Shown: one piece after another, positions 1-64,000 of the stretch
Layout: every line of letters starts with the position of its first letter
Numbering within the stretch: position 1 is the first letter of the stretch
Assembly (NCBI GenBank): GCA_021776335.1
Contig: JAJFGB010000009.1
Span: 434,001 to 498,000, forward strand
Length of the DNA: 64,000 bases
Reading direction: 5' to 3'
From: Hyphococcus sp.
Lineage (GTDB): Bacteria > Pseudomonadota > Alphaproteobacteria > Caulobacterales > Parvularculaceae
Program-made: the position numbers and the translations under genes
The notes under the pieces: generated by a model
The model's database searches: none
What the model saw: the letters and a program-made list of their open reading frames with translations, nothing else
Told to the model about the DNA's origin: nothing

Positions 1-1280
1 CGCACGAGATCGATTTCACTCGATCCGTTTGCAAGGGCGTTCTTAAAGCCGGATCCGATTTTGTCGCCGGTCATGCTCTCAATGGCGTCCATTAATATTG
101 TCTGACGCGATTCTTCTTGACGACGCTGCAAACGGCCGAAACGGATATGGGAGAGATTTTTCACCCATTCGAAATAGGAGACGGTGACACCGCCCGCATT
201 GGCGTAAAGATCAGGAATAACTACACAGCCGCGTTTTTGCAGAATCTCGTCTGCGCCTGCAGTGATCGGTCCGTTTGCGGCTTCGACGATAAGCGGCGCT
301 TTAATATTTTCAGCGTTGGAGAGATTGATCGCGCCTTCCATCGCCGCTGGTATGAGGATATCACATTCGGCTTCAAGCAACTGACCGCCATCTGCAACAT
401 ATTTCCCGGTCGCAAATCCTTTAACACCGGCAGTTTCATTGATGTGTTGTTTCAGGGTCTGGATATCAATTCCGCGTTCGTTGAAAATTGCGCCGTCACG
501 CTCGATGACGCCAATGATGAGGGCGCCGTCTTCATCAGACAGAAACTGTGCAGCGTGATACCCCACATTGCCAAGGCCCTGCACGATAATGCGTTTACCA
601 TCGAGGCCGCCTTCTAATCCGGCGGTTTTGACGTCTTCGCTATGGCGAAAAAATTCATGAAGCGCGTATTGAACACCGCGCCCCGTCGCTTCAACGCGGC
701 CAGCGATACCGCCTGCATGAAGCGGTTTACCTGTAACACAGGCGCGGGAATTGATGTCGGTCGTATGCATTCTTCGAAACTCATCGGCAATCCACGCCAT
801 CTCCCGTTCGCCCGTGCCCATATCAGGCGCGGGAACATTTTGAGACGGATGGATCAGATCGCGCTTTGCAAGCTCATAAGCAAAGCGGCGGGTGATTTTT
901 TCAAGTTCGTCTTCATTCCAGTCTGCCGGGTTTATGGTCAGGCCGCCTTTTGCGCCGCCAAACGGCGCCTCGACAAGCGCGCATTTATAGGTCATGAGCG
1001 CCGCCAGCGCCTCCACTTCGTCCTGATCAACATTCATCGCGTATCGGATGCCGCCCTTAACCGGCTCCATGTGATCAGAGTGGACAGAGCGATAGCCGGT
1101 AAATGTATGGACATGGCCCCGCAAACGAACGCCAAAACGCACAGTATACGTTGCATTGCAGGTTCTGATGTTTTCAGCGACACCCGGGGGCAGGTCGAGT
1201 TTGTCGAGGGCGCGTTTTGCCATCAAGTCGACGCTGTCCCGAAAACCAGGCTCAATCTTTTTGGGCTGATGAATATTCAT
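1..1280 (-). CDS. Glu/Leu/Phe/Val dehydrogenase (NAD(P)-dependent glutamate dehydrogenase family), C-terminus cut by window edge
   Basis: Not in the ORF track (no stop inside the window). Reverse-strand translation MNIHQPKKIEPGFRDSVDLMAKRALDKLDLPPGVAENIRTCNATYTVRFGVRLRGHVHTFTGYRSVHSDHMEPVKGGIRYA...EAPFGGAKGGLTINP...VQGLGNVG, typical GDH motifs. Confidence 0.93.
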   Translation of the reverse strand, partial: MNIHQPKKIEPGFRDSVDLMAKRALDKLDLPPGVAENIRTCNATYTVRFGVRLRGHVHTFTGYRSVHSDHMEPVKGGIRYAMNVDQDEVEALAALMTYKCALVEAPFGGAKGGLTINPADWNEDELEKITRRFAYELAKRDLIHPSQNVPAPDMGTGEREMAWIADEFRRMHTTDINSRACVTGKPLHAGGIAGRVEATGRGVQYALHEFFRHSEDVKTAGLEGGLDGKRIIVQGLGNVGYHAAQFLSDEDGALIIGVIERDGAIFNERGIDIQTLKQHINETAGVKGFATGKYVADGGQLLEAECDILIPAAMEGAINLSNAENIKAPLIVEAANGPITAGADEILQKRGCVVIPDLYANAGGVTVSYFEWVKNLSHIRFGRLQRRQEESRQTILMDAIESMTGDKIGSGFKNALANGSSEIDLV

Positions 1281-1434
1281 GGCGATGCGATCCAATATGT
1301 TTAGCGCAATCGCAAAAATTACAACGCAGGGTTGTATATAAAGTTAATCCCCGGGCTAGATTCAATTTGCAGGGTTCCGTTAAGTCTGTGTGCAGAAAGC
1401 ATGGCGCGTTCACCTGTCTAAGTGACGACGAGAC

Positions 1435-2505
1435 CTACGTTGATGCTGGCTCGCGCTCATTTTTGACAATCTCATGCTTGCGGATAATACCGCGCATTTG
1501 GTCATAGCTCAGCGACAGCGCCCTAGCGGCGCGCTTCTGGTTGTCGCCATTGCGGGCAAGGGCTGCAACAACAATCTGTTTTTCAATCTCATCGAGATGC
1601 GCGCGCAAATCCAATTTGGAGTCGATATGCTCTGTTAATTCAGGACTGATCGGCAACGCGGCGCGCAAAGGAGGCGCGGGAGTTTCATGGGCGCTTGTTC
1701 GTTCAGGCAAGTCAGGAAACGGATCGATGACGATATCGCCGACGGGCCCTGCCATCTCGCTGATCCGCCAGCGATAAAATGATCGCTCCACAGCATTTTT
1801 CAACTCGCGTACATTTCCTGGCCAGAGATGGTCTACGAGCTGCGCCATGGCCTCGGGCGTGAAGCCGTCATAAAGCTCGTCCATTTCGCTTGCCATATGC
1901 GTAGCGAAATGGCCTGCAAGCTGTGGGATATCTTCGCGGCGATCTCTTAAAGGCGGCGCTGCAACGACATCAAAAGCAAGCCTGTCCAAAAGATCTGCGC
2001 GAAACTTCCCGTCGCGCGCGCGTATGCGAAGGTCGACATTTGCCGCTGCAACGATACGCACATCTGCAATCAGGGTTTTTTCACCACCAACACGCTCATA
2101 TTCTCCATATTCAATAATGCGGAGCAGTTTTTCCTGCACCCGCAGCGAAGCCGATGCGATTTCATCGAGAAAGAGGGTGCCGCCCTCGGCGCGTTCGAAG
2201 CGACCAAGATGCTTTTTTGCAGCGCCCGTAAATGCGCCTGCTTCATGTCCGAAAAGTTCGCTCTCCAGGAGTTCTTCGTTCATCGCCGCGCAATTGACTT
2301 TGATGAGCGGTCCCTCCCAGCGTGGCGACAGGAAATGGATGCGCGCGGCGAAGAGCTCCTTACCTGATCCTCGCTCACCAATAATCAGGAGCGGTCGATC
2401 CAGCGCCGCTGCAGTCGACGCGTGCGCGAGAGCATCAAGGAATATTGGCGATTGACCGATCAGATCGGGAGGCGATGATGTGTTCATAGGTGAAAAATAC
2501 CACAT
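1435..2505 (-). CDS. pspF: sigma-54-dependent transcriptional activator, phage shock protein operon activator PspF
   Basis: AAA+ enhancer-binding protein without receiver domain: GERGSGKELFAARIH, ESELFGHEAGAFTGA (GAFTGA loop), C-terminal Fis-type HTH; divergent from pspA. Confidence 0.92.
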   Translation of the reverse strand: MWYFSPMNTSSPPDLIGQSPIFLDALAHASTAAALDRPLLIIGERGSGKELFAARIHFLSPRWEGPLIKVNCAAMNEELLESELFGHEAGAFTGAAKKHLGRFERAEGGTLFLDEIASASLRVQEKLLRIIEYGEYERVGGEKTLIADVRIVAAANVDLRIRARDGKFRADLLDRLAFDVVAAPPLRDRREDIPQLAGHFATHMASEMDELYDGFTPEAMAQLVDHLWPGNVRELKNAVERSFYRWRISEMAGPVGDIVIDPFPDLPERTSAHETPAPPLRAALPISPELTEHIDSKLDLRAHLDEIEKQIVVAALARNGDNQKRAARALSLSYDQMRGIIRKHEIVKNEREPAST

Positions 2506-2510
2506 TAATT

Positions 2511-2546
2511 AGGTTATAAAAACCTTTAAATAGGTAATATAAACCT
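2511..2546. promoter_or_regulatory. candidate enhancer (UAS) pair: two tandem imperfect dyads AGGTTATAAAAACCT (2511-2525) and AGGTAATATAAACCT (2532-2546)
   Basis: Direct reading; 21 bp centre-to-centre, located between pspF and the sigma-54 promoter of pspA. Confidence 0.6.
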
Positions 2547-2621
2547 TTTCGATAATTTGGGTTTTGCTCTCGAGGTTAAATTATACATTTAAAAACAATG
2601 ATTTGTAATTTTTGCACCAGT

Positions 2622-2638
2622 TTGGCACGCATCTGGCA
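2622..2638 (+). promoter_or_regulatory. sigma-54 (-24/-12) promoter of psp operon
   Basis: TTGGCACGCATCTGGCA: GG (2624-2625) and GC (2636-2637) separated by exactly 10 bp, close to TGGCAC-N5-TTGC. Confidence 0.85.
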
Positions 2639-2683
2639 AAGGAGGGGGCAGACGGGATTAACCAATAGGGCCAGGAGATCCAA

Positions 2684-2809
2684 ATGAGCTACTCAAGATA
2701 TGACGACCATCGCTGGGAACATCGCCTCGATCGCGCTGTGCGCGGCAGAGCCGGTTTTGCCTGGGGCGCTTTCTTCATTGGATTCATCATCGGCGGCATT
2801 ATCTTTTAA
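2684..2809 (+). CDS. 41-aa small single-pass membrane protein, first gene of the psp operon
   Basis: MSYSRYDDHRWEHRLDRAVRGRAGFAWGAFFIGFIIGGIIF*; preceded by CCAGGAGATCCAA; lies between the sigma-54 promoter and pspA; below the ORF-track length cutoff. Confidence 0.7.
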   Translation: MSYSRYDDHRWEHRLDRAVRGRAGFAWGAFFIGFIIGGIIF

Positions 2810-2820
2810 GGAGTATTCTA

Positions 2821-3498
2821 ATGGGTGTTTTTTCCAGATTGAGCGACATCGTCAATTCCAACCTCAACGCCATGCTCGACAAGGCGGAGGATCCTGAAAA
2901 GATCGTGCGGCTGATCATTCAGGAAATGGAGGACACGCTTGTCGAAGTGCGCAGCAATGCAGCGCGCGCTATAGCGGACCGCAAAGAAGTCGGCCGTAAG
3001 AAAGCGGACTTCGCTGCCCGCGCGAAAGAGTGGGAGGCGAAAGCCGAGCTGGCGATTGCAAAAGGACGCGATGAGCTGGCTAAAGGCGCGATCGGCGCTA
3101 AACGCAAAGCTGAGGAAATGATCGATCTGTTGGATCAGGAACTTGGCGCCATCGAACAAACGGTTGACAAAACCAATGATGATTTGGCCAAGCTTCAAGC
3201 GAAACTTAAAGAAGCGCGCGCTAAGCAACGTTCGCTTCAAATTCGCCGCGACGCCGCGACGGATAGCGTGCGGATCAGCCGCCAGGTCCATGACGGCCGT
3301 ATTGATGAAGCGCTTGTCCGTTTTGAACGCTATGAGCGCCGTATCGATGAGCTTGAGGCAGAAGCAGAAAGCTGGGCGCTTGGTCGGCCACGCACACTTG
3401 AAGACGAATTTTCTGAGCTCGAATCCGAAGATGCTGTTAATGCCGAACTGGCGGCGTTGAAAATACGGGTCGCCGAGCGGGCCGGAAACAACAATTAA
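2821..3498 (+). CDS. pspA: phage shock protein A (PspA/IM30 family)
   Basis: MGVFSRLSDIVNSNLNAMLDKAEDPEKIVRLIIQEMEDTLVEVRSNAARAIADRK; AAGGAG RBS. Confidence 0.97.
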   Translation: MGVFSRLSDIVNSNLNAMLDKAEDPEKIVRLIIQEMEDTLVEVRSNAARAIADRKEVGRKKADFAARAKEWEAKAELAIAKGRDELAKGAIGAKRKAEEMIDLLDQELGAIEQTVDKTNDDLAKLQAKLKEARAKQRSLQIRRDAATDSVRISRQVHDGRIDEALVRFERYERRIDELEAEAESWALGRPRTLEDEFSELESEDAVNAELAALKIRVAERAGNNN

Positions 3499-3523
3499 TC
3501 ACAGGGCGCGGGAGGCCTGAATT

Positions 3524-3769
3524 ATGAGTGAATTCGCTTGGGTTGTTGCAATTGTCGCGATCATCTTTGTCGCCTGTCCGGCGGTGTTCATGCACTATCA
3601 GACAGAATTGCGAAAAACCAAATCCATCTCTCCGGACGATGAGCGGCTGGTCGACGACCTTTGGAAAACCGCGCAGCGTTTGGAGCGTCGCGTCGAGGCG
3701 TTGGAAACAATCCTCGACAAAGAGGCGCCGGATTGGCGCCGTGATCATGAGGAGCGGCCCCATGCGTGA
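3524..3769 (+). CDS. pspB: phage shock protein B
   Basis: 81 aa, N-terminal TM helix then coiled coil; position between pspA and pspC. Confidence 0.85.
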   Translation: MSEFAWVVAIVAIIFVACPAVFMHYQTELRKTKSISPDDERLVDDLWKTAQRLERRVEALETILDKEAPDWRRDHEERPHA

Positions 3770-4229
3770 GCGTCACCACCATCACCATCATTACCACGAC
3801 CGTGACGGCTATCCCTATAATGCCGGTCATCCGGGGCCTGGTCCCAATCATCATCGGCTTTATCGCAATAGAAACAACAAAGTGATTGCCGGTGTGTGTG
3901 CGGGGATTGCCGATTATTATGGCTGGCAAAATCCTAATGGACTGCGATTTGGCTGGGCGTTCCTCGCGTTCTTTTTCTTCCCGCTGCCGATCATTGCGTA
4001 TTTCATCGCGGCGTTGGTGGTGAAGCCGGCGCCAAGAATACCAGTGCGACAGTCACGGGAAGAAGAACAATTCTGGCGAACATTTTCGACGCGGCCAAGA
4101 GCGACGTTTTCGGAATTGAAGCATCGCTTTCGCGCCCTTGATGCACGGTTGGCGAGTTTAGAATCCGCCGTTGTATCTGATGAATACAATCTGAGGGAGG
4201 CTTTCCGCGATCTAGAACGCGGCGCCTGA
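3762..4229 (+). CDS. pspC: phage shock protein C (PspC domain) with His-rich N-terminus
   Basis: MRERHHHHHHYHDRDGYPYN...LYRNRNNKVIAGVCAGIADYYGWQNPNGLRFGWAFLAFF; start overlaps the pspB stop. Confidence 0.9.
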   Translation: MRERHHHHHHYHDRDGYPYNAGHPGPGPNHHRLYRNRNNKVIAGVCAGIADYYGWQNPNGLRFGWAFLAFFFFPLPIIAYFIAALVVKPAPRIPVRQSREEEQFWRTFSTRPRATFSELKHRFRALDARLASLESAVVSDEYNLREAFRDLERGA

Positions 4230-4309
4230 CTGACCACACAAAATGAGTTTTTTGAGCTTGCGGCGCAAGCTGACGGGAGAGGTGTATCTAGCACCGGAGG
4301 AGAGAGAAA

Positions 4310-4474
4310 ATGAGTATCATCTTAATAGCGGCAAAGGCGATGAGCCTGATCATTGTCACCATTGCAGCCTTTCTGGCGCTCGCCGGGGCGCTGGGCGCGG
4401 ATCTTGCCGCAGGGGCAACCATCACAGAATGCACGGCGTCAGTACCCAGCACGTGTCTTCTCATGATTATGTAG
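4310..4474 (+). CDS. 54-aa putative small membrane protein
   Basis: MSIILIAAKAMSLIIVTIAAFLALAGALGADLAAGATITECTASVPSTCLLMIM*; GGAGGAGAG RBS directly upstream; below the ORF-track cutoff. Confidence 0.5.
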   Translation: MSIILIAAKAMSLIIVTIAAFLALAGALGADLAAGATITECTASVPSTCLLMIM

Positions 4475-4566
4475 CTGTCACAGGCTGCTTGCTTGACGCG
4501 TCCCCGCTGACTAAACTCACCTCTTCAGTACGAGCCGCAACGACGGCTCCAGCGAGGACGCGCATT

Positions 4567-5673
4567 GTGACTGAAGACAAGGCAGGCGGGGACGCCCGCC
4601 CGGCGGCGAAGCAACGGGCAACGCAATCGCGACAGCGATTTCGCATAGAGCGATACGCTGCAATTGATCTCGGTACGAATAACTGTCGCCTACTTGTCGC
4701 CGCCCCAAGTGGGCGAAGCTACCGCATAGTTGACGCGTTTTCACGGATCGTTCGATTAGGTGAAGGGCTTTTGAAATCTGGCGCCCTGTCGGAGCCGGCC
4801 ATGACCCGCGCAGTGGGTGCTCTCAAAGTATGCGCTGAAAAAATCGCAAGGCGCAATGTAACGCATCTGCGTTGCATCGCGACACAAGCCTGCCGCAGCG
4901 CTGCCAACGGGCCGGAATTTATCGAGAAAGTGCGCACCCAAACCGGCCTTGAGTTCGAGATTATTACGCCGGAAGAAGAGGCGCGCCTCGCGGTGCGCGG
5001 CTGCGCGGATTTGCTCGATCAAAACGCTGCGGCCGGCCTTGTTTTTGATATCGGCGGCGGCTCGACCGAGCTTTCATGGGTGCGGCCCGGTGACAGTGCG
5101 GCGACAGCGGAGATCGCCGCCTGGAAATCCATGCCGTTTGGCGTGGTGATGTTGTCTGAAAGATGGGGTGGGCGTGATATCAATGCTGAGCGCTACGCAA
5201 AAATGGTTGAAAGCGTTCGCGCAGAGATCGTCGCGCTGGGCGATCCCGCGAATTTGAAAGATGCGTTTAGAAATGGCGATGCACACTTCCTCGGCACTTC
5301 CGGCACGATCACCTCAATAGCCGGCGTCCATCTCGAGTTGCGGCGATACAAAAGAGACCGGGTTGACGGGATGTGGCTTGAACTTGATCAGGTTCAAAGC
5401 GTGTCGGAAAAACTATGCAAGATGAGTTTCAGTGAGCGCGCCAATGAACCATGCATCGGCGAGGAACGCGCCGATCTTGTCGTTTGCGGATGCGCCATCC
5501 TCGAAGCGTTGTTGATGGAATGGCCCGTTGCACGCGTGCGCGTTGCCGATCGCGGATTGCGCGAGGGAATTTTGGCAGACCTTGCCCGGCAGGCGCACCG
5601 TCAACGCCGCCGCAATCGGCGGCGTGGGCAGCGGAAGAAGAAAAAGGCGGCTGGCGACGAGTTTGAAGTTTGA
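4567..5673 (+). CDS. Ppx/GppA family phosphatase
   Basis: YAAIDLGTNNCRLLVA, FDIGGGSTELSW, LGTSGTITSIAGVHLELRRY; GTG at 4567 preferred over the longer ORF start at 4243, whose first part overlaps the 54-aa ORF. Confidence 0.9.
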   Translation: MTEDKAGGDARPAAKQRATQSRQRFRIERYAAIDLGTNNCRLLVAAPSGRSYRIVDAFSRIVRLGEGLLKSGALSEPAMTRAVGALKVCAEKIARRNVTHLRCIATQACRSAANGPEFIEKVRTQTGLEFEIITPEEEARLAVRGCADLLDQNAAAGLVFDIGGGSTELSWVRPGDSAATAEIAAWKSMPFGVVMLSERWGGRDINAERYAKMVESVRAEIVALGDPANLKDAFRNGDAHFLGTSGTITSIAGVHLELRRYKRDRVDGMWLELDQVQSVSEKLCKMSFSERANEPCIGEERADLVVCGCAILEALLMEWPVARVRVADRGLREGILADLARQAHRQRRRNRRRGQRKKKKAAGDEFEV

Positions 5674-5821
5674 AGGTAAAAGCGGGCGCGGCTCAAGACC
5701 TTAAACCTCGTCCATTTTAAGTAGAATCCGCTCCAAGATGAGCTGCGCCGTCTTTCAATAAATATAAATATATTACCCTCACTTTATTAGGCTTGGATTT
5801 TTACGCAGCCGGAAGAAACAA

Positions 5822-6322
5822 ATGATTGCATTCGCGGAACTACGAAATGCTGCTTGGGTACTTTTTTTGTGCTTGGCGCTCTCGGCTCCTGCCGCCCTTG
5901 CCCAGGATCCCTTTGAGCAAGGCGAAGCGGCGCTAAAGGCCGGTGACCGCAAACAGGCCATGCAGTTGTTCGAGCAGGCTGCCCTGGCTGGCAATGCGGA
6001 GGCGCAGAACCGGTATGGCAACATGGTCCAAAACGCGGGCGGGGCCAAGGTGGCGTCGCAATGGTTCGAGAAAGCGGCGCAGCAAAATCATAGCCGCGCG
6101 CAAATCAACTTGGGCGTCAATTATCAAAACGGCTGGGGTGTGAAAAAGGATAAGGCCGAAGCCTATGTTTGGTTGAGCTTGGCAGTCGAAAACGGCGACG
6201 AACTCGCCAAAGGCTTCCTCGACGCATTGATGAAGAAGATGAACAAAAAACAGATCGCGGATGGCGACCATCGCCTCGCGGAGCGGCGGGCGGCGCTTGC
6301 ATCCCCGGCGCCGTCACACTGA
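5822..6322 (+). CDS. secreted Sel1/TPR repeat protein
   Basis: Signal peptide followed by A...GNAEAQNRYGNM...ARAQINLGVNYQNGWGVKKDKAEAYVWLSLA, Sel1-type repeats. Confidence 0.85.
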   Translation: MIAFAELRNAAWVLFLCLALSAPAALAQDPFEQGEAALKAGDRKQAMQLFEQAALAGNAEAQNRYGNMVQNAGGAKVASQWFEKAAQQNHSRAQINLGVNYQNGWGVKKDKAEAYVWLSLAVENGDELAKGFLDALMKKMNKKQIADGDHRLAERRAALASPAPSH

Positions 6323-6440
6323 ACCGCGGCCAAGGTGCGGCCGGATGACGTCGCCGGTGATCGGGCCTCAGATGTTCGCCCAGGGCAAAAAAAAGCGGTC
6401 CGACTGTTCCGGGCGGAGTTCAATTGAATTGACGCAATAA

Positions 6441-6600
6441 CGTCGGCCTCGTGCATTGTATGTGACGAATGGCGCCGACTTTCGCGTACTTGTGGTTTTG
6501 TGGGGTGAGTATGATGTCATACTGCGTTTTATTGTGGTTGCACATTGCGTTGAACCGCATTGGTGGAAATGTGACTAAATTCCATGGGTTGCGTCACATC
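6441..6600. repeat. diverged direct repeat, copy A
   Basis: Shares blocks TGCATTG(T/C)ATGT, GGCGC(C/A)GACTTTCGC, TTTATTGTGGTT, GACTAAATT(C/T)CATGGG in the same order with 6853-7005. Confidence 0.75.
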
Positions 6601-6852
6601 GGGCCATACGGCTTATCCGCAAGTCTACTTAGTAGAGATGTAGAATTGGTCGCCGCGATATTTCCCTGTGGAAACAATTACAAAAAACGATATCATAAAA
6701 GACTAGGTTTTTGTTGACTAACATCATGCTTTCATCCAACCTTTCAAGAAATCATCATCTGAGTAAAGACTGAATGGACTTGATATGTGCAGATGATTGG
6801 GTGGGAGTATGCTTGACTGTTTTGGGTGGCGTTCATTTTAATTAATGTAGTA

Positions 6853-7005
6853 CGGCCGCATGCATTGCATGTCGCCTACGGCGCAGACTTTCGCCTGTTC
6901 ACGGCTTTGCGAGACAAGGTGTCGATGCCATGTCGAGTTTTTATTGTGGTTATGCGTTGTGCTGAATTGCATTGGAAAAACTGGGACTAAATTTCATGGG
7001 GCGCG
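6853..7005. repeat. diverged direct repeat, copy B
   Basis: See copy A at 6441-6600. Confidence 0.75.
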
Positions 7006-7069
7006 TATTTTAGTAGCGGTTTGACGCAAACGTGCGAGTCGCCGACAGCTTATCAATTAGGAGGGTGTT

Positions 7070-7411
7070 GTGAAGTTCTTTGCTTTTTTGCTAGTTGCTC
7101 TAGCAAGCCTTGTTACATCAAATTCTGCTCATGCGTTCACTGAGTGTAGTTTTACAGTTGAACGTATCTGGCGCCCTTTTAACGTAAAGGAGATATACGT
7201 TTGCTTTGACCCTACTGGCTGCATTTTCTCTACTTACACCGCCCCCCTTAGTGCGGAGGACGCAGAGATACGAAACCATTTTCTTTCGATGGCGATGACC
7301 GCATTTACTGCGGGGAAAAAATTACGTGTTCGGTTTCCTGAGAACGGGGCCACATGTAGTCCATACACTGCCAACCGTAGCGATATTGATGGGGTTTGGC
7401 TGATAGATTAA
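7070..7411 (+). CDS. small secreted hypothetical protein
   Basis: 113 aa, signal peptide MKFFAFLLVALASLVTSNSAHA, GTG start after AGGAGG, several Cys. Confidence 0.65.
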   Translation: MKFFAFLLVALASLVTSNSAHAFTECSFTVERIWRPFNVKEIYVCFDPTGCIFSTYTAPLSAEDAEIRNHFLSMAMTAFTAGKKLRVRFPENGATCSPYTANRSDIDGVWLID

Positions 7412-7512
7412 TGCCTAGACTAGCGTTGGCTTAACAACATTAAACTTCGTACCCGGTTAAGTATTGTGAGGCGTTATAGGGCCTTTTTTCTAGGGCATTT
7501 TTTTTAAATATA

Positions 7513-7547
7513 GAGCCTGACGAGCCACCGGGCCGCTCCACTCCGCG
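7513..7547 (-). pseudogene. partial/decayed tRNA-fMet 5' half
   Basis: 35-nt match (3 mismatches) to 7773-7807 of the intact tRNA; similarity continues into the 5' flank to about 7632 at constant 260-bp offset. Confidence 0.8.
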
Positions 7548-7730
7548 CCAATTTTTGTACCGTTTAAACTGGCAGACGGTGAGTGGCGACCAACAACGGA
7601 ACCTTTTTTGCACGCCTTCGTGGACGGGCCGACCGCTTCACTCCGCGACGGAGGATATGTTCGTCTTCTGTTGGGGAATGGTTGTCGACACGAGCCATCG
7701 CTGGCGGCAAATTGCATTTCGGGAAAAAAT

Positions 7731-7807
<77 letters not shown>

Positions 7808-7979
7808 CCAACTTTTGCGCCATTAAATCCGATAACCGGCCAATGGCGATCTGCGATGCCTTTTGGTTTGTCCGCCTTCGCGGACGGGCCTGAGGCAGCG
7901 AGAGAGCGGGGTATAGCGAAGCCCCATGGTCGCCGCAAGGGCGGGTGGAAAATATGTTTTCCGCCGGGTTTCGGACGAT

Positions 7980-9119
7980 TCAGGGAGCCGGAGGCAGGTC
8001 TGCTGCTGTTTCTGTGACAAGCATATCAACAACGGCCTTGAACGCTTCCGTCTTGTCCGCGCCGCCAGCTAATGCGTTGGCGAAAGTTTCGGTTTGCCGG
8101 CAGGCGCTGGTCCCACGCTTCAGGATTGTCCGTGCGTGCTGTAGCTCTTTGAGGCAGCCAAGGGCGCTCGCGTCTTCTGAGAGGATTTCGACAAGCTCCT
8201 CGGTCAGAGCGCCAAAGGGAATACATTCGCCGCGTCCCAGATCGATCATGCTTTTCGTGCAGCCATAGCGCTGCGCGCGCCAGCGGTTTTCTTCCAGCAT
8301 GATGCGCGGATAGATGCGCCAGCGCATATTACGCTGACGGATACGCGACAACATTCTGAGAATCGATTGATAAAATGCGGCGATACAAAGCGCGTCTTCA
8401 AGTCGTGTGCAGACATCGGTAATGCGCATTTCTAGGGTTGGAAAACGAACGCTCGGGCGCATATCCCACCACAGCTTTGTGGCGTCTTCCATGACACCAG
8501 CATCAACCAGCCGGCCGATCATGCGTTGATAATCCGACCAGCTTTCATAACGGTCGGGAATGCCAGTGCGCGGCATGGAGTCGAAAATGCCGAGGCGCGC
8601 GCACTTCATGGCCATGTCGTGCCCGGCCCAATATGGTGAGGATGTCGACAGCGCCAAAAGATGCGGCAGGAAATAGCGCGCCTGATTCATCAGATCGATG
8701 CGCAGATTTTCGTCTTCTATGCCCGCATGAACATGCATGCCGCAGATCAGCATGCGCCGGATGGCGCCGCCCATATCCTTGTCGAGATGATCATATCGCT
8801 CTGCGGCGGTGTGTTTCTGACGATCCCACTGTGCGAAGGGATGCGTTGACGCGGCCATCATTTTCATGCCGTGTTTTTCGGCGGTATGAATGATGGCTGA
8901 ACGGAGCGCCGTCAAATGATGGCGCGCTTCAGTGATATCGGCGCAAACCGGCGTGCCGATCTCGACCTGACATTTCAGGAATTCCGGCGTTACACGCTCG
9001 CCAAGCTTATCTTTGCAATCGGCCATGAAGTCCGGCGTTGGTTCAGGAACAAGGTCGCGTGTTTCAGGATCGACAAGAAGATATTCTTCTTCAACGCCAA
9101 GGGTGAGGGCCGGGATCAT
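7980..9119 (-). CDS. carboxylate-amine ligase (glutamate-cysteine ligase GCS2/YbdK family)
   Basis: PALTLGVEEEYLLVDPETRDLVPEP..., MHVHAGIEDENLRIDLMNQARYFLPHLLALSTSSPYWAG. Confidence 0.9.
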   Translation of the reverse strand: MIPALTLGVEEEYLLVDPETRDLVPEPTPDFMADCKDKLGERVTPEFLKCQVEIGTPVCADITEARHHLTALRSAIIHTAEKHGMKMMAASTHPFAQWDRQKHTAAERYDHLDKDMGGAIRRMLICGMHVHAGIEDENLRIDLMNQARYFLPHLLALSTSSPYWAGHDMAMKCARLGIFDSMPRTGIPDRYESWSDYQRMIGRLVDAGVMEDATKLWWDMRPSVRFPTLEMRITDVCTRLEDALCIAAFYQSILRMLSRIRQRNMRWRIYPRIMLEENRWRAQRYGCTKSMIDLGRGECIPFGALTEELVEILSEDASALGCLKELQHARTILKRGTSACRQTETFANALAGGADKTEAFKAVVDMLVTETAADLPPAP

Positions 9120-9880
9120 GATGGCTCCCTTTCATTGCTGTGCGTTTCTGCAACGTAGCGGATCATGTCAGATAATAGGGAAGCGGTTTGCGTCACGGCG
9201 CTTTCATTGCGGACTAAATCCTGACGTACTTCCAGGGTGATGTGAGGCAGGCGGCGCGGGCTGATATGCCGGTCAATGGAGTAATTGAAAACCCGTGCGT
9301 CATAAGGCTCATTATCGCCGATGGACCATTCAGTTTTGCGCGCCAGAAAACGAATGGCGGCGCGCGCGCTTTCTTCGTCTTCACGCCATAAAAGACCCAA
9401 ATGCCAGGGACGATCTTCAGCTGCCCCCATCAGGCGATTGGTAAAGCTGTGAATGGCGATAATGAACGGCGCATCATTTTCGTTTGAAAATCGGTCGAGT
9501 TCGGCGCCCAGCTGTTCATGATAAGGGGTATGAAACTGGTCAATCCGCGCGCGCATCGCTGCCTCGTTCAGCATCTGATTGCCCGGTATGGGGATCTGGT
9601 CGCTCACTGGCGGAATGGAATCCTTTGAATGGATATCGCGGTTTGGATCGATGATCAGTCGCGAATAGGCACAGCTAAAGAGTGTTCCTTGCAGCGACTG
9701 TGCGACTGCCGCAGATAGAGCGCCGGCCCCGATATCCCAGGCAATATGCGTTTGCAAAACATCTTCCGGAATGCCGAGGCATTTCAGGTCCGCTGGAATG
9801 GCGTTTGACGCGTGATCGCAGAAAACGAAATAAGGCGCTGCGCCATAACCAGTGTGAGAGGCGACATCAAAATCATTCAT
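9116..9880 (-). CDS. N-formylglutamate amidohydrolase family protein
   Basis: FVFCDHASNAIP...HIAWDIGAGALSAAVA...SRLIIDPNRD; overlaps the start of the downstream ligase by 4 nt. Confidence 0.88.
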   Translation of the reverse strand: MNDFDVASHTGYGAAPYFVFCDHASNAIPADLKCLGIPEDVLQTHIAWDIGAGALSAAVAQSLQGTLFSCAYSRLIIDPNRDIHSKDSIPPVSDQIPIPGNQMLNEAAMRARIDQFHTPYHEQLGAELDRFSNENDAPFIIAIHSFTNRLMGAAEDRPWHLGLLWREDEESARAAIRFLARKTEWSIGDNEPYDARVFNYSIDRHISPRRLPHITLEVRQDLVRNESAVTQTASLLSDMIRYVAETHSNEREPS

Positions 9881-9960
9881 CGACGTTATTTACGCATGAT
9901 ATCATGGGATTAGGCAATAGCCCGCCCGGTCGCAGGGGAGATCGACGGTTACGGCGCATG

Positions 9961-11112
<1,152 letters not shown>

Positions 11113-11649
11113 TCATGTTGATGGCGCCTGATTGAGCATTTTCGGTGTTTTGAAAAACTTGAGGGCGCCGGCGCGACGTTTGATGTCCTTCCATGCCGCC
11201 ATGTCAAATTCGAAATGGGCGAGCGCTGCGGTCGGGAATTTTCCCGCCATCGCGGCAATAGATCCATGATTTGATCGTTCGGGATCCATGACATCCAGCG
11301 CCAGTACATGGGTTCCGGGATTATGCCCGATCATCAATATGTGTTGATACGTATCATCCGCCGCTGTGATCATCCCCAGCATCCCTGATGGTGAAGCGAG
11401 ATAAAGGCGTTCGGTAATATCAAATTCAGGTGCGGGTTTCATATAAGGCAACAGAAGATCGAGCGTTTGCCGGGTTCTCGTTGCGGACGAACACAAGATC
11501 ATATCCGGCGGCGGTGCGTTCTCACATAGGAAAGCGCCCGCCAGGGGCGCCGCAGCGCACCCACGTTCATTCAATGGCCGGTCGATATCGCTAAGAGAAC
11601 GGTCGACCCAGTCTGACTTCGCGTGGCGCATGAGCGTGAGACGTTTCAT
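11113..11649 (-). CDS. SixA-type phosphohistidine phosphatase (histidine phosphatase family)
   Basis: MKRLTLMRHAKSDW...DRPLNERG, LMIGHNPG. Confidence 0.88.
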   Translation of the reverse strand: MKRLTLMRHAKSDWVDRSLSDIDRPLNERGCAAAPLAGAFLCENAPPPDMILCSSATRTRQTLDLLLPYMKPAPEFDITERLYLASPSGMLGMITAADDTYQHILMIGHNPGTHVLALDVMDPERSNHGSIAAMAGKFPTAALAHFEFDMAAWKDIKRRAGALKFFKTPKMLNQAPST

Positions 11650-11707
11650 GCCGGGAGTTTAGACGCTCAAGCCGGACGAAGGAAAGAGCAGGCTAATTTT
11701 CAATCGT

Positions 11708-13192
11708 TCACAAGGGCGACAGTTTCAGCGCAACGCTTCGTCCCGCAATGTCGCCAAGCGCTTCAGGGTTATCGCTCATATCTGTGAAACGCAGTGGAAA
11801 TGCACCCCATGGCGACGCCATGGCAACTATATGCGTATTGTTTTTCCGTCTGGCCACAAGGGTCAGTTTCATTGTCGATGTTCGCGCCCCGCGGTCATCA
11901 AGCCAGCCGGCGAGTGCGCCTTTTGGCTGGAGTTCCCCCTGACAGATATTTCCGGCAAATGAAATGTGAATGCGCCCGCGGGCATTGCTCGTGTCGGTGA
12001 CTACGTTCTCACCTTGGATGAATATGCCTTCATAGATCCAGGCGCCTTCCGGGCAGTCGGAAGAATCAAGATGAGCGCCCTCTGTGGCCGCCGTTGCAAT
12101 TAATTCTCCCGTTGTTTCTATACGTGAGGTCCATGAGGCGTTTGACAATAAAGCGACCGCTGTTCCCGTATCATTGTTGATGCTCAAAATTGATCTCGCG
12201 CCGGGGGTAACGCCAGCATGATGAACGACGGCGCGCCCATCCCAGTCGCGCCCAATACGCCAGCCGAAGCCAACATCGTAGCGTGTCTCCCCAGCATTTG
12301 ATCCATCATTCAGTTTTGCAGATTCCCACGACATATTTCTCAGTTCATGGCTGACAATAGCGCCAGATGAATAGGCGTTTGCGAATCTTAAAAGATCTGA
12401 CGGTGTGCTGAGCATGCCGGTAGCGCCGCGCACATGGCGTTGATCATTGCGGTTGATTTCAAGCGGCTCGCTTTGGCGTCCGATTGAATATAACGCCGTT
12501 GTATTTAGGGGGATTGATGCTGCATTTTCGACGAACGTGTTGTGTAGCGCCAGCGGGTCAACAATAAGATCTTCCATCGCGTCATCAAATGATTGACCGG
12601 CAACGGCTTCAACGGCGGCGCCCATCAGTGCATAACCATATGAGCTGTAGCTGTATGAATCTCCCGGGCTGAACAACAGCGACTTGTGCCCATAGATGGA
12701 GAGGGAGTCGGTCAGATCACGATAAGAACGCGAGGGATCAAACCGATCCGCTGAAGAATAATGGTCAAGTCCAGAAATATGCGCCGCGAGTTGTCTCAGC
12801 GTAATTTTCGCATCGCTATGTGCTGACCATTCCGGGACGTAAGTTCCAATGTTGACGTCAAGATCGAAAAAGCCTTGTTCGGAGAGTTTCAGGACCAGCG
12901 CTGCGGTAAAGAGTTTTGAGACGCTCGCCAGGCGAAATTTCGTCTGGTCGGTAATTTCGACGGCGCGCTCTACATCGGCCATGCCCGCTGCGCCCGTCCA
13001 GATAATTTCGCTGTCCAGCGAAACCGCAGCTGACATCCCTGGAACACCAGTGATCTCCTGTAGTGAGTTTAGGAGATGTCCGGCTGGTGACTGTTCTGCG
13101 CGAGAAACGCCTGTGCAACCAGCGAAAACCACGGCAGCGAGAACGAAACTGGATTTGGCTTTATGCAATGTTTTCTGGCTCCGGTCTGGCAT
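11708..13192 (-). CDS. serine hydrolase, beta-lactamase class C/penicillin-binding-like, lipoprotein-type N-terminus
   Basis: FRLASVSKLFTAALVLKL (SxxK), SYSSYGYALMGAAVEAV (YxN-like region), HHAGVTPGARS. Confidence 0.88.
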   Translation of the reverse strand: MPDRSQKTLHKAKSSFVLAAVVFAGCTGVSRAEQSPAGHLLNSLQEITGVPGMSAAVSLDSEIIWTGAAGMADVERAVEITDQTKFRLASVSKLFTAALVLKLSEQGFFDLDVNIGTYVPEWSAHSDAKITLRQLAAHISGLDHYSSADRFDPSRSYRDLTDSLSIYGHKSLLFSPGDSYSYSSYGYALMGAAVEAVAGQSFDDAMEDLIVDPLALHNTFVENAASIPLNTTALYSIGRQSEPLEINRNDQRHVRGATGMLSTPSDLLRFANAYSSGAIVSHELRNMSWESAKLNDGSNAGETRYDVGFGWRIGRDWDGRAVVHHAGVTPGARSILSINNDTGTAVALLSNASWTSRIETTGELIATAATEGAHLDSSDCPEGAWIYEGIFIQGENVVTDTSNARGRIHISFAGNICQGELQPKGALAGWLDDRGARTSTMKLTLVARRKNNTHIVAMASPWGAFPLRFTDMSDNPEALGDIAGRSVALKLSPL

Positions 13193-13196
13193 CGTG

Positions 13197-14192
13197 CTAC
13201 ACAGTTAGCACAAGTTTCCCCGTCGCCTTACGCTCTTGCAACAAGTTTAGGGCATCCGCTGCCTGTTCCAGCGGGAACGATGCCGTAATCCGGGGGCGGA
13301 TTTTTCCTTCTTTGTAAAATTCAAAGAGCTCTGCGATGTAACCAGCGTTTTTGACCGGATCGCGCATTGTAAATGCGCCCCAGAAAACACCGACAATCTG
13401 GCAACTTTTTAATAGTGTAAGGTTGAGCGGAATTTTCGGAATGCCCGCTGGAAACCCGACGACCAGATAACGCCCTTCCCATGCGAGCGCCCTGACGGCA
13501 GGTTCTGCATAATCGCCGCCCACCGCGTCATAGACAACATTCGCGCCTTCGCCGCCGCAGAGTGCCTTGATCTGACCGGAAAGATCTTTTTGTGCGGCGC
13601 GATCAAGGTCGCCCGTTGGATAAACAAGCGTTTCATCGGCGCCGAGTTCTTTGCAAAACGCCGCTTTGTCATCGCTTGAAACGCCGGCGACGACTTTTAC
13701 GCCGAACGCTTTTCCAAGTTCGATCGCGGCCGCGCCGACGCCGCCCGCCGCGCCGAGGATGAACAGTGATTCGCCAGGCTGGATATTTGCACGGTTCCTC
13801 AGGGCATAATGCGACGTGCCATAGGTGAGCATGAACCCGGCCGCCTCATCGAATGGCATTGCATCGGGGATTTTGTTCGTTCGCGCTGCATCGGCAATGA
13901 AATGCGAGGCAAAGCCGCCATTGATGCCGCCCGACAGCACTCGGTCGCCTGGCTTGAATCCCGCCACATTAGCGCCGATAGCATCGACAATGCCTGCAAC
14001 TTCGCCGCCCGGCGCAAACGGTCGGGGCGGCTTGAACTGGTACATGTCGCGGATAATGAGCGTGTCAGGAAAATTGACACCGGCGGCCTTGACCGCGATC
14101 CGGATCTGGCCGGGCCCAGGGTCAGGCGTCTCGACCTCGGTCAGCTTCAGCGTTTCCGGCCCGCCGGGCTCATGGCTCATCATTGCTTTCAT
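13197..14192 (-). CDS. NADPH:quinone oxidoreductase, zinc-type alcohol dehydrogenase-like (MDR) family
   Basis: MKAMMSHEPGGPETLKLTEVETPDPGPGQIRIAVKAAGVNFPDTLI...ILGAAGGVGAAAIELGK; ATG at 14192 rather than the 14612 extension. Confidence 0.9.
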   Translation of the reverse strand: MKAMMSHEPGGPETLKLTEVETPDPGPGQIRIAVKAAGVNFPDTLIIRDMYQFKPPRPFAPGGEVAGIVDAIGANVAGFKPGDRVLSGGINGGFASHFIADAARTNKIPDAMPFDEAAGFMLTYGTSHYALRNRANIQPGESLFILGAAGGVGAAAIELGKAFGVKVVAGVSSDDKAAFCKELGADETLVYPTGDLDRAAQKDLSGQIKALCGGEGANVVYDAVGGDYAEPAVRALAWEGRYLVVGFPAGIPKIPLNLTLLKSCQIVGVFWGAFTMRDPVKNAGYIAELFEFYKEGKIRPRITASFPLEQAADALNLLQERKATGKLVLTV

Positions 14193-14288
14193 GGGAAGCT
14201 TGTCCTTCGTCCTTGCAGTTAATGCCCATCTTACGCATTCTCTCTCGGCCCATAAACAATCAATCACAGCGGGCGGGAGGCTTACCTG

Positions 14289-14603
14289 ATGAAACGAACG
14301 ATGTTGCTTGCACTTGCAGGCGTACTCACCGTGACAGCCTGCGCGACGGCGGCGCGCCTGACCTTGCAGGATCGTTTTCGCGCCATCGGCATTCCGGCAG
14401 CGACAGCCGATTGCATGGTTGATGAGCTGGAGCAGCGGCTTTCTGCGGAGGATGTTCAGGATCTTGCGCGTTATACTGTCGGGCTTGCCCGCGCGAATAC
14501 GACGGCCGCAGCGATCCGCTCGTTGATGGCCATCGATAATCCCCGCGCGGTGACTGCGATCGGCGCATCTGGCATTACTTGCGTTACGGGTCTGCGCCTG
14601 TGA
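14289..14603 (+). CDS. small putative lipoprotein
   Basis: MKRTMLLALAGVLTVTAC lipobox; 104 aa; stop overlaps the next start (GTGA). Confidence 0.7.
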   Translation: MKRTMLLALAGVLTVTACATAARLTLQDRFRAIGIPAATADCMVDELEQRLSAEDVQDLARYTVGLARANTTAAAIRSLMAIDNPRAVTAIGASGITCVTGLRL

Positions 14604-15973
14604 GCGAATCAAGCGCGAACGTCACACCGCCCGTTCCCACCAAAACGCCGAGCCGGGCTTATCGGACTTATGTGCTGTTTCTGCTGACCGGCGTTTACAC
14701 CTTCAACTTCATTGACCGTCAGATTATGGGCATCCTCGCCCCGGGTATCCAAAAGGATCTTGGGCTTGCCGATTGGCAACTCGGGATTTTGATGGGATTT
14801 GCTTTTGCGGTTCTGTATACGACGCTGGGCATACCGATTGCGCGGCTGGCGGATCGCAAAAACCGCGTCACCATCATCTCAATCGCGCTCGGTCTGTGGT
14901 CTGGTTTTACCGCGCTTTCCGGAGCAGCGGTAAATTTTACGCAGCTTGCACTCGCTCGGGTCGGCGTCGGGATCGGTGAGGCGGGTGGTTCGCCGCCCGC
15001 GCATTCTTTGATTTCAGATTATTTCCCAAAGGAAGAACGCGCCGGCGCGTTGTCTGTTTACGCCATGGGCATTCCTATCGGCGTTGCTTTTGCGTTTCTC
15101 GCCGGCGGTTGGCTGACTCAAGAATTTTCGTGGCGCGTTGCATTTGTCGTTGTCGGCCTGCCGGGTCTTGTTATGGCGCTTTTGTTGAAGTTGACCGTGC
15201 GCGAGCCACAGCGCGGAGTCTTTGAGGACGACGACAAGCCCGATGAATTCAAATCAACACATGTCGAAGCGGAGGACTTTTCAGCCGCAATGCGTGATGA
15301 GATCGCCACCGTGTGGCGCGCCGCAAAGCATTTGCTGTCAATTCCGACCTACCGGGCGATTGTGATTGCAACAACGGCGATTTCATTTTCGGCATACGCC
15401 AATGGTAATTGGGTTGTGACATTTTATAGTCGTTCCCACCCGGATTTTAATATTCTGCTGGTCTATTTCTGGCTTGGGATCATTTCCGGCACAGCCTATG
15501 CGCTAGGCACTTTTTTAGGCGGATTTCTGGTAGATAAATTTGCGGCGAAAAACAAAAAGATGTACGGCTATATTCCGGCGATTGCATTGCTCGTCAACGC
15601 GCCCGCATTTCTTATCGTAATCTGGCATCCAAGCGCAGTCGTGTCACTGATATTTCAAGTTCCGGCGCAGCTTGCAATTGGGTTCTATTTGGGACCATCA
15701 TTTGCGCTCGCACAAACACTCGCGCCAGTTTCCGTGCGGGCTCTGTCGACGGCGGTTTTCTTTTTCATTTTAAATATGATTGCTTTGGGGTTTGGTCCAA
15801 CCATCACAGGCGTTCTGTCCAGCCTTTTGTCCGGCGCTTTCAGCGAGGGGATGGCATTGCGACTGTCGCTGTCTATAGTGTCGCTGACCGGTCTTTATGC
15901 GGCATGGATGTTTTATCAGGCGGGCAAAAGACTGCCTGTTGATTGGGAAAAGGCGACGGGAGAAAAGCCTTGA
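14600..15973 (+). CDS. MFS transporter
   Basis: YVLFLLTGVYTFNFIDRQIMGILAPGIQKDLGLADWQLGILMGFAFAVLYTTLGIPIARLADRKNR; GTG at 14600. Confidence 0.92.
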   Translation: MSESSANVTPPVPTKTPSRAYRTYVLFLLTGVYTFNFIDRQIMGILAPGIQKDLGLADWQLGILMGFAFAVLYTTLGIPIARLADRKNRVTIISIALGLWSGFTALSGAAVNFTQLALARVGVGIGEAGGSPPAHSLISDYFPKEERAGALSVYAMGIPIGVAFAFLAGGWLTQEFSWRVAFVVVGLPGLVMALLLKLTVREPQRGVFEDDDKPDEFKSTHVEAEDFSAAMRDEIATVWRAAKHLLSIPTYRAIVIATTAISFSAYANGNWVVTFYSRSHPDFNILLVYFWLGIISGTAYALGTFLGGFLVDKFAAKNKKMYGYIPAIALLVNAPAFLIVIWHPSAVVSLIFQVPAQLAIGFYLGPSFALAQTLAPVSVRALSTAVFFFILNMIALGFGPTITGVLSSLLSGAFSEGMALRLSLSIVSLTGLYAAWMFYQAGKRLPVDWEKATGEKP

Positions 15974-15976
15974 ACG

Positions 15977-16402
15977 ATGGCGAAAGCTGAAAACAAAACA
16001 AAGCCGACACGTGTCAGCGTGACGGCGTTCATCAACGCAGTTGAAAATGAGACGCGCCGGCGTGACGCGAAAACTCTGCTCGCCATGATGAAAAAAATAA
16101 CCGGCGAAAAACCGAAAATGTGGGGTCCGACCATCATCGGATTTGGTGAATACCACTACAAATATGCCAGCGGACGCGAAGGCGACATGTTGTTGGTGGG
16201 CTTTTCGCCGCGCAAAGCCAATATGGTTCTTTATGTGATGGGGTCGATCGCCGAAAACGATCCGCTTCGAAAAAAGCTTGGTAAATACAAGACCGGTCGC
16301 TCATGTCTTTATGTCAATAAACTTGAAGATGTTGACCCGAAGGTTCTCGAAAAGATCATTGAAAAGTCCTATAAGACGACAAAGAAGAACTGGAACACTT
16401 AG
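15977..16402 (+). CDS. DUF1801 domain-containing protein
   Basis: TLLAMMKKITGEKPKMWGPTIIGFGEYHYKYASGREGDMLLVGFSPRKANMVLYV. Confidence 0.85.
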   Translation: MAKAENKTKPTRVSVTAFINAVENETRRRDAKTLLAMMKKITGEKPKMWGPTIIGFGEYHYKYASGREGDMLLVGFSPRKANMVLYVMGSIAENDPLRKKLGKYKTGRSCLYVNKLEDVDPKVLEKIIEKSYKTTKKNWNT

Positions 16403-16408
16403 TCAGCA

Positions 16409-16918
16409 ATGAAGATTGGGCAGATTTTACGATTCTTTGGAGTGCTCGCTGTCGTTGGCGGCGCCGGGCGTGTCATTTCGAGTTTTGTCCCCTGGTCTCC
16501 GAACAATTCATGGCTTGAAGTGTTTTACCTGCTTATTGATATCAATCTGCTGTTCGGTTTGATCGGATTTTATCTCGCCAATGCGGAGCGACTTGGCAGA
16601 ACTGGCTTTGGCGCCTTCTTGATTGCGGCAACCGGCATTGCTCTAATCGTTGGGCCGGAGAGCGCCGGCTTGGGCGTTGATATATATCAGGCCAGCCTTG
16701 TCATTGTCGGGCTTGGGATCGGCGTGTTTTCGGTCAATTTTCTTCTGCGTGGCGGTGGTTCAATGTTAGCGCCGGCGATCTGGCTGGCGAGCATTCTCGC
16801 AACTATGTTTGGCGCTGCAGCTGGATTTGCTGACCATGCTTATACAGTTGGCGGCGTTATATTTGGTATCGGTTTTATTTTTGCCGGACTGTCGCTGTTG
16901 CAACGTGTAGAACGCTGA
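16409..16918 (+). CDS. multi-pass membrane protein of unknown function
   Basis: 169 aa, five or so hydrophobic segments. Confidence 0.7.
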   Translation: MKIGQILRFFGVLAVVGGAGRVISSFVPWSPNNSWLEVFYLLIDINLLFGLIGFYLANAERLGRTGFGAFLIAATGIALIVGPESAGLGVDIYQASLVIVGLGIGVFSVNFLLRGGGSMLAPAIWLASILATMFGAAAGFADHAYTVGGVIFGIGFIFAGLSLLQRVER

Positions 16919-16968
16919 GCAGCCTCTTACCTCCTGTTTCTGTGATCTGACGCGACGGAAACGTTAAT

Positions 16969-17006
16969 TGCTTAATATTAGACCGATCGGTAACAAATAT
17001 TAAGCA
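16969..17006. promoter_or_regulatory. nested palindrome, candidate operator
   Basis: TGCTTAATATT-AGACCGATCGGTAACA-AATATTAAGCA: 11-bp perfect outer arms around the 10-bp palindrome ACCGATCGGT. Confidence 0.65.
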
Positions 17007-17037
17007 CATTAACGAAACTCGATCAGCGGAGGTCAAA

Positions 17038-17502
17038 ATGTCAGAAACGCTATTTGATGAAAGCATCATCGCCGAAACCCGGCCGGAAAACCCACGCAGG
17101 GGTATGACATCAGCTGCGATGGCGCCCGCACGATTTATGAAAGATTCGGCTCAGGGCGCCTGCGCCGGGCTTTTAACGCTGGCTGGCGCGACGCAACTAT
17201 CATCGGGAGCAGCTTTTGCAAATGTAGCGGCGGGCGTCGATGCTATCTCGCTGCAAAATTTGGGGATGCAGCTGGTCGCCGGCAATATCACAGGTGTTCT
17301 GCAAATCGCTGGCGCCGCAGCCTTGTTCCTGATGGCGGGACGCGGCATCGCGCGCGTGCTGGGCCTTTTGGTTTTCGTCGCAGCGGCAACTGCCTATTTT
17401 AATGGTGTTGAAGTTAGTGAAATTGTGGAGCAGTCACAGCGCATTTATCAGGCGCTGCTGCCTGCTTATGCGACGTTCCAGGAAGCATTGATGAGTTCGT
17501 GA
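17038..17502 (+). CDS. small membrane protein, paralogue A
   Basis: MKDSAQGACAGLLTLAGATQL...ALFLMAGRGIARVLGLLVFVAAATAYFNGVEVSEI; GGAGG RBS. Confidence 0.75.
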   Translation: MSETLFDESIIAETRPENPRRGMTSAAMAPARFMKDSAQGACAGLLTLAGATQLSSGAAFANVAAGVDAISLQNLGMQLVAGNITGVLQIAGAAALFLMAGRGIARVLGLLVFVAAATAYFNGVEVSEIVEQSQRIYQALLPAYATFQEALMSS

Positions 17503-17508
17503 CGAAAC

Positions 17509-17541
17509 CGGCCGGACCCTTAAACTGATTGAGTCCGGCCG
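17509..17541. terminator. bidirectional stem-loop between convergent genes
   Basis: CGGCCGGAC...GTCCGGCCG, 9-bp perfect arms in the 51-bp gap between convergent CDSs. Confidence 0.6.
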
Positions 17542-17553
17542 ACTGTTCTTAAA

Positions 17554-18315
17554 TCAGTCAGGACTCTTATAACGATGCACCAACCGCGTGGTCTTGCCGC
17601 GCAGGCCTGTGTCAAACCAGACATTTTTCTCATCGTCGCCAGAGTTGCTGTGAATCTTATCTGCTGACCCATCAAGCACGAATCCTGCTGACGTTAGATC
17701 TGCAACCATCACGTCTTCGGAAATGCGGTGCCAGCTGGCGCTTTCTTCACGGCTCGTGCCGTCGGGCGCTTTGTGTTCAATAATTGCAAAAACGCCGCCT
17801 GGTTTTAATACGCGCCTCACATCCGCGTAAATTTGAGCCGATTGCGCCGGCATCGCTTCGCCGGATTCTTCATCAAAATGGAGGTGATGAATAATCAGCG
17901 ACAGTAAAACCATGTCGACGGAGTTGTCTTCATAGGGAAGCGCTGAACCAGCCTCGGTCACATCGATTGTGATATTACCGAAGGGTGCAAACTGCGCTTC
18001 CAGCGCTTCACGTCGTCCTTCAAATCTCTCGCCTGCACGGTTCTGCGCGCGCGCCTGACCGGTGGATCCCACAGCCCCGGCGACGATTTCTGTAAAGTAC
18101 CCGCCGCCCGAAGCGATATCGACAACGGTCATGCCTTCTTCAACGCCGAAAAATGTCAGGACCTTACCGGGTTTGCGGTCCGCGTCGCGTTCGCGGTTAG
18201 CTTCGGTGCGATTCGGGTTGTCAATGCCGGCTTTGATATTGGCCGGAATTTCTCCAGCGGCCGCGGTGGAAATAGCGACCAGCGCAGCGGCTGCATAAGA
18301 CGCTAATTGTTTCAT
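17554..18315 (-). CDS. secreted class I SAM-dependent methyltransferase-like protein
   Basis: MKQLASYAAAALVAISTAAAGEIPANIKAGIDNPNRTEANRERDADRKPGKVLTFFGVEEGMTVVDIASGGGYFTEIVA; signal peptide at ATG 18315. Confidence 0.85.
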   Translation of the reverse strand: MKQLASYAAAALVAISTAAAGEIPANIKAGIDNPNRTEANRERDADRKPGKVLTFFGVEEGMTVVDIASGGGYFTEIVAGAVGSTGQARAQNRAGERFEGRREALEAQFAPFGNITIDVTEAGSALPYEDNSVDMVLLSLIIHHLHFDEESGEAMPAQSAQIYADVRRVLKPGGVFAIIEHKAPDGTSREESASWHRISEDVMVADLTSAGFVLDGSADKIHSNSGDDEKNVWFDTGLRGKTTRLVHRYKSPD

Positions 18316-18549
18316 ATAAAAATCCTTTGATGAATTCAGAATAGGCGGCCAACGATGGCCTCTTTGAACGCCACAATCACCGGCAAAACGGTAAAGCGAG
18401 ACACTGGCGCGACGAAGAGTTTTGCTCTTCACATTCCCGTGTGGCGCCGGTTCGCCACATTTTCGCCCCCAATTGTCCGCAGCGGCGTGAACCTATTCAA
18501 CAATCGACAGTCGTTATTTAGGCAGGGCGGGCAGTTCAGGAGAAGTATC

Positions 18550-19002
18550 ATGGCGACAGCAGTGAGAGGACGCGGCCCGGTCTTCGACACAAGACCGGCG
18601 GAAGAAAATGGCGCAAACGGGCCGCTGCGCGGCATATTTGGCGTTTGTAAAGATACAGCTCAGGGTGCTTGCGCGGGACTGCTTTCGCTTTTGGGCGCAT
18701 CACACATCATGGGCGCGTCAAGTTCGGTCGCGTCAGTGAGTGGTGTGCAATCATTCAGCGGTCTGCTTGAGCAAGTGGCATCGGGCGGGCTTGCCGGGCC
18801 AGTTGAGCTTTTGGGCGCCACAGTATTGTTTTTTACGGCGCGCCGAACAATTGCCCGCACGATTGGCTTACTTTTGTTTATCGGTTTTATGACGGCCTAT
18901 GCCAATGGGTATAGTATGCCGGAAATGCTGACCGCGCTTTCTGAATTACTCAAGGGCGCAGCGGGCGTTTTGGATGCGATCCCGCTGCGTGAGGGCTCTT
19001 AG
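18550..19002 (+). CDS. small membrane protein, paralogue B
   Basis: CKDTAQGACAGLLSLLGASHI...VLFFTARRTIARTIGLLLFIGFMTAYANGYSMPEM; ATG 18550 after CAGGAGAAG. Confidence 0.75.
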   Translation: MATAVRGRGPVFDTRPAEENGANGPLRGIFGVCKDTAQGACAGLLSLLGASHIMGASSSVASVSGVQSFSGLLEQVASGGLAGPVELLGATVLFFTARRTIARTIGLLLFIGFMTAYANGYSMPEMLTALSELLKGAAGVLDAIPLREGS

Positions 19003-19162
19003 CAAAGCGCAGCGGCGAGCGGGCTCAACTCGGCGGATGATCGGCCAACGGGCAGTCGACACGATATCTCAGTGCGGCTGGTATGAGGCACACCGTCATC
19101 GCTTCTTGTGATAGTGGACCGCTTCCCGCTATAGACCGGGGCCGACTTTCGAAAGAGCTTGC

Positions 19163-20872
19163 ATGCCCCGCATTCTGATTACCTCCGCATTGCCTTATAT
19201 AAATGGAATCAAGCATTTAGGTAATCTTGTGGGTTCAATGTTGCCGGCTGATGTCTATGCCCGGTTTCAGCGCCAGCGTGGCAAAGAGGTGCTATATATT
19301 TGCGCCACTGACGAGCATGGCACGCCAGCGGAGCTGGCTGCACGCGCGGCCGGCCAGACAGTCCAGCAATATTGTGCTGAGCAACACGAGATTCAGGCGC
19401 GCGCGGGCGAGGCGTTCGGTCTTTCCTTTGATCATTTTGGGCGCTCGTCTAATTCGCCGAACCATCGCCTCACACAACATTTCGCGGGTGTCCTCGAAGA
19501 CAAGGGTCTTATCGAAGAGCGCGTTGATAAACAGATTTATTCTATCGACGATCAGCGGTTTCTGCCGGATCGCTATGTGGAGGGAATCTGTCCGCATTGC
19601 GATTATGAAAAAGCGCGTGGCGATCAATGTGATAATTGCGGGCGTTTACTCGACCCGATCGAATTGAAAGACCCCTATTCGGCGATTTCCGGTTCGCGCA
19701 ATATCGAAGTGCGTGAGACGCGCCATTTATACCTTTTGCAGGCGCAGATGCAGGACCGGATTGCTGATTGGGTGGAGTCAAAACCTGACTGGCCACATCT
19801 GACAAAGTCAATTGCGCAGAAATGGCTGAAGGAGGGGCTTCGCGACCGGTCAATCACACGTGATCTTGTTTGGGGAATTCCGGTTGCAAAAGCCGGTGTT
19901 AAGCGCCCGGGATTTGAAAACAAGGTTTTCTATGTCTGGTTTGATGCGCCGATCGAATATATCGGCGCCACCGAAGAGTGGGCGCTTGCCAACAATCAGG
20001 ACTGGGAGCGCTGGTGGCGCACTGATAAAGGGGCCGCCGACGTTAAATATGTTGAAGTGATGGGCAAGGATAACGTCGCTTTTCACACCGTGAGTTTCCC
20101 GGCGACCCTTTTGGGTTCAGAAGAACCTTGGAAGACGGTTGATGCTTTGAAATCTCTCAACTGGCTGACCTGGTATGGCGGCAAGTTTTCAACAAGCGAA
20201 AATCGCGGCATCTTTATGGATCAGGCGCTGGAGATTTTGCCGGCCGATTATTGGCGTTGGCACTTGATGGCCAATGCACCGGAAAGTGATGACGCTTCTT
20301 TTACGCTTGAGCATTTTGCAAGTGTCGTAAACAAGGACCTTGCTGACGTACTCGGCAATTTCGTTAATCGCATTACACGGTTCTGCAATGCGCGGTTCGG
20401 CGAAGCGGTTCCTGAGGCGGGTGACTATGGCGATGCAGAAAATAATCTAATTGCCGAGCTTGATAAACGCATCGCTGATTACGCCGGTTATCTCGAAGCG
20501 ATGGAATTCCGCAAAGCGTTTGTCGAACTGCGAGCCATCTGGGTCGCCGGTAATGAATATTTACAGATCGTCGCGCCATGGACAGCGATCAAGACCGATG
20601 AGGCGAAGGCAGCAGCCTCGGTCCGATGTGCGCTGAATTTGATCGTTCTTTTCGCGGCGCTTTCGCGTCCGGTTATTCCGTTTACGGCGGACAAAATGTT
20701 TGCAATCTTCGGACTCGACCCGGTCGATGCGTCCCGATGGCCGGAAAGCGCCGCTACTGCGCTTTCCCGGCTCAAAGGCGGCGAACCATTCACGCTGCCC
20801 GAAGTTTTGTTCGCCAAGATAGAAGACGAGCAGGTCGAAGAATGGCGCGAGCGATTTGGCGCCGAAGAATGA
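19163..20872 (+). CDS. metG: methionyl-tRNA synthetase
   Basis: [33 protein letters not shown] (HIGH region), zinc knuckle [32 protein letters not shown] (KMSKS region). Confidence 0.96.
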
Positions 20873-20883
20873 GGGGTAGAATA

Positions 20884-21327
20884 ATGTTGGTGCGATTGGG
20901 GATCGCGATGTTTTTATTGGTGACGGCGGCATGCGCGCCGGATGCCGAGCGTGCTGCGCCGCCATCCGCGACAAGCGATGCCGAACGTGTGGTGACAGGC
21001 TTGATGGAAGCCTTCAATGCGCATGATCCAGACAAAATGCGCGATTATTGGCATGGCGATGTTCAATGGTTCGAGGTTTCCGGCAACCAGTCGAGCGCAG
21101 TGACCACGTCAGCAAGCCAGCTTCACACCGAACTTGTCGCGTATTTCGAGGCTTATCCCACTGTGTCATCGAGCCTTGAAAATATCTCGATCAACGGGAA
21201 CTATCTGACCGCGCTAGAGCGTCCGGTTTGGGAGCAGGACGGCGAGCGCAAAAGCCAAGCGTCGATCGTGGTCTACGAGGTCACTGACGGCAAGGTGAAA
21301 CGGTTCTGGTATTACCCGCCGCAATAG
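20884..21327 (+). CDS. NTF2-like (SnoaL-type) putative lipoprotein
   Basis: MLVRLGIAMFLLVTAACAPDAERA lipobox; ERVVTGLMEAFNAHDPDKMRDYWHGDVQWFEV. Confidence 0.75.
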   Translation: MLVRLGIAMFLLVTAACAPDAERAAPPSATSDAERVVTGLMEAFNAHDPDKMRDYWHGDVQWFEVSGNQSSAVTTSASQLHTELVAYFEAYPTVSSSLENISINGNYLTALERPVWEQDGERKSQASIVVYEVTDGKVKRFWYYPPQ

Positions 21328-21330
21328 GAT

Positions 21331-21807
21331 GTGATCGAATTGAAATATCTTTCGGTGATGTTGTTCTTTGTTCTTGCAGCCATCGCAGCGTTGCACACTT
21401 ACTGGGCATTCGGCGGACTTTGGCCGGCAGAAAGTACATTGGAACTGGTTAAAACCGTCATTGGAGCGCCGGACTGGTCACAAATGCCATCAAGGCAAAT
21501 GACGATGATGGTGGCTGGATTGATATTTGCGGCCGGGCTTGTCGCCCTTGTCGCGGGCGACGTGATTGCATTGGGTTCCGGAAGGGCGGGTGTCAGGTGG
21601 GTTGCACGCATCGGGGTTGCCGTGCTGGCGCTGGTTTTTCTGGCGCGCGGTGCGGCGGGTTATCTGGTCGCTAGGGACGATTGGGTTCGCACCGAACCGT
21701 TCGCAACATATGATCTCTTTCTTTATTCACCGCTTTGCCTCGCGATTGGCGCCGCATTCGTCATCTTGTTTTTCAAATCTCGACCAACAGAAAGTACGCT
21801 ATCATGA
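21331..21807 (+). CDS. DUF3995 family membrane protein
   Basis: LFFVLAAIAALHTYWAFGGLWPAES...SLCLAIGAAFVILFF-type pattern. Confidence 0.75.
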   Translation: MIELKYLSVMLFFVLAAIAALHTYWAFGGLWPAESTLELVKTVIGAPDWSQMPSRQMTMMVAGLIFAAGLVALVAGDVIALGSGRAGVRWVARIGVAVLALVFLARGAAGYLVARDDWVRTEPFATYDLFLYSPLCLAIGAAFVILFFKSRPTESTLS

Positions 21808-22592
21808 TGAAAGACCTGTTCTCTCTCGAGGGTCGCGTGGCGATTGTCACCGGCGGATCTCGCGGTATCGGCAAGATGATCGCCCAAGGATTTTTGGAGC
21901 AAGGCGCCAAGGTCTATATCACCGCGCGTAAAGCGCCTGTCTGTGATCAGACGGCTGAGGAACTTTCGAAATTCGGCACTTGCATTTCCCTGCCCCATGA
22001 TCTTTCGACAGTGGATGGCTGCAAGGCGTTCGCGGCGGAATTTCTGAGCCATGAAAATTCCCTTGATGTCCTCGTTAACAATGCCGGCGCCGCCTGGGGT
22101 GTGGAGTTTGCCGAATTCCCGGAAAGCGGTTGGGATAAAGTGATGGATCTCAACGTCAAGTCGCCTTTCTTCCTGACCCAGGCATTGTTTGACGCCATGA
22201 AAAAGGCAGCGTCGCCGGACAAGCTGGCGAAAGTCATCAACATAGCCTCCATCGACGGTATTAAAATTAATCCGTGGGAGACCTATTCCTATCAGGCGTC
22301 AAAAGCAGCGATGATTCATCTGACGCGGCGTCTCGCGGCGCGTCTTATTCAGGACAACATCGCGGTGAGCGGTATCGCCCCCGGCGCCTTTGCATCAGAG
22401 ATGAACAAAGCAGCGCGCGATCAGGGTGATGCAGTGGCGACAATGATCCCGGCCAAACGCATCGGTCGCGCCGAAGACATGGCCGGCGCAGCGGTATTCC
22501 TCGCCTCGAAAGCGGGCGACTATGTTGTCGGCGACACGCTGGCCGTCGATGGGGGCATGGCCTATTCCAGCATTGGCCAGGCTTGGGGCTGA
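21804..22592 (+). CDS. SDR family oxidoreductase
   Basis: MMKDLFSLEGRVAIVTGGSRGIGKMIAQGFLEQGAKVYITARK; YSYQASKAAMIHL; DTLAVDGGMAYSSIGQAWG. Confidence 0.93.
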   Translation: MMKDLFSLEGRVAIVTGGSRGIGKMIAQGFLEQGAKVYITARKAPVCDQTAEELSKFGTCISLPHDLSTVDGCKAFAAEFLSHENSLDVLVNNAGAAWGVEFAEFPESGWDKVMDLNVKSPFFLTQALFDAMKKAASPDKLAKVINIASIDGIKINPWETYSYQASKAAMIHLTRRLAARLIQDNIAVSGIAPGAFASEMNKAARDQGDAVATMIPAKRIGRAEDMAGAAVFLASKAGDYVVGDTLAVDGGMAYSSIGQAWG

Positions 22593-22672
22593 CGAGGCGG
22601 TCAGGAGATCGCGTTATTGCGCTCGACAGCGGCGCCTGCGTTTTCAAATTTGCGTTGATGTTTCCACAGCTA

Positions 22673-22719
22673 GCGCATTTCCGGAAAAGTGTGGCGTGGT
22701 TTTCCGATAAGAAATGCGC
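22673..22719. repeat. palindromic hairpin GCGCATTTCCGGAAAA-(N)-TTTTCCGATAAGAAATGCGC
   Basis: Long imperfect inverted repeat in intergenic space. Confidence 0.7.
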
Positions 22720-22731
22720 ATAAGTAAGAAT

Positions 22732-22833
22732 CTGGGGCGTTTCCCGCGCGCGAAGGCGCGCTAACCAATATCTTGACCGCGTTCGCGGTCGGGAGCGATA
22801 AACCGGGAACCACTTTATCTCGGAAACGCCCAG
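22732..22833. repeat. multi-hairpin intergenic element (outer stem enclosing three hairpins)
   Basis: CTGGGGCGTTTCC (22732-22744) pairs with CGGAAACGCCCAG (22821-22833); inside GCGCGC-GAAG-GCGCGC, GACCGC-GTTC-GCGGTC, GATAAA-N11-TTTATC. Confidence 0.6.
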
Positions 22834-22927
22834 TGTAGACATCTTTTCGCAGCGATGAACTGGCGGATGAGGACGCCGGGGCTTATGGTCCCGACACCCC
22901 ATCAAAGTCGATAACGAGGAAACGCCC

Positions 22928-23899
22928 ATGACCGCTGGAGAACAAAAACCAATCGGATCAGGATTTGGCGCGAAGTCCACTGCTGCTGACGTGATGAAGG
23001 GCGTCGATCTTTCAGGCAAAACCGCAATTGTCACCGGCGGCTACTCTGGCATCGGGCTGGAAACCACCAAAGCACTCGCCGGCGCCGGGGCTGAGGTGAT
23101 CGTGCCGGTGCGAAACAAACAAAAAGCCGACGAAAATCTTGCTTCCATTGGTGTTGCCGTGGAGACCCGTGAAATGGACCTTGGCGATTTGGCGAGTGTC
23201 CAAAATTGCGCTGCCGAAATCGCCGGCAATCATGACAAAGTCCATATACTGATCAACAATGCCGGGATCATGGCGTGTCCGGAAACGCGCATCGGCGCAG
23301 ATTGGGAAGCGCAGTTCGCGACCAACCATATTGGCCATTTTGTTTTTACAAATGAATTGGCGCCCTATCTTAAGAACGCAGGCGGCGCACGAGTCGTCTG
23401 TCTTTCATCCACCGCTCATCGCCGCTCACCGATCCGATGGGACGACATCCATTTTCGCACCACCGAATATGAAAAGTGGGACGCCTATGGTCAGTCCAAA
23501 ACCGCGAATGCGCTTTTTGCGCGGGAGTTGAACCGGCGCATGCGAGGCGATGGCGTGAATGCGTTTTCAGTTCATCCCGGTGGTATCATGACGCCGTTGC
23601 AGCGCCATCTCGATACCGCGGAAATGGTCGCCATGGGCTGGGTGGACGAGAGCGGTGAAGTGCCTGAAGCGTTAAAAGCGTTTTTCAAAACGCCGGAGCA
23701 AGGATGTTCGACAACATTGTGGTGCGCAACCAGCGTCGCACTCAATGATCGTGGTGGCGAATATTGCGAAGACTGCGATATCGCGCAGTTGGCAACCGAA
23801 GCGTCGTCCCGCTATTTCCATGTTGACCCCTGGGCGGCTGATGACGACGCTGCGGCGCGTCTGTGGGAGGAAACCGAAAAGATGGTCCTGACGGCTTAA
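22928..23899 (+). CDS. SDR family oxidoreductase (retinol dehydrogenase/protochlorophyllide reductase-like)
   Basis: LSGKTAIVTGGYSGIGLETTKALAGAGAEVIVPVRN; NNAGIMACPETR; YGQSKTANALFA. Confidence 0.92.
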   Translation: MTAGEQKPIGSGFGAKSTAADVMKGVDLSGKTAIVTGGYSGIGLETTKALAGAGAEVIVPVRNKQKADENLASIGVAVETREMDLGDLASVQNCAAEIAGNHDKVHILINNAGIMACPETRIGADWEAQFATNHIGHFVFTNELAPYLKNAGGARVVCLSSTAHRRSPIRWDDIHFRTTEYEKWDAYGQSKTANALFARELNRRMRGDGVNAFSVHPGGIMTPLQRHLDTAEMVAMGWVDESGEVPEALKAFFKTPEQGCSTTLWCATSVALNDRGGEYCEDCDIAQLATEASSRYFHVDPWAADDDAAARLWEETEKMVLTA

Positions 23900-24009
23900 G
23901 AGTTTTCCGCGCTGCAACATCACGATTTCAGCGGAGGCTTTGTAATAATGACGAACTGGGTATGATGCCGCGCCAATAAGCGGCGTTGTAAAGAGGGGTC
24001 TGGGGAAAA

Positions 24010-25611
24010 ATGTCAAAAGTGTTTATTCTTGCTGTGGCAGCAGTGATCACGCTGGCGTCGTCTGCGCTGGCGCAATCCGTACCAGACCGTAGTCTCGGCG
24101 AAGGTCCTTACGACCGGCTCGTCATCCGCGGCGCCTTATTGATTGATGGTGCTGGGGCGCCGCCGGTTGGTCCTGTCGATATCGTCGTTGAGGGCGGACG
24201 CATCGCGGGAATTGTGCCGGTGGGCGCACCAGGTCTGCCAATTGATCCGGAGCGGCGTCCGGCGCCGGGCGTGCGGGAGATTGATGCGGCGGGTATGTAT
24301 GTGCTGCCGGGTTTCGTCAATCTGCACGGGCATATCCATGATGAAACCACCGGGCAGGGCGTACCGTCCGATTACATCTTCAAACTCTGGTTGGCGCACG
24401 GGATTACAAGCGTCCGCGAGCTTGGTAATCAGGGCGGCGCGAAATGGACATCGGACCTCGCGGTGCGGTCGGCACGCAATGAAATAGACGCGCCGAATAT
24501 CTATCCCTATCCGGTTTTTCGCGGCTGGTCGGCTGGTGATGTTGATACGCCGGGCGAAGCGCGTGCGCGCATCAGGCAGCTAAAAAATGACGGCGCTCTT
24601 GGCGTTAAGTTCTTTGGCGCGCCGGAGGAAATCTTGTGGGCAGGCCTTGATGAAGCAAAAAAACGCGGGCTTAAAACGACGATGCATCACGCGCAGCTTG
24701 ATGTCGCCCATGCCGATGTCATGGACACGTCGGCGCGCGGGCTTGGTTCGATGGAGCATTGGTATGGCCTGCCGGAAGCGTTGTTCGCCGACCGCACGCT
24801 TCAAGCCTATCCTCTAGATTACAATTACAATGACGAACAGCACCGGTTTGAAAATGCCGGTAAGCTCTGGGCGCAAGCGGCAAAACCCGAGAGTGAGCGC
24901 TGGGAAGAGGTAATGGCAACGCTTCTTGAGCGGGAATTTTCGATCGTTCCGACCTTTTCGATTTATATGGCGAGCCGCGACTGGATGCGCTCCCGTCGCG
25001 CTGAGTGGCATGACACCTATACAATGCCGTCACTATGGAAGTTTTATGCGCCGGATCGTAACGCTCATGGTTCCTACTGGTTTGATTGGGGTACAGAGCA
25101 GGAAGCTGCCTGGCGGGAAAATTACCAATTGTGGATGCGGTTTATCAACGATTATAAAAACCGTGGCGGTCAGGTCGGCGTCGGCGAAGATGCCGGCTAT
25201 ATCTATTCGACCTACGGATTTGGTTACGTGCAGGAAATGGAGCTTTTGCGTGAGGCGGGCTTTCATCCCCTGGAGGTTATCAATGCGGCGACGCTGCAAG
25301 GCGCCAAGATTCTCGGCGCCGCCGACAAGATCGGATCTGTGCAGGTCGGCAAGCAGGCCGACCTTGTCCTGATCAAAGAAAACCCGCTCGCCAATCTAAA
25401 AGTGCTTTACGCGACCGGGCATATCAAACTTGACCCGGAAACCAACAAACCGGTGCGTCGAGGCGGTGTCGATTATGTTGTCAAGAACGGTGTGGTCTAT
25501 GACGGCGCTGAGCTGCGCGCCTCAATCCAGGCCATGGTTGTCGCCGAAAAGCAAAAATACCAGATTGCACCGGGCGTGATGCCTATCGTTGATTTTGAAT
25601 TACAGGAATAA
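24010..25611 (+). CDS. secreted metal-dependent amidohydrolase
   Basis: Signal peptide; VLPGFVNLHGHIHDETTG; AADKIGSVQVGKQADLVLIKENPL. Confidence 0.9.
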   Translation: MSKVFILAVAAVITLASSALAQSVPDRSLGEGPYDRLVIRGALLIDGAGAPPVGPVDIVVEGGRIAGIVPVGAPGLPIDPERRPAPGVREIDAAGMYVLPGFVNLHGHIHDETTGQGVPSDYIFKLWLAHGITSVRELGNQGGAKWTSDLAVRSARNEIDAPNIYPYPVFRGWSAGDVDTPGEARARIRQLKNDGALGVKFFGAPEEILWAGLDEAKKRGLKTTMHHAQLDVAHADVMDTSARGLGSMEHWYGLPEALFADRTLQAYPLDYNYNDEQHRFENAGKLWAQAAKPESERWEEVMATLLEREFSIVPTFSIYMASRDWMRSRRAEWHDTYTMPSLWKFYAPDRNAHGSYWFDWGTEQEAAWRENYQLWMRFINDYKNRGGQVGVGEDAGYIYSTYGFGYVQEMELLREAGFHPLEVINAATLQGAKILGAADKIGSVQVGKQADLVLIKENPLANLKVLYATGHIKLDPETNKPVRRGGVDYVVKNGVVYDGAELRASIQAMVVAEKQKYQIAPGVMPIVDFELQE

Positions 25612-25622
25612 GTGAGGACGAG

Positions 25623-26999
25623 ATGAAGAAAATTCTATTTGCCGCTGCAGCGTCAATGGCGCTTACAGGTGTCGCTAAAGCCGATGATCTCGCCGATGCG
25701 GTTGCCGCCGACTATGAATATGTTTTCGACCTCTACAAGCATTTTCATGCCAATCCTGAATTGTCGTTTAAGGAAAGCGAAAGCGCTGCACGTATGACGG
25801 TGGAACTTGAAGGGCTGGGTTTCAACGTGACCACCGGTCTGGGCGATAAATGGACCAGGGCCAAGGCAAAAGCGGATGCGGGACAGGTTTTTGACGGCGT
25901 CGGCGGTTACGGGCTCGCCGCGGTCATGGAAAATGGCGAGGGGCCGGTGGTGATGATCCGCGCTGATATGGACGCCTTGCCGCTGGAAGAAAAAACCGGT
26001 CTTTCTTACGCATCAACAAAGATCAGCACGGACTATAATGGACAATCAGCGCCCGTTATGCACGCCTGCGCTCATGACAGCCATATGGCGATGTTGATCG
26101 GAACTGCGCGGCGTCTTGCGGCGATGAAAGATCAGTGGTCCGGCACGCTTATCTTGATCGGTCAACCAGCGGAGGAGGTGGGTCTTGGCGCTCTCGCCAT
26201 GCTGGAAGACAACCTTTATTCCAAAGTTCCAAAACCAGATTACGTTCTGGCGACCCATACATCCGGGTGGGACTCTGCGGGTGATGTGACTTACACGTCC
26301 GGTTATGCGCTGGCGAATGTCGACAGCGTTGATATCTATATCAAAGGCGTTGGAACTCATGGATCGGCGCCGCAATTCGGCAAAGACCCCATCGTCATTG
26401 GTGCGCAGATCATTAGCGCGCTTCAAACACTTGTGTCCCGGGAATTGGATCCGCTTGATTCCGGCGTTGTTACGGTCGGCGCGTTTCAGTCGGGCTATAA
26501 ACACAATATCATTCCGGACGAAGCGCACCTTCAGATTACAGTGCGTTCCTATAAAGATGAGGTGCGCGAAAAATTGCTTGCAGGTATTCGCCGCATTGCG
26601 GTTGCGCAGGCGAAGTCTGCCGGGCTGCCGGACAGCTTAATGCCGGAGGTAGTGATCGAGAGCGATTACACGCCATCAACTTATAATGATCCCGATCTCA
26701 CCACGCGGGTGATGGGCGCAGTTGCGGAAAGCATTGGCGCGGAGCGGGTATATGAGCGACCGCCAAGCATGGGCGGAGAGGATTTCAGTCGGTTTGCGCG
26801 CACAGGCGATAATATACCGACGCTGATCTTCTGGACTGGCGGCAATGATCCTGCGGCGATGAAGGCAGCACGTGAAGGTAAAGGCGCGTCGCCGCCGGGA
26901 AATCATTCGCCATTTTTTGCGCCGATCCCAGAGCCGACACTGAAAACAGGCGTTCAGGCGATGACTGCAGGCGCTTTGGAATTATTGACAGCGAATTAG
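25623..26999 (+). CDS. secreted M20 family amidohydrolase/peptidase
   Basis: YKHFHANPELSFKE; VMIRADMDALPLEEKTGL; MHACAHDSHMAMLIGTA; GGEDFSRFA. Confidence 0.92.
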   Translation: MKKILFAAAASMALTGVAKADDLADAVAADYEYVFDLYKHFHANPELSFKESESAARMTVELEGLGFNVTTGLGDKWTRAKAKADAGQVFDGVGGYGLAAVMENGEGPVVMIRADMDALPLEEKTGLSYASTKISTDYNGQSAPVMHACAHDSHMAMLIGTARRLAAMKDQWSGTLILIGQPAEEVGLGALAMLEDNLYSKVPKPDYVLATHTSGWDSAGDVTYTSGYALANVDSVDIYIKGVGTHGSAPQFGKDPIVIGAQIISALQTLVSRELDPLDSGVVTVGAFQSGYKHNIIPDEAHLQITVRSYKDEVREKLLAGIRRIAVAQAKSAGLPDSLMPEVVIESDYTPSTYNDPDLTTRVMGAVAESIGAERVYERPPSMGGEDFSRFARTGDNIPTLIFWTGGNDPAAMKAAREGKGASPPGNHSPFFAPIPEPTLKTGVQAMTAGALELLTAN

Positions 27000-27006
27000 G
27001 ATAAGG

Positions 27007-27035
27007 GCGACCGCGCATGTGCGGTGCGCGGTCGC
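27007..27035 (+). terminator. hairpin downstream of M20 peptidase
   Basis: GCGACCGCGC-N9-GCGCGGTCGC, 10-bp perfect stem; no clear U tract. Confidence 0.5.
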
Positions 27036-27518
27036 TATATCTGCTTGCAATGCTCATTTTCTAAGTCATGCACAATGCAATCTTGCGCGTATGGGCTCAT
27101 ATGCGGTGTCGTGTACGCACAAAATAGTAATGTTATCACGTTTGCTCGTCAGGCTTTGTTTGCGCTGTCAGGAATGCGTTGCGCGAAAATATCGATTTCT
27201 GTTTTGCTTGCCGCAAAAAAATGGATCAAAGTTTTATTTTCAGCTTGTTATTTGGCGTTTCATTGCGCGTGTGATCACGAAATAATTGTTTCCGGCAACT
27301 CTTAGTTGTCGTCGGATTTTCATTTCTTAAAAAGTTTTTCCCGCAGCAAAACCGCAATCATTTCCGATTTGTGAGGTTTGTGTGGCTCGCAAAACATGGC
27401 GATTATGTGATACGAAATATCTGTCGTGGGAATACATCCTATTACAATAATTGTGGCGTTTGATTGCGACCTTGCTGGTCGCGAAGCGATGTTATTCCTG
27501 ACAGGATTCATTCGTAGT

Positions 27519-27546
27519 TTTTCTATTGAATTTTTCCAATAGAAAA
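27519..27546. promoter_or_regulatory. hairpin/inverted repeat in leader of subtilase-like gene
   Basis: TTTTCTATTG-aatttttc-CAATAGAAAA, 10-bp perfect arms ending 20 nt before the ATG at 27567. Confidence 0.5.
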
Positions 27547-27566
27547 TAGACAGGGAGCAAATCCAC

Positions 27567-29855
27567 ATGATGAAAAAGCTGGTTGTGGGGGGAGCAATTA
27601 TCGCTCTGACCGCAGGGTTAAATACATCGGTATTCGCCGATGATGATATGAGAAAGCTCGGCACAGCGCTTGAGCATGTGTACAGCCAAAGTCAGGGCCA
27701 CGGGGCGGACGATGCTGATACGCGATCCGTACGCAGAAGCCGTGCGCCGGAAATGGGCAGAGCAGGCCCGAATAACGAACTTGTTGTCGCGGAAGTAACT
27801 GGTGATGGTTATGTCACTGTTGATGCTGTTGCATCAGGAGCGGCCGGTGATCTCGCGGTGACGATTGAATCGCTTGGCGGGAGAAATGTCACGACCTACG
27901 GCCGTGTTGTTTCATCGCAGTTTCCAGCTGACAGATTAGGAGATTTGGCGGCCAGCGGTTATCTGGCATTTGCACAGCCGAGTTTTAGGGAGACGAATGT
28001 TGGCCTTGTAGATTCACAAGGTGATCGTTCGATGCGCACCGATATGGTTCGCGCTGATCTTGGGTTTGACGGCACCGGTCTCACCATCGGCGTTTTGTCA
28101 GACAGCTTTGCTTGTGATCCAGGTACGCTTGCAGGCGGGCCTTACACAACGCCTGCCGATGACGCGGCAAATAATGATATTCCGCCGAATGTGATCATCC
28201 TTTCGGATTTCCTCGATCAGGCAAATTGTATCGATGAAGGCCGCGGCATGGCGCAGTTGATTCATGACGTTGTACCGGGCGCGCAAATAGCTTTCCACAC
28301 GGCGTTCAACGGTCAGGCGGATTTTGCGCAAGGCATCGTTGAGCTCGCTATGGCCGGCGCAGACGTCATCGTTGATGATGTCATTTATTTCACTGAACCG
28401 ATGTTCCAGGACGGCATCATTGCTCAAGCTGCTGATGAAGTGGCACGCCTTGGCGTTCCATATTATTCGTCAAACGGGAACAGAGCGCGTGACGCATTTG
28501 AGGCCGATTATCGCCCCGTAGCGGCGACAATCGATACAACGACAGGGACCTGGCATGACTTTGACGAAGGTCCGGGTGTAGATCTCTTGGCGTCTTTCAC
28601 CTTCAACGGCGCCGTGCAAACTAATATGACCTTTCAATGGGACAGCCCGAATTTTTCTGTTTCAGGCGCACCGGGTGCTACGAACGACGTTGACGTTGTC
28701 ATGTTTGACGCAGCTGGCGTGCGGGTTGCAGATTGCTTTCCAGGCGGCGGGCCATTTGTCTTGCCTGCGAACGGTCTCTGCCAATTCATCTTTACGGATG
28801 GCGGTGTGCCGATCGACGGCGGCAATGGTGGTGACGCCGTTGAATTCCTGTCGCTCGTTGATTTCACTGGCGGCGCCACGGTTCAAATCGGCCTCCTGAC
28901 AGAATCGGGCGCAGCGCCTGGCTTTGTTAAGTTCGTCCTCACGGGCGGCGGTTTTGCAGCATCCGAGTATGCTGTTGATGCGCCATCCGGTTTTGGCCAC
29001 AACAACGCAGCAGGCTCCGAAGGCGTTGGCGCTGCGGCGTTCTACTTCACCGAGGAGTTCATCGGCGATCCAAATACGTTGGATCTTCGCGGACAGGCTG
29101 GCGAGCCGGGATGTGTTCCTGCTTGCTTGAACGACTTCTCATCCGCTGGCGGCACGCCGATCTTCTTCGATACCGCCGGTAACCGCCTTGCAACGCCGGA
29201 AGTTCGTCTCAAGCCTGGACTGACCGGCCCGGACGGTACGAACACGTCGTTCTTCTTTAATGACACCAGCCGTGACGACGATGATGGCGACGGCGTCTTT
29301 CAGACTGGCGAGCCGGGTGAGTTCCCTAACTTCTTCGGCACGTCGGCGTCCGCGCCGCATGCAGCTGCGGTTGCTGCGCTGATGATTGATGCCGAAGGCT
29401 CACAGATCATCCGCGTCAAAAGGAACGGCGCCATCAAGTTCAGGATGTGTCGTCCGGACGATGATGACGATGATGATGACGATGGTGACGACGGTGACGG
29501 TGGTCGCGACGATGGTGATGACGGCAATGTTCAGCCTGGCAAAGTTGCCTCCAAGATCGCCAAAGGCTGGCTTCTTGGCCCTTGTGACCGAACAGAACCT
29601 GCGGACATCTATGATGTCATGCGCTCTACGGCGCAGGATATGAGTATCCGAGCCGATAATGGCACAGGCGCTACCGTTGCAATCTTTGATGAGATTGGCA
29701 CCGACGGTTTCGACTTCGACTCGGGCTTCGGTTTCATCGATGCGGAAGCTGCACTCGCGGCTTTTCTCGACGATGATGACGACGATGACGATGATGACGA
29801 TGATGACGATGATGACGATGATGACGATGACGATGATGACGATGATGACGATTGA
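27567..29855 (+). CDS. secreted S8 (subtilisin-like) serine peptidase with Asp-rich C-terminus
   Basis: Signal peptide; LTIGVLSDSF, DEGRGMAQLIHDVVPGAQIAFHTA, GTSASAPHAAAVAALM; C-terminal run of 28 Asp. Confidence 0.85.
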   Translation: MMKKLVVGGAIIALTAGLNTSVFADDDMRKLGTALEHVYSQSQGHGADDADTRSVRRSRAPEMGRAGPNNELVVAEVTGDGYVTVDAVASGAAGDLAVTIESLGGRNVTTYGRVVSSQFPADRLGDLAASGYLAFAQPSFRETNVGLVDSQGDRSMRTDMVRADLGFDGTGLTIGVLSDSFACDPGTLAGGPYTTPADDAANNDIPPNVIILSDFLDQANCIDEGRGMAQLIHDVVPGAQIAFHTAFNGQADFAQGIVELAMAGADVIVDDVIYFTEPMFQDGIIAQAADEVARLGVPYYSSNGNRARDAFEADYRPVAATIDTTTGTWHDFDEGPGVDLLASFTFNGAVQTNMTFQWDSPNFSVSGAPGATNDVDVVMFDAAGVRVADCFPGGGPFVLPANGLCQFIFTDGGVPIDGGNGGDAVEFLSLVDFTGGATVQIGLLTESGAAPGFVKFVLTGGGFAASEYAVDAPSGFGHNNAAGSEGVGAAAFYFTEEFIGDPNTLDLRGQAGEPGCVPACLNDFSSAGGTPIFFDTAGNRLATPEVRLKPGLTGPDGTNTSFFFNDTSRDDDDGDGVFQTGEPGEFPNFFGTSASAPHAAAVAALMIDAEGSQIIRVKRNGAIKFRMCRPDDDDDDDDDGDDGDGGRDDGDDGNVQPGKVASKIAKGWLLGPCDRTEPADIYDVMRSTAQDMSIRADNGTGATVAIFDEIGTDGFDFDSGFGFIDAEAALAAFLDDDDDDDDDDDDDDDDDDDDDDDDDDDD
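29769..29852 (+). repeat. GAT/GAC codon microsatellite (28 Asp codons)
   Basis: Direct reading: (GAC/GAT)28 immediately before TGA. Confidence 0.97.
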
Positions 29856-29927
29856 GTAAATCGGCTGGCGGCTTCAGACTGAAGCCGTCGCAATACTTGC
29901 TTCATCATTTGAGTAGCAACAGACGAA

Positions 29928-29958
29928 TTGAGGCGGCGAAAGCCGCCTCAATTTTTTT
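29928..29958 (+). terminator. Rho-independent terminator
   Basis: TTGAGGCGGC-GAAA-GCCGCCTCAA followed by TTTTTTT. Confidence 0.88.
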
Positions 29959-29980
29959 GGCTATGGCTCATGCTTTAGAT

Positions 29981-30298
29981 TTATTTTTTCTCTAGCAGCA
30001 ATTTGCCCTGTTGCTCGACTTTGCCGGTGATGGTTTCCGCGATCGTCGCCAGAAGGCCGGGCAGAGTAACCTCAATCCGTACATGTTGAGGGAAGATGTC
30101 GATCTGACCGGTGATATTCTGACCCAGGCCCTTGGCGTTAAAAGTCAATGTGTCTTCACTCGTCCAGTCCTCGGCAAATTTGAACATCATGCCGCCTGTC
30201 ATCTGGGTCTTCAGCTTGTCGAATCCATCGCGGACACGGCGGCGTGCTTCGTCTTTTCCAAGATCGTGGGAAATGGTGACCGTGACGGGTCTGCTCAT
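29981..30298 (-). CDS. polyhydroxyalkanoic acid system family protein
   Basis: TVTISHDLGKDEARRRVRDGFDKLKTQM...IDIFPQHVRIEVTLPGLLATIAETITGKVEQQGKLLL. Confidence 0.82.
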   Translation of the reverse strand: MSRPVTVTISHDLGKDEARRRVRDGFDKLKTQMTGGMMFKFAEDWTSEDTLTFNAKGLGQNITGQIDIFPQHVRIEVTLPGLLATIAETITGKVEQQGKLLLEKK

Positions 30299-30437
30299 GC
30301 GGTCTCCTATTTGCGAATTTCCCTGAAGATGGGGCTCCCGTGTACATTTTCAACCGAAATTCAGCCTTTTGGGCGGGTGCATATGGGGGTATTTGTGTGT
30401 AATGTGCTGACGGAATTGAAATATCCGTGGGGCGGAC

Positions 30438-31187
30438 ATGAAAGTTGTAATTTTGCTGGCGTCGCTTGCGGCGATCGGGTTGGCCGTGGCGATTGCCATT
30501 GCGGGTCCCGGAACGCGCTATGGTCTCTGGGAATATGGAACCGGGCTTACAATTATTAGACAGGCGGCGCTGCCCGTATTGGTCGCAGCGGGCGCATCGG
30601 CGATAGGCTTTGTGATATCACTCTTTACGGCGCGCGGGTTGGCGCCGTTGGCGTTGATCGCAGCGATTGCCGCAGGTGGAGCAGGGATGGTTCCGCTTAA
30701 AATGAAAGCGCTGGTCGAGGCCAATCCGTTTATTCACGACATCACCACCGACTTTGAAAACCCGCCTGCGATTATTGCGGCGGCTGACTTACCACGCAAA
30801 AACCCGGCGGCTTACGCTGGTGCTGATCCGGCGCCGCGGTCGGAATTGACAACGGCAGAGGCGCAGCAAGCGGCTTTCCCGGATATTGAGCCAAAAAGCA
30901 TCAGTGGCGGCGTTGATGAAACAGCCGAGACGGTGCGTAAGGTTGTGCTCGATATGAAGATGGAAATCCTGAGCGAAGGGCCGACTGAAGCAGGGTGGAT
31001 GGTTGAAGCAGCGTATACATCGCCCTGGTTTGGTTTTGTCGACGATTTTGTGATTCGCTTGACACCAGAAGGCTCGATGACGCGCATTGATGTACGGTCA
31101 AAGTCACGTGTCGGCGCTTCCGATCTCGGCGCGAATGCCAGGCGGGTTCAGGATTTTTTCCACCGGTTGGAAGCAGAATCCATGTAA
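30438..31187 (+). CDS. DUF1499 domain-containing membrane protein
   Basis: TM segments then MVEAAYTSPWFGFVDDFVIRLTPEGSMTRIDVRSKSRVGASDLGANARRVQDFF. Confidence 0.85.
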   Translation: MKVVILLASLAAIGLAVAIAIAGPGTRYGLWEYGTGLTIIRQAALPVLVAAGASAIGFVISLFTARGLAPLALIAAIAAGGAGMVPLKMKALVEANPFIHDITTDFENPPAIIAAADLPRKNPAAYAGADPAPRSELTTAEAQQAAFPDIEPKSISGGVDETAETVRKVVLDMKMEILSEGPTEAGWMVEAAYTSPWFGFVDDFVIRLTPEGSMTRIDVRSKSRVGASDLGANARRVQDFFHRLEAESM

Positions 31188-31841
31188 CTAAACGCTTGGT
31201 GGGTTCGAAAGGGCGCCGCTGGCGATGACGCTTGAATCAAATGGTACGACTGCGCCTGAGAGCCGCGCTTTGTTTTCGGTAATGAGTTTAACGCAGGCCG
31301 GATAAAGCTTGTGCTCTTGTTCAAGAATGCGTGCGGCGAGCGTGTCGGCATCATCGCCCGGCAGAACAGGCACCGCCGCCTGGCCGATGATCGGTCCGGC
31401 ATCCACTTCTGCAGATACAAAATGAACGCTGCAGCCGGCGATTTTAACGCCGGCATCGATCATCCGTTCATGAACATGGAGACCCTTGAACGCAGGTAAC
31501 AGCGATGGGTGGATGTTGATGAGCCGCCCACGCCAGTCATTGACGAATTGCGGCGTGAGCATACGCATGAAGCCTGCAAGACAGACATAATCGATCTTTG
31601 TCACACGCAGCGCTTCGTTGATGGCGGCGTCAAAATCCTCACGCGTCTGGAAATCTTTATGATCGATAACCAACTGATGAATGCCGGCTTTCGTCGCACG
31701 TTCAAGGCCTTTTACCTTGGGCCGGTTCGAGATAACGAGCGCGATTTCCGCCGGATAGTTGTCATCGGCGGCGGCGTCGATCAAAGACTGAAGGTTGCTG
31801 CCGCGTCCGGAAATAAGCACAGCGATTTTCGCGCGCGCCAT
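31188..31841 (-). CDS. purN: phosphoribosylglycinamide formyltransferase
   Basis: KIAVLISGRGSNLQSLIDA; FMRMLTPQFVNDWRGRLINIHPSLLPAFKGLHVHERMIDAGVKIAGCSVHFV. Confidence 0.95.
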   Translation of the reverse strand: MARAKIAVLISGRGSNLQSLIDAAADDNYPAEIALVISNRPKVKGLERATKAGIHQLVIDHKDFQTREDFDAAINEALRVTKIDYVCLAGFMRMLTPQFVNDWRGRLINIHPSLLPAFKGLHVHERMIDAGVKIAGCSVHFVSAEVDAGPIIGQAAVPVLPGDDADTLAARILEQEHKLYPACVKLITENKARLSGAVVPFDSSVIASGALSNPPSV

Positions 31842-31844
31842 TTT

Positions 31845-32849
31845 CTATTGCTCCGTGATTTCGCCGATGACGCACACCGCTTCACCGCTTGCCGATAGGG
31901 CGGAAAGGCAATTTTCGACCGCGCTGGGTGCGCATACAAGAACGCCGCCGATGCCGCAATTGAAGGTGCGGCGCATCTCGCTGGTGCTTAGAGCACCCGC
32001 CTCGCACAGCCATTGAAAAAGCGGCGGTAACGCCAATGCGGTCTCATCGAAACCAGGCGCAAGATCGCCGTTCAGGACACGGGGCACATTATCAGTGAGG
32101 CCCCCGCCGGTGATATGGGCAAACGCTTTGACCTGAGGGTCGGCGAGCAGGGGTAAAACAGATTTCACATAAATCCGGGTTGGCGCGAGCAACGCTTCGC
32201 CAAGCGAAACGGACGAATCGAATGGCGCCGGTTTGTCGAAGGCCGCGCCGCAATCTGATGCGATTTTGCGGATTAGCGAATAGCCATTTGAATGGGCGCC
32301 AGACGACGCGAGCCCGATCATGACGTCACCGGCAGTGACCGGTCGTGGCAAGATGTTTTCGCGTTCGACCGCGCCGACGCAAAATCCCGCGAGGTCGAAT
32401 TCCCCGGGCGGGTACATCCCCGGCATTTCCGCGGTTTCGCCGCCGACAAGGGCGCAGCCTGCCTGGCTGCAGCCATTGGCGATCCCCGTGACAACGTTTT
32501 CGGCGACCCCTTCGTTCAATTTGCCCGTAGCAAAATAATCGAGAAAAAACAGTGGCTCAGCGCCTTGTGCTAAGACATCGTTGACGCACATGGCGACCAG
32601 GTCGATACCGATTGTATCGTGGATACCGGTCTCGAACGCTATTTTGAGTTTTGTGCCAACACCGTCGGTTCCCGAAACGAGAATGGGGTCCTTGAACCCC
32701 GCCGCCTTTAAGTCGAATAGCCCGCCGAAGCCGCCCAGTGCTGCGTCAGCGCCGGGCCTGGCCGTTGCCCGGGCAAGCGGTCCGATGGCGCCGACAAGCC
32801 GTTCCCCGGCGTCAATATCGACCCCTGATTTTTTATATGCATCGCTCAT
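31845..32849 (-). CDS. purM: phosphoribosylformylglycinamidine cyclo-ligase
   Basis: [19 protein letters not shown]...[15 protein letters not shown]...[24 protein letters not shown]. Confidence 0.96.
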
Positions 32850-32984
32850 GGCCCCGTCCTAGCGAATGCCGGGCGTCTGGCGCAACTAAATGCGTTCGGA
32901 CGGGTCAAATGGGCTCGTTTCCGCAGCCGGGCATGCTTATAATACGCGTCAGAATTGCGCTGTGGGACGAGCGCTTAAAATGGG

Positions 32985-34385
32985 ATGTGTTTGATGATTG
33001 TTCGGTTCGCAGCAGCTGTTTTTTCTGTGGTTTTTCTGACAGCCTATGGCGTAACGCCAGCGCTGGCGATTGGCGAGGATGTTTTTGTTGTGCCGCGGGT
33101 GACCGTTCAGGCCCAGGCAGATAGCGCAACAAGAGCGAAAATTGCCGCCCAGATGCAGGGGCGCCGGCGTGCGATGGATATTTTGCTGCGCCGCCTCACG
33201 GTTGAGGAAGACTGGGTTTATCTGCCGCGCCTCGCCATGGGTGAACCCGCCGCAATTGAGTTTGGTTTCGACCGCGGTGTTATCGCTCTTGATGACAATG
33301 CGCTTGAGCAACTTGAATCCGGTTTTGAGGTTTATAACGAGAAGAGTTCATCAAGCACCTATCGCGCTTTTATCACATATCGTTTTAAGCCTGCCGCTGT
33401 GCGCAAACTGCTGAAGGATGCACAAATACCCTATAGTGAAGCGCAGACCCGAACGGCGCTTGTCTTGCCCGTCCTGCAAACCGGTAGCGGCCTCTACCTT
33501 TGGGAAGAAAATAACCCCTGGATGGCTGCCTGGAAGGTGCGCCCTTACAATAATGAACTGACGCCGATGACTGCGCCGCTTGGTGATCTCGAAGACGCAG
33601 CCACAATAAGCGCGCAGCGGGCCTTGTCGCTGGATCAGGCAGCGCTTCACATTCTCGCGGACCGATATTCTGTGAGCCAGGTTATTGTCGCTCACGCATT
33701 CCTTCAGCAGATTGATGGTGAAGACAGGCTGCGTGTGCGGCTGATCAATGGTTTTCGGGAGTCCGGCGACATAGGCTCTTTTGATGAGCTTGGCGCCGCC
33801 GGTGTCGACGGCGCCCTTGATGACAGGCTTATCCAGCAAGGCCCGTCGACCAACGATTTTATCCAGGCAAAAATCGGCGATGTTCTGGCCGAAGCGTGGT
33901 TTCGTCAGTCCTCAGGGAATTTTCCAACACTGGCGGAGGGGGCGATTGAAACAGCAATTGCAAAACACGCAAAGCCCTGGAAACAGCGCACGTTGATTGA
34001 CCATACAGAGGCTGCACTTCTTGAAGCGAGCGCATTTTTTCAGTCCATTGGCGAGTGGGGTAAAATTCGCAGTGCTTTGGTTTCTACACCACTGATCGGT
34101 TCGGTTCAGGTTCGTTCGATGTCACGGCGTGGCGCTGAAGTCTTGATCCGCGCTTATGGCGATCCGGGTAAGCTGATTATTGCTATGGAATCTCAGGGGC
34201 TCGCCTTGTGGAGTGAAGACGGAGAGCGGTGGATGATTGCAACGCCAGTGACGGCGCAGGCGGTACGCGGGCGATCCCATCGCCGCCGAAACCGGTTTGG
34301 CGGCAACGACAATGATGAGCCGAGAATCGAGCCCGCAGCGCTTGATGAAACGGAAACGTCGGCGAAGATCGATTCCCGTTTTTAA
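32985..34385 (+). CDS. DUF2066 domain-containing secreted protein
   Basis: Signal peptide; ARAKIAAQMQGRRRAMDILLRRLT-type region; upstream of hda as common in alphaproteobacteria. Confidence 0.75.
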   Translation: MCLMIVRFAAAVFSVVFLTAYGVTPALAIGEDVFVVPRVTVQAQADSATRAKIAAQMQGRRRAMDILLRRLTVEEDWVYLPRLAMGEPAAIEFGFDRGVIALDDNALEQLESGFEVYNEKSSSSTYRAFITYRFKPAAVRKLLKDAQIPYSEAQTRTALVLPVLQTGSGLYLWEENNPWMAAWKVRPYNNELTPMTAPLGDLEDAATISAQRALSLDQAALHILADRYSVSQVIVAHAFLQQIDGEDRLRVRLINGFRESGDIGSFDELGAAGVDGALDDRLIQQGPSTNDFIQAKIGDVLAEAWFRQSSGNFPTLAEGAIETAIAKHAKPWKQRTLIDHTEAALLEASAFFQSIGEWGKIRSALVSTPLIGSVQVRSMSRRGAEVLIRAYGDPGKLIIAMESQGLALWSEDGERWMIATPVTAQAVRGRSHRRRNRFGGNDNDEPRIEPAALDETETSAKIDSRF

Positions 34386-34413
34386 CACGACTAGATAAGC
34401 AGCCATTCCGACC

Positions 34414-35115
34414 ATGCCCGGCGACGCGATTGATCAAAAGCAAGCAAACAGCATGCGACAGCTCTCATTGGCGTTGCCCGAAACGCCGCCGCGCTACGAC
34501 GCCAATAGATTTGTTCATTCCGAAGCCAATGACGCGGCGTGGCGGATCGCTCGAGGTTGGGCAGCGTCTGATGATCCGGCGCTGGTGATTTGCGGGCCGC
34601 CAAAGTCCGGTAAAACCCATCTTGCTCATCTAATCACCGCTGACCTTGATTGCCGCTTTGTTGGCCCGGAAAGCTTGGACAGGATTGCAGACGCGCAGTT
34701 GGTCGCCGTTGACGACCTGCCTGGGGATGATCCTCACGCCTTTCTAACAGTGCTTGAAAGCGGGGCTGCCTCGGCGGCGCGGTTTATCTTCGCGGGCACG
34801 GGACATCCGTCGGAATGGGCCTTGGGTCTGAAAGACTTGCGCACCAGACTTGAAGCAATGCCCCGTGCAGTCATGAATGAACCTGACGAGGCGCTGATCC
34901 GAGCGGTCATCGCCAAGGGGTTCCAGGATCGTCAGATAACAGTCGGGCCGGCTGTGATCGATTTCGCGGTCCCACGACTGCCACGTACATTCGCGGCTGC
35001 CCATGGATTTGTCGCGCTTGCCGATCAGCTGGCCCTTGACCAGCAGCGCAAAATTACAGTCGCGCTTGTGCAAAAGCTGGTTGATAACCTTTCTGAAGGT
35101 GAGTTTACGGCATAA
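34414..35115 (+). CDS. DnaA-related regulatory inactivator Hda/HdaA-like ATPase
   Basis: MRQLSLALPETPPRYDANRFVHSEANDAAWRIARGWAASDDPALVICGPPKSGKTHLAHLI; QLVAVDDLPGDDPHAFLTVLE. Confidence 0.82.
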   Translation: MPGDAIDQKQANSMRQLSLALPETPPRYDANRFVHSEANDAAWRIARGWAASDDPALVICGPPKSGKTHLAHLITADLDCRFVGPESLDRIADAQLVAVDDLPGDDPHAFLTVLESGAASAARFIFAGTGHPSEWALGLKDLRTRLEAMPRAVMNEPDEALIRAVIAKGFQDRQITVGPAVIDFAVPRLPRTFAAAHGFVALADQLALDQQRKITVALVQKLVDNLSEGEFTA

Positions 35116-35151
35116 ACACCATAGGAACGGAATTGATCAAAGGAGTAGCAA

Positions 35152-37341
35152 GTGGCGGGCGCGGATGATGGCTTAAGGCAAAGGCCCGGCAAGCCGGTAT
35201 TGCCGGAAATTGATCCAACGTCGCCGCAGCGCTTTATCAATCGTGAGCTTTCCTGGTTAGCGTTCAATTCGCGCGTGCTTGAAGAGGCCTTCAACCAGAA
35301 CCATCCGGTGCTTGAGCGGCTTCGGTTCTTGTCCATTTCCGCAAGCAATCTCGATGAGTTTTTCATGGTGCGGGTCGCTGGGCTGCGCGGGCAGGTGCGC
35401 GAGAGCGTCGCTGCGGTCAGTCAGGAAGGGTTATCGCCGCAGGAACAGCTGACACTGATCAATCAGCGGGCATTGGCGCTGATGGAAGAACAGCAGCGCT
35501 GCTGGCGAGAATTGAAACCGCTGATGCAAGCAGCTGGCGTCTGTGTCGTGGGTAATGATGAAACAGACGAAGCGGATGCTGCGTGGCTCGAAAATGAATT
35601 CCATTCAAACATTTTTCCTGTTTTGACCCCATTGGCGCTTGATCCGGCGCACCCGTTTCCTTTTGTGCCTAATCTCGGTTTTGTTCTTTGCTTTGATTTG
35701 AGGCGCAAGGACGGTGAGATCATGCAGGCCCTGTTGCCGGTGCCGATCAATATTGGTCGTTTTATTCGCCTCCCCGATGGAACGGCTGGGGAGATCGGGC
35801 GGACGCAGGTGCGGTTTATCTCGCTGGAAAAAGTCATTGTTCGTTTCATCAATCATGTCTTCCCGGGTTTTGAAATTGTTGCGCATGGCGCTTATCGCGT
35901 GCTGCGCGACTCTGATGTTGAAATCGAAGAAGAGGCCGAAGATCTGGTGCTCGTATTCGAAACGATGCTGAAGCGCCGTCGCCGGGGTGAGGTTATCCGG
36001 GTCAAAATCGACGCGTCGACGCCGCCGCATCTACAGGAGTTAATTCGCGATCGATTGCAGGCTTCGTCGCAGGACGTCATCCTCGTGGATGGATTGCTGG
36101 GATTGGCGCAGACAAATCAATTAATTCCATCAGATCGGCCGGATTTGCAGTTCGAGCCGTTTGAACCAAGATTTCCAGAGCGAATTCGCGAGCATGGGGG
36201 CGATTGTTTTTCCGCCATTCGAGCCAAAGACATTTTGGTTCACCATCCATATGAGTCCTTTGATGTGGTCGTTCAATTTTTGAAGCAGGCAGCCGCCGAT
36301 CCGAAAGTGGTTGCGATTAAACAGACGCTCTATCGTACGTCGAAGCAATCGCCGATCGTTGAGGCGCTGATTGAGGCCGCGGAAGCCGGGAAGAACGTGA
36401 CGGCGCTGGTTGAGTTGAAAGCGCGGTTTGACGAAGAAGCAAATATCAGATGGGCGCGCGCACTGGAACGCGCTGGCGTCAATGTTGTCTACGGGTTTGT
36501 AGAATATAAGACCCACGCGAAATTGTCGCTTGTTGTGCGCCAGGAAGCTGATCGCGCGCGCACATATACGCATGTGGGCACAGGTAATTACCATCCCATC
36601 ACAGCTAAGATATACACCGACCTGTCATTGTTTACCTGCGACCCCGCCATCGGTCGGGACGCAGCAAAAGTGTTCAATTATATTACTGGTTACGCAGCCC
36701 CTGAGAGCTTTGAAAAGTTTGCCGTGGCGCCGCTTACAGGGCGTACGCATATTCTTAAGCTGATCGATAAAGAGATCAAAAACGCCAAGAAGGGTAAGCC
36801 CGCCGCTGTGTGGGCCAAAATGAATGCACTCGTCGATGGCGAAGTGATTGATAAATTTTATGAAGCCTCACAGTCTGGGGTCCAGATTGATCTGGTTGTG
36901 CGTGGGATCTGTTGCCTGCGGCCTGGCGTAAAGGGGCTTTCGGAAAATATTCGCGTAAAGAGTATCGTTGGTCGATTCCTTGAGCATGCGCGGATCTATT
37001 GCTTTGGGTCAGGCGCTGCGCTGCCTAATGCTCAGGCCAAAATTCTGGTTTCGTCAGCTGATATAATGCCGCGTAATCTCAATCGACGAGTGGAAGTCTT
37101 CTGTCCGGTCGAAAATCCGACGGTGCATAGCCAGATTCTGGATTACATTATGGTCGCGAACCTCAATGATGAGGCGCAAAGCTGGAAGCTTCGTGCGGAT
37201 GGGACGTACAAAAGGGCGTCCGCGCCGGTCGAAGGCGCTGCCTTCAACCTCCATACCTATATGATGACCAATCCGAGCCTTTCCGGTCGTGGCGCATCAA
37301 TGGAGTACCATGCGCCAAAGGAGCTGAAACGACGAAAGTAA
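35152..37341 (+). CDS. ppk1: polyphosphate kinase 1
   Basis: [80 protein letters not shown]. Confidence 0.97.
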
Positions 37342-37416
37342 TAGCATCACGTCTCGGCGAATCGCGAAATGATTGTGCAATCAGTGCGTTTCAAATGACG
37401 GTTGGATGCAGGCAAG

Positions 37417-38922
37417 ATGGGTTCGTCAAAAAAACTGGCAATAAGTATGCCGTCAGAAAATTACAAAGCTGTTGTCGATATCGGCTCGAACTCGGTTCGT
37501 CTCGTTATCTATAACGGGCCTGGTCGCGCGCCGATTTCAATTTGCAACGAAAAAGTGTTGTGCGGGCTTGGACGTGACATGACCGGGGATGGTCGTCTCA
37601 ATCCTGACGCGGCCGCTGACGCCATCGCTACGTTGACCCGGTTTCGTCGCATCCTTGATGAATATGGACGGCCGCCGGTTCACGCGATTGCGACAGCCGC
37701 CGTGCGCGAGGCCAAAGACGGAAAAAAGTTTGTCACCGCTATTTCCAGCTTGGGATTTGACGTCAACATTATCTCCGGAGCTGAAGAGGCAAAACTTGCA
37801 GCCCTTGGCGTCGTCTCATTTGAGCCAGGCGCAACAGGGCTTGTCGGCGACATGGGTGGTGGAAGCCTGGAGTTGGTGGCGCTGGATATGGGTGAGATCG
37901 GGCAAACCACCAGTTTGCCGATTGGTCCATTCAATGTGATGCGCGCGGCGCGAGAGGACATAACCGCGGCAAAAAAGATGATTGAAAAGGAACTCGATAG
38001 CGCGAAATTTTTGACCAATGATGCGTATGACAAGCTTTACGCTGTTGGCGGCGCATGGCGTGCAATTGCACGCATACATATGCGCTTGCGAAGCTATCCG
38101 CTGTCGGTGTTGCATCACTATGAAATGACAACCCAACAGGCCATAGAGATTTGCGATCTTGTTTCGCGTCAAAGTCGTCGTTCACTGGAAGATATACCTG
38201 GCATCCCGCGCCGCCGGATCGATACGTTGCCCTTTGCTTCGTTGGTGATGCGGTCGGTGCTTAAGCGGGCTGCAGCGAAGAAAGTTGTCGTTTCTTCGGG
38301 CGGTGTGCGCGAGGGGCTTTTGTACCAGGACCTTGCTAAGCGTGAGCGCAAACAGGACCCGCTGATCGCTGCATGTCGATTTTTTGCTGAGAGACTGGCG
38401 CCGGCGCCTGATTATGGTGAGGCCGTGGCGGCGGTGATCGCGCCGCTTTTTGCTGATGACGACCCGGCTGCAAAGCGGATGCGTGAAGCAACCTCCATCC
38501 TGATCGACATTGGCGCATATTTTCATCCGGACCGGCGCGCGCATCAGGCGTTCGATGCTGCGCTGAGCGCTCCTTTTGTCGGTGTCAGTCATGAAGAGCG
38601 CGTCGCTGCGGCGCTCGCGCTTTTTCGGCGGCATCAGGGGCGAACCGCCGCGCCGCCTGATGAGCAGGCGATGGCGCTTTTGTCGTGGGACGCCCAGCAA
38701 AAGGCAATGCGTCTCGGATTGGCTTTGCGATTTGTTGCGGCGCTGGCGCCAAAATTAAGTGCGCCGTTGCAGCACTGCCGGCTTGAGCTGGAGGAATCGG
38801 GGCGACTGATATTCCGGGCGCCTGCGGATCGCAAAGTGCTCATGGGAGAGACCCCGCGCAAGCGTTTCGCCTCGCTCGCTGCTGCTTTTGAGGCGGACCC
38901 TGTAGAGATTTACGAGGACTAG
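37417..38922 (+). CDS. ppx: exopolyphosphatase (Ppx/GppA family)
   Basis: KAVVDIGSNSVRLVIYNG; GDMGGGSLELVALD; YAVGGAWRAIARIHM; directly downstream of ppk. Confidence 0.93.
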   Translation: MGSSKKLAISMPSENYKAVVDIGSNSVRLVIYNGPGRAPISICNEKVLCGLGRDMTGDGRLNPDAAADAIATLTRFRRILDEYGRPPVHAIATAAVREAKDGKKFVTAISSLGFDVNIISGAEEAKLAALGVVSFEPGATGLVGDMGGGSLELVALDMGEIGQTTSLPIGPFNVMRAAREDITAAKKMIEKELDSAKFLTNDAYDKLYAVGGAWRAIARIHMRLRSYPLSVLHHYEMTTQQAIEICDLVSRQSRRSLEDIPGIPRRRIDTLPFASLVMRSVLKRAAAKKVVVSSGGVREGLLYQDLAKRERKQDPLIAACRFFAERLAPAPDYGEAVAAVIAPLFADDDPAAKRMREATSILIDIGAYFHPDRRAHQAFDAALSAPFVGVSHEERVAAALALFRRHQGRTAAPPDEQAMALLSWDAQQKAMRLGLALRFVAALAPKLSAPLQHCRLELEESGRLIFRAPADRKVLMGETPRKRFASLAAAFEADPVEIYED

Positions 38923-39143
38923 AGCGTTTCTGGAGCAGCGTTCTTTATCTTGTCGTCTGGCAAAAATCAGAAATCAGGTGTGCCTCTGCGGGCGAAAATA
39001 TAGTGAAAATACATTCGTCTAGGGTTATTGCTTGAGGTTATCGTTGATTGAGGTCAGTGTTGCCGCATAAAAGCGCTATGTTGGCGCTATATGTCTGTTT
39101 CTATAGTTGTGTTTTGAGTGTTTCTTGCACCATTTGAGGGGAA

Positions 39144-40745
39144 ATGGCGAAACTTGAGTTAGCCAATCTGGGGATTGAAAAGCTTTGGCCTCCAGCCAAA
39201 GAGGCTGACGTGGACATCGGGCCCGTCTGGAGGCGATGGCTGGTTGCCCATGAGCTTTCAGCATATTTCCGCGCGAATATGAGCCTATTGGAGTATTTGC
39301 GTTTGCAATACACCTACCCGGCCTTCAGCATTATGATTATTGCCAGCGCCGCGCTGCTCATGGCGATTTTAGGTACTTCTGATTTATTCGCAGCCTTTGC
39401 GGAACATTTTGACATTGATGCAATAAAACGCACCGATGGCGCCCTTACTCAGTCTCTTTCTATAGCCAGTATATTCTTTGTAGTGGTTCTTTTGTTGTGG
39501 TGGGGGCGTCGAAACAAGGATTTATGTCTACGCGGAGTTTCGACACCGAAATATGTTTTTGACATTCAGTATTCCGGACTAATTTCAGCCAAGGCGGAAG
39601 AAATTCTGAGGCGCCGCCTTGCTTCCGGCGAGCTTGATGCGATTGTGCGTTTGAGGGCGGGGGGCAGCCACCCCTATCTCGTGATTAGGCGTCTTGCTCC
39701 GGTGCCAATGTTGTTTCCGGTCAAGCCAGATAATTTTAACCGCACGTTTTCCTCAGAGGAAGCCGGCAAGAAAAACACGAAACACAATTTGGAGAAGCGG
39801 CATCTCGATGCCGTTGCCGGCGGTATACTGAGCATGCTTGGCGCCGCGCCGGGTGCGCGTTTTGTTGACGATCGACGGGACGATAGGATTGTTCTGAATA
39901 AACACACCAGGAAAGACGTTCAGGAGCTTCCCGATACGCAGCAAGCAGACCTTTTCCTCCGGTTCCATCAGAGCACTGTTGAGCGAACGCTGCCGGATGC
40001 AAACAACCAACGTGGTCGGACATGTCGCTATGTCACATATACTTGCATCAGTAATTTGCGGCGTACAGCTATCCATGTTTTGTCTGTTCTGGATATTGTG
40101 AACTGCTTGGAAAATCGCGATGGCGAATATACCGAAGACGAACACGCTGCCGTATTCCGTCACTCAAATGAGGTAAACAAAGACAATATCGTCAACGTAC
40201 TTTCAGAAAGTTACTATATTGGTATGACGCCGCGTGCCGAGAGATTTATGAAGGACACGGAAGGCGCCGCCGGGCCAATATTAAGAAAATTCGGGAGTGA
40301 CGACTATGTCATGTCGTTTGATGCGGCTCGGGTATGGCGCAATGAAGGTGGTACAGACCGCCATTCCAAAGCAATAATTGCACTGAGGAATGCTATTTAT
40401 CTGGTCTCGCGAAAGAAGGCGGTTGCCGTAAAACTTGCTTCGCGAGATATACTGGTCATTGATAATTTGCGCGCAATGGTGGCTCGCCGTGAAGATGACC
40501 CGGGCGCGTCTGTTCGAGATGTTTGGGTCACACTTCTCGGCGTTTTGCCTTTTGTGCCGGATATGACTGGTTGGTGGCTCAGAATGGTCTATGGATATCC
40601 GGTCGATTCTTACGGTGGGGATGACGAGGATCAAAAAAGCCATTCCGCCCTGCTGGCCCACGCAGAGGTCTCGGCGGCAAAAGCGAACGAACCAAAGCCT
40701 GCCGAAGATAAAAATATCAAAACTGATCGTTCCCGCCGCGCGTAG
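39144..40745 (+). CDS. membrane-anchored protein with possible degenerate TauD/clavaminate-synthase-like oxygenase fold
   Basis: 533 aa, two N-terminal TM segments (FSIMIIASAALLMAIL; IASIFFVVVLLLWW); C-terminal part carries PYLVIRRLAPVP, LFLRFHQST...CRYVTYTCISN, RDILVIDNLRAMVARREDDPG...WWLRMVYGY. Confidence 0.5.
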   Translation: MAKLELANLGIEKLWPPAKEADVDIGPVWRRWLVAHELSAYFRANMSLLEYLRLQYTYPAFSIMIIASAALLMAILGTSDLFAAFAEHFDIDAIKRTDGALTQSLSIASIFFVVVLLLWWGRRNKDLCLRGVSTPKYVFDIQYSGLISAKAEEILRRRLASGELDAIVRLRAGGSHPYLVIRRLAPVPMLFPVKPDNFNRTFSSEEAGKKNTKHNLEKRHLDAVAGGILSMLGAAPGARFVDDRRDDRIVLNKHTRKDVQELPDTQQADLFLRFHQSTVERTLPDANNQRGRTCRYVTYTCISNLRRTAIHVLSVLDIVNCLENRDGEYTEDEHAAVFRHSNEVNKDNIVNVLSESYYIGMTPRAERFMKDTEGAAGPILRKFGSDDYVMSFDAARVWRNEGGTDRHSKAIIALRNAIYLVSRKKAVAVKLASRDILVIDNLRAMVARREDDPGASVRDVWVTLLGVLPFVPDMTGWWLRMVYGYPVDSYGGDDEDQKSHSALLAHAEVSAAKANEPKPAEDKNIKTDRSRRA

Positions 40746-40755
40746 TCCGAACAAT

Positions 40756-41901
40756 TCAGGTCTCAATCAACTCGACAGCTCCATTTTTGAGTTTGAGCGC
40801 AAGTTCGCCGCGTTTGAGTTTTAACGCCGCTTCGCCGAAGACTTCACGCCGCCATCCAGTGAGCGCTTGGACATCGGCCTCATCGCTGAGGGCGATTTCC
40901 TCAAGGTCTGCAGCAGAAGCGATTAATTTTGGCGCAACATCAAAGGCTTCGCATTGACGCTTCAATAAAACCTTCAAGAGCTCGATTACCTCACCAGGCG
41001 GTTTTTGTCGCTCGGCCCGGCTGATTTTTGGCAGATCGCTAGGCGCGGCAGCAGCACCTTCCTTGATTGCATCAAGAATAGCGCCGCCAGCCGAGGAACG
41101 CTCGAAGCCAGAGGAAAGGCTGCGCGCCCGCGAAAGCTCCTTGACGCTTTTTGGCTGAAGGCGCGCCAGTTCGAATATTGCTTCATCCTTTAACACGCGG
41201 CTGCGCGGAACGTCTCTTGTCTGGGCCTCTTTTTCGCGCCACTCGGCGAGCTTGACGACCGCGCCCAGCTCTTTTGGCCGCACGCCCTTCAATTTGAGTC
41301 TTTTCCAGGCATTTACTGGTTTGACGTGGTAGAGGCCGGAGTCATAAAGCGCTTCCATTTCCGCTTCGACCCAATGGCCGCGGCTCTGGCTCGTTAGCTT
41401 TTCCTGCATCAACGGATAAGCGTCCCGCAAATGGGTGACGTCTGAAAGCGCGTAGCTCAATTGCGCATCGGTCAATGGGCGGCGCGCCCAGTCGGTAAAT
41501 CGTGAGCCTTTGTCGATCGATGCGCCGAGCAGTCCGCGCATCAGGGGTTCATACCCAATCTGGTCACCAAAGCCACAGGCCATGGCGGCAATCTGACTAT
41601 CAAATAAGGGCGCTGGAACTTCATTGGCCAACTGGTAGAAAATCTCGAGATCCTGCCGCGCCGCATGGAAGACCTTGACCACATTACGGTCCGTCATAAC
41701 GTCGAGAAATGGCGCCAGATCGAGACCCTTCGCAAGAGGGTCAATAATTGCTTCTACGCCGTCGGCTGCCGCCTGGATAAGGCACAGGATGGGCCAATAG
41801 GTCTTCTCCCGCATAAATTCGGTATCAACAGCGGCAAAGGGCCGTTTCGCCAAATCGGCGGAAAATGCCCTGAGTTCTTCGGTGGTTGTAATTACACGCA
41901 T
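40756..41901 (-). CDS. rnd: ribonuclease D
   Basis: FAAVDTEFMREKTYWPILCLIQ; KVFHAARQDLEIFYQ; QLSYALSDVTHL; HRDC-type C-terminus. Confidence 0.95.
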   Translation of the reverse strand: MRVITTTEELRAFSADLAKRPFAAVDTEFMREKTYWPILCLIQAAADGVEAIIDPLAKGLDLAPFLDVMTDRNVVKVFHAARQDLEIFYQLANEVPAPLFDSQIAAMACGFGDQIGYEPLMRGLLGASIDKGSRFTDWARRPLTDAQLSYALSDVTHLRDAYPLMQEKLTSQSRGHWVEAEMEALYDSGLYHVKPVNAWKRLKLKGVRPKELGAVVKLAEWREKEAQTRDVPRSRVLKDEAIFELARLQPKSVKELSRARSLSSGFERSSAGGAILDAIKEGAAAAPSDLPKISRAERQKPPGEVIELLKVLLKRQCEAFDVAPKLIASAADLEEIALSDEADVQALTGWRREVFGEAALKLKRGELALKLKNGAVELIET

Positions 41902-42063
41902 GAGGCGGGCTTCTAACAGCGTCCGGGCGGGCCGTCATCAGGGAAGGGGCGCGGCGGATGGCGCGGAGGCAGAAATAGCACGAAACCCTTGACAATAGGG
42001 CCCGTGAAGGCCAATTCGGCCCGTCTTCTTATCCCTTCAATTCCAAGAGATTCAGGGTTTTTC

Positions 42064-43863
42064 ATGCACGCCTATCGCACCCATCATTGCGGCGAACTCC
42101 GCAAAAGTGACGTTGGTCAATCTGTCCGCTTGTCTGGTTGGGTGCATCGCAAGCGCGACCATGGCGGCCTTTTATTTGTGGACCTTCGTGATCATCACGG
42201 GCTGACGCAGCTGGTCGTCGAGCCCGAAATGCCATTTTTTGCGGATGTGGAGCATATCCGCCAGGAAAGCGTGATTTCTGTCGACGGCAAAGTTGTGGCG
42301 CGCGATGCTGATGTCGTGAACCCTAACTTGCCAACCGGCGAGGTGGAAATCCGGATCGAGCGCTTTGAGGTGCAGTCCGCGGCTGAAGAGCTACCCCTGC
42401 CGGTCTTTGGCGAGCCAGACTATCCAGAAGACATACGCATGAAGCACCGCTATCTCGATTTGCGGCGCGAAACGCTTCACGCAAACATCATGTTACGGTC
42501 TGCGGTCGTCGGAGAAATTCGCCGCGGTATGGAAGCGAAAGACTTCACGGATTTTCATACGCCGATCCTGACGGCCTCCTCTCCGGAAGGCGCACGGGAT
42601 TTTCTCGTGCCGTCGCGTCTGCATCCCGGTAAGTTCTACGCCTTGCCGCAGGCGCCGCAAATTTTCAAACAGTTGATCATGGTGTCTGGTTTTGATCGGT
42701 ACTACCAAATCGCCCCGTGCTTTCGCGACGAGGATGCTCGTGCGGACCGTTCTGCGGGGGAGTTCTACCAGCTCGATATGGAAATGAGTTTCGTTGAACG
42801 TCAGGATGTTTTTGACGCTGTCGGTCCGGTCACGCATGATACCTTTACGAAATTTGCCGGCGAGCGCGGTGTGACCGCCTATCCATTTCCCTTGATTCCC
42901 TTCGACGTCGCCATGCTGAAATACGGCACCGATAAACCGGATCTGCGGTGCCCGATCGAAATGCAGGTGGTGTCCGATCATTTCCGTGGCGGCGGGTTTA
43001 AAGTATTTGCATCAATCCTGGAGGCTGATCCGCGCCATGAAATTCGGGCGATCCCGGCGCCAGGTGGCGGCAGCCGCGCTTTTTGCGACCGGATGAATTC
43101 CTGGGCGCAAAAAGAGGGCCTGCCGGGTATGGGTTACATGATCTTTGCTGAGGGCGAAGTGAAAGGCCCGCTTGCGAAAAATATTGGGCCAGAACGATCT
43201 GAAGCGGTTCGCGACCAGCTTGGCATGAAAGCAGGCGACGCTGCGTTCTTCCTCGCGGGCAAGCCCGAGGATTTTCTCAGCGTTGCGGCCAAGGCGCGTG
43301 TTCTCATTGGTGAAGAGCTGAAGATCACAAACGCTGACCGATTTGAACTCGCCTGGATTGTCGATTTCCCGATGTATGAATGGGATGAGGAAAACAAGAA
43401 GGTAGAGTTTGGTCACAACCCGTTCTCCATGCCGCAAGGCGGCCTGGAGGCGCTCGAAGCGGCGGATACGGATGAAAAGAAGCTGGCGATCAAGGCATTT
43501 CAATATGATTTGGTCTGTAACGGTTATGAGCTGGGTTCCGGCGCCATTCGAAACCATCGGTCGGATATCATGTATCGCGCTTTTGATATCGCCGGTTATG
43601 GACCTGAGGTTGTTGAGGACAAGTTTGGCGGCATGTTGAACGCCTTCAAATACGGCGCCCCGCCCCATGGCGGTTGTGCGCTTGGTCTGGAGCGTATTGT
43701 CATGTTGCTTTGCAATCAGGAAAACATTCGCGAAGTCACGATGTTCCCGATGAACCAGCAGGCCGAGGATTTATTACTGGGCGCGCCGGCTTTGTCGGGG
43801 CCCGAACAGTTGAAAGAAGTGCATATACGCGTCGTGCCGCCAATTACTGAAAAGAAGGCCTGA
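42064..43863 (+). CDS. aspS: aspartyl-tRNA synthetase
   Basis: [74 protein letters not shown]. Confidence 0.96.
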
Positions 43864-43970
43864 CCAATTTTACTTCAAAAAAACCTGTAAACACTCATTT
43901 TAGTCAGTATTGCGGCAGCCCCGAATCGATTCAGCACAACACCTTTGTCACAGATGTGGTTTGAGTAATT

Positions 43971-45101
43971 ATGATCAAAATTTTCAGCGACTTTGACCAT
44001 GGCAATATCAACTGCCTGGATGCATCGAACCCTTCGGATATTCGTCTGGAGATTGAGCAGGATGGCAAAGCAAAGTTCTTCCAGTGGTTTTATTATTGCG
44101 TCGAAGGCGCGGTGTCGCGCCAATTGGTGATGCAGCTCGGCAATGTAAGCGATGCGTCTTATCCTGATGGCTGGAAAGACTACCGCGCGGTTGCATCCTA
44201 TGATCAGGAAAGCTGGTTCCGCGTTGAAACCGCCTATGACGGCAAGGCGCTGACGATCAAACATACGCCTGATCAGGACCGGGTTTATTATGCATATTTT
44301 GCGGCCTATCCGGTCGCGCGCTGTAAAGCGCTTGTTGAGAAGACGCAACGCTCGCCGCTGATTAAACATGAGCATCTGGGTCAAACGCTGGACGGCCAGA
44401 ACATCGACTATTTTCAGGTTGGTGAGCCGGGCGAGGGTAAGCACAGTTTTTGGGTGAATGCCCGTCAGCACCCCGGCGAAGATATGGCGTCATGGTGGAT
44501 GGAAGGCTTTCTTGAGCGAATTACTGACGTAGATGATGAATCAGCGAAGACCCTTCGCGAAAAAGCTGTGATTCATATTATTCCATGCATGAATCTCGAC
44601 GGTGTTAAGCGCGGGCATCTGCGCACCAATGCGTCCGGCACGGATCTTAACCGCGCATGGCGCAATGCCACGATGGAACTAAGCCCGGAAGTTTTTCTGG
44701 TACGCCAAAAAATGCAGGAAACCGGTGTTGATTTCTTTCTGGACGTTCATGGGGATGAAGCTATTCCCAATAATTTCCTCGACAGCGCCAAAGGGATTCC
44801 ATCTTGGGACGACCGTCACGAGATGCTGTTTGACCGGTTTTCATCGCTGCTGCTTGAGGCGAGCAAGGATTTCCAGACGGAGGTCGGCTACCCGGCGGCA
44901 GCGCCAGGCGCGGCCAATCTCGATATCGCGAACAGCTATGTCGCTGAGACCTGGGGATGCCTTTCCATGACGCTGGAGATGCCGTTCAAGGACGCGGATG
45001 TTAATCCCGACCCTGTTTACGGTTGGTCGCCGGAACGTTGCCGCCGCTTCGCGCGCGAAAATCTTGCGGTGATGGCGCAGATGGTCGATTTGGTGCGCTA
45101 A
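43971..45101 (+). CDS. M14-type zinc carboxypeptidase family protein
   Basis: VNARQHPGEDMASWWMEGFLERI; IHIIPCMNLDGVKRGHLRTNASGTDLNRAW; FLDVHGDEAIPNNF. Confidence 0.9.
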   Translation: MIKIFSDFDHGNINCLDASNPSDIRLEIEQDGKAKFFQWFYYCVEGAVSRQLVMQLGNVSDASYPDGWKDYRAVASYDQESWFRVETAYDGKALTIKHTPDQDRVYYAYFAAYPVARCKALVEKTQRSPLIKHEHLGQTLDGQNIDYFQVGEPGEGKHSFWVNARQHPGEDMASWWMEGFLERITDVDDESAKTLREKAVIHIIPCMNLDGVKRGHLRTNASGTDLNRAWRNATMELSPEVFLVRQKMQETGVDFFLDVHGDEAIPNNFLDSAKGIPSWDDRHEMLFDRFSSLLLEASKDFQTEVGYPAAAPGAANLDIANSYVAETWGCLSMTLEMPFKDADVNPDPVYGWSPERCRRFARENLAVMAQMVDLVR

Positions 45102-45817
45102 AATTCAGAGGCCAAACTTCGCTGAATTAAAATATCCTGGCCGTCGCGGATTTTGCTCATGAAATTTATTACCAGAAGCGCAGAAGCGGCGCTGAAAATT
45201 ATTACTACGACGTCCAGCATCAGTGTGCCCATAAAAAGATCGATGTCCGTTAGTTCGTCTCCGAATGCGCCTGCCTTAATTGATAACCTGTTCGATGCGT
45301 TGTCGATGAAGTTTGATATGAGCCATACCACCCACCACCAGCCGATAATCTTCGGTACGGGTGCATCGCCATTTTCCGGATCGAACGTGCCGCGCCAAAT
45401 CTGACACACCGCGCCAAATGGCTTCCAGAGATTTACAATCGGGACGAAGAAATACCCAACCGACCAACCGGGACTTGTCGTCACGCCTGCCGCATCGATA
45501 ATGTGCAGGTTTTTCATCGCACGATATTGAAAGCGGCTATATGCAATTATTGAAGAAATGAAAGCTGTTATGTATAATATCGCCGCTAGGCCTTGATGCA
45601 GGTCGGTCATATCTGCTGCCGCCTGCATAACGTCGTCTGATGCAAATTCGCCGTATAGAAACGTGTAATGAAACTGGAGCGCGAGTAAATTTGAAATCGC
45701 CAGTGCTGCAGCCGCCACAATGAACGCAAGAAACGAATATCTTAGAAACGGCCAGAGGCGCTCGAAAGACCTGGGCTTTGCCAAGTTGATTTCTTCATCC
45801 ACGTCTGCGGTCGACAT
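45098..45817 (-). CDS. DUF4328 domain-containing membrane protein
   Basis: YRAMKNLHIIDAAGVTTSPGWSVGYFFVPIVNLWKPFGAVCQIWRGT. Confidence 0.85.
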   Translation of the reverse strand: MSTADVDEEINLAKPRSFERLWPFLRYSFLAFIVAAAALAISNLLALQFHYTFLYGEFASDDVMQAAADMTDLHQGLAAILYITAFISSIIAYSRFQYRAMKNLHIIDAAGVTTSPGWSVGYFFVPIVNLWKPFGAVCQIWRGTFDPENGDAPVPKIIGWWWVVWLISNFIDNASNRLSIKAGAFGDELTDIDLFMGTLMLDVVVIIFSAASALLVINFMSKIRDGQDILIQRSLASEF

Positions 45818-45900
45818 AGCGGCCCCTCGATATTTATGGCGCTAATTCAAAACCTGACTGTTTTTACGGAAAAAAACCCAAATTCTAGTTAATCAATACA

Positions 45901-45985
45901 GTACGCCGGAAGTCGCCGCTTCCCTCGCAGTGATTTCATTGTGGTGACGCAGATGGTTGACTTGGTGAGGAGGCGCCCGCCCTAA
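45901..45985 (+). pseudogene. decayed 3'-end remnant of a second M14 carboxypeptidase copy
   Basis: GTACGCCGGAAGTCGCCGCTTCCCTCGCAGTGATTTCATTGTGGTGACGCAGATGGTTGACTTGGTGAGG resembles 45028-45098 GTCGCCGGAACGTTGCCGCCGCTTCGCGCGCGAAAATCTTGCGGTGATGGCGCAGATGGTCGATTTGGTGCGC. Confidence 0.65.
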
Positions 45986-46434
45986 ATCCAGCGGCGGACT
46001 TTTTTACAATAGGCCTCATAGTCAGCGCCAAATTTCTCTTTGAGCGCCTCTTCTTCGGGTTTGATCTGGAACATTGTCATGTACCAGAAGAAAATCAGTA
46101 GAATGCCAATCGCTGCATAATTTCCCAACCAGACGGCCCACCCGCTCAGTGTGATCAACATGCCAAGATACATCGGGTTGCGACTGATCCGGTATGGTCC
46201 TTTGATGATCAGCGTATTGGCTTCAGAAGGCGTTGTTGGATTAACGGTGGTTTTTGCTGTTCTGAAGTCGCCGACTGCGACAATAGCTATTATCAGCCCG
46301 CATGCCATGAGCGCGCCGGAAACCAAGTGTTGAAGGAGAAATTTGAAGTCGAGTAGCGGTAATTGATTGTTGATCAACCACATAGCCACAGCGGACATGA
46401 TAACCTGGACAACAGGTGGAATCTTCAATTTCAT
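45982..46434 (-). CDS. isoprenylcysteine carboxyl methyltransferase-like membrane methyltransferase
   Basis: MKLKIPPVVQVIMSAVAMWLI...IIKGPYRISRNPMYLGMLITLSGWAVWLGN...EEEALKEKFGADYEAYCKKVRRWI. Confidence 0.88.
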   Translation of the reverse strand: MKLKIPPVVQVIMSAVAMWLINNQLPLLDFKFLLQHLVSGALMACGLIIAIVAVGDFRTAKTTVNPTTPSEANTLIIKGPYRISRNPMYLGMLITLSGWAVWLGNYAAIGILLIFFWYMTMFQIKPEEEALKEKFGADYEAYCKKVRRWI

Positions 46435-46832
46435 TTTGGCAACCCTTGCATCTTTTCCTTCACCCGCCACGGTGGAAACCGCCTGTTTTCGCCCGCATGA
46501 TAAATCCCGATGCGATATCCGTCGGGGTCGCGACACCAGGCTTCGCGCCATAGCCAACGCTGATCTGCTGGTTCCGTTTCAAAGGCGACGCCTTTAGCTT
46601 TGAGCGCCTTAACGACAGCGTCGACATCTTTAACTTCGAAATAAAAGGACGCACCGGTTGGTGAGATATCTTCTGCTTCATGGAGAGAAAACGTCGTACC
46701 GTCGTCCGGGCATTCAAACCGCGCGTACCCATTATCCGGACTATCGACAATTAATAAGAGGCCGAGCCGTTCATAAAAACTGATGGAATGCTCAAGATTT
46801 CCAACATGAATGGTGACTTGGTTGAGGTTCAT
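46431..46832 (-). CDS. VOC family (glyoxalase-like) protein
   Basis: MNLNQVTIHVGNLEHSISFYERLGLLLIVDSPDNGYARFECPDDGTTFSLHE; WCRDPDGYRIGIYHAGENRRFPPWR. Confidence 0.92.
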   Translation of the reverse strand: MNLNQVTIHVGNLEHSISFYERLGLLLIVDSPDNGYARFECPDDGTTFSLHEAEDISPTGASFYFEVKDVDAVVKALKAKGVAFETEPADQRWLWREAWCRDPDGYRIGIYHAGENRRFPPWRVKEKMQGLPK

Positions 46833-46931
46833 ACGTCTTCCTTATGTCCTATACTGTGCGCAAGCCATGAGGCGGGCGTTTGCGATTATGGTCCGGGGTA
46901 ATCTAGACTGTAAATTAACAGGAGAAAACCA

Positions 46932-47600
46932 ATGACAGATATTCGCTTTCCCAATGAGTCCAAAAATTATCGCGCAGCACGGGAAGAGTTATTGGCGGCG
47001 GAGATGGAACTACGCGCCAAAGTCGCCGAAGTTGCTGCGCAGCGGCGCAGCTTGCCGATGGGCGGAGAGGTGAAAGAAGACTATGTTTTTCGCGCGATGG
47101 AGAATGGCGTTGAAGCAGATGTGACGCTCTCTGAGCTGTTCGAGGCGGGAAAAGATACACTGTTTCTTTATAGCCTGATGTATGGCCGCAACCAGAAAAA
47201 CCCATGTCCTGCCTGCACATCGCTCATGGATTACATGAATGGTGGAGCGCAGCATCCGGCTGACCGCATCAATTTTGCAGTGTGTGCGGCGGCGCCCATC
47301 ACAGAATTCAAAGAACTTGCGGACAGTCGCGGCTGGGGCAAGATGCGACTGCTGTCGTCATCGGAAAACAATTACAATGGCGATTATTATGCTGAAAATG
47401 GTGAAGGCGATCAGTTTCCCATGGCGAATATATTTGTCAAAGAAGGCGACCGCATCCGGCATTTCTGGGGAAGTGAGATGTTACATGCAGGCCTTGATGG
47501 CCATCCGCGCCACATGGATCAAATGTGGCCGCTTTGGAACATCCTAGATCTGACGCCGGAAGGGCGCGGTGAGGATTGGGGCCCAAAGCTCCGCTATTAG
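46932..47600 (+). CDS. DUF899 (thioredoxin-like) family protein
   Basis: REELLAAEMELRAKVAEVAAQRRSLPMGGEVKEDYVF; CPACTSLMDYMNG; WPLWNILDLTPEGRG. Confidence 0.88.
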   Translation: MTDIRFPNESKNYRAAREELLAAEMELRAKVAEVAAQRRSLPMGGEVKEDYVFRAMENGVEADVTLSELFEAGKDTLFLYSLMYGRNQKNPCPACTSLMDYMNGGAQHPADRINFAVCAAAPITEFKELADSRGWGKMRLLSSSENNYNGDYYAENGEGDQFPMANIFVKEGDRIRHFWGSEMLHAGLDGHPRHMDQMWPLWNILDLTPEGRGEDWGPKLRY

Positions 47601-47619
47601 ATGTGTGGCGCGATCAAAA

Positions 47620-48648
47620 TCAAACCACAAGCTTGCGTTGATCTTCGCGGCCCATGGCGAGAAGAAACGGGTCTTCTTTCTGTCGCGCAGAAAAATCCGA
47701 CTTTGACGTAAGGCCCAGCCAGCGATGGCGGATCAGTTCCTGAGCAATGGGTGCGCCGAGGGTCGCGCCGGGGCCCGCAAGGATCAGGCAGTCAGGTGCA
47801 AACTCCTTGATAGCGATCTCGATCGATTTCGAAAAATCATATGTCTCAACGATCTGTTGGCCCAGCGTGTAGTTATAAAGCGCGTTGATGTCGCTTGATG
47901 CCGGCGTCCAGATTGCGCCGCGCCCATCAATCATTGGGCGTTGCGGCGCGCCGAACAGGTCATCACCTAACGCTTGAAAGGCGGCGTCCGATACATGCTG
48001 CAGCAACGGCGTGTGAAACGCCGAATGGCGGGCGAGCCGAAAAGGATAGCGGTCTTCGGCATTGGGCAGGGATTTTTCCATCGCCGCCATGCCCTTCTCA
48101 TCGCCAGCGAGAACCGCCATGCCGCCAAGGCGAATAGAAAGATAGGCGGCGCCTGCGGTGCGACCCGCGTGAAGCGCGTTTGAAATCGCTTTTGTGTGCG
48201 CGCGGCTGGAACGCCAATTTTCGTCGACAAAAGGATAGATCAGTTGGCCGCCGCTGCCCTGGTCTTCCATTAACGCGCCCATAGTGTCTACCAACCGAAT
48301 AGCGTTTGCTGGATTAAGGGCGCCTGCTGCGGCGAGCGTTAAATACCATCCCAGAGAATTGCCGCACACGGCGACAATATCAAACTCATCGCGATTGATG
48401 TCGGCAAAGTCCGCAAGCGCGCAGCTATAGATAATCGCTGACGCGTTAACGCTGGAGGCGTGTTTTGCCGCCGAGTAGCTTTTGGCGCCGTCCAGATCAG
48501 AAACAGTCTGTCGTTTCTGCGATGCGCGCCAGGCGTCGACACCGCCGACAAACTCGCTCTTGTCTGTGTGATAGCGGGCGAGATATCCAAGCTCATCCTT
48601 GCCATAAGTGCCACGGCCGGGAAAAACAACAATGGCGGATTTTTTCAT
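47620..48648 (-). CDS. ACP S-malonyltransferase-like (acyltransferase domain) protein
   Basis: KSAIVVFPGRGTYGKDELGYL; CGNSLGWYLTLAAAGAL (GxSxG); HSAFHTPLL. Confidence 0.8.
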   Translation of the reverse strand: MKKSAIVVFPGRGTYGKDELGYLARYHTDKSEFVGGVDAWRASQKRQTVSDLDGAKSYSAAKHASSVNASAIIYSCALADFADINRDEFDIVAVCGNSLGWYLTLAAAGALNPANAIRLVDTMGALMEDQGSGGQLIYPFVDENWRSSRAHTKAISNALHAGRTAGAAYLSIRLGGMAVLAGDEKGMAAMEKSLPNAEDRYPFRLARHSAFHTPLLQHVSDAAFQALGDDLFGAPQRPMIDGRGAIWTPASSDINALYNYTLGQQIVETYDFSKSIEIAIKEFAPDCLILAGPGATLGAPIAQELIRHRWLGLTSKSDFSARQKEDPFLLAMGREDQRKLVV

Positions 48649-50924
48649 TCGGCTGCCCGTTTTGTGGTTTTGTCCGTCAGCGCCAGCGCCGCCGCAACAA
48701 TATCTGCTTCACTTACAAGCACTTCGTTGGCGGCGGGACCGAGAGGAATAAACGTGTCGACGCCAGTGACGCGCGAGATGTTGAGCGGCAGGCGGCGCTC
48801 CGCAAATGCGGTAACAATTTCTTCGCTCGGCGACCCGGTCTTGCGGCACTCATCCACGATCAACACATCGCAGCGCTTGCCGATTGCCTCGATAATTGCA
48901 TCCATGGGCAGGGGTGCGAGCCATCTAAGGTCGATGATGCGCGCATCAATGCCTTTTTCTTTCAGCGTTCGCGCCGCACGCCTGGAGAGATAAGTTCCAT
49001 TGCCATATGTAACGATCGCAAGGTCGCCGCCGGCGCCGATCACGTTCGGCGCGTCGATTGGCGCTTCGTCTTTGATGTCTTTAAAGGATGCTGACATCAA
49101 CCCGTCGCCATTTTCGTAAAGATCCTTGATGCCGTAAAGGGCGATCGGTTCGAGAAAGACGACAACGCGGCGTTCCTGGCGGGCGAGGCGGAACGCTTCT
49201 CGCATCATCCTCACCGCTTCTTCACCGCTTGATGGACAAGCCAGAACAATTCCAGGAATGTCACGGAAGATGGCGACCGAATTATCATTGTGGAAATGCC
49301 CGCCAAACCCTTTTTGATAGGCGAGGCCGGCGATGCGCACGACCATAGGATTTGTGTACTGACCATTTGAAAAATAGGAAAGCGAGGCTGCTTCGCCGCG
49401 CAGCTGGTCTTCTGCGTTGTGGACATAGGCGAGAAACTGGATTTCAGGGACGGGGATGTAACCATTATGGGCAAGGCCAATCGCCATGCCGAGGATTGAT
49501 TGTTCGTCAAGTAATGTGTCGAAGACGCGAGACGGACCGAATTTTGATTGCAGGCGCGTTGTTGCCCCGTAAACGCCGCCTTTTTTTGCCACATCCTCAC
49601 CAAAAACAACGACATTAGCGTCGCGCTCCATTTCGCCAGCGAGCGCAAGGGAGATCAGACGCGACATGTGCTGCGGGTCGGTGCGCGCACGCGTATCATC
49701 GGGCGCAGCGGGTAGTAGCTTGCTGGCGCGTTTTGCTTTTGGAATACTGGTGGGTGCGGTCAGAGCTGTCGTGACTTCAGCAGCGCTTGATAGTTTCGGC
49801 CTTGTGCAGGCAGCTTCCATGGTGCGTCGAACGCGGCCCCCAATATTTTCATAGAGCACTTCGATATCATCACGAGACATGACGTCAGCCTCAATGATGC
49901 GACGCGCTGAATGGAGAAGCGGGTCCTGATCGGCCTCGGTCTCAATCTCTGTGCGATCACGATAGCTGGTTTCGAGATCCGACCCCGCATGGCCCATCAG
50001 GCGTACGGTGCGCAAATGCAGGAACACAGGCTTGCGCGCGATGCGAGCGCAGTATTCGGCTTCTCGCGCGGCGCGCACTGCATCGATGATATCGCGGCCA
50101 TCGCCATAAATGTAATTGAGGCCGGGGCGGGCGCCGTAATTGGCGGCGACCCAACCCTCTGGTGTTTTGACTGATATGCCGATGCCATTGTCTTCGCAGA
50201 CAAAGACGAGGGGCAAGGGGAGCCCCCGATAGGCAGTCAGCGCGGCGGCATTGATAGCGCCCTGGGCCGTTGAATGATTGGCTGACGCGTCACCGAAACT
50301 GCACAACACAGCGCTATCATAAGGAAGTTCTGCATCCGGCTTTTTGTGTGTGCGGGCGAGCGCCACGCTGAATGCCGCACCCATGGCTTTGGGCAAATGC
50401 GAGGCGATGGTGCTGGTTTGTGGTGGGATAAAGAGCGGTTTTGATCCGAGCACTTTGTGCCGCCCGCCGGAGATTGGGTCTTCCGATGATGCGACGAATG
50501 ACAGCGCCATATTCCAGATTGGCGTCTCGCCTGTGAGTTTTCGTGCGCGCTCGATATAAAACGCGCCACTGCGATAATGCAGGAAGGCCATATCATTGAT
50601 GCGGAACGCATGTGCGACAGCGGCGTTGCCCTCATGGCCGGAGCTGCCAATGGAATAAAACCCGCGTTTTTCAGCACCGAGGCGGCGCGCCTCAAGATCA
50701 AGGCGGCGGCTGGTGAGCTGGCTCTCGAACAAGGCTGCGAGGTTTGTTGTCGTGAGCCCCGCATCGATCGCCGTGACCGTCGAAAGCGGTCCGGGTATGC
50801 GGCCTTCTTTGAGCCGGGTTAAAAAACCGTCAGAGGATGCAGCGATAGCGCCAGCCATAAGGGTTCCTGATCCAAAATCTTCTCCCCTACCTTGAGAAAG
50901 GCGCCGGGGCAGGGTTAGGTCCAT
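48645..50924 (-). CDS. 2-oxoacid dehydrogenase E1 component, fused alpha and beta subunits
   Basis: Alpha half HLPKAMGAAFSVALA...FGDASANHSTAQGAINAA; beta half VVFGEDVAKKGGVYGATTRLQSKFGPSRVFDTLLDEQSILGMAIGLA. Confidence 0.92.
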   Translation of the reverse strand: MDLTLPRRLSQGRGEDFGSGTLMAGAIAASSDGFLTRLKEGRIPGPLSTVTAIDAGLTTTNLAALFESQLTSRRLDLEARRLGAEKRGFYSIGSSGHEGNAAVAHAFRINDMAFLHYRSGAFYIERARKLTGETPIWNMALSFVASSEDPISGGRHKVLGSKPLFIPPQTSTIASHLPKAMGAAFSVALARTHKKPDAELPYDSAVLCSFGDASANHSTAQGAINAAALTAYRGLPLPLVFVCEDNGIGISVKTPEGWVAANYGARPGLNYIYGDGRDIIDAVRAAREAEYCARIARKPVFLHLRTVRLMGHAGSDLETSYRDRTEIETEADQDPLLHSARRIIEADVMSRDDIEVLYENIGGRVRRTMEAACTRPKLSSAAEVTTALTAPTSIPKAKRASKLLPAAPDDTRARTDPQHMSRLISLALAGEMERDANVVVFGEDVAKKGGVYGATTRLQSKFGPSRVFDTLLDEQSILGMAIGLAHNGYIPVPEIQFLAYVHNAEDQLRGEAASLSYFSNGQYTNPMVVRIAGLAYQKGFGGHFHNDNSVAIFRDIPGIVLACPSSGEEAVRMMREAFRLARQERRVVVFLEPIALYGIKDLYENGDGLMSASFKDIKDEAPIDAPNVIGAGGDLAIVTYGNGTYLSRRAARTLKEKGIDARIIDLRWLAPLPMDAIIEAIGKRCDVLIVDECRKTGSPSEEIVTAFAERRLPLNISRVTGVDTFIPLGPAANEVLVSEADIVAAALALTDKTTKRAAE

Positions 50925-50974
50925 AGCAGGCGGCGATTTTTTGCCAAGATGCGGATGCCGAAAGACGGAGAAAA

Positions 50975-51586
50975 ATGTTGAAATTGCCTGAACTTGGTGA
51001 CGTGACGCCCGCTGCGCATCCTAGCGACAGCGCGATCGAGATGCTCTGGCGACGCCGCTCGACGCCGGCGGATTTCCTGAGCGCGCCTGGCCCTGATGCG
51101 CCGACCCTGCAGACAATCCTGACGATTGCTGCGCGGGCGCCCGATCACAGGCGGGTAACGCCCTTCCGATTTGTGATTTTTGAAGGGGATGCGCGCGCTC
51201 GCTTCGGCGAGGTGCTGGAAGCAGCTTTTTTGGCCAATGACCCAAAGGCCGAAAAACACCGCATTGACTGTGAGCGAAAGCGGTTTACGCGCGCGCCCAC
51301 GGTTGTGGCGGTGATATCTTCAATAGATCCAGCGCATCGTACGCCTGAATGGGAACAGGTTCTGACAGCCGGCGCCGTCTGTCAGAACCTGTTGTTGGCG
51401 GCGAGCGCCCACGGATTTGCCGCGCAATGGCTGACGGAATGGTATGCTTACGATGATCATGTAATATCCGGGCTAGGATTGGGCGATCAGGAGCGTGTCG
51501 CGGGTTTTGTCTATTTGGGGACCGCAAGAGAAAACCCCAAAGAACGGGCGCGGCCAAATCTCAAGGCGATAATATCGCGATTTTAA
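50975..51586 (+). CDS. nitroreductase family protein
   Basis: LWRRRSTPADFLSAPGPDAPTLQTILTIAARAPDHRRVTPFRFVIFEG; LLLAASAHGFAAQWLTEWYAYD. Confidence 0.9.
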   Translation: MLKLPELGDVTPAAHPSDSAIEMLWRRRSTPADFLSAPGPDAPTLQTILTIAARAPDHRRVTPFRFVIFEGDARARFGEVLEAAFLANDPKAEKHRIDCERKRFTRAPTVVAVISSIDPAHRTPEWEQVLTAGAVCQNLLLAASAHGFAAQWLTEWYAYDDHVISGLGLGDQERVAGFVYLGTARENPKERARPNLKAIISRF

Positions 51587-51697
51587 GGGGTTTGCCTGAT
51601 CACGTCTGGGAGAGGCAAAGCCCTAAACAGGCAATAGAATTGCGTTTTGTATGAGCCTCGGCGAACATGCGGTAACTGGATGAAGGGAGCGATCTGG

Positions 51698-52354
51698 ATG
51701 AATTTTACGAAATCAATATTGCCGCTGGTTGGCGCGTTTGCGTTTGCAGCGTGCGGCCAGCAAGCCAACGGACAAAGCAGCGACGCCACAGCGGCGGACA
51801 CGGTTGTCGAAAAGGACTTCGGCGCTAAATCAGACACCTATTTGTCGGAGGAAAGACATCGCTACATAACCTTCAGCTATAGTCATTTTGGCTATTCTCG
51901 ACCGAGTGTTCGTTGGCGTGATTGGGAGGCAGTGCTTAACTGGAACGCCGAAGATCCAGAAGCGTCATCGATTACAGTGGCTATCGATGCGGCTTCGGTC
52001 GATTCGGGCGTTGATGTTTTTGACGGCCATTTGAAGGGGGAAGACTTCTTTGACGTTGCGAACTATCCGGATATTGTTTTCATCAGTACAAAGATTGAAC
52101 GCACCGGTGACGATACCGGCGTTATGACGGGCGAGCTCACCATCAAAGGCATCACGAAATCCATCATGCTTGATGTGAAATTCAATAATGGGGCATTCGA
52201 TGAGCGCAACAACCGCTATAAAATCGGATTTTCCGCCAAGACAGCAGTTAATCGATCTGATTTTGATCTCGATACCTATGTGCCTGCAGTCAGCGATCAA
52301 GTGGATGTCATGATCGAGGCTGAATTCATTTCGCCAGAGCAATTCGCGCAGTAA
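51698..52354 (+). CDS. YceI family lipoprotein
   Basis: Lipobox FAFAACG; YITFSYSHFGYSRPSVRWRDWEAVLNW; KGITKSIMLDVKFNN. Confidence 0.9.
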   Translation: MNFTKSILPLVGAFAFAACGQQANGQSSDATAADTVVEKDFGAKSDTYLSEERHRYITFSYSHFGYSRPSVRWRDWEAVLNWNAEDPEASSITVAIDAASVDSGVDVFDGHLKGEDFFDVANYPDIVFISTKIERTGDDTGVMTGELTIKGITKSIMLDVKFNNGAFDERNNRYKIGFSAKTAVNRSDFDLDTYVPAVSDQVDVMIEAEFISPEQFAQ

Positions 52355-52360
52355 CTCTCG

Positions 52361-53539
52361 GTGAATGGTGCGCGATACACATCGGTCGCTGTCGCTCTCC
52401 ATTGGGCGATAGCGATCTTAATTTTGGGGCAGATTGCAGCAGGATTTTATATGCACAAGCTGCCCAATGTATCGCCGATCAAGTTTGATCTCTATCAGCT
52501 TCACAAATCCTTCGGCTTGACCATTCTCAGTCTGACACTTGTCAGGCTGGGTTGGCGATTATCCCATCGCCCGCCGGCGCTCCCTGCCATTATGCCGTCC
52601 TGGCAAAAGCTGATTGCGCGTGCAACGCACTGGGTATTTTACGCCTTGCTTCTCATAACGCCTTTGGTCGGTTGGGCGATGGTGTCATCATCGCCGACAG
52701 ATATTCCGACGAAATGGTTTGGTTTTGTTGGTATACCTCACATGCCGTTTTTTGGCGGCGTCGCAGATCGTGCCGGTGCAGAGGAGATTCTCAAAGAGGT
52801 CCACGAATATCTCGCTTTTGGGATTTTGTATTTGCTTGCGTTGCATGTGGGCGCAGCGCTCAAACATCAGTTTTTCAATCGGGATGGCGTTCTGCAAAGC
52901 ATGGCGCCGTATCGCGCCGGGCAATGGGTTTCGATTGTGATAATTCTAGGCGCCTTGGGCGCTGCGAGTGGGTTTTATCTTTTTGGATCGACGCCTCAGG
53001 CGAGCGCTGCAGCGGCGTCGAAAACCGAAACTGCGGGCGCCAACTGGGTTGTTGATTATGGCGCCAGCAATCTTGGCTTTATCGGCGCGGAAAAAGACCG
53101 GCGTTTTGAAGGCCGTTTCAATGATTTCATGGCGGGCATTTATTTTGATCCCGATAACCTGGCGGACAGCTGGGTTGAGGTTGAGGTGACAACCGCCTCG
53201 GCGACGACCGGAGATGATCTGCGCGATGCGAATTTACCTGGCGCCGAATGGTTCGGCATCAAAGAGTTCCCGGCGGCGAATTTTGTGGCTACTGATATCC
53301 AAAGCCTCGGCGGTAACGCCTATGAGGCTGTCGGTGTGCTGAAGATCAAAAACATAGAGCAGAACATCACACTGGCGTTCACGCTGGATATTACCGGTGA
53401 CAAGGCAATGGCGGTGGGCGGCGTGGATCTTGTCAGGACTGAATTTGATCTTGGTGCGGCCGCCTCCTGGCTTGAGGAAGAAAATCTTGCCCTTGAGGTT
53501 CGTGTTGAATTTGAGATTTCCGCGACGCGGAAAAACTAG
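52361..53539 (+). CDS. cytochrome b561 domain fused to YceI-like domain
   Basis: b561 part VALHWAIAILILGQIAAGFYMH...HKSFGLTILSLTLVRLGWRL; C-terminal NWVVDYGASNLGFIGAEKDRRFEGRFNDFMAGIYFDPDNL. Confidence 0.92.
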   Translation: MNGARYTSVAVALHWAIAILILGQIAAGFYMHKLPNVSPIKFDLYQLHKSFGLTILSLTLVRLGWRLSHRPPALPAIMPSWQKLIARATHWVFYALLLITPLVGWAMVSSSPTDIPTKWFGFVGIPHMPFFGGVADRAGAEEILKEVHEYLAFGILYLLALHVGAALKHQFFNRDGVLQSMAPYRAGQWVSIVIILGALGAASGFYLFGSTPQASAAAASKTETAGANWVVDYGASNLGFIGAEKDRRFEGRFNDFMAGIYFDPDNLADSWVEVEVTTASATTGDDLRDANLPGAEWFGIKEFPAANFVATDIQSLGGNAYEAVGVLKIKNIEQNITLAFTLDITGDKAMAVGGVDLVRTEFDLGAAASWLEEENLALEVRVEFEISATRKN

Positions 53540-53549
53540 AGCGCATTCA

Positions 53550-53630
53550 CAAAAAATGTATGCGGGTTTTGGTGAGCGCGCCTTCGCGCGCGAGCTGGCG
53601 CGTGGCAAAGAATCCAGATCGTCGCCCGAT
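53550..53630. repeat. element sharing GAGCGCGCCTTCGCGCGCGA with the multi-hairpin element at 22732-22833 (opposite orientation)
   Basis: TTTTGGTGAGCGCGCCTTCGCGCGCGAGCTGG vs reverse complement of 22741-22770 TATTGGTTAGCGCGCCTTCGCGCGCGGGAA. Confidence 0.55.
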
Positions 53631-53633
53631 GAT

Positions 53634-55508
53634 CTAGGCGGCGCGACCGCGGGACCGGCGGGTTGATCGCTTCAGCGCTTCTTCATCAAACAGCTCTGCG
53701 AGTTTGTCGATCATCGCGCCGCCAAGTTGTTCCACATCGACGATCGTTAGCGCGCGATGATAATACCGCGTCACGTCATGGCCGATGCCGATCGCCAGCA
53801 ATTCAACCGGCGATCGGTTTTCAATATAGTGGATCACTTCGCGTAAATGGCGCTCAAGATAGGCGCCGCCATTGGAAGATGATGTAGTATCATCGACCGG
53901 TGCGCCGTCCGAAATCACCATCATAATACGCCGCGCTTCTGGTCTCCCAAGAAGGCGCGAATGCGCCCATAGCAGCGCTTCGCCATCGATGTTTTCTTTC
54001 AGCAATCCCTCTTTCATCATCAGGCCAAGGGACGTGCGCGCACGCCGCCACGGCGCGTCGGCAGATTTATAAATGACGTGGCGTAAATCATTAAGGCGTC
54101 CTGGCTTTGCCGGCCGTCCGGCCTCAACCCATTTCTCACGGGCCTGTCCGCCTTTCCAGGCGCGGGTGGTAAAGCCAAGAATTTCCACTTTAACGCCGCA
54201 GCGCTCTAATGTGCGCGCCAAGATATCTGCACAGATCGCCGCGATTGTGATTGGCCGGCCGCGCATGGATCCGGAATTATCGATCAGAAGCGTCACCACC
54301 GTGTCGCGGAAATCTTGCTCTCGCTCCATTTTGTAGGACAAGTGCTGCATGGGATCGACAATGACGCGTGCGAGACGCGCTGCGTCGAGGACGCCCTCAT
54401 CAAGGTCAAAAATCCAGCTGCGATTTTGCTGCGCCATGAGTTTGCGTTGCAATTTATTGGCAAGGCGTGCGACGACCGCGTGCATGTTTTCGAGCTGTCG
54501 ATCGAGGGTGCGGCGCAACCGCTGCAATTCTTCAGCGTCACAGAGCTCGGCTGCATCAGCGATTTCATCGAATTCAGTTGTGTAGGGTTTATAGGACTCG
54601 CCCGTGTCGCCTTCGAAATTGGTGCGCAGTGACGAAACTTTTGCGTTTTCCGCGGCGCCGTCATCGTCCTCAAACGAACCATCCATTTCCTGCTCGGAAA
54701 GATCGGCATCGCCGTCCTCACTATCGCCGCCACCAGGGTCTTCCGGCATATCCGCAACGCCATTATCGTCTTCACTCTCGCCGTCTTCGCGATCGCTGTC
54801 CTCGTCTTCGTCACCTTCGCTTTCCTGGTCGCTGTTTTCCTCGCCCTGATCGTCATCATCAAGGTCGAGATCACGAATAAAATTACGGGCAAGCGTTGCA
54901 AAGGCCTTCTGATTGTCAAGATTGGCAGCGTTGGCGAGGGCGTCGAGCGCGCCGCCAGCGCGGCCTTCCAGGTCCTCGCGCCAATTTTCCATGATTGAAG
55001 CTGCGGATGGCGGCGCAGGGCGGCCGGTTAGACGTTCACGCAATAGTAGCGCTGCTACATCGGCAACCGGCGCGGCATCATTTGAACTTAGCCGATCATA
55101 TGCTTTGTCAGCGATGGTCTTTTCGAGCGACGCGGCGAGGTTGTCGCCGACGCCCTTAAGCGCGATCGCGCCGATAGATTCACAGCGGGCGTTTTCAAGC
55201 GCGGCAAAAACGGCGCGCGCCTCGGCCCCTCTTGGCGCCAGTTTCTGGTGAGCGAGCGGATCATGATGAGCAAGGCGCAAGGCCGCGGCATCACCTTCAC
55301 CGCGAGCATTTGCAGCGGCCAGTGGGTCGAGGTCGCGGGCCGGGAGCGGAATGCGCGCCGTGTTGCCCTGTACGGCGGCATGATCGCCGCCAAAAGCGAC
55401 TTCGACGTCACGCTGCGCCGATAGCGCTTTTGTCGTGTGCAAAAGGGCGCGTTTGAAGGCTTCGCGGATTTGTTCTTTTGGCGTCATAGCGGCGCAGCAT
55501 AATGCCAC
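53634..55508 (-). CDS. cobT: cobaltochelatase subunit CobT
   Basis: Acidic central region, [53 protein letters not shown] (VWA/MIDAS). Confidence 0.94.
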
Positions 55509-55623
55509 GGCGCAAAAACCCCAAGTGCAATGAACATTTAAGCGGAGATATCAATCGCTGTGTCATTTGCGCTCCTGGCGGTCGATCATTGAGCCGTAGA
55601 TCGAGGCGGCGGCAGCGATGCAC

Positions 55624-55656
55624 AAAAAAATGGAGCCCGGAAATCGGGCTCCATTT
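55624..55656 (-). terminator. Rho-independent terminator of M13 peptidase gene
   Basis: On minus strand AAAATGGAGCCCGATTTCCGGGCTCCATTTTTTT. Confidence 0.85.
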
Positions 55657-55680
55657 TCGATTTTCGCTGTTAGTTCAGCG

Positions 55681-57753
55681 TTACCAGATCTGCACGCGTT
55701 CTTCCGGCGGCAGATAGAGGTCGTTTTCTTCCGTGACATTAAAGGCATCGTACCAGGCGTCCATGTTACGAACGACGCCATTGACGCGATATTGCGCCGG
55801 TGCGTGGGGATCGGTCGCGACCTGATTTTTCAGGCGTTCTTCGCGTACGATCCGTTTCCAGACCTGCGCCCAGGCCATGAAGAAGCGTTGGTCGCCGGTA
55901 TAGCCGTTGATAACAGGCGCTTCTTCGCCGTTCAGCGATAGCTTGTAGGCGTGATAGGCCATAGCGAGACCGCCGACATCGCCAATATTCTCGCCCATGG
56001 TGAGTTCCGGATTAACCGGAAAACCTTCAATAGGTTCATAGGTTGCATATTGGGCGCCCAGCTTGTCGGCCAGCACTTGAAAGTTCTCGGCGTCTTCTTC
56101 TGACCACCAATCGCGCAACATGCCGTCGCCATCGGACTTGCGGCCCTGATCATCAAACCCGTGTCCGATTTCGTGACCGATGACCGCGCCGATGCCGCCA
56201 TAGTTCACGGCTGGATCGGCGCCAGGGTCAAAGAACGGCGCCTGCAAAATCGCTGCTGGGAAAACGATTTCATTCCGGTTCGGGCTGTAATAGGCATTCA
56301 CCCTTTGCGGGTTCATGAACCATTCTGTTTTATCGATCGGACCACCAAGGCTGGACAGCTCATCTTCCCATTCAAAGACATTGGCGGCTTTGACATTGGC
56401 ATAAGCGTCGCCGCGCACCACTTCAAAATCTGAATAGTCTTTCCATTTTTCAGGATAGCCTATCTTCGGCGTAAATTTTTCAAGTTTTGCATGGGCTTGC
56501 GTTATGGTTGTCTCGCTCATCCACGGCAGAGTATCGAGCCGTTCATCAAGAGCGCTGCGTAGATTGGCGACAAGATCTTCCATCTGCGTTTTTGAAGCCG
56601 ACGGGAAGTGTCTATCCACATAGACTTGACCGACGGCTTCGCCGAGAGCGCCGTTAACTGCTGCAACGCCGCGCTTCCAGCGTTCCCGTTGCTTGGGCGT
56701 CCCGCGAATTTCGGTGCCGAAAAAGGCAAATGTCGCGTCGTCAAATTCAGAAGGCAGGACGCCAGCATTGCCTCTTAAGTGGTGAAAGCGCAAATAATCG
56801 CGCCAGGTTTCCACCGGCGTTTCGCCAAAGATAGCGGCAAGCTTTTGAATTGCATCGTCTTCGCGAATAACGAATTCATTTTGAGCGCCGAGACCGCCCG
56901 CTTCGAAAATGGCAGACCAAGGGACGCCGGGTGCATAAGCGCTGAGTTCATCTGCTGTTTTTAGATTGTAGGTGAGATCGCGATTGCGACGCTTGGCGGG
57001 TTCCCAATGCGCCTCTGCCATGCGCAACTCAAGGTCGTAAATCGCCTGCGCTTTTGCCGCCCCGTCCGGTGATCCTGACGCTGTCAACATTTGCTCGATA
57101 TAGGCCTGATATTTAGGACGCTTGTCAGCAAATTTTTCATCGAGATAATAATCGCGATTTGGCATGCCGAGGCCGGATTGCGCCAGGTAAACGATGTAAC
57201 GATCAGTTTGTTTGGAATCGATATCGATCCACCAGCCGAGAAATGACCTGAGATCCAGATCGGCGCGCGCCATGGCGCGGACGACATCTTCGTGGGTGGC
57301 AAGGCTATCTATATAGGCAAGGTCGTCGGCGATTGGGGCAAGGCCTGCTGCATTGATTGCGTCGACATCGATAAAGCTGGCGAACGTGTCGCCAATTTTT
57401 TGCTCGACAGAACCCTTTGCTGCATTTCCGCTGGCTGCTTCTTCTATGATGGCGCGCACACGCTCCTCTGAGCGTTCGAACAACACTGTAAAGGATCCAT
57501 AGCTGGAAAATTCTTCAGAGATCTCAAATGTGTCTAGCCAATTGCCATTCACATGCTGATAGAAATCATCGCCGGCATCGATGGCGGCATTAATATTGTC
57601 TGTGTCCACACCCCATGCGCCGAGTTCCGGCGGGCTCGCCGTGACCTCAGGCTGGATTGCCGCGGCACTGGTTTCGGTGTTGTTCTGTGTAGAATTTTCT
57701 CCACAGGCGCCAAGCGCCAATGCGGCAGCGCCGCATAGTAAAAGTTGTCTCAC
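55681..57753 (-). CDS. M13 family metallopeptidase (neprilysin-like), lipoprotein
   Basis: VRQLLLCGAAALALGACGENST (GTG 57753 with AGGAGAAG RBS); GAVIGHEIGHGFDDQGRKSDGDG; NIGDVGGLAMAYHAY. Confidence 0.93.
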   Translation of the reverse strand: MRQLLLCGAAALALGACGENSTQNNTETSAAAIQPEVTASPPELGAWGVDTDNINAAIDAGDDFYQHVNGNWLDTFEISEEFSSYGSFTVLFERSEERVRAIIEEAASGNAAKGSVEQKIGDTFASFIDVDAINAAGLAPIADDLAYIDSLATHEDVVRAMARADLDLRSFLGWWIDIDSKQTDRYIVYLAQSGLGMPNRDYYLDEKFADKRPKYQAYIEQMLTASGSPDGAAKAQAIYDLELRMAEAHWEPAKRRNRDLTYNLKTADELSAYAPGVPWSAIFEAGGLGAQNEFVIREDDAIQKLAAIFGETPVETWRDYLRFHHLRGNAGVLPSEFDDATFAFFGTEIRGTPKQRERWKRGVAAVNGALGEAVGQVYVDRHFPSASKTQMEDLVANLRSALDERLDTLPWMSETTITQAHAKLEKFTPKIGYPEKWKDYSDFEVVRGDAYANVKAANVFEWEDELSSLGGPIDKTEWFMNPQRVNAYYSPNRNEIVFPAAILQAPFFDPGADPAVNYGGIGAVIGHEIGHGFDDQGRKSDGDGMLRDWWSEEDAENFQVLADKLGAQYATYEPIEGFPVNPELTMGENIGDVGGLAMAYHAYKLSLNGEEAPVINGYTGDQRFFMAWAQVWKRIVREERLKNQVATDPHAPAQYRVNGVVRNMDAWYDAFNVTEENDLYLPPEERVQIW

Positions 57754-57961
57754 AATCTTCTCCTCGCGTAATTCCGGTACATCTGGCTTGTTCGATTTTC
57801 CCCAAGTGGCGCACCATGGCGCGATTGGATGAAAGGGCAAGTCGCGTAGGATAAGGCGTTTGATCCATAAGGTGAACCGAGCCCCTATGTTTATCAATTG
57901 AATCGTTGCCCGGCAGGGCCGATTCCGTCATGGTCGATTCCGACGTTGACAGGGCGCTATC

Positions 57962-58489
57962 ATGGATTTGAGATCGGTTATCCGGACAATTCCGGATTAT
58001 CCAAAAGCCGGAATTATGTTCCGGGATATTACGACGCTATTGACCGATGCGCGCGGGTTTCGCCGCGCCATCGACGAGCTAGTACAGCCGCTGGCCGGCG
58101 CCAAGATCGATAAGGTTGCTGGCATAGAGGCGCGGGGGTTCATTCTTGGCGGCGCTATAGCGCACCAGCTTTGCGTCGGTTTTGTGCCGATCCGCAAAAA
58201 GGGCAAGCTTCCTTATGAGACTATCGCTGAAAGCTATGAGCTCGAATATGGCAGCGATGAGGTCGAAATTCATGTGGATGCGATCAAAAAAGGCGATCGG
58301 GTGTTGCTGGTGGATGATCTGATCGCGACCGGGGGGACTGCAGGGGCATCCATTAAACTGCTTGAGCGCGCGGGTGCTGAAATCGTTCTTTGTTCATTTA
58401 TAATCGATTTGCCAGATCTGGGCGGCTCGAAAAAACTGCGCGAAATGGGCAAGCGGGTCGTCGCATTGGTGGAGTTTGAAGGCGACTGA
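57962..58489 (+). CDS. apt: adenine phosphoribosyltransferase
   Basis: [65 protein letters not shown]. Confidence 0.96.
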
Positions 58490-58514
58490 CGACGTTGCAG
58501 GGAGATTAAGGTCC

Positions 58515-59075
58515 GTGCTGTTTTTCATTGGTCTCGCGATCTTTTTGGGATCGCACTTTTTCACCGCAACAGCGCGTGGCCCGCGCGGACGTCTTGCAGA
58601 TCGTCTGGGCGTTGGTCCCTATAAGGGGATGTTTGCGATTGTCGCTCTTATCGGGCTGATCTTGCTTGTGGTCGGCTGGAGCGGCGCAGATCGTACGGTG
58701 ATTTATTCGACGCCTTACTGGATGCGGTACGCTGTTTACAGCCTCATGTTGGTTGCGTTGATTCTCCTTGCCGCCTCCAATCTGCCGTCAGGGCGGCTGG
58801 CGGCGGCGGTAAAACATCCGATGCTTGCAGGGGTCAAAATCTGGGCGTTTGCCCATTTGCTGGTCAACGGTGATGTTCGATCGATCGCCCTTTTTGGCGG
58901 CATTCTGGCCTTCTCGGTGATTGATCGCATTGCGGTCAAAAAACGCGGTGTCGCAACGCCGGCGCCAGGACCTGTGACGAATGATTTGATTGCTGTCGGT
59001 GTCGGATTCGTCGCCTGGGTTGCGATATACCTGTTTTTACATCCCTATATTGCGGGCGTTGCCATTGCGGTTTGA
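58515..59075 (+). CDS. NnrU family membrane protein
   Basis: LFFIGLAIFLGSHFFTATARGPRGRLADRLGVGPYKGMFAIVALIGLILLVVGW; RHPMLAG-like KHPMLAGVKIWAFAHLLVNGD. Confidence 0.9.
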   Translation: MLFFIGLAIFLGSHFFTATARGPRGRLADRLGVGPYKGMFAIVALIGLILLVVGWSGADRTVIYSTPYWMRYAVYSLMLVALILLAASNLPSGRLAAAVKHPMLAGVKIWAFAHLLVNGDVRSIALFGGILAFSVIDRIAVKKRGVATPAPGPVTNDLIAVGVGFVAWVAIYLFLHPYIAGVAIAV

Positions 59076-59076
59076 T

Positions 59077-59643
59077 TTAATCTTTGTCCGGACCGTCACT
59101 AGCTGGCGGTTGCGCTGGATAATATAGCTTTGAAGTATCATATCCCAGAGCGCGCAGTCGGGCCAGAACTGCATTGAGCCGTACTTGATCAAGGCTGGGC
59201 GTGCGTGACAATACCCACAAATATCGGCCTGACGGTTCGCCGACCACGGCAAGAGAGTAATCTTCAGCGAGATCTATTATCCAGTAGTCGCCCCAGAAAG
59301 GGCCAAAGAAACTGACCTCCAGTTTTGCGTTGGTTGATTGGTCGATGATGCGGGCGCGGCCTTTTGCAACCGCTAGTTTGCCGTTCGGGGCGCCTTTGCG
59401 GCAACTGTTGACGACGGAAATCAGGCTATCGGCGCGGCGTGAGTATTCAGCGGTGACGCCTTCGCAATCCCTCTCGAAGCGGTTTGGCAGGCGGGCGATC
59501 TCGTACCAGACCCCGAGGTAGCGATCGAGGTCGACGGTGTCGACCGTTTTTAGGGGCGCTGATAGCTCGTTGTTAACAGGCGGCCGGGCGCAGGCGGGAA
59601 GCAATATGAGGGCGATACAGGCAATAATGGGTCTCAGTGGCAT
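59077..59643 (-). CDS. lipocalin family lipoprotein (Blc-like)
   Basis: Lipobox LLPACARPP; VDLDRYLGVWYEIARLPNRFERDCEGVTAEYS; GDYWIIDLAEDYSLAVVGEPSGRYLWVLSR. Confidence 0.93.
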   Translation of the reverse strand: MPLRPIIACIALILLPACARPPVNNELSAPLKTVDTVDLDRYLGVWYEIARLPNRFERDCEGVTAEYSRRADSLISVVNSCRKGAPNGKLAVAKGRARIIDQSTNAKLEVSFFGPFWGDYWIIDLAEDYSLAVVGEPSGRYLWVLSRTPSLDQVRLNAVLARLRALGYDTSKLYYPAQPPASDGPDKD

Positions 59644-59820
59644 TTCAGTTCTCCATCGTTCCGGGGAGATTATACGCTCGGCGCCGGATTTTGGTTGAAG
59701 CCTTGTTGGCAGCGGCCCCAATATTGCCCGTTTTCAGTCCGCGATCCCGCGTTGCGCGTCGTCTCAAAGGCCGTTAGAACCTCTCGGCATTTCATTACAG
59801 AAGCAATAGGATGGCGCCGC

Positions 59821-60660
59821 GTGGCGAACGAAGACAGCGCTTTTAGAGAAGTCGACCAGGAACTGGCCGAAGAACGTCAATGGGAGCTGTTCCGCACGCG
59901 CGGGCCCATGGTTATTGCCGGTGCTTTGGCTATCATGATTGGGGTCGGGGCCTGGCAGTTCCAGACTTGGCAGCGGGTTTCCAATGCCGAGACGCAAGCG
60001 CTTGAGTTTCGCGATGCTGTCGATCTCCTCAATACTGATCAGGATGGCGCCCGCGTCGCCCTCGGCGCTATAGCAGAGGACGGCGGTGGCTATGGCGTAT
60101 TGGCGCAATTCCATCGAGCGTCTTCCTATTCGCGAGGCGGGGAGCGGTTGAAAGCTGTCGAAACCTTTCGGGCAATATATAAGAACGGAGCGGCCTCCAA
60201 ACCGGTGCGTGATCTGGCGCGCCTTCGTGCTGCCTATCTGTCCCTTGCCGATGGTCGCGCTGCGGTGCTCGAAGATCTCGGCGATCTATCGGAATCTGAC
60301 GGCGCTTTTGCTGTGTACGCAAGGGAGATTTCAGGCTTAGCTGCGCTGGACGCCAAGGATTACCAAACCGCGCTTGATATCTTCCGGCAATTGACGATCG
60401 ATATCGCGGCGCCAGAATCTGTGCGAACGCGTGCGGAAGATTTTGCGGCGCTCGCAGCCTCGGGCAAAGCTGGCGTGAACATCAGTGGCGAGACGAGAGT
60501 CGAGGATCTGATCGATGCGCTTGGCGAAGCGATTGCGGCTGGGGACGGGGAAGCCGAAAGGCCTGCTACGGACGGCGTCGTTGAGGAAGAAGTAAGCGAA
60601 ACTGAAACAGACGATGCATCAAAAAGCGATGCTGTCGAAGGCGAAAGTGAAACCGAGTAG
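59821..60660 (+). CDS. tetratricopeptide-like (YfgM/DUF2133-type) inner membrane protein
   Basis: FREVDQELAEERQWELFRTRGPMVIAGALAIMIGVGAWQF; directly upstream of bamB and der. Confidence 0.82.
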   Translation: MANEDSAFREVDQELAEERQWELFRTRGPMVIAGALAIMIGVGAWQFQTWQRVSNAETQALEFRDAVDLLNTDQDGARVALGAIAEDGGGYGVLAQFHRASSYSRGGERLKAVETFRAIYKNGAASKPVRDLARLRAAYLSLADGRAAVLEDLGDLSESDGAFAVYAREISGLAALDAKDYQTALDIFRQLTIDIAAPESVRTRAEDFAALAASGKAGVNISGETRVEDLIDALGEAIAAGDGEAERPATDGVVEEEVSETETDDASKSDAVEGESETE

Positions 60661-60663
60661 ATT

Positions 60664-62073
60664 ATGAAAACTAGCTCCGCCCTGGCCGGTCTGTTGCGAT
60701 TATTGGCTGTGATGTCGTTTTTCGCTTTTGCAACAGCGTGTTCATCTAATCCCATCACCAACTTGTTTTCGGGCGATGAAAAGGACGACGAAAACGCGCC
60801 TGATGAGGAAGATCGCATTTCGATCCTGGCGCTTGAAGAACAACTGACGCCGGATCCGCGCTATCTCGGCGCCGCTGTCGACATTCCACCATCCTATATC
60901 AATCCATCCTGGCCGCAGCCGGGCGGTGAAGCGGACCACACGCTGCATCATCTGAGCGCTTCGGCTGAGCTGGAGGTCGATTGGAAAGTTGACATCGGTA
61001 AAGCTTCATCGCGCCGAGCGCGGCTCACATCGCCGCCAATTGTTGTCGGCGATCGCGTTTTTGTCATTGATGCAGCGGCAGGGGTTTCGGCTTTTGACAG
61101 CGCTAGCGGCGAGCTAATCTGGCGCACGATACTGACACCGGAAATTGATGAACGCTTCAGGGTGCGGGAAATATTTCGCGGCCCAAAACCAGCGGAAATT
61201 GGATTTGGCGGCGGCGTTGCGTTTGATCAGGGGCAGGTCTTTGTGACGTCCGGCTTTGGATTCGTTGCGGCGCTTGATGCGGTTACGGGCGAAGAAGCAT
61301 GGCGTACACAAACAGAGTCGGCAGTGCGCACACCGCCAACCGCCTATCGCGGGCATGTCTATTTCACCACCAATACGAATGAATTTGTGGCGCTCGATCA
61401 GGCGACAGGTGAAAAGGCCTGGACGTTCCAGTCATTTGAAGAATCGGCGCGCTTTCTTTCTTCAGCCAGTCCGGCGGCCTCGGGTGACCTGGTCGTCGCG
61501 CCATTTTCCTCGGGAGAGCTTGTCGCGTTTATCGCCGATAATGGGCGTGCTGTATGGAACGAAACGCTCGTACGTCAGGCGCGGCTAACGGCGCTATCGT
61601 CTCTGAATGACATTGCTGGAAGCCCGGTTATTGATCGCGGCCTGGTTTATGTTGTCAGTCATGGCGGCCGGTTTGCTGCAATTGATATTCGAACAGGCCG
61701 ATCGGTTTGGGAATCAGCGATCGCCAGCTTGCAAATGCCATGGGTAGCCGGGGACTATATCTTTATTGTTTCTATCGACGGCGAACTCGCCTGCGTGTCG
61801 CGTGAAGATGGCGGCATTGTCTGGGTTTCGCAGTTAAAGCGCTACAAGAAAGAAAAAAAGAAAAAAGGCCGCATCGCCTGGTCGGGACCGGTTCTGGCTG
61901 GCGATCATTTGATTCTGGTGTCCAGCGACAAGGAAGTCATAAAGGTTTCACCGCAAACCGGCGAAGTCGTTGCAACGCAAAAAATAGATGCTGGATCTGT
62001 CGTGGCGCCGATTGTTGCCGGCGAGAAAATTTATATTCTTACGGAAGAGGGCAAGCTGATCGCGATGCGCTAA
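60664..62073 (+). CDS. bamB: outer membrane protein assembly factor BamB (PQQ-binding-like beta-propeller lipoprotein)
   Basis: Lipobox FAFATACSSNP; repeated blade motifs FVAALDAVTGEEAWRTQ, EFVALDQATGEKAWTF; gene order yfgM-like-bamB-der. Confidence 0.9.
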   Translation: MKTSSALAGLLRLLAVMSFFAFATACSSNPITNLFSGDEKDDENAPDEEDRISILALEEQLTPDPRYLGAAVDIPPSYINPSWPQPGGEADHTLHHLSASAELEVDWKVDIGKASSRRARLTSPPIVVGDRVFVIDAAAGVSAFDSASGELIWRTILTPEIDERFRVREIFRGPKPAEIGFGGGVAFDQGQVFVTSGFGFVAALDAVTGEEAWRTQTESAVRTPPTAYRGHVYFTTNTNEFVALDQATGEKAWTFQSFEESARFLSSASPAASGDLVVAPFSSGELVAFIADNGRAVWNETLVRQARLTALSSLNDIAGSPVIDRGLVYVVSHGGRFAAIDIRTGRSVWESAIASLQMPWVAGDYIFIVSIDGELACVSREDGGIVWVSQLKRYKKEKKKKGRIAWSGPVLAGDHLILVSSDKEVIKVSPQTGEVVATQKIDAGSVVAPIVAGEKIYILTEEGKLIAMR

Positions 62074-62100
62074 CGCGTTGATGCATCGCTTGCAAAGCCA

Positions 62101-63471
62101 ATGTCAGTCAAAGTTGCCCTGGTTGGCAGGCCCAATGTCGGAAAGTCGACATTGTTCAATCGGCTTGTCGGTAAAAAACTCGCGCTGGTGGATGACACCC
62201 CCGGCGTCACGCGCGACCGGCGCGAAGGCACAGCAAACCTCGGCGATCTCACCTTTACGGCGATTGATACGCCCGGCCTGGAAGAGGCGCCCGAAGAGGC
62301 GCTGGAGGGGCGGATGCGCCTTCAAACGGATATGGCGGTGGCGGAATCCGCGATCTGTCTTTTGATGATTGATGCTCGGGTAGGCGTCACGCCGCTCGAT
62401 CGGACATTTGCACAAATTCTGCGCGCCAGCGGTAAGCCTGTCGTCCTGCTTGCGAATAAGTCCGAGAGTAAAGCCAGCGATGCAGGTGTTTACGACGCTT
62501 ATGAATTGGGACTTGGCGAGCCCGTCCCGATCTCCGGTGAGCATGGCGAAGGCATGGGCGAGCTTTACAACGCAATCGAGCCGTTTCTCACAGAATTTCA
62601 AGAAGCGGATGAAGATGAAGAGCTCGAATGGGATAGCCCCCTAAAACCTCTGCGGGTTGCGATAGTCGGACGGCCGAATGCGGGTAAATCGACGTTGGTG
62701 AACCGGTTGATCGGCGAAGATCGCTTGCTTACGGGGCCTGAGGCGGGCATCACGCGTGATGCGATTTCAGTTGAATGGCGCTGGCGCAGCACAGAACGCG
62801 AATGGCCGATAAAGCTTTTTGATACTGCTGGCATGCGCAAGAAAGCCAAAGTCCAGTCAAAACTTGAAAAGCTTTCCGTCTCCGACAGTCTGCGCGCGAT
62901 ACAGTTTGCAGAAGTCGTTGTGCTGTTGATTGAAGCGGAAACGCCATTCGAAAAACAGGATTTACAGATTGCTGATCTGGCTTTGCGTGAAGGCCGGGCG
63001 CTGGTGATTGGCGTCAATAAATGGGACGAAGTTGACGACCGTGACGCGAAGTTACGCGCTATCACTGAAAAAGCCGGACGGCTTTTATCTCAAGCGCCGG
63101 ATGTGCCCATTGTGCCACTGTCGGCGCTGACTGGCGTCGGTTTAAACAAGCTGATGCCCGCAGTGACAAAAATCTATGTGGATTGGAATGCGCGGGTAAA
63201 AACATCAGACCTCAATGACTGGCTGCACGATGCGCTTGCGCGTCACAATCCGCCGGCGGTGTCCGGACAGCGCATTAAAATTCGCTATATCGCGCAGACA
63301 AAAACCCGGCCGCCGACTTTCGTCGCTCAATGTACGCGGGCGGAGGATTTGCCGACGGCCTATAAGCGCTATCTCGTAAACGGCATCCGCGACGCCTTCG
63401 GCATCAAAGCTGTGCCGATCCGGCTGATTTTGAAGAAGCCGGAAAATCCTTATGTGAAAGATAAGGGGTAG
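62101..63471 (+). CDS. der: ribosome biogenesis GTPase Der (EngA)
   Basis: Two G domains: [36 protein letters not shown] and [36 protein letters not shown]. Confidence 0.97.
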
Positions 63472-63615
63472 GACGTAAGGCGTCGCTTCCAAATCAGGGT
63501 TGGCGGTTGTTATTGGCCCTTAGCGGACATCTGTCCGATTAATGGCCAATATCCAGATTCTGATCCAAGAACGGACGCTCTACATTGGTGATGGAACAGA
63601 GGGAAAATACTTAAT

Positions 63616-64000
63616 CTAATGCCCCTCACGGTTCCGAAGGAATTCCTCCGGAATGTCGGCCATCTTTTGCGCCACTAATGAAAAATAGTAGAGCGGCACG
63701 CCTTCTATCGACAGCCTGTGCCGATAGCGCTCCAAGTGATGGATATTTAAATATTTAGAAAATATCAGTTCCCGTATAAATAATGAAAATCCGGAGTTGT
63801 CCGAATTGTCGAGGAACGTTTCCTTGATGTTGAATGCAACCCAGCCGCCATCTTGTACGGTATTTAACGCTTCGAAAAACGCCTTTACGGGGATATCGTC
63901 AAAACCGAGCGCCGCAACTGAAGTCAGACAATTAATTGACCAATCACCAAGCTCCTCGCGAATGTCATTTTCCAGCGCGCAAAAATCGGCGATATAATAT
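63616..64000 (-). CDS. class I SAM-dependent methyltransferase, C-terminal part (start beyond window)
   Basis: Not in the ORF track. Minus-strand translation YYIADFCALENDIREELGDWSINCLTSVAALGFDDIPVKAFFEALNTVQDGGWVAFNIKETFLDNSDNSGFSLFIRELIFSKYLNIHHLERYRHRLSIEGVPLYYFSLVAQKMADIPEEFLRNREGH*. Confidence 0.7.
   Translation of the reverse strand, partial: YYIADFCALENDIREELGDWSINCLTSVAALGFDDIPVKAFFEALNTVQDGGWVAFNIKETFLDNSDNSGFSLFIRELIFSKYLNIHHLERYRHRLSIEGVPLYYFSLVAQKMADIPEEFLRNREGH

Follow-up and report, generated by a model that had tools for sequence, protein, structure and literature searches.

What kind of protein is encoded by the gene standing between ppx and rnd in this Hyphococcus sp. contig, and could it still work as the oxygenase that it resembles? 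In the window, which is the whole stretch of 64,000 nucleotides that we analyzed, positions 39144 to 40745 of the plus strand hold an ORF of 533 amino acids that starts with ATG and is uninterrupted by stops. A preliminary description of this DNA had proposed a membrane-anchored protein with an apparently degenerate 2-oxoglutarate (2OG)-oxygenase domain, inserted between the two genes. The ORF is flanked by ppx (37402 to 38922, plus strand) on one side and rnd (40756 to 41901, minus strand) on the other, and it has a lower GC3 (0.51) than its neighbors ppx, rnd and aspS (0.58 to 0.61). The proposed insertion was borne out by comparison with empty sites: in the eight genus members with a ppx detectable beside rnd, the two genes adjoin and the ORF is absent, including the nearest one, G017, whose rnd is 89% identical. 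Inspection of the ppx-rnd junction by eye revealed neither an evident target duplication nor a mobile-element signature, the region upstream of the ORF showed no sigma-70-like site, and terminator-like matches fall mostly within the ORF itself.

Single-sequence searches recovered two relatives within the genus and an alignment-driven scan two more; a scan of genome contigs with the single window protein as query gave no match. With profile searches the family grew to 16 proteins, spread over 15 of 62 Parvularculaceae genomes and five of nine genera, a count that leaves out two more marginal fragments (E values of 7-9e-4). Among the relatives sampled, these proteins are found in Parvularculaceae only: the matches in an even sample of the order were confined to that taxon, and samples of the class and phylum yielded no members except in the window genome. 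Within Parvularculaceae the distribution is patchy. The members were sorted into group A (the window protein and L004 to L007), group B (L032 to L034) and group C (L035 to L042). In the tree they form one clade against canonical clavaminate synthase (CAS)-like proteins with a support of 98/99; groups A and C are each well supported, while group B is not resolved as a single clade. Genome G454 carries group-A (L006/L030) and group-B (L033) members at separate loci, and thus the two groups coexist as paralogues. L004 and L005 of group A share a C-terminal motif, F-x-FG-x-DP-x-x-WP, that is absent from the window protein.

All the landmarks from which a CAS-like/TauD fold had been proposed are present in the window protein, namely PYLVIRRLAPVP (residues 177 to 188), LSMLGAAPG (about 229 to 237), LFLRFHQS (270 to 277), CRYVTYTCISN (294 to 304), GPILRKFGSDDYVMSFDAARVW (377 to 398), RDILVIDNLRAMVARREDDPG (434 to 454) and WWLRMVYGY (477 to 485), and they are not chance resemblances, because they are conserved in 15 homologues. 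Among them, RDILVIDNLR (residues 434 to 443; 40443 to 40472, plus strand) corresponds by profile match and alignment to the GDxLxxDNxR strand of CAS enzymes. When PDB chains were searched with the family profile (hmmsearch), the leading matches were the L-arginine beta-hydroxylase OrfP (E = 3.7e-5) and clavaminate synthase 1 (CS1; E = 0.003), with NapI and VioC also matched; a single-sequence PDB match to Nup57/Nup49 (E = 0.03) disappeared once the profile was used. The NCBIfam clavaminate-synthase model matches 12 of the 16 members (best E = 1.1e-6) and the VioC model 10 of them. Profile-profile comparison by hhalign of the family with four canonical proteins (L122 to L125, TauD/CAS-type proteins from other Pseudomonadota) gave a probability of 98.2 and an E value of 3.7e-14 over 203 columns. 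In a Pfam check of three of these four, two scored above the TauD cutoff and L124 just below it. L125 (1495 to 2589, minus strand) is a CAS-like protein that retains HTD, the distal His and the 2OG Arg, and the insertion following its HxD motif resembles that of the family, so it is possibly a near outgroup.

The AlphaFold2 models agree with the profiles. The window protein was modeled with a pTM of 0.66 and core blocks mostly at 80 to 93 pLDDT, and a distant group-C member with a pTM of 0.73. Foldseek searches with the models returned AsnO (E = 2.0e-11), OrfP, NapI, VioC, KDO1, CmnC and CS1, and in the fold check that had been set beforehand, the best 50 PDB matches listed for each of the two models were CAS-like oxygenases only. 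Since the models were built on 16 sequences, with target-normalized TM-scores of about 0.5 to 0.65 and large rmsd, their active-site geometry is unreliable. An ordinary membrane protein with a superficial similarity to CAS enzymes might be suspected from the window protein itself, which passes no curated Pfam or NCBIfam cutoff (PF02668 TauD and the CS1, VioC and GntD models), scores 14.5 bits against a cutoff of 450 with the CS1 model, and has no match to PF02668, to which the other members match weakly and 1 of the 16 with an E value of 0.00048. This explanation is effectively refuted by independent profile, profile-profile and fold evidence, which converges on the same CAS branch. Within the limits of prediction, this assigns residues of about 145 to 490 (39576 to 40613, plus strand) to the Fe(II)/2-oxoglutarate oxygenases of the CAS branch, closest to VioC, OrfP, AsnO and CS1.

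In VioC, the iron is held by a 2-His-1-carboxylate triad of His168, Glu170 and His316, and a conserved Arg forms a salt bridge with the 2OG carboxylate (PMC10884159). The hhalign register, with which MAFFT agrees, places H275 of the window protein at the first His and V446 at the distal His. We tabulated the corresponding columns for 14 family members and the four canonical proteins, omitting two near-duplicates that were seen in the family alignment. Instead of HxD/E, groups A and B carry HQS (residues 275 to 277; 39966 to 39974, plus strand) and group C carries RT(A/S/G). All 8 members of groups A and B thus keep the first His, which is replaced by Arg in group C. The acidic ligand is Asp or Glu in all four canonical proteins; groups A and B have Ser there and group C has Ala, Ser or Gly, so that it is lost in 16 of 16. 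At the distal position (Val446; 40479 to 40481, plus strand), all 16 members have Val, Ile, Leu or Met, and the four canonical proteins have His; the tabulated members of groups A and B show Val or Ile, and those of group C show Val, Ile or Met. In the table neither the acidic ligand nor the distal His occurs in any of the 14 rows, and the two omitted members show the same losses. The alterations read earlier from one sequence, HQS in place of H-x-E/D and Val in place of the distal His, therefore hold against the canonical proteins, and mapping conservation at the HQS and VAR positions extends them to the whole family, whose members share both the motifs and the ligand losses. Because the losses are common to all groups, they predate the family radiation.

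In active enzymes of the VioC/CS1 type, a 2OG-binding Arg stands about 14 residues past the distal His, and the window protein lacks it. Of the 8 members of groups A and B, 7 have Arg at this position; the window protein (Trp477; 40572 to 40574, plus strand) and group C have Trp. The tree members between the window protein and group C keep the Arg, so Trp probably arose independently in the two. Glu280 (39981 to 39983, plus strand) is Glu or Asp in 8 of 8 members of groups A and B and His in group C, and it is the sole obvious candidate for a relocated ligand. One might then picture groups A and B as metal enzymes with an unusual ligation, in which H275 and Glu/Asp280 (H-x4-E/D), perhaps with another residue, hold a metal for a chemistry unlike that of the classical 2OG oxygenases. 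Their complete conservation in these groups, the His at position 280 in group C and the largely retained 2OG Arg would fit such an enzyme, but no more than two protein ligands are left around the old site, a hydrophobic residue occupies the distal His position in every member, the first His has become Arg in group C, and the 2OG Arg has become Trp in the window protein. We regard it as doubtful.

The vacated site has acquired conserved residues of its own. Arg273 (39960 to 39962, plus strand), two residues before the first His position, is invariant in the family and absent from the aligned canonical proteins, and Glu450 (40491 to 40493, plus strand), four residues past the lost distal His, is present in 15 of 16 members and likewise absent from canonical proteins. 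The register of the strands would allow R273 and E450 to pair with each other over the emptied site. In L042 of group C (5223 to 7085, plus strand), a short in-frame deletion just past the lost distal His position removes the Glu450 equivalent. Family-specific invariant charges flanking a former metal site are more than a passive scaffold would be expected to keep, and they raise the thought of a metal-independent enzyme on the CAS fold with Arg273 and Glu450 in its catalytic set. This seems improbable, as both residues lie on strands where a plain salt bridge would suffice structurally, and no metal-free enzyme with the CAS fold is known to us.

Two TM helices had been read in the window protein, and two hydrophobic stretches above the Kyte-Doolittle threshold indeed predict them at residues 60 to 78 (39321 to 39377, plus strand; 19-residue mean of 2.23, within a long modeled helix of residues 27 to 77) and residues 100 to 118 (39441 to 39497, plus strand; mean of 2.27, in a modeled helix of residues 100 to 132). 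A Pfam match to DUF5671 (E = 0.0013, residues 63 to 124) concerns the TM part only and lies under the cutoff. One or two TM segments are predicted in the other full-length proteins of groups A and C, but group B has none; the membrane anchor thus stands for the window protein and is not universal in the family. Basic residues lie outside both TM segments, including GRRNKDLCLR after the second, and for this reason the C-terminal domain of the window protein is most likely cytoplasmic, with both termini predicted to lie inside.

The gene contexts differ among groups. Four group-A relatives in two genera lie between groEL and a gene for an OmpA-family lipoprotein; the contig of L007, whose 5' end is truncated by the contig edge, is cut on the groEL side, and only the OmpA side is visible there. 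The groEL/OmpA junction of the window genome (L106) is empty and ppx adjoins rnd in the other genus members, from which we conclude that the window copy came to the ppx-rnd site on a separate occasion. The neighbors in groups B and C, named by eye, are unrelated and include Dps, a PrkA-like kinase, an amidohydrolase, a CtpA-like protease, a P450 and etfAB; L033 of group B (4311 to 5696, minus strand) is divergently transcribed from the putative cytochrome P450 gene. The suggested comparison of neighborhoods in other genomes mapped these contexts, with groEL/OmpA as that of group A, but disclosed no shared partner gene: inspection of groups A, B and C for a functional partner gave neither a common theme nor a conserved operon partner. 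Neither viral contigs nor plasmids (tblastn) contained relatives, and thus nothing points to carriage by phages or plasmids. A phage or defense role is unsupported, because PHROGs and PADLOC returned weak noise only.

The patchy occurrence (15 of 62 genomes), the shifting gene contexts and the lower GC3 of the ORF would suit a passenger gene or a gene in decay, derived from an oxygenase that came by lateral transfer and is losing its function. Decay is difficult to reconcile with intact ORFs that carry the same motifs in five genera at about 30% identity, or with two group-C orthologues, 91% identical, that show a dN of 0.05 and a dS of 1.10. Group C is under strong purifying selection, which is well measured in that group only, as most other pairs are saturated in dS (2.9 for the tested group-A pair). 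The new invariant residues around the empty site and a ligand loss older than the family radiation speak against decay as well, and we consider this explanation largely refuted. A protein that remains constrained after its catalytic residues have been lost across the clade answers to the definition of a pseudoenzyme, and by its residues this one would be inactive.

Because the iron-holding residues are gone family-wide although the protein has been preserved intact, an enzyme has probably been turned to a new use, in binding. We therefore favor, with a probability of roughly 0.6, a membrane-tethered, catalytically dead CAS module that acts by binding, a pseudo-oxygenase and not an oxygenase; the fold, motif and ligand-loss evidence supports the degenerate domain first proposed, neither of the refuting outcomes named for it having occurred, and the whole ORF can be described as a putative group-A membrane-anchored CAS-like pseudo-oxygenase. 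In the proposed mechanism, the N-terminal helical hairpin would tether the CAS-like double-stranded beta-helix domain to the inner membrane, on its cytoplasmic face. The 2-His-1-carboxylate iron centre would no longer be assembled, and as the window copy also lacks the 2OG-binding Arg, no Fe(II)/2OG chemistry would be expected. The emptied site appears to have been rebuilt with the new conserved residues R273, H275-Q-S277 and E450, and the old pocket or the domain surface may bind a small ligand or a partner protein, as a sensor or scaffold. Judged from its sequence, the window protein would thus be inactive, cytoplasmically oriented and a binder.

Some observations count against the pseudo-oxygenase reading. 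In groups A and B, H275 is conserved without exception and 7 of 8 members keep the 2OG Arg, which might point to some remaining binding of a ligand or a metal, and there is no shared operon partner pointing to any particular role. A more specific version, in which a VioC/AsnO-type amino-acid hydroxylase has turned into a membrane-bound receptor whose site around R273/E450 recognizes a small molecule such as an amino acid resembling arginine and signals through the hairpin or a partner, is conceivable and, in our estimate, rather unlikely. A role in regulating an active VioC-type paralogue is unlikely, since a TIGR03946 search found no such paralogue in the window genome, which has one ordinary TauD elsewhere (contig C6).

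Compared with the VioC/OrfP/NapI/CmnC branch and with AsnO, KDO1 and CS1, the family has the same domain order and predicted fold, and the GDxLxxDNxR...R and RWLxRxYG-type motifs of that branch. It differs in that every member has lost both the acidic ligand and the distal His, and also in the missing 2OG Arg of the window copy, insertions between strands, and the N-terminal TM hairpin of groups A and C. TauD/TfdA (PF02668) is a distant homologue, and the catalytic triad of active TauD is absent from the family. LpxO is not CAS-like but an active enzyme of another oxygenase subfamily. To our knowledge, pseudo-oxygenases of the 2OG superfamily come mainly from eukaryotic JmjC proteins. Epe1 (His to Tyr) and JARID2 are 2OG-oxygenase folds with altered iron-triad residues that act non-enzymatically (PMC7192584); they resemble the family in the altered triad, but they are JmjC proteins of eukaryotic chromatin and are not membrane-anchored. 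As summarized in a citing paper, LpxO is an inner-membrane lipid A dioxygenase of bacteria (PMC10865791, citing Gibbons 2008) and, on that account, shares with the family the setting of a bacterial oxygenase at this membrane. In the open-access literature searched, as distinct from subscription papers, we met no description of this family or of any bacterial CAS-like pseudo-oxygenase.

What is new here is a homologue of a well-known enzyme superfamily that fails its defining catalytic features, with a membrane anchor added in part of the family. Genes of this kind should not be annotated as dioxygenases. A metal-less, partly membrane-anchored bacterial CAS-like clade would add a new case to the pseudo-oxygenases. 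With three subgroups at different stages, in which the first His, the 2OG Arg and the TM region are variously kept or lost, it becomes testable which remnants matter, and the family would be a natural experiment in how the site of a metalloenzyme is rebuilt once the metal has been lost.
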